IMG/VR virus record: IMGVR_UViG_3300031576_000277
Location: 1 to 22,694 of that record
Source: a virus
Direction: 5' to 3' (one strand)
DNA length: 22,694 nt
Position numbers and translations under genes: made by a program. The notes beneath the pieces are model-generated. The model did not search any database. It was not told where the DNA came from and saw only the letters and a list, made by a program, of their open reading frames with translations. Positions 1 through 22,694 of the stretch are shown piece by piece; within the stretch, counting starts at the first letter, position 1; the number at the start of each line of letters is the position of its first letter.

Positions 1-52
1 GGGGACGGGTACGGGGACGGGTACGGGTACGGGTCCGGGGACGGGTCCATCC
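1..52 (+). repeat. G-rich hexamer tandem repeat
   Basis: About eight to nine imperfect copies of a six-base unit, GGGTAC, GGGGAC or GGGTCC, begin at the window edge. Runs of three or four G recur every six bases with loops of two or three bases. That arrangement can form a G-quadruplex on the plus strand. The array also encodes the Gly-rich end of the partial protein here, so it may simply be a coding repeat that expands and contracts by slippage. Confidence 0.8.
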
Positions 53-78
53 AGTTGCGCAGCCGACGCCGCCAGTAG
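1..78 (+). CDS. C-terminal fragment of a Gly-rich protein (partial)
   Basis: Frame 1 is open from the window edge to a TAG stop, giving 25 residues. The first 16 alternate Gly with Asp, Tyr or Ser (GDGYGDGYGYGSGDGS). A basic end containing SRRRQ follows. The start lies outside the window, so size and function are unknown. Low-complexity Gly-rich ends occur in many phage proteins and do not identify a family. The frame could also be chance translation of the hexamer repeat, but the stop sits just before a new Shine-Dalgarno and ATG, as expected in this compact gene train. Confidence 0.45.
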   Translation, partial: GDGYGDGYGYGSGDGSIQLRSRRRQ

Positions 79-93
79 GGCGCTGAGGTAGAG

Positions 94-192
94 ATGGACA
101 TGACGCAAGAACAGGCCGACTACGACCGCGACCGCGCCGGGAGTTGGTGCGGGAGTTGTGGATCGAGAGCGCGTCATCCGAGTACGACGTGA
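94..192 (+). CDS. possible 32-aa miniprotein
   Basis: An ATG preceded by a GAGG-type ribosome site (TGAGGTAGAG) opens a 32-residue frame starting MDMTQEQADYDRDRAG. It ends shortly after a CGSC cysteine pair. The N-terminal half looks like ordinary protein. The second half could instead be read in another frame as ELVRELWIES, so either a very short gene or a frameshifted remnant is possible. Nothing identifies a function. Confidence 0.35.
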   Translation: MDMTQEQADYDRDRAGSWCGSCGSRARHPSTT

Positions 193-233
193 GCACGACC
201 GCGCTCGCACCGCGAGCCGCGCAAGAGGAAGGC

Positions 234-365
234 ATGAGCGAGCCGCGCATTTACTGTCGGTTCTGTGGTGCTCGGTTGATCCGCGATCACGTCGGCCTAC
301 GGTGCCCTACGCGAAACTGCCAATGGGAGCACGGAATCCCAGAGAGCGAGGAAGACCTGAGATGA
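234..365 (+). CDS. small zinc-ribbon-like protein
   Basis: This 43-aa protein begins MSEPRIYCRFCGARL. It has a CxxC pair (residues 8 and 11) and a second pair in GLRCPTRNCQW, the typical layout of a four-cysteine zinc ribbon. The ATG was chosen over upstream in-frame starts because AGAGGAAGG lies just before it and the protein then starts with its metal-binding domain. The TGA stop overlaps the next ATG in an ATGA junction, so the two are probably translated together. Similar miniproteins are common in phage early regions, usually of unknown role. They may bind nucleic acid or a host protein. Confidence 0.72.
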   Translation: MSEPRIYCRFCGARLIRDHVGLRCPTRNCQWEHGIPESEEDLR

Positions 366-616
366 CCGAGCCTCGCAATCGAGAGCAGCCCCGCTTCTGG
401 GCCGTTGAATGGGTCAGCTACAACCGCCTCGATGGGTGGAAGAGGTTTATCCTGTGGGACGACGACCCGCGCCTGTTCAGGACTCGTAGGGAAGCCCGCG
501 CGTTCATCGAGCAGCGGTATGGGTACATCCGCGATCGTGCCGACCTTCGCGCTGAGCCCCACGGGTGGCGGATGCCCCGTGCCGTGAAGGTGGAAGTAGT
601 GCAGGTGAAACCGTGA
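362..616 (+). CDS. hypothetical phage protein, 84 aa
   Basis: Starts MTEPRNREQPRFWAVEW and is rich in Arg, Trp and Asp. The central FILWDDDPRLFRTRREARAF followed by a Tyr- and Arg-rich stretch resembles small phage proteins that restate an environment-tolerance phrase such as display of input fields, but I cannot assign a family. The start ATG overlaps the previous stop (ATGA), and GAGGAAG lies upstream. The stop overlaps the next GTG start (GTGA). No membrane segment or cysteine motif is seen. Probably a soluble accessory protein. Confidence 0.72.
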   Translation: MTEPRNREQPRFWAVEWVSYNRLDGWKRFILWDDDPRLFRTRREARAFIEQRYGYIRDRADLRAEPHGWRMPRAVKVEVVQVKP

Positions 617-951
617 GCGAGCCGCGCAAGGAGCACGAACCGTACTGCCCACGCGCTCAGTTCTGGGACGCGGGCGAATATGAGGCACCGTGTCGATGCG
701 GCGATGCTAAGCCGCGTGAAATCCCGGTGGTGTTCTGGGCCACGGAGGAGCAGCTTGACAAACTGGTCGCTCAGGTGCGCGTCCACCTGGCGAAGCCCGA
801 GGCCGACCTCATCACCCTGGCCGTGTTCCAGGCCACGCACCGCAAGCCCGGGGAGGAGTCGTGGGTGGGCACCCTCGTCGTCCATGCCGAGCACTCACTC
901 GCGCGATTTGCTGGCAAGCGCTGTCTTGTGGTGCCACTGGGGGAGAAATGA
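613..951 (+). CDS. hypothetical protein with N-terminal Cys cluster, 112 aa
   Basis: GTG start in a GTGA overlap with the previous gene. It opens with SEPRKEHEPYCPRAQFW and then EAPCRCGDAK, so three cysteines lie in the first ~35 residues and could bind a metal. The rest is a mixed alpha/beta-looking domain (REIPVVFWATEEQLDKLVAQV and LVVHAEHSLARFAGKRC). I do not recognise the family. The first codons nearly repeat those of the zinc-ribbon gene at 234. The C-terminal PLGEK codons contain GGGGGAG, which serves as ribosome site for the next gene. Confidence 0.72.
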   Translation: MSEPRKEHEPYCPRAQFWDAGEYEAPCRCGDAKPREIPVVFWATEEQLDKLVAQVRVHLAKPEADLITLAVFQATHRKPGEESWVGTLVVHAEHSLARFAGKRCLVVPLGEK

Positions 952-1214
952 AAGCCGTGATGCTCGCCGCTATAGTTGCCGTCTGGGGTGCCATCTGGGC
1001 TCTCGGTGGCAGGAGTCAACCGCCGAAGTGGAACGTGGCCACGGCCTACACTGTGGAGATCGACCGCGCCCTGTGTCCCGACGTAACGTCCGCGCAGAGG
1101 TGGCTTGTGTTCGTGACCGACGCGGGGCGGCCCGTGGTTGCCGTGGATTGTAGCAAGAGGGTGTGGGTCCACGGCGCGGATGGGTGGAGCATCGTGCCGC
1201 TGGAGGAAAAATGA
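948..1214 (+). CDS. small membrane-anchored or exported protein, 88 aa
   Basis: The ATG overlaps the previous stop in ATGA and is preceded by GGGGGAG. Residues 4-21 (VMLAAIVAVWGAIWALGG) form one hydrophobic segment, either an N-terminal anchor or an uncleaved signal. The remaining ~65 residues look like a small soluble beta domain (YTVEIDRALCPDV, RWLVFVTDAG, VVAVDCSKRVWVHG) with two cysteines that could form a disulfide outside the cytoplasm. No known family is recognised. Its place in an accessory train suggests a host-interaction or superinfection role, which is speculation. Confidence 0.72.
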   Translation: MKAVMLAAIVAVWGAIWALGGRSQPPKWNVATAYTVEIDRALCPDVTSAQRWLVFVTDAGRPVVAVDCSKRVWVHGADGWSIVPLEEK

Positions 1215-1414
1215 TGGACAGAATCGCCCAATGGATCGCGTGGCAGCTACCACGCCGACTCGTGAAGTGGTGCGGTTTCAGGATCGGTGCTCACGCAACA
1301 CAAGGACAATGGAGCGCGCAGGAGGTGCCTGTTCTGAGTTTCATGGACGCAATGCGTCGGTGGGAAATAGGTAGGCGCGTCCTCGTTGTCACGATGCCGG
1401 AGGGTGAGCCGTGA
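1211..1414 (+). CDS. hypothetical basic protein, 67 aa
   Basis: Starts MMDRIAQWIAWQLPRRLVKW at an ATG in an ATGA overlap, with GGAGGAAAA directly upstream. The N-terminal ~20 residues could form an amphipathic helix with Trp and Arg on one face, followed by a short domain ending RRVLVVTMPEGEP. I recognise no family. Strict coupling on both sides (the stop overlaps the next GTG) is the main support that it is a gene. Confidence 0.68.
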   Translation: MMDRIAQWIAWQLPRRLVKWCGFRIGAHATQGQWSAQEVPVLSFMDAMRRWEIGRRVLVVTMPEGEP

Positions 1415-1704
1415 AGAAGTTCAACGCCTTTCCGGCTTGGGTCTACCGCGCCTCCGAGGTGGACGCCGAGATCGCCAAGCTGCGGGAGCAGGTGGAGGCG
1501 CTCAAGAAGAAGCTCCACGACACCGAGGAGTACGTCCGGTCCAGCGGCGGCTCCATCGACGGGTACGTCAAGGCGCTGGCGACGCAACGAGAGCGGGCAG
1601 AGTGGGCGGAGAAGGTGCTCGTGCTGGCACGCGAAACGAGCGACTTCGACGAGCAGAACGCCGCGTGGGCGCTCAAGACTGCGGTGGAGACGCACGACAA
1701 GTGA
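1411..1704 (+). CDS. coiled-coil protein, 97 aa
   Basis: GTG start in a GTGA overlap. GAGGGTGAG lies upstream. Residues ~17-42 (EVDAEIAKLREQVEALKKKL) show clear heptads and predict a coiled coil. A second charged helix, RERAEWAEKVLVLARET, lies at ~59-76, so it may fold as a helical hairpin or oligomer. No DNA-binding motif or cysteine site is present. Small coiled-coil proteins are common in phage early operons and their functions are mostly unknown. Confidence 0.78.
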   Translation: MKKFNAFPAWVYRASEVDAEIAKLREQVEALKKKLHDTEEYVRSSGGSIDGYVKALATQRERAEWAEKVLVLARETSDFDEQNAAWALKTAVETHDK

Positions 1705-1772
1705 GCGATCTATACCCAGTAAACTGCGACGTGGATAGTTACTGCGGCAAGCGACCGTGCCCGTGGTGTTGA
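1701..1772 (+). CDS. possible 23-aa Cys-rich miniprotein
   Basis: A GTG overlapping the upstream stop (GTGA) opens a frame of 23 residues, MSDLYPVNCDVDSYCGKRPCPWC if read as Met-initiated. Four cysteines stand at positions 9, 15, 20 and 23, enough for one metal site. The stop is only one base before the next likely start. Its length makes chance possible. The coupling, cysteine spacing and fill of an otherwise empty 70-base gap support it. Confidence 0.42.
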   Translation: MSDLYPVNCDVDSYCGKRPCPWC

Positions 1773-1773
1773 G

Positions 1774-2100
1774 TTGCGGTGGCTGCGGTCGTCCGCCGAC
1801 GCTTCGCACTTAGCAGCGAGCAATGAGTGCGCGCGAGCAAACAAAGCGGAGGCCGCATTACGCAGCGCGGAGAAGGTCGTGGAGGCGGCGCAGATATTGT
1901 GGAAATGGTACTGCGAGGGCGACAACCATAAACGCGCCGACGCCATTCATGCAATGGCAGCCGCCCTCCGCGAGTACGACGCGGGGAGGGAGGGGCCGCC
2001 ACTCAAGATGCCGGAGGCAGGCCCCTGCGTTCATGGGCTATACGATTGCGGTCCATGCGACTGGGATCATGGGCGGGAGAGGAAGGTCAGGCAAGCATGA
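1774..2100 (+). CDS. hypothetical protein with helical core and Cys tail, 108 aa
   Basis: Residues ~15-70 are helix-forming (ASNECARANKAEAALRSAEK and on through WKWYCEGDNHKRADAIHAMA). The C-terminal region has a compact cysteine set, CVHGLYDCGPCDWDHG, which may bind zinc with the His residues. The start is uncertain: the best candidate is a TTG one base after the preceding stop, with no strong ribosome site, so coupling is likely. The stop overlaps the next ATG. The CxHGxxDCGPC pattern recurs in small phage and actinobacterial zinc proteins, but I cannot name a family. Confidence 0.62.
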   Translation: MRWLRSSADASHLAASNECARANKAEAALRSAEKVVEAAQILWKWYCEGDNHKRADAIHAMAAALREYDAGREGPPLKMPEAGPCVHGLYDCGPCDWDHGRERKVRQA

Positions 2101-2303
2101 AGCAGCGTGCGCTGGCGGCGGCACGTGCGTGGTGTGAAGGCCGATTGCCACCGGAAGAGGCTGGCTGTGATGACTACCCACGCCTCCTCGCCGCCGCGAT
2201 GCTGGAGTTCGCCGCGAACACCCTTGAAGACGGGCGTGGCGGGCGTGGCTGGATTGCGCGCGCGGACGATCTTCGCCGCGCCGCCGAGGAGCTGAGGAAG
2301 TGA
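2097..2303 (+). CDS. hypothetical helical protein, 68 aa
   Basis: The ATG overlaps the previous stop (ATGA). The 68 residues are Ala- and Arg-rich and mainly helical (MKQRALAAARAWCEGRLPPE, LLAAAMLEFAANTLED, ADDLRRAAEELRK). No motif assigns a role. The last seven codons share an identical 21-base sequence with the end of the methyltransferase gene that follows. The GAGGAGCTGAGGAAG there also supplies the ribosome site for the methyltransferase, which starts two bases after this stop. Confidence 0.72.
   Translation: MKQRALAAARAWCEGRLPPEEAGCDDYPRLLAAAMLEFAANTLEDGRGGRGWIARADDLRRAAEELRK
2283..2303 (+). repeat. 21-base direct repeat, copy 1
   Basis: The 21 bases encoding the last codons AEELRK-stop are identical to those at 3262-3282, the end of the methyltransferase gene. 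The two copies flank the methyltransferase exactly. Purine-rich GAGGAG and GAGGAAG inside it act as ribosome site for the downstream start. Confidence 0.85.
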
Positions 2304-2304
2304 G

Positions 2305-3282
2305 ATGCGACACCTGGACCTGTGCAGCGGCATCGGCGGCTTCGCTCTCGGCCTCGGCTGGGCTGGGTTCCGCACGGTCGGCTTCGCGGAACACGAGCCG
2401 TTCCCGTCGAAAGTGCTGGCGCATCGCTGGTCCGACGTGCCTAACTTCGGCGACATGGAGGCGCTGAATGGAGACGAGTTCCCAGACTCCGACATCTGGA
2501 CTGCTGGGTTCCCCTGCCAGCCCGCAAGCGTCGCGGGCCGTCGCGCTGGCACGGAGGATTGCCGCTGGCTTTGGCCTACCCTCGCCCGACTCGTGGCCCG
2601 TCGTCGTCCCAGATGGGTCCTACTCGAAAACGTCCCAGGGCTGCTTACTGTCCAGCGAGGACGGGCATTCGGAGCGGTCCTTGCCGACCTGGCCGCGTGC
2701 GGGTATGTGGGCTGCTGGTTCGTGCTGGGCGCTTGGCAGCTCGGGGCGCGTCACCGTCGTGACCGAGTGTGGGTTGTCGGGCGTAATCTTTCCGACACCG
2801 GATACCGGGAGCGGGCGCAATCGGAGCAAGAGCGATGGCGCAGCGGTCCGCCCCGGGTTGGCGATGATGGCGAGGCGCGAGCTGTGGCCGACACCTACAA
2901 AACAGGATGCAGTGAGTTCTGGATCGGCTGCGTACACGACCGAGAGCGGCAGACACAGCGGCGTCACTCTGACGGATGCAACGGTGCGGGGCTTCTCGAC
3001 TGGCTGTGGGGGTGGGCCGTCGATCCCGCAGACGTGGAGCACGCCGATCAAGCGGGACAAGCGATCGTTTCTGGGAGCCAAGCGGAGTCCCAATGCTCAG
3101 GGAGCGGAGCCGTTGACAGTCCAGGTGGGCGGATCTCTCAACCCCTCGTGGGTCGAGTGGCTCATGGGATTCCCCATCGGATTCACCGCCTTGCCGCCCT
3201 CGGAAACGCCATCGTCCCGCAAGCGGCGCAGTGGATCGGCGAACGCATCCTCGCCATCGAAGCCGAGGAGCTGAGGAAGTGA
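2305..3282 (+). CDS. DNA (cytosine-5) methyltransferase
   Basis: This 325-aa protein transfers a methyl group from S-adenosylmethionine to C5 of cytosine in DNA. Motif I (DLCSGIGGF, residues 5-13) binds the cofactor. Motif IV GFPCQP carries the catalytic Cys71. ENVPG with Glu108 is motif VI, and the HRRDRVWVVG stretch near 150 is motif VIII. The LGNAIVPQ stretch with Asn301 is motif X. The variable region (~165-280) between VIII and IX/X is the target-recognition part. Total length is normal for phage C5 enzymes. No restriction enzyme gene is nearby, so it probably protects phage DNA from host restriction (inference). GAGGAAG upstream supports the ATG. Another reading frame with its own good start is nested inside it. 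Confidence 0.93.
   Translation: MRHLDLCSGIGGFALGLGWAGFRTVGFAEHEPFPSKVLAHRWSDVPNFGDMEALNGDEFPDSDIWTAGFPCQPASVAGRRAGTEDCRWLWPTLARLVARRRPRWVLLENVPGLLTVQRGRAFGAVLADLAACGYVGCWFVLGAWQLGARHRRDRVWVVGRNLSDTGYRERAQSEQERWRSGPPRVGDDGEARAVADTYKTGCSEFWIGCVHDRERQTQRRHSDGCNGAGLLDWLWGWAVDPADVEHADQAGQAIVSGSQAESQCSGSGAVDSPGGRISQPLVGRVAHGIPHRIHRLAALGNAIVPQAAQWIGERILAIEAEELRK
2468..3274 (+). CDS. nested +1-frame ORF, phage protein family of unknown function (268 aa)
   Basis: A complete frame lies inside the methyltransferase gene, shifted +1. Its ATG has GGAGG six bases upstream. The protein carries a series of motifs that I remember from a stand-alone phage/prophage family of unknown function, often annotated near cytosine methyltransferases: YSKTSQGCLL (~52-61), SLPTWPRAGMW (~71-81), WPTPTKQDA (~140-148), SGVTLTDATV, then GGSLNPSWVEWLMGFPIGF (~221-239). 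A rough hand count over 2790-3190 gives third-position GC of about 73% in this frame and about 60% in the methyltransferase frame, which suggests this frame is under real coding selection. Expression is unproven. The alternative is that it is a shadow frame, but the motif series is hard to explain that way. Confidence 0.6.
   Translation: METSSQTPTSGLLGSPASPQASRAVALARRIAAGFGLPSPDSWPVVVPDGSYSKTSQGCLLSSEDGHSERSLPTWPRAGMWAAGSCWALGSSGRVTVVTECGLSGVIFPTPDTGSGRNRSKSDGAAVRPGLAMMARRELWPTPTKQDAVSSGSAAYTTESGRHSGVTLTDATVRGFSTGCGGGPSIPQTWSTPIKRDKRSFLGAKRSPNAQGAEPLTVQVGGSLNPSWVEWLMGFPIGFTALPPSETPSSRKRRSGSANASSPSKPRS
3262..3282 (+). repeat. 21-base direct repeat, copy 2
   Basis: Identical to 2283-2303 and placed at the exact end of the methyltransferase gene. 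After this copy the plus-strand gene train stops and the convergent late operon ends 20 bases further on. No intrinsic terminator (GC hairpin plus T-run) is visible between the convergent stops. Confidence 0.85.
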
Positions 3283-3301
3283 TCGCCGCGCTCCTCGCCG
3301 C

Positions 3302-3958
3302 CTAGAAGAACCAGGCGAGCCCAGCCGAGACGTAGGGGGCACGGTCGCGAAAGGCGTACCCGGCCCCTACGCGATAGCCGCCGTGACGCCCTGGACTGGC
3401 CCAGGCTGCGGCAACGCCGGCGGTCCCTAGGCTCGACCCCTCTATCTCGATCACGCGGCGCCACGCGCGGCCGGCCGCTTCAGGGGCCACCCAGGAGGTA
3501 AACTCCGGCGGATGGACCTCGCGGACGACCTCGCCATCCGGAGTCTTGGCAACGATCGTGGCGTGGAATCGAGCCCCCATCGCGTCCCCGTCCCGGAACA
3601 TCTCGTAGCGCCAGTCCCGCAAGCCAAGATCGCCCGGCCGAAGAGTCCAGTTCGCCACCGCCGGCGCTGGTGCCCCATCGGGCGGGCACTCCTGCACGAT
3701 CACCCTAGGCGGCTCCGGCTCGGTGGGCAGGACGGAGCCGCGAGCCAGAACGACCGGCTTGGCCCGCGCCGGCGGATCGGCAGGCTGTAGAGCGGCTGGC
3801 GGTGTCTTGGTCACGGTGACGGCGGCGGTGCCTGGGATCACCGCGGGCTGCTCTGGCGGTGTCGGTGCCGGCCGGTGAATCAGGAGGCAGCCGAGGATCC
3901 CGACGCCGGCGCCAATGCCTCCGGCGATGAGATACCGACGCAGGCCCACGAGGATCAC
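3302..3958 (-). CDS. membrane-anchored envelope protein, candidate spanin-like
   Basis: Last gene of the late operon, 218 aa from a GTG that overlaps the upstream stop (GTGA). Residues ~9-27 (YLIAGGIGAGVGILGCLLI) are one membrane segment with a possible weak lipobox ending in Cys24. A Pro/Ala-rich stretch follows to ~90, then a folded domain (WTLRPGDLGLRDWRYEMFRD and so on). The last ~28 residues alternate polar and aromatic residues (GYRVGAGYAF, then PYVSAGLAWFF) and end in Phe, like the final strands of outer-membrane barrels. With holin-like genes and endolysin just upstream, a role in outer-membrane disruption is plausible but inferred. An upstream in-frame extension is possible but would overlap the previous gene. 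Confidence 0.72.
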   Translation of the reverse strand: MILVGLRRYLIAGGIGAGVGILGCLLIHRPAPTPPEQPAVIPGTAAVTVTKTPPAALQPADPPARAKPVVLARGSVLPTEPEPPRVIVQECPPDGAPAPAVANWTLRPGDLGLRDWRYEMFRDGDAMGARFHATIVAKTPDGEVVREVHPPEFTSWVAPEAAGRAWRRVIEIEGSSLGTAGVAAAWASPGRHGGYRVGAGYAFRDRAPYVSAGLAWFF

Positions 3959-4152
3959 GCGAGTTTGCCCGCCGCCAGCGCAAGGATGTGCTCTACAGTC
4001 AAGGCCACCGCGAGAACCACGAAGCCGAGCAGCATCCTCCCGTCGAGCACGAGATTGAGCCACAGAGCCATGCCCGCGATCTCGATGACGTTATGGACCT
4101 GGCTCACTACGATTGCCTTCCTGGAGACGGTCGTACCGAAGAGTTTCAGCAT
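3955..4152 (-). CDS. small two-helix membrane protein, holin/antiholin-like
   Basis: 65 aa from an ATG with GTGAGGACG upstream. Two hydrophobic helices are visible: ~20-36 (NVIEIAGMALWLNLVL) and ~41-62 (LLGFVVLAVALTVEHILALA), joined by a short polar turn, with a positive N-terminus (KLFGTTVSRK). It lies between another small membrane gene and the terminal envelope gene, seven bases after the former. Holin and antiholin genes commonly look like this, but the families diverge too much for a firm call. The stop overlaps the next GTG. Confidence 0.68.
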   Translation of the reverse strand: MLKLFGTTVSRKAIVVSQVHNVIEIAGMALWLNLVLDGRMLLGFVVLAVALTVEHILALAAGKLA

Positions 4153-4159
4153 GGCGTCC

Positions 4160-4363
4160 TCACTTCTTGCCGGCGAACTCGGCAAGCGTGTCGCCGGCCT
4201 TGGACAGGCCATAGATCGCCGCTGCGAGCACCGCAATCCCCTGCCACTCAACGCTCCCAGAGTAGAAGCCGTGTCCCAGACCGGACGCAATCACGATTCC
4301 GGAGAACACCCGTCCGAACGACCACGAACCCATTCCATCGCTGAACACGGTAGAGAATCCCAT
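4160..4363 (-). CDS. putative holin
   Basis: 67 aa, directly after the endolysin with a TAATG one-base overlap; GAAGGAG lies eight bases before the ATG. Two membrane segments are seen (~18-33 FGRVFSGIVIASGLGHG and ~40-57 WQGIAVLAAAIYGLSKAG) and a short charged tail ends in GKK, a typical class II holin layout. Holins collect in the inner membrane and open it at a set time to release or activate the endolysin. The neighbouring gene is also a small two-helix protein, so which of the two is the holin and which the antiholin cannot be decided. Confidence 0.7.
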   Translation of the reverse strand: MGFSTVFSDGMGSWSFGRVFSGIVIASGLGHGFYSGSVEWQGIAVLAAAIYGLSKAGDTLAEFAGKK

Positions 4364-4791
4364 TATGCGACTCCTTCCGCACGCGCTTGCTGGCGCGCCT
4401 GTGCGAGAGACAATCCGCCCGTGAATTGAACGTGAACGTACTCTCGAAAGCTCTTCCACCGCCCGGCCCATTCCAGCCCAGCTCGCTCGGCCTCCTCGGC
4501 GAATACCTGCCACGCCGGGTCGGCCGCATCGTAACGCCACAGCGGCTTGCCGGCCCCTAGCGGTACCGCGTCTACGGCTCTCCCGTATTGATGCCAGCTA
4601 TGCCACGGCTGGGCGTTGGTGACGACCGCACCGGGCAGCGTGCGTCCCTGAGCCCAAAGTGCTGCCTGCTCCTGCCAGGTCCGCAGCGTGCAGTAGACGA
4701 GCACGTCCACTCCTCGAGCTGCGCAGGCGTCCACCCAGAACCGCACCTTGTCGGCAACCTCCGGCACGAGGTCCTCGAGCCGCCGGCTCAT
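4363..4791 (-). CDS. endolysin, M15-family peptidase
   Basis: 142-aa enzyme predicted to cut peptide cross-links in peptidoglycan at the end of infection. The zinc-site motif SWHQYGRAVD gives His67 and Asp74, and EYVHVQ gives catalytic Glu117 and third ligand His120. This is the arrangement of M15C (VanY-like, L-alanyl-D-glutamate or D-Ala-D-Ala) peptidases. There is no signal peptide and no cell-wall-binding domain, so it should need a holin, consistent with the two membrane genes downstream. The ATG overlaps the stop of a 34-aa ORF (ATGA) and has no Shine-Dalgarno of its own, so translation is probably coupled. Confidence 0.9.
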   Translation of the reverse strand: MSRRLEDLVPEVADKVRFWVDACAARGVDVLVYCTLRTWQEQAALWAQGRTLPGAVVTNAQPWHSWHQYGRAVDAVPLGAGKPLWRYDAADPAWQVFAEEAERAGLEWAGRWKSFREYVHVQFTGGLSLAQARQQARAEGVA

Positions 4792-4892
4792 AGGCGGGCC
4801 GGCTGCACCGGGTAGGCCGGGCCGGTGCAGCCCTGGTAGGTGCTACTGCGAGCACGAAGAGGTTTGTAATCTGGCCTTGGTAGGAAACTCAT
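4788..4892 (-). CDS. 34-aa leader-like ORF coupled to endolysin
   Basis: Starts MSFLPRPDYKPLRARSSTYQ and ends VQPARL. A GGAGG lies four bases before the ATG, and the TGA overlaps the endolysin ATG in ATGA. The peptide is basic and Pro-rich with one Cys, no membrane helix, and no recognisable family. It fills the gap between the zinc miniprotein and the endolysin. Its message contains a strong hairpin. It may act mainly to deliver ribosomes to the endolysin start, or it may be a small functional protein. Confidence 0.6.
   Translation of the reverse strand: MSFLPRPDYKPLRARSSTYQGCTGPAYPVQPARL
4801..4832 (-). promoter_or_regulatory. 11-bp GC-rich hairpin just upstream of endolysin start
   Basis: A perfect inverted repeat, GGCTGCACCGG and CCGGTGCAGCC, is separated by a 10-base loop. 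It sits inside the 34-aa ORF and ends 10 bases before the endolysin ATG. No T-run follows, so it is not a standard terminator. In the late mRNA it could slow ribosomes or control access to the endolysin start. The structure is certain from the sequence; the role is inferred. Confidence 0.7.
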
Positions 4893-4919
4893 CAGTCCTC
4901 CGTCTGCCTGGGCACCCGA

Positions 4920-5132
4920 TCATCTACTGGCTGGCGTCGGCTTCCACGTCATCTTGTAGCTGTGGCCCTTCTTGCGTGGCGGCCGTGCGGCACAGAGCAG
5001 ACAGATCGTGCCGACGGCGCATTCGTCGCCGCAGAGACGGCAATGGTTGCCCCGCTCGGAATCGCACCGAGTGATATCCAGCTTATGAGGCTGGTAAGCC
5101 GCTTTTGCTCCATCGGGGCGATGGCTCATCAT
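4920..5132 (-). CDS. possible zinc-binding miniprotein overlapping a tRNA-like gene, 70 aa
   Basis: The ATG at 5132 overlaps the upstream stop (ATGA), and GGAG lies six bases before it. The 70-aa frame has five cysteines in CRLCGDECAVGTICLLC (~42-58), followed by a basic tail (RPPRKKGHSYKMTWK). The cysteine region looks like a small zinc domain. Residues ~5-30 are read through a tRNA-like sequence on the same strand, so the N-terminal part may be constrained by RNA folding. Either the coding frame or the tRNA could be decaying. The zinc-domain part looks genuinely coding. Confidence 0.55.
   Translation of the reverse strand: MMSHRPDGAKAAYQPHKLDITRCDSERGNHCRLCGDECAVGTICLLCAARPPRKKGHSYKMTWKPTPASR
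5044..5120 (-). tRNA. tRNA-like gene, CAU anticodon (Met/Ile type), non-canonical
   Basis: A 77-base cloverleaf can be drawn on the minus strand. Acceptor arms CGCCCCG and CGGGGCA pair over six positions, with a C1-A72 mismatch. The anticodon stem CCAGC/GCTGG encloses loop CTCATAA with anticodon CAT at 5087-5085. The T stem CTCGG/CCGAG is perfect. A discriminator A and encoded CCA follow. Departures from consensus are a T loop TGCGATT instead of TTCGA, a weak D arm needing a three-base linker, and a short seven-base D loop. C1-A72 is known from initiator tRNAs, but the anticodon stem lacks the three G-C pairs of initiators. It may be a phage tRNA-Met or tRNA-Ile2, or a degenerate copy. Confidence 0.62.
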
Positions 5133-5335
5133 CCACATCTCCGGCTCAGCATAGGATAGCAACACTTCTCCAGGATCCGCGTCTTGCGCGTCTCTGCAAG
5201 TAGCGTCGGCGCGATGCGCAGCGCGGCCTTGTGTTTCGATTCCTGGTGGTGAAGGGTGAGGTTACGCTGCATCTCCTCTAACGAACCCTTGTCGTGCCAC
5301 CCACACTCCGGGCAGAACACTTTCCATGTGTTCAC
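5129..5335 (-). CDS. C2H2-like zinc-finger miniprotein, 68 aa
   Basis: GTG start preceded by GGGAGGAAG. The first half carries FCPECGW (Cys pair at residues 8 and 11) followed, after a helix-forming stretch, by LTLHHQESKH, giving a C-x2-C...H-x4-H pattern typical of a single zinc finger. The second half is basic and holds an extra CC pair near the end. Phage single-finger proteins are mostly of unknown role; binding nucleic acid is a reasonable guess. The stop overlaps the start of the 70-aa ORF. The 3' end lies a few bases upstream of the tRNA-like gene. Confidence 0.7.
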   Translation of the reverse strand: MNTWKVFCPECGWHDKGSLEEMQRNLTLHHQESKHKAALRIAPTLLAETRKTRILEKCCYPMLSRRCG

Positions 5336-5338
5336 GGG

Positions 5339-5431
5339 CTACTTCCTCCCGATGACTTCCAGTCCCTCGACCGGGTGACACTCCCACCACTTATGCCGCC
5401 CGTCCTTGCGTGCGATACGAGGAGTCGCCAT
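5339..5431 (-). CDS. possible 30-aa miniprotein
   Basis: A frame of 30 residues, MATPRIARKDGRHKWWECHP to VEGLEVIGRK, starts two bases after the stop region of the 52-aa gene. Its last codons supply GGGAGGAAG as ribosome site for the following GTG gene. The composition (basic start, WWECHPVEG core) looks like protein rather than noise. It lacks its own strong ribosome site and must depend on coupling. An alternative frame from an ATG five bases upstream (MKWRLLVSHA...) covers the same DNA and looks less natural. Confidence 0.45.
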   Translation of the reverse strand: MATPRIARKDGRHKWWECHPVEGLEVIGRK

Positions 5432-5432
5432 T

Positions 5433-5591
5433 TCATTTCGTAGCCATGATCGTTAGAATGATCGGTCCGAACCGCAGCCTTGTCGCGCGTCCTTCTGGGT
5501 AGTCGTCGATCCGTCGCCAACACCTCCACGGGCCACGAATGAACCGCAACCGAGCGCGGTATCTACCTACCGCAGGGATAAACAGAGTCAT
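5433..5591 (-). CDS. hypothetical basic protein, 52 aa
   Basis: The ATG overlaps the preceding stop (ATGA) with GGAG eight bases upstream. The 52 residues are very basic and Trp-rich (RYRARLRFIRGPWRCWRR), then end in RFGPIILTIMATK. It might bind RNA, DNA or membranes. No family is recognised. Coupling on both sides and the ribosome site support it as a gene. Confidence 0.6.
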   Translation of the reverse strand: MTLFIPAVGRYRARLRFIRGPWRCWRRIDDYPEGRATRLRFGPIILTIMATK

Positions 5592-5809
5592 TTCTTCAAC
5601 TCCGAAATGTCCTCTTTGATCGCGTCGAGGCGTGGCCCTATCTCCATCATCTTGCGGTCGATCGTGTCCACCTTGGCACCGAGCGCAACCCACGGATCGT
5701 ACACACCGATCTTCGCGAGCAGCGCGACAAGCGACAGCAGGATGCCGAGCGCGATCTTCACGGCCCACGGCGGCGCCTTCGCCAGATCCTCGGCTATCGA
5801 CACGTCCAT
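5588..5809 (-). CDS. membrane-anchored coiled-coil protein, 73 aa
   Basis: ATG preceded closely by GGGAG and overlapping the upstream gene by 16 bases. Residues ~15-35 (WAVKIALGILLSLVALLAKIG) form one transmembrane helix. The C-terminal ~30 residues (KVDTIDRKMMEIGPRLDAIK to ISELKK) form a short coiled coil. Phage proteins of this layout occur in lysis regions as holin-like or inner-membrane spanin-like components, and also elsewhere with unknown role. A lysis role is possible but unproven. Confidence 0.65.
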   Translation of the reverse strand: MDVSIAEDLAKAPPWAVKIALGILLSLVALLAKIGVYDPWVALGAKVDTIDRKMMEIGPRLDAIKEDISELKK

Positions 5810-6045
5810 ACTCCCGGCGCGCGCGTCGGCCCGCAGTGGTAGCCCGCAGCCTCCGCAGCGCCCATGAGAATCTTCTGCGTCACGTCGTCCGCCCGGGGCA
5901 ACGCCGCCTCGATCCCGACGATGAGCGTGCCGACGTCGCGGCAACAGTCCGAGGTGGACTTCTGCGTCTGCTCCATCGCCACAGCCAGCCCGAAGAACGC
6001 GGCGCCGCCCAGCAGCCATAGAACGATCTGTCTACCGGCGCGCAT
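5794..6045 (-). CDS. small exported or membrane protein with Cys pairs, 83 aa
   Basis: ATG in a TGATG one-base overlap with the upstream gene. Residues ~7-23 (IVLWLLGGAAFFGLAVA) form a signal anchor after two N-terminal arginines. The remainder, facing outside, has CC at 34-35 and two more cysteines near the C-terminus (YHCGPT and VWTCR), suggesting disulfides. The family is unknown. It belongs to the run of small envelope-directed genes before the lysis cassette. Confidence 0.65.
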   Translation of the reverse strand: MRAGRQIVLWLLGGAAFFGLAVAMEQTQKSTSDCCRDVGTLIVGIEAALPRADDVTQKILMGAAEAAGYHCGPTRAPGVWTCR

Positions 6046-6383
6046 CAGCGGAAGCTCCACGACACGCCCACCGCGACGCGCACGTCATCCCGCTCGACGG
6101 TGGACGTTCTAGGAGGAGACGCCATGAGGTCGTCGTGGGAGCGGAGGATCGTCGCGGTCTCGTTCCATTCGACCCTGGAAAGCTGGACCACGATGCCCAG
6201 GGGGAATTCAAGGTCTGGGGTATAGATCAGGCCCAGAACCGGCGTGTCGCCCTCGAAGTCCCAGGCCGCGAAGCCGTCGAGGCCCCATTGGATCGCCGGG
6301 GGCTGCGCCAGGTTGGGCGCGAGGGGAGGAGCCACAACCGGAGCAGCCCCCAGCATGGTTGCGAGTATCAGCGCGTTCAGCAT
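6045..6383 (-). CDS. secreted protein with possible outer-membrane-like end, 112 aa
   Basis: The ATG was chosen because AAAGGAG lies six bases upstream. The N-terminal ~18 residues (MLNALILATMLGAAPVVAPP) form a signal peptide without a lipobox. The mature part has beta-like strands (IQWGLDGFAAWDFEG, PVLGLIYTPD, LGIVVQLSRVEW) and ends VAVGVSWSFR, which resembles an outer-membrane beta strand although the last residue is Arg. It could be a periplasmic or outer-membrane protein made late in infection. No family is recognised. The start is one base from the previous stop. Confidence 0.65.
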   Translation of the reverse strand: MLNALILATMLGAAPVVAPPLAPNLAQPPAIQWGLDGFAAWDFEGDTPVLGLIYTPDLEFPLGIVVQLSRVEWNETATILRSHDDLMASPPRTSTVERDDVRVAVGVSWSFR

Positions 6384-6384
6384 C

Positions 6385-6588
6385 TCAGTCTCCTTTCTCA
6401 AGTTTCATGTTCCTGAAGAGCCTCTCTGCATGCGTCGCACAAATCGCCAGCCGTTTCGTAACCCACTCTTTGTCGGTAGCCTCGTCCCAGATCACCTCGA
6501 GCACCGCGAGCCGTCCACACTCGACGTGGTCGCAGGCCGTCTTGTGCTGCGGCAACGGGATCCGGTGATGGAGGTTGCGAACGATCAA
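6385..6588 (-). CDS. small Cys/His protein, 67 aa
   Basis: A TTG preceded by GTGAGG seven bases after the upstream stop is the likely start, giving 67 residues. An ATG at 6627 would give 80 residues but would overlap the upstream gene by 32 bases and has no ribosome site. The protein contains TACDHVECGRLAVLEVIW and later ICATHAERLF, a C-x4-C...C-x2-H pattern suggesting one zinc. Similar small cytoplasmic phage proteins are of unknown function. Its end carries AAAGGAG, used by the next gene. Confidence 0.62.
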   Translation of the reverse strand: MIVRNLHHRIPLPQHKTACDHVECGRLAVLEVIWDEATDKEWVTKRLAICATHAERLFRNMKLEKGD

Positions 6589-6595
6589 TGCTGCC

Positions 6596-6922
6596 TCACT
6601 TGCTTCGAGTGCGGTCGATGTAGTCATCGAGCCGTTGCCGCGTCGCCCCGAGTTCCCGGTTCACGTCGGCGATGCGCTCGGACAGCCTCCCGTGTGTCTC
6701 CGCAGCGCCCTTCTCCTTTTCCCCGATGAGCTGCCAGAACGCCGCGAGCTTCTTGTCCACCTCGACGCCGATCTTCTCGGCGATAGCGGCGCGCTCGCTC
6801 TGTTGCGCGATTGCCCATGTCGCCGTTGCTCCGATCGCGCTGCCGAGGGCGAGCGTCGTGGATAGAAATAGAGACAAGGAGACGACACGCACTTCCTTGC
6901 CGTTCCCGTTGCTTGCGCGCAT
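6596..6922 (-). CDS. membrane-anchored coiled-coil protein, 108 aa
   Basis: ATG in a TGATG overlap with the upstream stop. Residues ~15-38 (VVSLSLFLSTTLALGSAIGA and on) form one transmembrane helix. From ~45 to the end the chain is charged and helical (ERAAIAEKIGVEVDKKLAAF, HGRLSERIADVNRELGATRQ), a long coiled coil. The topology (short cytoplasmic start, helix, coiled coil) is that of inner-membrane spanins, but those are usually next to a lipoprotein partner gene, which is not seen here. The lysis enzyme lies 2 kb further on. Function remains open. Confidence 0.65.
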   Translation of the reverse strand: MRASNGNGKEVRVVSLSLFLSTTLALGSAIGATATWAIAQQSERAAIAEKIGVEVDKKLAAFWQLIGEKEKGAAETHGRLSERIADVNRELGATRQRLDDYIDRTRSK

Positions 6923-7491
6923 CACGGAGCCGCCGTGACGCATGCGGGCGTGTTTCGGGGGTCGCACCACAGCCAGACATCCCGGGCGTACTGGTACGTC
7001 GGACTCCATGACGAGCAGCCCGATGCGTTGCACGCCCGCACCGCGTACTGGTACACGACCCGGTAGCGCGGGAAGATGCAGCCGACCGACGCCGGGCCGT
7101 GCGCGCAGTCCCACGCCGGGAGCCACCACGGCCGCTCTTCCCACGAGATGCAGGTGTCGTTCTCGTCCACGCCTACGCACTCTCGGGCCGGCCGGCGGCC
7201 GACCTGGTGAACGGTCCCAGCCGGACTTGTCCGCTGCACCTCGTACCATTGAGCCCGGGGCTCCGGGTCCCAGATGATCGCCTGGGAGCACCGGCAGGGA
7301 TCGGTAGGCGTCGCACACGAGAGGGAGATCGGGTCCGCGTCGAAGAACGGCGGCAGCGGGCAGTCGGCGTAGAGCGGCCCTCCCAGCAGGCACGCAGCAG
7401 TCAGAAGGGCCAGGAGCACGGGCCTAGCGATCCGTGTCGAAGTCGTTGCATTACCTGCAACCGGCAGGCGCGGCGCGTGCGGGAATCTCAT
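6922..7491 (-). CDS. exported Cys-rich FN3-like protein, 189 aa
   Basis: ATGA overlap with the upstream methyltransferase-like gene. A positively charged N-terminus is followed by hydrophobic residues ~24-40 (PVLLALLTAACLLGGPL), a signal peptide or anchor. The mature part has about a dozen cysteines and one fibronectin type III-like repeat: WYEVQRTSPAG near the middle and YQYAVRACNASGCSSWSP towards the end match the E/F/G strands of such domains. FN3 domains often bind proteins or sugars. A secreted disulfide-rich FN3 protein made late might act on the host envelope or on competing phages (inference). Confidence 0.72.
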   Translation of the reverse strand: MRFPHAPRLPVAGNATTSTRIARPVLLALLTAACLLGGPLYADCPLPPFFDADPISLSCATPTDPCRCSQAIIWDPEPRAQWYEVQRTSPAGTVHQVGRRPARECVGVDENDTCISWEERPWWLPAWDCAHGPASVGCIFPRYRVVYQYAVRACNASGCSSWSPTYQYARDVWLWCDPRNTPACVTAAP

Positions 7492-8027
7492 GACGGTAGC
7501 CTATCCCAGACCTCGGCCCGAAGTCCACGGTCGGTCTCAGCGCAGAGGAACGAGGAGAATCCTGCTGGTGCCAGCCCAGGATCATACAGCAACGCCAGAA
7601 TCCTCTGATTCGCCCTCGTAAGCGCAGCGCGCATGCGGATCACCTGGGCAGCCGCCGGGCTCGGGCATAGATGCACCACCACCGCGTCCACCACGCTAGC
7701 CACCGCTGCTACACGCGCGAATCCATCCGCCTGCTCCAGCCTGTATCGCGCAGTCACGCGCGACCACGGCCGCGAGAGGTAGTGGTCGATCACGTCCTGA
7801 GAGCGTTCGATGGTCAGCAATCCGAGACAATGCTCCGAGCGAATTAGGGCGTGGCGCAACCAGCCGTTACCAAGGCCGATCTCCAGGACGCGGCCGCCGA
7901 CGTATTTCGCGGCCTCCTCCACGAACTCGCGCTCGCTCGGGTCCGTAATGAAGTCCTGAACCGTACGGTCATAGATCGCCCCATTCTCGTAGACCTCAAT
8001 CGCGCCCCTGGTGTCGATGATCTCCAC
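7488..8027 (-). CDS. class I SAM-dependent methyltransferase-like protein
   Basis: 179 aa from a GTG overlapping the upstream stop by one base, with GGAAGGTGGG upstream; a TTG 21 bases earlier is possible. The motif RVLEIGLGNGWLRHAL (~residues 47-62) is a class I motif I (E-x-G-x-G-x-G). LLTIERSQDVI supplies the acidic residue for the ribose hydroxyls. EQADGFA resembles motif II. The substrate is unknown; no DNA amino-MTase motif (DPPY/NPPY) or C5-MTase PCQ motif is present, so a protein, small-molecule or sugar substrate is possible. It lies between the fibre-like and FN3 genes. Confidence 0.75.
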   Translation of the reverse strand: MEIIDTRGAIEVYENGAIYDRTVQDFITDPSEREFVEEAAKYVGGRVLEIGLGNGWLRHALIRSEHCLGLLTIERSQDVIDHYLSRPWSRVTARYRLEQADGFARVAAVASVVDAVVVHLCPSPAAAQVIRMRAALTRANQRILALLYDPGLAPAGFSSFLCAETDRGLRAEVWDRLPS

Positions 8028-8878
8028 TACGCGGCGCCCACCTTCCAAACCTTCCAGAACTCACCCACGACGTCCGAGGCTAGAGTCCCGTAACCAGTGA
8101 TCCGAAGCGTCGAGGCTGAGGAGAGCGTCTCGCCTGGGGTCGTGTACTCCGCGCTGGCCCGGAGCGCGGCATTGTTCGTCGCGAGGTTGCAGATAGCTTT
8201 CTGAGTTGTCGCTCCTGCACGGATGACCCGAGCCTCGAATTCCCATTGCGTCGTGCCGAGCGAGAGAGCACCGGTATCGAAAATCTTAGTCGCTCCAAAG
8301 TACGCGCGGAGCTGCTTGTCCACGCTGAGCGACGAGGAGAACGTGCCGGCGGCGTACGCCTCCACGGTTTCAAGATCCACCGCGAGCGTGGCGCCAGGAA
8401 CAGAGAACGAGAACAGGTCCGTCTCGGTCAACACGCCATTCCCGGTCTGCGTCGCGCTTGCTGCGAGGTTGCGTGTCGGCGTTGGGCGCTCGGGACGGAA
8501 CCACGCGGGTTGCTTCTCGCCGTCCGCGCCGGAGATCAGCAGAGAGCCAGCGGCGTAGCTCGGGCTGGTGGCCGCGACGACTCGGCCTTGCACCGAGGTC
8601 GACGGACGGATGACGCCCTTGGTTACGGTCCCGTCGAGTACGACGTAGGTCAGGCCGAGCAGACGCACGACGGCCGCGTCGCCAGCGGCCGGGCTATTTT
8701 GCAGGACCCCGAGCACGTAGCTGTTGACCGCCGTGGCCGCGAGCATAGCCTCCAGGTCGCTGTTGATCTCGACCAAGTGGTACTGCTTCGCCGAGAGATC
8801 CTCGCCGGCGATCACAGTCATTTCGGGCCACTCGTGGATCCCCTTGCCGCCGATCAGTTCATCGCCGTTGATTTCCAT
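8027..8878 (-). CDS. fibre/tip-associated structural protein, 283 aa
   Basis: The ATG has AGAGGGG upstream and starts nine bases after the tail-tip stop. Residues ~1-115 are a beta-rich domain (EDLSAKQYHLVEINSDLEAM, VLGVLQNSPAAGDAAVVRLL, VTKGVIRPSTSVQGRVVAAT) resembling DUF2190-type capsid-decoration or cement domains. Residues ~140-283 look like a beta-sandwich often seen at the end of tail proteins (DTGALSLGTTQWEFEARVIR, STLRITGYGTLASDVVGEFW). The location after the tip suggests a receptor-binding or tip decoration role. The pairing of a capsid-cement-like and a fibre-like domain is unusual. Confidence 0.75.
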   Translation of the reverse strand: MEINGDELIGGKGIHEWPEMTVIAGEDLSAKQYHLVEINSDLEAMLAATAVNSYVLGVLQNSPAAGDAAVVRLLGLTYVVLDGTVTKGVIRPSTSVQGRVVAATSPSYAAGSLLISGADGEKQPAWFRPERPTPTRNLAASATQTGNGVLTETDLFSFSVPGATLAVDLETVEAYAAGTFSSSLSVDKQLRAYFGATKIFDTGALSLGTTQWEFEARVIRAGATTQKAICNLATNNAALRASAEYTTPGETLSSASTLRITGYGTLASDVVGEFWKVWKVGAA

Positions 8879-8886
8879 GCACCCCT

Positions 8887-11800
8887 CTAGCTGACCGGAC
8901 TGGTCCGGTATGTTCCTGCTACCCATGTCCCACGCGGATGCGCTAAAGCATCCCCGGGCGTGAAGTCGCCGAAGTATCCAGCTGCCTGCTCCTCCGAGGA
9001 CGGAGCCCATGCGTTGATGAGGTCGCCTCGCCAGATGCCCACCTTGTCCACGTCCACGCTCTGAGTGCTCTGCGTTCTGACGTAGATCCACAGCTTGCCT
9101 TGTATCGGCGTTGTCACCGGGAAGAGAACCGCGAAGTCTTGCCACGCCGCCGTGATATCCGTCGCCGCGACCGAGAGAATTACGGTAGTAGTCTGCGTCT
9201 GTTCGTCGAAGAGCACAACCTGTACCGGGTGCGTAGCCGCAGACGCGCCGCTGCTCCTCCTTATGCGCACTCTGCACGTGTTGACCGTGTTCGCCGTGAA
9301 GTAGACGCCGAAGTCTACAGGAGCCCTCCCAGGGAAGCGGCGGAAGACTTGCGCGTAAAGGGTGCCGTTGCCTCGTAACGTCGCGAAGTTGCTTGCCACG
9401 CCGGCAAGAGTCGTGATGCTCGTATCTTCCTCGAAGTAGAAATCCGCAATTTCGCCAGACACGGACGCGCTCGCAACGTCGATCCTTACCTCACACTGCA
9501 CGAGCAAGCTCGCCATGGCCTGGGAGTTTAGCGTCGGGCCGGTGTAGTAGCTGAGCGTCGAGCTGGTGATCGTCGTCATCAAGGTCCAGTTCGTCCCACC
9601 ATTCGTCGAGTAGTACACGTTCATGTACTGCGCCTGGGTGGTGGACTTCCTGGCCCTGATGCGGATGCGCCCGGTCCGTGTCGCGGCGGCGAATCCGAAG
9701 CGGATCACCGCTAGTTCGAACCCTGGCGGCCCGTTGGCCGTTCCGGTAGCAATCGTGTTGATGTCCGCGTCGTAGGCGTTGGTTGGGCTGGTGAACGCGA
9801 CCCGCGTGTCCCATGGCGTGCTGATTGGATCTTGCAGGCTGTTGGCGTTGGGGTCCACCTGCGCGACTGTCGTCAAAAGGTTGTCCTGCCACCCGAAGCC
9901 AGTCCCGTCCCCGGTGGTTCCAAGATCGTTGACGAAATCACCCTCGTAGACCATGTTGAATGGGTTGTTTGCCTGCGGCTGGCTCGGATCCGTCTCGTCT
10001 CGGTCAACGCGAAAGACTGTCACAGGGCCGAGCTGGTTCGACACGAGGTACGGTACTGCTCCACCTCGGGGAGCGATCCAGACGACCTTGAGATAGATCG
10101 CCGTGCCGACAAGGCTGTCTGGTACGGACCACGTGACATTACGTGCGCTGCCGCGGTAGCTGGCCTGGTAGGTCGAGCCTGCTCCGCGCACGCCAATCTC
10201 CGGGGTGAATCCGGAAGTCGCCGACACGTGCAGTTCGAAGGACCCGCCGTACCGCGCGCCACGTCCCGGGCTGGTCATGTTCGGCGTGGTCGTCGTTCCG
10301 GTGCGTGTGATCGATAGCGTGATCCCGCGATTGCTCTGCCGTACCACAGAGATGGATATGCTGCCTGGAGTGATCGGCTGGCCCGGCTCGGCGCGCCGGT
10401 TCCGCTCTCCGGTCCACATATTCACCGCTGGCGAGTAGGAATCGAAAGCCATGTTCACGCGTTCGGGCGAGCACCGCAGTTCCGTAGTCAGATCCGGAGC
10501 GATGATCTTCGAGGTCAACCGCCCGCGACGCGACGTGTTCGTGATCGCCAAGCCAGTCGCCGTCTTTGTAGATGCGAGCACGTCGCCGACTTTCTCCAGC
10601 AGTCCCGCAAGACCAGTGCGAAACGAAAAGCCCTCGCCATACTGCGCTTCGGAACCGGCAACCGACGGCGTCACCTTCGAGAGCTTCGACATCGCCGCAC
10701 GCGCAGCCTGGTCGGCCGTGTCACAGCCCATCATGTCGATCCGCACCGGCCGTGGGTTGTCTGCGCCGCCATTCTGGTGATCCACGATCTTGTGTAGCGC
10801 AGGCTCGCCGTAGAACGAGGACCCGCGAGAGTAGACGATCTCGGCGACGTTCGGATTCGTACGCCAGCCCTGCTTCATGTCGGTCTTGAACGACTCCGGC
10901 AGATAGTTCCGCATCGTCGTTGACCCGGTGGCAAAGGACGCCGACGCGGTAGTGCTAACGTCCGTCTCGATCTGCAACGCCAACTTGTGGCCGTCCCAAG
11001 CAAGTCGCCCGCGGAAGACAGAGAGTATCGCGCCGACCGCTTCGGAGAGTTTGCGCGGATCGTCAAGTGTCATGTTGAGTGCGTACGTCTTCGGTCGGCC
11101 CTGAACGGTCGCGCCGTTCGATGCGGTGATCGCGGTCTTGACGTAGATCTTCTGCTCGACCGGATCGACCAGGTCCACGACCGGGTCAGGCGAGACGGAC
11201 GTTACGGTAATCGTCATCTCGGGCGCGAACCCCACGACACTCTTCACCGGGATCTCGGTAGATGCCGTCACCGCAGCCGTCGCGGTCGTGACCGCCTCTA
11301 CGGAACTGATAACAACGTCGCAGGCATCCGCCGCGACCTTCCAACTCGCCCAGTCGATGATGTCTGTCGGCAGGCCGCCGCCGTAGCGAGTGTCGAGCAG
11401 GAGGTCTGCGAGGCACCATACCGGGTTCTGACTCCATGCCTTCGCGCCGTTGACCGTCCCGTCCGCGTTGTACGCCTGTACCTTCTTCCCGCGTACGTCC
11501 GCGAAGACCTCCGGAAGCTCGCCGAGGTCCTCCGCCGCATTCGATGACGCCGAGATGTTCGAGAGAATTTGCAAGATCAGGTACGCGGTCTCCGAGTAAG
11601 CGATCCCGAAGGCCGATCGGAAGTCCCGGTTTTGCGCTAGTTGCTGCGTCGCCTTGCTCCCAGTCCACGACGATTGTCCTGTCTCCGCGTCAAGACCTAT
11701 CGCCCCAGGCCTCCAGAACCACCATTGCCCGCCACCGGCGGCATCGCCCGAATGCACGACGAACGAATCCTGGGTCCGAAGGTACCGCACGGCGTCGATC

Positions 11801-14800
11801 TCGCCCTCGCCGATTGCGTAGATCGCGACGATGTACTCCTTGTCGCCGCCGGTCGGGTCGGCGACGACTACGCGCTTCTCGATGAACGGGCACTTGACTG
11901 TCTTCCTCCCGTAGATCACCGGCAGCGAGACGTTATCGAGCGAGTCGGACTCAGCAGACCACGGGTGATGCACCACCTCGAATACGGCCCATGGCGTACC
12001 AGGACGGCCAACTCGAAACGTTTCGCCTCCGCCGTAGCGTGGATTGAGCGCCGTTGGACTACCGAGAAGTCGCTTCGCGGTGAGCCGGTCGCCTTGCGAG
12101 ATGATCCCGGCGATGCCCGGGAAGCCGCCGTATCGGTGCGTCTGCTTTCGAGCAATGCAGTCGGCCTCGGTGTGGCGGCAATCCGCGAACCGGACTGTAT
12201 CGTTGTCCGCTACGGTGATCGCGGCGGTGACGTTGATGTGTGTGCTGTCCGGGATCGAGGAGATCGTACGGGCGTTTGCAGCCGATGCCCCGAAGAGCAC
12301 CACACGGCCAGTGTCTCGTGCGTTGTCAAATGCCGTGTTCGAGTCCACCACGACACTCGTCACGCTGGACTGTGCCCCGTTCACCAGAACAAGCGACCCG
12401 GCGCCACACGATGCCCCGCCGTACTTCCAAGGACACTCCGCGCTCGTCACGCGCTGCGGAACCTTCGCGTCGAGCTTGTGGAGGTAGCCGCCGATCTTGA
12501 GATCCAGAGTGCTCTCCGTCCCGCCCGTGACTTCCTCGACAAACCCGCGAGCAAGAACAAGGAGGCCCTGGAGCGTGGTCTTGGAGTAACGCGAAATGGT
12601 CTCTGGGCGGTCGGAGCACGGATACAGCTCGCCGCTCTTGTCGAAGATGCGTACCGAATCGATGTATCCAGTCGCCGGAAGAATCGCTCCAGCGCCGCCT
12701 GGGCTGATCCGCAGCGTCGCCGTTGTCCACGAGAATGGCTTGAAAAAGGGCATCGCGATCCAGGACCAGGTAGGCTCCGCGGTACTCGACTGCTGGAGTG
12801 TAATCCAAGTATTTGTCGTCGTGCTCGACACACGGTCGTTCGCTAGATAGTTGCTGCCTGATTGCAGCTGTACCCTTGGGGCGATGCCGATCCCCATGCA
12901 GCGAAACAGGAGCAAGTGCCACCGCCCAAAACCGCTCCCTGGGCTGAAGGTTACCGTAGTCGAGATGTAGTCCTCTTCGGCCGTTCGCGCCGCAGCCTGA
13001 ACGTACTTCACGCCGCTGACGTCTGCCGTGTCCTCGTTGCGGTTGTCGTATCCTGGCAATGTCGTGGCTTGCGAGAAGTCGCCGACTGCCTCGGTAAACG
13101 TCCACCCGGTAGGTAGCCCAGCGGCCCAGGTCTTGAAGTCTCCAGTACCCGCCAGAATGTCAGTGCCGCCAGCGGAGCCAACCGACAGAACCCACCCGAC
13201 CAAGTTGTCGGATGATCCAGTCGCGCTATCGGCATAAATGGTCGAGGAAACGTCTCTGTTGGCCCACGTCCCCGCGCTTAGCAGCCTGTCAGGATGATTC
13301 AGTTGCACGCGATACCACGGAGCCGCTGCGGTATTGGGAGTGATCGTCACGACTTGCTTGGTCCACGCGGCGTTGTCGAATGCGTAGGGATTCGAGAACA
13401 GGTTGCCGGCGAGACCTCCCGGGAGCGGCGGCTGCAATGTCGTACCAGAGAACTCCTCCAGGCGAGCGCCCCAGATCTCCATCTCGTCGTTCTCGGACGC
13501 AGCGCTCTGGGCGTTACGGATCAACGCCATAACTTCGTTGGCAGTCGATGACGCAGTAAATGCGAACGAGAACCAGTAGCGTTGCCACCACGGCGTCAAC
13601 ACGTACGACGTGCTGATAGCATCCTGGACAATCGCGCCCGAGTTGCGACTCCGCAGCCCAAAGTAGAAGTCCGCCATCGGCGCGGCCCCGTTCTTCGCTC
13701 GCGCCCATACGGAGATCGTGTATGTCTTGTTGTTGGGCGTCAGACCCGTGGCTACTTGGTAGACTACCGGTTCTGTCGTGTACGGACTCGGGGACGTATT
13801 GATGTACGTATCGCCCTGATCGGTCACGGCGTCGCTCGCCTGCCTGACCTCTAGGTCGCCATCGGCAAGCGCGACGCCAACTTCCGTGATGCTCGGCAAG
13901 AGCAGTCCAGGGCCGGGAGGCGTGGCGGTAACAGGAACCGCATCGCCAGCGGCCGCGTTGAGCAACAGCTGCGACGCCGTATTCGTCCACGCCACGCCGC
14001 CAGGGAACATCGAATTCAGGAGCTTGTTGACCGCACCTCGTACCGTCTCCTGCGTCGGCTCGAACGCAGAGGCAGCCGCAGCCTGTTCCAGTTGCGCATC
14101 CCCGACGTGGTACGGCATGGACGTAGTGGCGATGCTGGGCGACGGCTCGTAGTAACAGCGAATCGTATTTGCAGCAGGAGCCCCGGACCATGTGCCAGTC
14201 ACCGAGTACCGCACCCATCCTGTAGTGGGGGCGAAGGTCAACTGTTTGAGTTCGGATTCCGTCGTGCCGTTCCACACGCACATCGTTATCCGCGAACTGT
14301 TGATCGCTGACGTCGTTGGATCGTGCTTTACCCAGATTGAGAACGTCCACGTCTGATTGGCGATTGACGAACCAACCGCGAAGTCCTGGAGCGACTTCGC
14401 CGTCATCACCGAGTTCTGGCCCATCTTATTGACGCGCCATCCCTCGTTTGTCGTGGTTGCCAATTCCGGAGACACGAGGCACCACAGGGCCTCGCTGCCA
14501 GGCCACGAGACGCGATTGTCCGTGACGTCGAGCACCTTCGCAGTCAACGCGACATCGCCGTTGTCAGAATGCGTGATCGGCCCGCGGCTGAGGACACGCT
14601 GCGACAGCGCCTTGCGCCACGACACGATGCCTTTCGCGAACTGCCCGACAACGCCCGTACGCGGAGCCAAAGCGGAATACCCGAGGCCCGTGATAAGCTC
14701 ATCGAGCGAGCCGACACGGAAGCCCCGTGCTATCAGAATCTCTGAGAGCCTGCCGCCAAGCGCAGTCTTGAATGCTGCGGAGAACGCGGACGGAATCTTG

Positions 14801-14811
14801 GAGAGTGCCAC
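8887..14811 (-). CDS. giant tail-tip protein: jelly-roll modules + gpL-like Fe-S domain + gpJ-like domain
   Basis: 1974 aa. An N-terminal helical piece (~1-80) is followed by three jelly-roll-like stretches (~125-255, ~300-460, ~470-725). A gpL-like part follows with Cys793-x8-Cys802 (CPWKYGGASC) and Cys878-x6-Cys885 (CRHTEADC), then HRYGGFPGI. Lambda gpL binds an iron-sulfur cluster through cysteines with the same within-pair spacings (Cys173/182 and 205/212 from memory). The gpJ-like part begins near 963 (LPVIYGRKTV) and includes NPVWCLADLLLDTRYGGG and DIIDWASW near 1127-1160. The end (~1620-1974) has two more beta modules, one F5/8-like and one jelly-roll-like. It should form the central tip and contact the receptor. 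The start is four bases after the preceding stop. Confidence 0.88.
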   Translation of the reverse strand: MALSKIPSAFSAAFKTALGGRLSEILIARGFRVGSLDELITGLGYSALAPRTGVVGQFAKGIVSWRKALSQRVLSRGPITHSDNGDVALTAKVLDVTDNRVSWPGSEALWCLVSPELATTTNEGWRVNKMGQNSVMTAKSLQDFAVGSSIANQTWTFSIWVKHDPTTSAINSSRITMCVWNGTTESELKQLTFAPTTGWVRYSVTGTWSGAPAANTIRCYYEPSPSIATTSMPYHVGDAQLEQAAAASAFEPTQETVRGAVNKLLNSMFPGGVAWTNTASQLLLNAAAGDAVPVTATPPGPGLLLPSITEVGVALADGDLEVRQASDAVTDQGDTYINTSPSPYTTEPVVYQVATGLTPNNKTYTISVWARAKNGAAPMADFYFGLRSRNSGAIVQDAISTSYVLTPWWQRYWFSFAFTASSTANEVMALIRNAQSAASENDEMEIWGARLEEFSGTTLQPPLPGGLAGNLFSNPYAFDNAAWTKQVVTITPNTAAAPWYRVQLNHPDRLLSAGTWANRDVSSTIYADSATGSSDNLVGWVLSVGSAGGTDILAGTGDFKTWAAGLPTGWTFTEAVGDFSQATTLPGYDNRNEDTADVSGVKYVQAAARTAEEDYISTTVTFSPGSGFGRWHLLLFRCMGIGIAPRVQLQSGSNYLANDRVSSTTTNTWITLQQSSTAEPTWSWIAMPFFKPFSWTTATLRISPGGAGAILPATGYIDSVRIFDKSGELYPCSDRPETISRYSKTTLQGLLVLARGFVEEVTGGTESTLDLKIGGYLHKLDAKVPQRVTSAECPWKYGGASCGAGSLVLVNGAQSSVTSVVVDSNTAFDNARDTGRVVLFGASAANARTISSIPDSTHINVTAAITVADNDTVRFADCRHTEADCIARKQTHRYGGFPGIAGIISQGDRLTAKRLLGSPTALNPRYGGGETFRVGRPGTPWAVFEVVHHPWSAESDSLDNVSLPVIYGRKTVKCPFIEKRVVVADPTGGDKEYIVAIYAIGEGEIDAVRYLRTQDSFVVHSGDAAGGGQWWFWRPGAIGLDAETGQSSWTGSKATQQLAQNRDFRSAFGIAYSETAYLILQILSNISASSNAAEDLGELPEVFADVRGKKVQAYNADGTVNGAKAWSQNPVWCLADLLLDTRYGGGLPTDIIDWASWKVAADACDVVISSVEAVTTATAAVTASTEIPVKSVVGFAPEMTITVTSVSPDPVVDLVDPVEQKIYVKTAITASNGATVQGRPKTYALNMTLDDPRKLSEAVGAILSVFRGRLAWDGHKLALQIETDVSTTASASFATGSTTMRNYLPESFKTDMKQGWRTNPNVAEIVYSRGSSFYGEPALHKIVDHQNGGADNPRPVRIDMMGCDTADQAARAAMSKLSKVTPSVAGSEAQYGEGFSFRTGLAGLLEKVGDVLASTKTATGLAITNTSRRGRLTSKIIAPDLTTELRCSPERVNMAFDSYSPAVNMWTGERNRRAEPGQPITPGSISISVVRQSNRGITLSITRTGTTTTPNMTSPGRGARYGGSFELHVSATSGFTPEIGVRGAGSTYQASYRGSARNVTWSVPDSLVGTAIYLKVVWIAPRGGAVPYLVSNQLGPVTVFRVDRDETDPSQPQANNPFNMVYEGDFVNDLGTTGDGTGFGWQDNLLTTVAQVDPNANSLQDPISTPWDTRVAFTSPTNAYDADINTIATGTANGPPGFELAVIRFGFAAATRTGRIRIRARKSTTQAQYMNVYYSTNGGTNWTLMTTITSSTLSYYTGPTLNSQAMASLLVQCEVRIDVASASVSGEIADFYFEEDTSITTLAGVASNFATLRGNGTLYAQVFRRFPGRAPVDFGVYFTANTVNTCRVRIRRSSGASAATHPVQVVLFDEQTQTTTVILSVAATDITAAWQDFAVLFPVTTPIQGKLWIYVRTQSTQSVDVDKVGIWRGDLINAWAPSSEEQAAGYFGDFTPGDALAHPRGTWVAGTYRTSPVS

Positions 14812-14814
14812 GGG

Positions 14815-15174
14815 TCAGTACACCTGGTAAATGCGCACCGTAGCCTCGCGTACGGTCGGAGTCAGCATCCGAGACTTGAACCCATCGGCCGCAAGACGCA
14901 CCAGGATGTCATTCTCCGCCGTCTCTGGATTGTTCCAGTAGAACGTTGCGTAGTCGCCCTTGCGCGCAAGCAGAAACGCACGCAAGCTGACCAGATCGGA
15001 GGCGGTGATCGGGGAGTACGTGAGGGTCCACTTACGAAAACTGCGGTCGCTGAAGTAAAAGCTCTGCGTTGATCCGTCCTCGAATATGATCGAGCGCGAT
15101 CCCCAGTCCTCCTCCATCTCGATCGGTAGCGTCGGTTGCGGCGTGACTTCGGTGGTGAGGTTCGGTGTAGCCAC
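14815..15174 (-). CDS. minor tail protein, gpM-like
   Basis: 119 aa from a GTG one base after the tape measure stop; an earlier in-frame ATG would sit deep inside the tape measure gene. It contains SIIFEDGSTQSFYFSDRSFR, WTLTYSPITASDLVSLRAFL and YATFYWNNPETAENDILVRL, the pattern of siphophage minor tail proteins that link tube and tip (lambda gpM and relatives). It lies between the tape measure and the tip fusion, exactly the gpM position. The next gene follows its stop after three bases. Confidence 0.82.
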   Translation of the reverse strand: MATPNLTTEVTPQPTLPIEMEEDWGSRSIIFEDGSTQSFYFSDRSFRKWTLTYSPITASDLVSLRAFLLARKGDYATFYWNNPETAENDILVRLAADGFKSRMLTPTVREATVRIYQVY

Positions 15175-15175
15175 T

Positions 15176-17968
15176 TCATCCCCTCCCGTCGAACACCTCG
15201 AATACCGCCTCGGCGACCGCCGTGCGCGCCTTCGGGTCTCGGAGCCATTGCTGAACGCTCGCGGCGTCCACGGCGTTGATGTTGACCGTAACGGGACGGG
15301 TATCTCTCTGAGGTGGCAGCGATGGCGACGTGGATCGGCCAGGCAACCTATCCCTCGGAGATTCCGAGGCCGGCGGCACGACCGGGACCGGGAAGAGCGG
15401 GCCGATGGGGAAGACCGTTTTCCTACGCTCTTCCATGACCTCCGAGGCCCACCGATCAAGCTGGTCGATCATCGAGATCAGTCGGGAGTCCGCAGTCGGA
15501 GACAGACTAACCAAGACCGGCGCGGAGACCTCGGCTCGGAAGCCCTCGAACGGCCCGCCAACGGTACGCAGTTCCTTCTCCGGGCGAGAGAAGGGAGCTG
15601 GACGCTCCGCAACGCCTCCGCCCGCTCCGGCGCCTCCGGGCGCTCCGCCCCCGGCACCCGCCCCAGCCGTCCGCGACCCACCACCTGCGCCCAGAACGCG
15701 AGCCGCGGCTGCCGCGGCGGCCCCGGCGACCGCATGAGCGGCCGCGGCCTTGAAGTAGCCTGCCGGAGGACCAAGCGCAGCCGCACCCCAAGGCGTGGAA
15801 GCGGCGGCGCCCAGGGCGAGTTGCACCACAGCCCTGGCAAACTGTTCCGTGGCCAGTCCGGCCATCGATTCTCCGAGCGCCTTCCGAAGGTCCTTTGCGC
15901 TCCCCTTGCCGGTGGCCACGAGCCTCATAAGCGCGGCACCAAACTGCGGAGCCGCGGCGGCCACCGCCCCGAAGCCGGCCGTGGCTGCCACTTGTCGGGT
16001 CGTGAGCTTATCGAGTTCCTCGCCAGTCGCCTGCGACTGCTGGCGGTACAGATCCACCTCTACGATCGCGGCCTGGATGGGGCCGATGTCGGCAAGAGTC
16101 GTTCGCAGCAAGTCTGCCGCAGCCGCGGACCGCACCAAGGCCTCTGCCGTGGCGAGCAGACCTGCAGGCACGGCGGACCCAGCCACGGCAAGGTTGACCA
16201 GTTCTACGGAGAGCGCGGCAACGGTGTCCCTGAATTGCGCCGTGGCGGCAATTGGGCCGCCCGCCATCGTCGCCAACTTCTCAAGGCTCGCAGCAACATC
16301 GTCTGCGCGATCTTGCAATGTCGTCAGCGCATCGACTTCTGGCAGGATCGTCGGCGTCCTAGGAGCCGGGACTACGCCTCCGACAGCAGACGGCGCCCCT
16401 GCTGTACCCACGCTGACCTGGATCCGCGCCTTGGTAATCGCTTCGAGCCGATTCGCGATGCCCGGTAGCTTCTGGTCCAGATCATCCAGCTTCTTGCCGG
16501 CCGCCTGGACGCCGAGCGCGTACTCCTCCCAGGAGATGATCCCGGTCAGTAACAACGCCTGCAGGGAGCCCACGGACGTCTCGACGTGTTCCGCTTCGCG
16601 AGTCAGCGTCGGCAGATCCTTCGCTCCGAGCTTCTCGAACAGCGTCGAGACGGTAGCCGCCTGCTCCGCCGCGCCCACCAAAGACGTCGTGATCTTGTCC
16701 ACGGCCGGAGGCAGAAGGCCAGCCGCGCGCTTGGCGTCCTCAAGCTTCTTCGTCCATTCCGCGATCTGTGCGCTGAGAATCGGCCGCAACTCCGCGCTAC
16801 TTGTTTCCTGCAACTCACCACGGAGTGCCTTTACGAATTCCTCCATCTGCTTGATCTTGGCCAGTACGTCGCTAGGCAGAGGCACCGCGAGGTTCTTGCG
16901 AAGCTCGTTCGCTGCAGACGCCCAGTCCCAGCTCGCGGACGCCCCGTGGGACACGTTTGTCGCGGCCGCCTCCGCGTTCTGCGCGATGGTCAGGTAGACC
17001 CCGGCCGCGACGTTGCCGGTTGCCACGATGTTCCGCATGAGTTCGCCAGGGTGCTCGAGCGCTTGCGCGAACTGCGACGCGACCACCGGGAGCTGATTGA
17101 AGCCCTGCGCGATGGTCTCCGCAGCGTTCTTCGCTTCCACCCCGATCCGAGTGAAGATCTGCGCGAGCGTTAGCGCCTCGGTCGCAGCCTGCAAGTCGCG
17201 CGTCTGCTTCGGCAACTCCACAAGCGCTGCCGCGTACGCCGCCGCGCGCTTCTCGACCTCCGTAAGCTGGTCTGCGCCCTTCCCGAGCTGGACCGCCAAG
17301 GCGGCCTCGGCCTTCTCGAAGTCGAGCGTCAGGCCGATTGCGCGCAACGTGCGGTTGTTGTGCCTCGTCAGGCCTTCCACGAGTTGATCTACCGCCGTCT
17401 TCTCGTCAACCCCCATGGCCTTGCCGGCCCTTACGGCGGCCTCCGCCAGCGCGCCGAACGAATCCGCCGTAACTGGAAGCTCGAGAAGAATCGCTTGGTT
17501 CGCGAGACGCATCAGGTCGGTGTTATCGACCATGCCCTTAGTCGCCAACTCCAAGCTCTGGACGATTGAGTCCGCGTTCTGGCCTATCCGTGCGCTAAGA
17601 GTCCCGAAGGCCACTTCCACCCGCGAGGCCTGCTCGCCGAACTGTGCGAACTCGACAATCTTCTTGCCAGCGAGAACCGCGGCGGCGCCGACCAATCCGA
17701 ACCCGGCCGCCGCGAGAACGCTCCCACTCCCTAGCCCACCTAGCGCGCGCTCGAGCAGCCCCCCACTCTGCTGCGCGTCCTTGAACCTGTCGGCCAGCCC
17801 ACGCAGGCCAGTCTCGTACTTCCCGGCAGCAGCGTGGGCGCCCTCAGTCGCACCCCTGACCCCACGGAACGTCTGTTCGGCCTGCGTCCGGAACTGCTTC
17901 AGACGTGCCTCGCCCGTCCGGTTGTCAACCTCGATCTGAAACACCATCCCCTGAACTGGTTCGGCCAT
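15176..17968 (-). CDS. tail tape measure protein
   Basis: 930 aa, starting MAEPVQGMVFQIEVDNRTGE one base into the upstream stop (TGATG). Long helical stretches with few cysteines, a hydrophobic segment at ~80-105 (VLAAAGFGLVGAAAVLAGKK), and a Gly/Pro/Ala-rich segment near 760-800 (GGGAPGGAGAGGG) are typical. The protein fills the tail tube, sets its length and is ejected ahead of the DNA. With the common rule of ~0.15 nm per residue, the tail would be about 140 nm. The late order chaperones-tape measure-tip supports the call. The C-terminal ~100 residues (PVTVNINAVDAASVQQWLRD) are a small folded domain. Confidence 0.92.
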   Translation of the reverse strand: MAEPVQGMVFQIEVDNRTGEARLKQFRTQAEQTFRGVRGATEGAHAAAGKYETGLRGLADRFKDAQQSGGLLERALGGLGSGSVLAAAGFGLVGAAAVLAGKKIVEFAQFGEQASRVEVAFGTLSARIGQNADSIVQSLELATKGMVDNTDLMRLANQAILLELPVTADSFGALAEAAVRAGKAMGVDEKTAVDQLVEGLTRHNNRTLRAIGLTLDFEKAEAALAVQLGKGADQLTEVEKRAAAYAAALVELPKQTRDLQAATEALTLAQIFTRIGVEAKNAAETIAQGFNQLPVVASQFAQALEHPGELMRNIVATGNVAAGVYLTIAQNAEAAATNVSHGASASWDWASAANELRKNLAVPLPSDVLAKIKQMEEFVKALRGELQETSSAELRPILSAQIAEWTKKLEDAKRAAGLLPPAVDKITTSLVGAAEQAATVSTLFEKLGAKDLPTLTREAEHVETSVGSLQALLLTGIISWEEYALGVQAAGKKLDDLDQKLPGIANRLEAITKARIQVSVGTAGAPSAVGGVVPAPRTPTILPEVDALTTLQDRADDVAASLEKLATMAGGPIAATAQFRDTVAALSVELVNLAVAGSAVPAGLLATAEALVRSAAAADLLRTTLADIGPIQAAIVEVDLYRQQSQATGEELDKLTTRQVAATAGFGAVAAAAPQFGAALMRLVATGKGSAKDLRKALGESMAGLATEQFARAVVQLALGAAASTPWGAAALGPPAGYFKAAAAHAVAGAAAAAAARVLGAGGGSRTAGAGAGGGAPGGAGAGGGVAERPAPFSRPEKELRTVGGPFEGFRAEVSAPVLVSLSPTADSRLISMIDQLDRWASEVMEERRKTVFPIGPLFPVPVVPPASESPRDRLPGRSTSPSLPPQRDTRPVTVNINAVDAASVQQWLRDPKARTAVAEAVFEVFDGRG

Positions 17969-18677
17969 CAGTCCATCTCCGGAGGCTCGAAGGCCGAGGG
18001 ACTCAAGATCCGATGCACGCCTCGCTCACGTGCCTGCTCGCTCACATACGCGTGGAGGTGGCGCGCGGCCTCAATGCGAGACATGGGAGTCTCGGTGGCT
18101 GCAGCGACCGCAAGCCACGCCTCGAGCCTGGGAGCGAGCACCGGCTTGTCGGTGCCAGGAGTGAGGTTCACGAGCTGATCCTGGACCCGGAGGTAGAATT
18201 CCACCACCCGCCAATCGTCATCGGTGAGCCCTCTATCGGCGAGGCATCGCAGACATCCGCACCGCCCCTCGTGGGTCTCGGGTACCATCCCCGGCCTGGC
18301 TCTCAAAAACGGCGCCGCGTACCGGGCTAAGCGGAGCCGCTGTCTCCGTTTCCCTCGAGACGCCAGGCGGCCGCGCTCGCAAGCTTCGAGTTGATGTAGA
18401 GCCAGAGGTCTTGGTCCTTGAGTAGTTCGCGGCGAAGCTGCGGCGTGTTCTGGATCGTCTCGCCCTTTGCGTCGAATGCGCCGCGGATGTTCCGAAACCA
18501 GTGCTCGGCGATGTGGTCGGTCTGCCGATCTACGTCGTTCGGATGCTTTCTCTGAAGCGCCGCGAGCTCCTCCCGAGTCAGAAGCTTCAGTTCGACCTCG
18601 CACTCCTGATCCCCCTGGCGAAACTTGAACCACTTCCACATCGCAGACTCTTCGGCGTTGACGTGCTGGAATCTCAC
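17968..18677 (-). CDS. tail assembly chaperone, -1 frameshift extension (236 aa)
   Basis: Reading 110 codons from the GTG and slipping back one base at GGGAAAC joins the upstream frame to a second frame of 126 codons, ending next to the tape measure start. The extension has CGCLRCLADRGLTDDDWRVV (a CxxC pair), then LRVQDQLVNLTPGTDKPVLA and a helical end. In lambda and most siphophages the longer product (gpGT) binds both the tape measure and the tube protein and is absent from virions. Position, sizes and slip site all fit. Confidence 0.88.
18327..18677 (-). CDS. tail assembly chaperone, unshifted product (116 aa)
   Basis: GTG overlapping the upstream stop (GTGA). An internal ATG at codon 13 (MWKWFKFRQ) is an alternative start. 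The protein starts with beta-like WFKFRQGDQECEVELKLL and continues as helices, ending GNGDSGSA before TAG. This is the lambda gpG position and style. The shorter product is made in excess over the frameshift form and coats the tape measure during tail assembly. Confidence 0.85.
   Translation of the reverse strand: MRFQHVNAEESAMWKWFKFRQGDQECEVELKLLTREELAALQRKHPNDVDRQTDHIAEHWFRNIRGAFDAKGETIQNTPQLRRELLKDQDLWLYINSKLASAAAWRLEGNGDSGSA
18348..18354 (-). promoter_or_regulatory. programmed -1 ribosomal frameshift site GGGAAAC
   Basis: In the chaperone frame the codons are GAG GGA AAC, giving the slippery pattern G GGA AAC. It lies six codons before the zero-frame stop. Six bases downstream a small hairpin, AGCG-GCTC-CGCT, can form. 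Lambda uses G GGA AAG at the equivalent place. Confidence 0.88.
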
Positions 18678-19009
18678 ACAGCCTCCTCGCCTGGCGGTGC
18701 CGCGACCTTCATGTCAGGCCGTTCATCCCGCCTGGCCTTCCGCTTCGCGTCCTTCATGAGATCCAGGAGTCGCGGATACTTCTGGACGCACCATTTGCAT
18801 AGGTAGAGGTCTTTGCCGTCCTTCACGAAACACGGCACCGCTGGGTGGCCCTTGGCGAGCATGGCCCCGCAGTCCGGGCATGCGACGAGGTCGCGGCTGA
18901 AGAGCTTCTCGGACAACCCGGTGTTGACCGCCAGCCGGATCTCGGAGTGCGACGATTCCAATTCCCGGAGACGCTTGAACAGATAGAGCCGAGCAAACTT
19001 GGAGAGCAT
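18674..19009 (-). CDS. small zinc-site protein between tail tube and chaperones, 111 aa
   Basis: Starts MLSKFARLYLFKRLRELE. In the middle, ACPDCGAML and LYLCKWCVQKY supply two CxxC pairs about 25 residues apart, a zinc-ribbon pattern. The ends are helical and charged. GGAGC lies upstream of the ATG. The place between tail tube and chaperone genes suggests a tail-assembly accessory protein, but I know no named family with this site here. The stop overlaps the chaperone GTG. Confidence 0.75.
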   Translation of the reverse strand: MLSKFARLYLFKRLRELESSHSEIRLAVNTGLSEKLFSRDLVACPDCGAMLAKGHPAVPCFVKDGKDLYLCKWCVQKYPRLLDLMKDAKRKARRDERPDMKVAAPPGEEAV

Positions 19010-19020
19010 ACCCAGTGCTC

Positions 19021-20004
19021 CTAGGTGAACGTGATCGAGAACTCGCTACCCTCTGCCCCGGTCGTGACGATTGCCGCCTCCATGTCGAGAATCAGAGACC
19101 CTTCGCGGTTGCCGACTCCGGGCGCGTGGTACTGCGTATTCGTCGCCGTCCAGGCCATGAGGTTGCCCGCACCACTGCCTACCGCGTCGATGTTGATCGT
19201 GCTCTGACTGGCCGCGCGCCAGATGCTCCAGAAGTTGTGCGTCGCGTCGATCACGTCCTCGGGGTTGAACTTGATCATCGGCCGCCGGTTGATGATCGTG
19301 TAGCCGCGCAGGCCGCTCGCGTCGTTCGCGTTGACGACTCGGCCGAGTTCGTTCCCCATGTCGAGCGACATGGATTCGAGGATCGCGTTGTAGCCGCTGT
19401 GCACCTGAATGACGTTCGCCCCCATGAACGGGATCGGTGTTGGCGTCGGTAGCGTGATGGTCGGAGCGGCGTCTGTGATCTTCGCTTCGTACGCCCCCTT
19501 GAAGTTGAACTCCCAGACCCACGGCTCGCCAATCTTCCCGGACAGGACGACATTGCCTACGGCACCCTTGATGCTGTACTTCACGCCATCAACCCAGACC
19601 GAGACGGAGTAGCTCTCGTCTGGGTTGCCGGCAGTGGTGGACGACGCAGCTGGGCCGTCGAAGGTGGACGCCGGGGTGTAGTTCACGTTCGTTGCCGCCA
19701 CGATATTCTGCTTGAGGCCGGCGCCTTGGAGCGCCTTCCAGTAATACGGCGCGGTAGGTGTCGCGGGCGCGACACCGCTACCCATGGCTGGAATCTTGAA
19801 CGAGATCTCCCCCTCCGCGATGCCGGCGAGCTCCGGGAGCCGCCCGTAATGCGCCTTCGTCTCCTGCCGGATGTAGTTGTCCCCCGAAAAGCTCATCGCG
19901 ATATCGAATGCCGCGAAGGAATCGACTGCCACCGGCTCGCCGTAGGTGTACGGCGTTGCCTCGTCGTCCACGCCCACGATCGCCTTGCTGAACCTCAATC
20001 CCAT
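19021..20004 (-). CDS. major tail tube protein
   Basis: 327 aa, with CTGGAGG upstream of the ATG. It is beta-rich with few charged helices (FAAFDIAMSFSGDNYIRQET, AEGEISFKIPAMGSGVAP, KYSIKGAVGNVVLSGKIGEP, WVWEFNFKGAY). These match tube proteins that stack as hexamers to form the non-contractile tail. The length is on the large side and may include a surface domain. The order connector-tube-chaperone-tape measure is standard for siphophages. Confidence 0.85.
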   Translation of the reverse strand: MGLRFSKAIVGVDDEATPYTYGEPVAVDSFAAFDIAMSFSGDNYIRQETKAHYGRLPELAGIAEGEISFKIPAMGSGVAPATPTAPYYWKALQGAGLKQNIVAATNVNYTPASTFDGPAASSTTAGNPDESYSVSVWVDGVKYSIKGAVGNVVLSGKIGEPWVWEFNFKGAYEAKITDAAPTITLPTPTPIPFMGANVIQVHSGYNAILESMSLDMGNELGRVVNANDASGLRGYTIINRRPMIKFNPEDVIDATHNFWSIWRAASQSTINIDAVGSGAGNLMAWTATNTQYHAPGVGNREGSLILDMEAAIVTTGAEGSEFSITFT

Positions 20005-20005
20005 C

Positions 20006-21019
20006 TCACACCTCCAGGACGGACGCAGGCGGCACGCCGCCGCTGGCCGTGGTTTCGCCGGTTGAAGACTCGCTCGCCCGGACGAGCACCGGGCACTCGA
20101 CCCTGATCCCCACCCGTGTCGTGTCCGCGAGCGGTACGGCCCGGATCCCGGGCGCGCCCAACACCGTCGTCAATTCGTTGTACCCGAGCTGCGGGCGGTC
20201 GCTGATGACTCTAAGGATTGCGTCCTGGTAGCGCCGGCCGCGGTTGTAGAGGTCGCCAGCGCCCGCCTCCTCGCGGTTCGCGAAGTTGAGCGCCACCATG
20301 CACGGACACTCGATCTCCCAGCCAGCCCGCGTGCCGACGGCCGCCGCCGCGTGCCTCGCCAGGTGGTAAGGCGCGTTCTGGAACCGCAGGCCAGTTTCGT
20401 AAACCTCGACCTCGCAGTGATCGGGCGACATCGCCGGCCGCGGGAATGCGTACCAGTTCTCTACTGCCGGCAGAGGCTTCGAATCTCCGCGCTCGGTCGT
20501 GACGTGGGTCAGCTCGGCGTTGAGGTTGTCGTACAGCGTCTTCATCAATGCCCGCACAGGGAATTCGGAGCCGATCCTAGCCACGGCTTCCTCCCCGACT
20601 GCGCTGTCGTCCACGTACCACGTCGCCGAACCGTTGAGGTTGGTGTTGACGATTGCCTCGAACTCTGCTTCCGCAGTGGTCCCGGAAGCGACGAACGAGA
20701 AGTCCTCGAACGTCCAGTCCGGGATGTCGCCTCCGACGACCGACAGCTTGATGCTCCCGTCGATCTTCGCGCGGAACGTCATGCGACTCGATCCACCACC
20801 GCGTAGCCAAAACCGAAACGGGTACGTGAACCCGGCAACGGTCGGCACCGTCTGAACGAACCTGCTGAACAGACTGATCGGCCCGAATGCCGAGTACTGG
20901 CTGAAGAGCTTCGCGGACTGCACCCCCGTCCGTGCCTGCGCAGTGCTGTACGCCGCCTCGCCGGTCAGGGTCCAACCGGTCGCAAGCTCGAAGCCCGGAT
21001 TGATGAGAAGGTTCGGCAC
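20006..21019 (-). CDS. neck/tail-terminator-type protein with N-terminal carbohydrate-binding-like domain
   Basis: 337 aa from a GTG directly after the previous stop. Residues ~1-140 form a jelly-roll module (LLINPGFELATGWTLTGEAA, then YPFRFWLRGGG, FEDFSFVASGTTAEAEFEAI, ATWYVDDSAV), very like CBM_4_9-type carbohydrate-binding modules. Residues ~145-337 look like a neck protein (RALMKTLYDNLNAELTHVTT, GAGDLYNRGRRYQDAILRVI, TTRVGIRVECPVLVRA) in the place of the tail terminator. Its location between completion protein and tube protein supports this. A sugar-binding module here would sit at the neck of the virion. Confidence 0.78.
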   Translation of the reverse strand: MPNLLINPGFELATGWTLTGEAAYSTAQARTGVQSAKLFSQYSAFGPISLFSRFVQTVPTVAGFTYPFRFWLRGGGSSRMTFRAKIDGSIKLSVVGGDIPDWTFEDFSFVASGTTAEAEFEAIVNTNLNGSATWYVDDSAVGEEAVARIGSEFPVRALMKTLYDNLNAELTHVTTERGDSKPLPAVENWYAFPRPAMSPDHCEVEVYETGLRFQNAPYHLARHAAAAVGTRAGWEIECPCMVALNFANREEAGAGDLYNRGRRYQDAILRVISDRPQLGYNELTTVLGAPGIRAVPLADTTRVGIRVECPVLVRASESSTGETTASGGVPPASVLEV

Positions 21020-21544
21020 TCATCTACTCCCCCGCCACGCCTGAATCGCTCGTATGCGTCGCGCAATGTGCGGAGCCATCCCACGCGCGATCCCCTCGCG
21101 GATATCGGCCACGTTCGCAGCGGTCAAGTTGATCGGAGGCCGCACGGGGAGCCGCGGCCCACCTTGCGCGTGGAACACGGCATAGGGTGGGCCGGACGCA
21201 CCAAGCACGATGCGCCACCCACGAGGGCCGCGGTCGCCGTATGCGAGGTGCTCCCCTGCGAGATTGCCAAACGCCTTCCGCATGCGTCCGGTCATGTGCA
21301 GAATCTTCAGCGACGCGGGGTGGCCTCGCCTCCGCGCAGCCCGCTTCCGCGCTATCGTCGCCGGCGCGAGCGGATGCCACGGCGCTCCTCCCGACTGGCC
21401 CTCTGTAGCGAAGATCGTCCGCTCTGCCGACCGGAATGGCACGTCGGCGAGTCGTGCCGCGTCGGCGATGACAGCCGCGTCAAGCCGGAAGAGGCTCTCG
21501 AGCTCTACCGTCCTCGGATTGATCGAAGCCCTTATTCGGATCAC
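21020..21544 (-). CDS. virion morphogenesis / tail completion protein
   Basis: 174 aa from a GTG preceded by GGTAGG. Starts with IRIRASINPRTVELESLFRL; the middle has WHPLAPATIARKRAARRRGH, then ILHMTGRMRKAF and beta strands including WRIVLGASGPPYAVFHAQGG. These match the phage virion morphogenesis family (Mu gpG/P2 gpS type), which completes heads or tails at the neck. Longer upstream frames overlap the previous connector gene and are unlikely to be used. Confidence 0.82.
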   Translation of the reverse strand: MIRIRASINPRTVELESLFRLDAAVIADAARLADVPFRSAERTIFATEGQSGGAPWHPLAPATIARKRAARRRGHPASLKILHMTGRMRKAFGNLAGEHLAYGDRGPRGWRIVLGASGPPYAVFHAQGGPRLPVRPPINLTAANVADIREGIARGMAPHIARRIRAIQAWRGSR

Positions 21545-21551
21545 CTGGTAC

Positions 21552-22076
21552 CTACCACCGCGTGTTGACGCCGAAGCCCTTAGATCTCGGCGGCTCGGCC
21601 TCGAAGCCCGACTCGTTGAATTGGGCCGCCGCGATCCCACCCGTGGTCGTTGAGGTCCTTGCACTCGATGTCGCCGACCCCAACGCGCCCGAGACGACAA
21701 AGCCCTCCAGGGCGTCGAGTTGCTTGTAGCCTTCGTCCCACAGCGCCTGCACCCCGGGCGGATCCGTGTCCGCGGACTTGATGTCGTGCATGAAGAGCAC
21801 GTCGCCAGCGGCCAGGTGCGCGTTGGCCGAATCCGCCAGGTTCTTGAGCGTCTTGCCTGCCGCAGTAGCCTCCGAGATCGGCGAACCACCGGACGGAGGC
21901 GTTGCCGCGAACCCAAGGGAGTTGATGCGCGCCGAGACCTCCGCGCCGCGAAGCGCCATCCTGTCGAGCGCATGCTGCGACGTCGGAACCGTAGTGCCGC
22001 TCAGCACGCCACGAGCTACCAGCGCCTCGACCCTGTCTATCGTCGTGTAGGAGTCCGCCTCGACAAACGCCGGCAC
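21552..22076 (-). CDS. head-tail connector protein
   Basis: 174 aa from an ATG three bases after the upstream stop. The N-terminal MPAFVEADSYTTIDRVEALV and helices through DRMALRGAEVSARINSLGFA resemble gp6/gp15-type adaptors that bind the portal ring. The middle keeps LKNLADSANAHLAAGDVLFM and DPPGVQALWDEGYKQLDALE. The C-terminal ~50 residues are Ser/Thr/Gly-rich and probably flexible. Position after the capsid genes and before the completion protein is standard. Confidence 0.78.
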   Translation of the reverse strand: MPAFVEADSYTTIDRVEALVARGVLSGTTVPTSQHALDRMALRGAEVSARINSLGFAATPPSGGSPISEATAAGKTLKNLADSANAHLAAGDVLFMHDIKSADTDPPGVQALWDEGYKQLDALEGFVVSGALGSATSSARTSTTTGGIAAAQFNESGFEAEPPRSKGFGVNTRW

Positions 22077-22079
22077 GGC

Positions 22080-22289
22080 CTACTCCTGGCCCTTCGTTTT
22101 CCGAGCCTTGGGCGCCGGCTCGGGATCATCCTCGGCCGCCTCGGCCGCCTCGACCGCCTCGACCGCAGCCCCGAGTGCCTCGACCGAATCTGCCGGAATG
22201 TCCAGGACCCTCCCGACACCGATCAGGCCAAGCGGCACGCCAGGCGGGGGCTGCGAGAGCTTGAACTGCTGGATCACACGTACTTTCAT
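22080..22289 (-). CDS. small head-region protein, 69 aa
   Basis: Strong ribosome site AAAGGAGG four bases before the ATG. Residues ~1-38 (MKVRVIQQFKLSQPPPGVPL and GVGRVLDIPADS) form a small beta domain. The remainder is acidic and Ala/Glu/Pro-rich, ending KARKTKGQE. Small proteins of this kind between capsid and connector genes are common in siphophages and mostly unnamed. A minor capsid-stabilising or assembly role is possible. Confidence 0.72.
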   Translation of the reverse strand: MKVRVIQQFKLSQPPPGVPLGLIGVGRVLDIPADSVEALGAAVEAVEAAEAAEDDPEPAPKARKTKGQE

Positions 22290-22366
22290 GCGCCTCCTTT
22301 ACCGGGCCGGGAGCCAAGCGCCCATGTGACAAACGCTTAACCCCCGACCCGAAAACTACCGGACTA
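22290..22366 (-). other. intergenic spacer after the capsid gene
   Basis: This 77-base gap is one of the few in the late operon. It holds a weak inverted repeat, AAGCG and CGCTT, around a 13-base loop, and the ribosome site of the next gene. No T-run terminator and no convincing promoter are visible. The hairpin may protect the end of the capsid message, but this is speculative. Confidence 0.4.
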
Positions 22367-22694
22367 CTACGCGCCCGTGATGATCTGCCCGAGTGCTGTC
22401 GTCACCGCGACGACATCGAAGAGCGCCTGGGCTCGGACGATGTCCGAGTGCTTGCGCTCCTCCCGGTACTTCTCCACGGCGATAACCGCGCCCTTGAAGC
22501 CCGGAACTGTAGGCGAGATGATCACGCCGAAACCCGGGGACATAAGCGACGGTCGGCCTGACTTGACGTAGATCGCGCACGTCGAGGTTCCCCAGAGATC
22601 GGCGAAGGCGTTCGCAGCTCCTTCCTTCGACGTAAGCTTGACTCCGGGGCCAACAAAGACGCTGCCGATGCCGATGATCTCAGCGACGTTGCTG
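22367..22694 (-). CDS. major capsid protein, C-terminal part (partial)
   Basis: The frame is open from the window edge to a TAG and gives 109 residues. It contains SNVAEIIGIGSVFVGPGVKL, DLWGTSTCAIYVKSGRPSLM and ends HSDIVRAQALFDVVAVTTAL-GQIITGA. The closing pattern, a charged KYREERKHSDIVRAQ segment followed by short strands and a small C-terminal helix, is the usual end of HK97-fold siphophage capsid proteins. Its position just before the connector genes supports this. The portal, protease and terminase genes would lie beyond the window. Confidence 0.75.
   Translation of the reverse strand, partial: SNVAEIIGIGSVFVGPGVKLTSKEGAANAFADLWGTSTCAIYVKSGRPSLMSPGFGVIISPTVPGFKGAVIAVEKYREERKHSDIVRAQALFDVVAVTTALGQIITGA

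Follow-up and report, generated by a model that had tools for sequence, protein, structure and literature searches.

The gene for the small subunit of M.EcoHK31I lies within that for the large one and is read in a different frame. The enzyme is described in PMC3404938, which cites Lee et al. 1995, as a two-polypeptide C5 methyltransferase with the target YGGCCR; the large subunit contains motifs I-VIII and X and the small subunit motif IX only, and the domain predicted to recognize the target is placed in the large subunit. In another split C5 methyltransferase, M.AquI, the small subunit carries both IX and X, according to the same paper (PMC3404938). Searches of the literature on M.EcoHK31I/M.EaeI and on nested methyltransferase genes of phages returned only citing papers.

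The viral locus analyzed here very probably encodes, in one stretch of DNA, a heterodimeric cytosine-C5 DNA methyltransferase, the chains of which are referred to below as alpha and beta (Table 1). By its described layout it is likened to M.EcoHK31I, with the same division of motifs between alpha and beta and with beta nested in the other frame. Every architectural feature of M.EcoHK31I that was compared is found at this locus, the comparison being one of layout. As in M.AquI, two polypeptides would make up one enzyme, but motif X, located in the small subunit of M.AquI, is retained in alpha; the M.AquI layout is instead shared by certain actinophage relatives of beta (see below). The preliminary description of this DNA knew of no account of such an arrangement. 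One had in fact been published, at least for the motif split, in PMC3404938, and in the records of the Paenibacillus phages Redbud and Rani the depositors had already given the nested gene the annotation “g50 internal gene.” These annotations, like the protein family phrog_1008, refer to the same beta family in the same nested +1 position as in the window and come without an explanation of its role. Judged from sequence, the locus is thus best described as a predicted two-subunit methyltransferase of a known kind that is unusually widespread.

The window, i.e., the whole stretch of DNA analyzed, is an entire IMG/VR virus record of 22,694 bases with a GC content of 64%. The methyltransferase locus is on its plus strand, whereas profile matches to an endolysin, a head-scaffold-like protein, and a tail-fibre-J-like protein are on the minus strand. 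No restriction enzyme was recognizable among the scanned neighbors of the methyltransferase, in which respect the phage copy differs from M.EcoHK31I. Elsewhere in the window, two long plus-strand open reading frames (ORFs), 15086-16468 (460 codons) and 15795-16997 (400 codons), run antisense to a 930-codon ORF at 15176-17968 and are probably a by-product of the high GC content.

Table 1. Features of the predicted two-frame methyltransferase locus (window coordinates)
Feature	Position	Strand	Evidence
Alpha, predicted subunit; C5-cytosine methyltransferase with motifs I-VIII and X, without IX	2305-3282	+	Pfam, phrog_363, and M.HhaI matches
GGAGG, ribosome-binding-like site for beta	2457-2461	+	Sequence; 6 bases 5' of ATG 2468
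Beta, predicted subunit in nested +1 frame; target-recognition-like region and motif IX	2468-3274	+	phrog_1008, randomization, at least 593 viral relatives
Alpha motif IV, catalytic PCQ, residues 70-72	2512-2520	+	Invariant in alignment A2
Alpha motif VI, ENV, residues 108-110	2626-2634	+	E108 and V110 invariant, N109 nearly so (A2)
Alpha motif VIII region, QLGARHRRDRVWVVG	2737-2781	+	A148, H150, R152, and R154 invariant (A2)
Target-recognition-like region, with beta as the constrained frame	2790-3130	+	Close pairs.200/.060/.044, highest at beta wobble; codon preference favors beta
Beta motif IX, within GGSLNPSWVEWLMGFPIGFTAL	3131-3193	+	Aligns on RRLTPxECERLQGFPDxYT of monomers; alpha wobble entropy near zero
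Alpha motif X, LGNAIVPQ, C-terminal	3199-3222	+	L299, G300, and N301 invariant (A2); divergence.12/.03/.44, an alpha signature

The outer frame, alpha, is intact and open and encodes a protein of 325 amino acids that is matched by phrog_363 over its whole length, whereas the match to the Pfam domain DNA_methylase (E 7e-40) covers residues 1-162 only. A profile built from 68 alpha proteins matched M.HhaI over residues 13-175 (E 1e-40); unlike the window enzyme, M.HhaI is a single polypeptide that includes motif IX in the same frame. Against monomeric relatives, and likewise against known structures, the alignment of the alpha profile stops at motif VIII, the RxR of which is invariant in alignment A2. 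A search of the alpha sequence for motif IX (LTPxE..RLQGFP) found none, so that alpha does not show the in-frame combination of IX with I-VIII and X that defines a monomeric C5 methyltransferase. Of the motifs “IX/X” placed in this frame by the preliminary description, X (LGNAIVPQ) is in alpha and IX in beta.

The nested frame comprises 268 open codons in the +1 register relative to alpha, inside the alpha gene, and its main attributes agree with those initially reported: GGAGG precedes the nested ATG by six bases; the quoted family motifs occur in both frames (TSQGCLL, SLPTWPRAGM, WPTPT, and LNPSWVEWLMGFPIG in beta; VAHGIPHR and LGNAIVPQ in alpha); WLMGFP of beta (starting at 3158) and VAHGIP of alpha (starting at 3157) are the same bases read one base apart; and the third-position GC over 2790-3190, given earlier as about 73% against 60%, comes to 73.9% for the beta frame and 64.2% for the alpha frame. 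The protein was previously regarded as being of unknown function. However, it is matched by phrog_1008, which carries the label “DNA methyltransferase” (E 2e-19), and the strongest conserved block among 69 beta proteins, GGxLNPTWVEWLMGFPxGWTDL, contains a segment (LNPxWVEWLMGFPxGWT) that aligns on motif IX of the monomers (RRLTPxECERLQGFPDxYTxI) with an hhalign E value of 6e-4 and a probability of 29% over a short stretch of 40 columns. This block is accordingly taken to be the predicted methyltransferase motif IX. With such a motif in beta and none in alpha, the motifs are divided between the chains, I-VIII and X being in alpha and IX in beta. Comparison of the beta profile with PDB sequences yielded nothing relevant. 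An AlphaFold2 model of beta alone (pLDDT 59, pTM 0.27) was too poor for a fold search, its best part being the motif IX helix; as a half-domain, beta may need a partner to fold.

Substitution patterns show that the weight of coding shifts along the locus: alpha carries it over motifs I-VIII, beta over the target-recognition region and motif IX, and alpha again over motif X. Between related pairs, the three alpha codon positions diverge by.184/.122/.490 in the part preceding the overlap and by.522/.405/.409 in the target-recognition region; the values are.212/.130/.132 for motif IX and.077/.026/.413 for motif X. Since alpha position 1 is the wobble position of beta, the main coding frame changes from alpha to beta and then returns to alpha. 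In the window itself, codon preference follows the same order (beta +0.27 and alpha -0.27 in motif IX; alpha +0.42 and beta -0.21 in motif X). Target recognition thus appears to sit in the overprinted frame, in contrast to the prediction given for M.EcoHK31I in PMC3404938. Which subunit recognizes DNA is now directly testable, and the substitution pattern points to the overprinted one.

The change of the constrained frame near alpha residue 165 could also be produced by a programmed +1 ribosomal frameshift near motif VIII, resulting in a single chain with motifs I-IX that ends in the beta frame and leaves the nested ATG unused. This would also fit the actinophage members of the family, in which alpha stops just past motif VIII where the +1 frame goes on. 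Frameshifting is nevertheless quite unlikely. Constraint on the beta frame is evident as early as alpha residues 101-162 (wobble divergence of.21-.29 versus.51), a stretch for which the shifted product would use the alpha frame, and a start codon (ATG or GTG) accompanied by a Shine-Dalgarno match is present in the beta frame close to its beginning at 26 of the 68 loci, compared with 8.0 +/- 2.2 (maximum, 14) after synonymous randomization. The constraint 5' of any needed shift point and the enrichment of starts make an internal start the preferred route for the translation of beta. In addition, the shifted product of the window would be devoid of motif X, and M.EcoHK31I is described in PMC3404938 as two polypeptides.

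Alternatively, beta could have a separate function, e.g., that of a regulator or an anti-restriction protein, and be overprinted on a complete methyltransferase. Monomeric relatives that have motif IX in their methyltransferase frame also possess a +1 ORF under constraint, which differs from beta (see below), so that +1 proteins need not donate motif IX. At the window locus, however, alpha is without motif IX, and beta has exactly this motif, in the right order before X, which makes a separate function very improbable.

In a contig with 64% GC, an open frame alone is weak evidence, and the conserved content of the frames is decisive. In the randomization test, the protein of one frame was preserved, its codons were redrawn from its own usage, and the other frame was scored against its family, with 200 trials per locus. 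With alpha kept, the native beta of the window scored 192.9, compared with a mean of 40.2 and a maximum of 85.7 among the randomized copies, only 12 of which (out of 200) stayed stop-free in the beta frame. The native beta score exceeded all 200 randomizations at 72 of the 72 loci, most of the relatives having been picked via beta-frame similarity; the same outcome was obtained for six named records from phages and plasmids, of which three were reached via the alpha frame. The reverse test, in which beta was kept and alpha was scored, likewise succeeded at 72 of 72 loci (window, 208.7 versus a maximum of 68.9). The wobble positions of conserved four-fold codons of alpha have an entropy of 1.80 bits upstream of the overlap, and those of the monomers 1.76 bits in the segment matching motif IX/X; within that segment, the alpha entropy is at most 0.13 bits at 7 of 12 sites and close to 0 in motif IX. 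Alpha and beta are both real, selected proteins, as had been claimed for the nested frame. The reading in which the methyltransferase frame is the sole gene and the +1 conservation simply follows from its bases is refuted by the randomization scores, by the frozen alpha wobble sites in motif IX, and by the beta wobble, which changes faster than either of the other positions across the target-recognition region and motif IX. The monomers L082-L126, without motif IX in the +1 frame, still match the N-terminal half of the beta profile, and this similarity may in part be such a shadow; for beta as a whole, that reading has hardly any probability left. Out-of-frame HNH genes have been described in phage methylases (PMC11855218), but a selfish homing endonuclease akin to the ShiLan element can be dismissed almost entirely, as neither HNH nor any other Pfam domain was found in beta, there is no insertion, motifs of alpha continue across the overlap, and what beta contains is motif IX.

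In the favored reading of a two-chain enzyme, alpha would fold the catalytic domain (motifs I-VIII) and close it with the C-terminal motif X helix, whereas beta, translated from its own ribosome-binding site, would supply the target-recognition region and motif IX. The chains would assemble with beta in the DNA major groove, in the manner of the small domain of M.HhaI, and both would be needed to methylate a specific sequence; this methylation would probably shield the phage DNA from host restriction. The part of alpha between motifs VIII and X would serve mainly as a bridge, kept open so that alpha reaches motif X.

Relatives of beta were found in at least 593 stretches of viral contigs and at least 304 stretches of bacterial genomes. 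Among 80 viral loci, 76 were clean and nested in +1, so that together with the window all 77 clean loci (77/77) overlap a methyltransferase in the other frame; of the other four, one was truncated and three were broken by stops or frameshifts. In bacteria, 73 of 80 loci were nested, with motif X in alpha. A layout known from one or two bacterial enzymes is therefore common in phages and prophage-like loci, and the hundreds of pairs make up a large natural data set on the constraint shared by two frames. As annotation often gives only one of the two genes, catalogues describe half-enzymes. Several members (L049, L055, L069, L147, and L176) have stops or frameshifts in one frame, with some affected in both, and are probably decaying or mis-sequenced copies. 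The sole candidate for an in-frame fusion of beta with a catalytic domain, L176, is a degraded, frameshifted copy and was rejected.

In the actinophage pairs Peaches gp77/gp76, RedFox gp42/gp43, and Samy SAMYPH_49/50, alpha does not extend past motif VIII, and both motifs IX and X are held by the +1 protein, a member of the same beta family. These pairs are annotated as two DNA methyltransferases. By their motif content, the separate members (gp76, gp43, and SAMYPH_50) are predicted to be the C-terminal halves of split, M.AquI-like enzymes, and they are probably what the preliminary description referred to as a stand-alone family. Its suggestion that such a family was born by overprinting of a methyltransferase C terminus is not upheld: these proteins carry IX and X and follow a methyltransferase truncated to I-VIII, so that, as enzyme halves, they offer no evidence for birth by overprinting. 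In a catalytic-domain tree made by a quick method, too weak to polarize split versus nested origins, the nested loci did not form one exclusive clade.

A further open +1 ORF (e.g., L104:3155-3631 and L083:2554-3042) is found in the monomeric C5 methyltransferases L082-L126, in which motif IX is in frame; this ORF contains SLSDVLETGxVPQRYFLSxKACxGILRRAEKRGKxLP and belongs to phrog_16143. Its family score exceeded all synonymous randomizations in 26 of 26 cases, and divergence in this class turns +1-like at methyltransferase residues 163-200 (.275/.102/.178 and.535/.311/.255). No description of this ORF was found in the literature, and it is apparently an undescribed overprinted gene. Its N-terminal half resembles beta (hhalign, 2e-9); the cross-test between the two gave a median z of 2.1-2.9, and most of this likeness may be a shared shadow. 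It is possible, although we would stop short of expecting it, that the +1 frame over the phage C5 methyltransferase core is a general nursery of overprinted genes, having given rise to beta and to a different constrained protein in the monomers, and that in the nested class the DNA target is read by the overprinted frame instead of the catalytic subunit. The dmt gene of phage P1 was recovered in a tblastn match to the monomer-class ORF. AlphaFold2 predicts for the last third of this ORF a confident helical domain (approximately residues 110-155; pLDDT of 73-95 by block), for which a comparison with PDB gave no significant match. In BFVD, the helical domain of the L104:3155-3631 model is matched by G1FGG9, an uncharacterised 81-amino-acid protein of Mycobacterium phage Thibault (44% identity over 64 columns; E 4e-3), which suggests that this domain may also occur apart.
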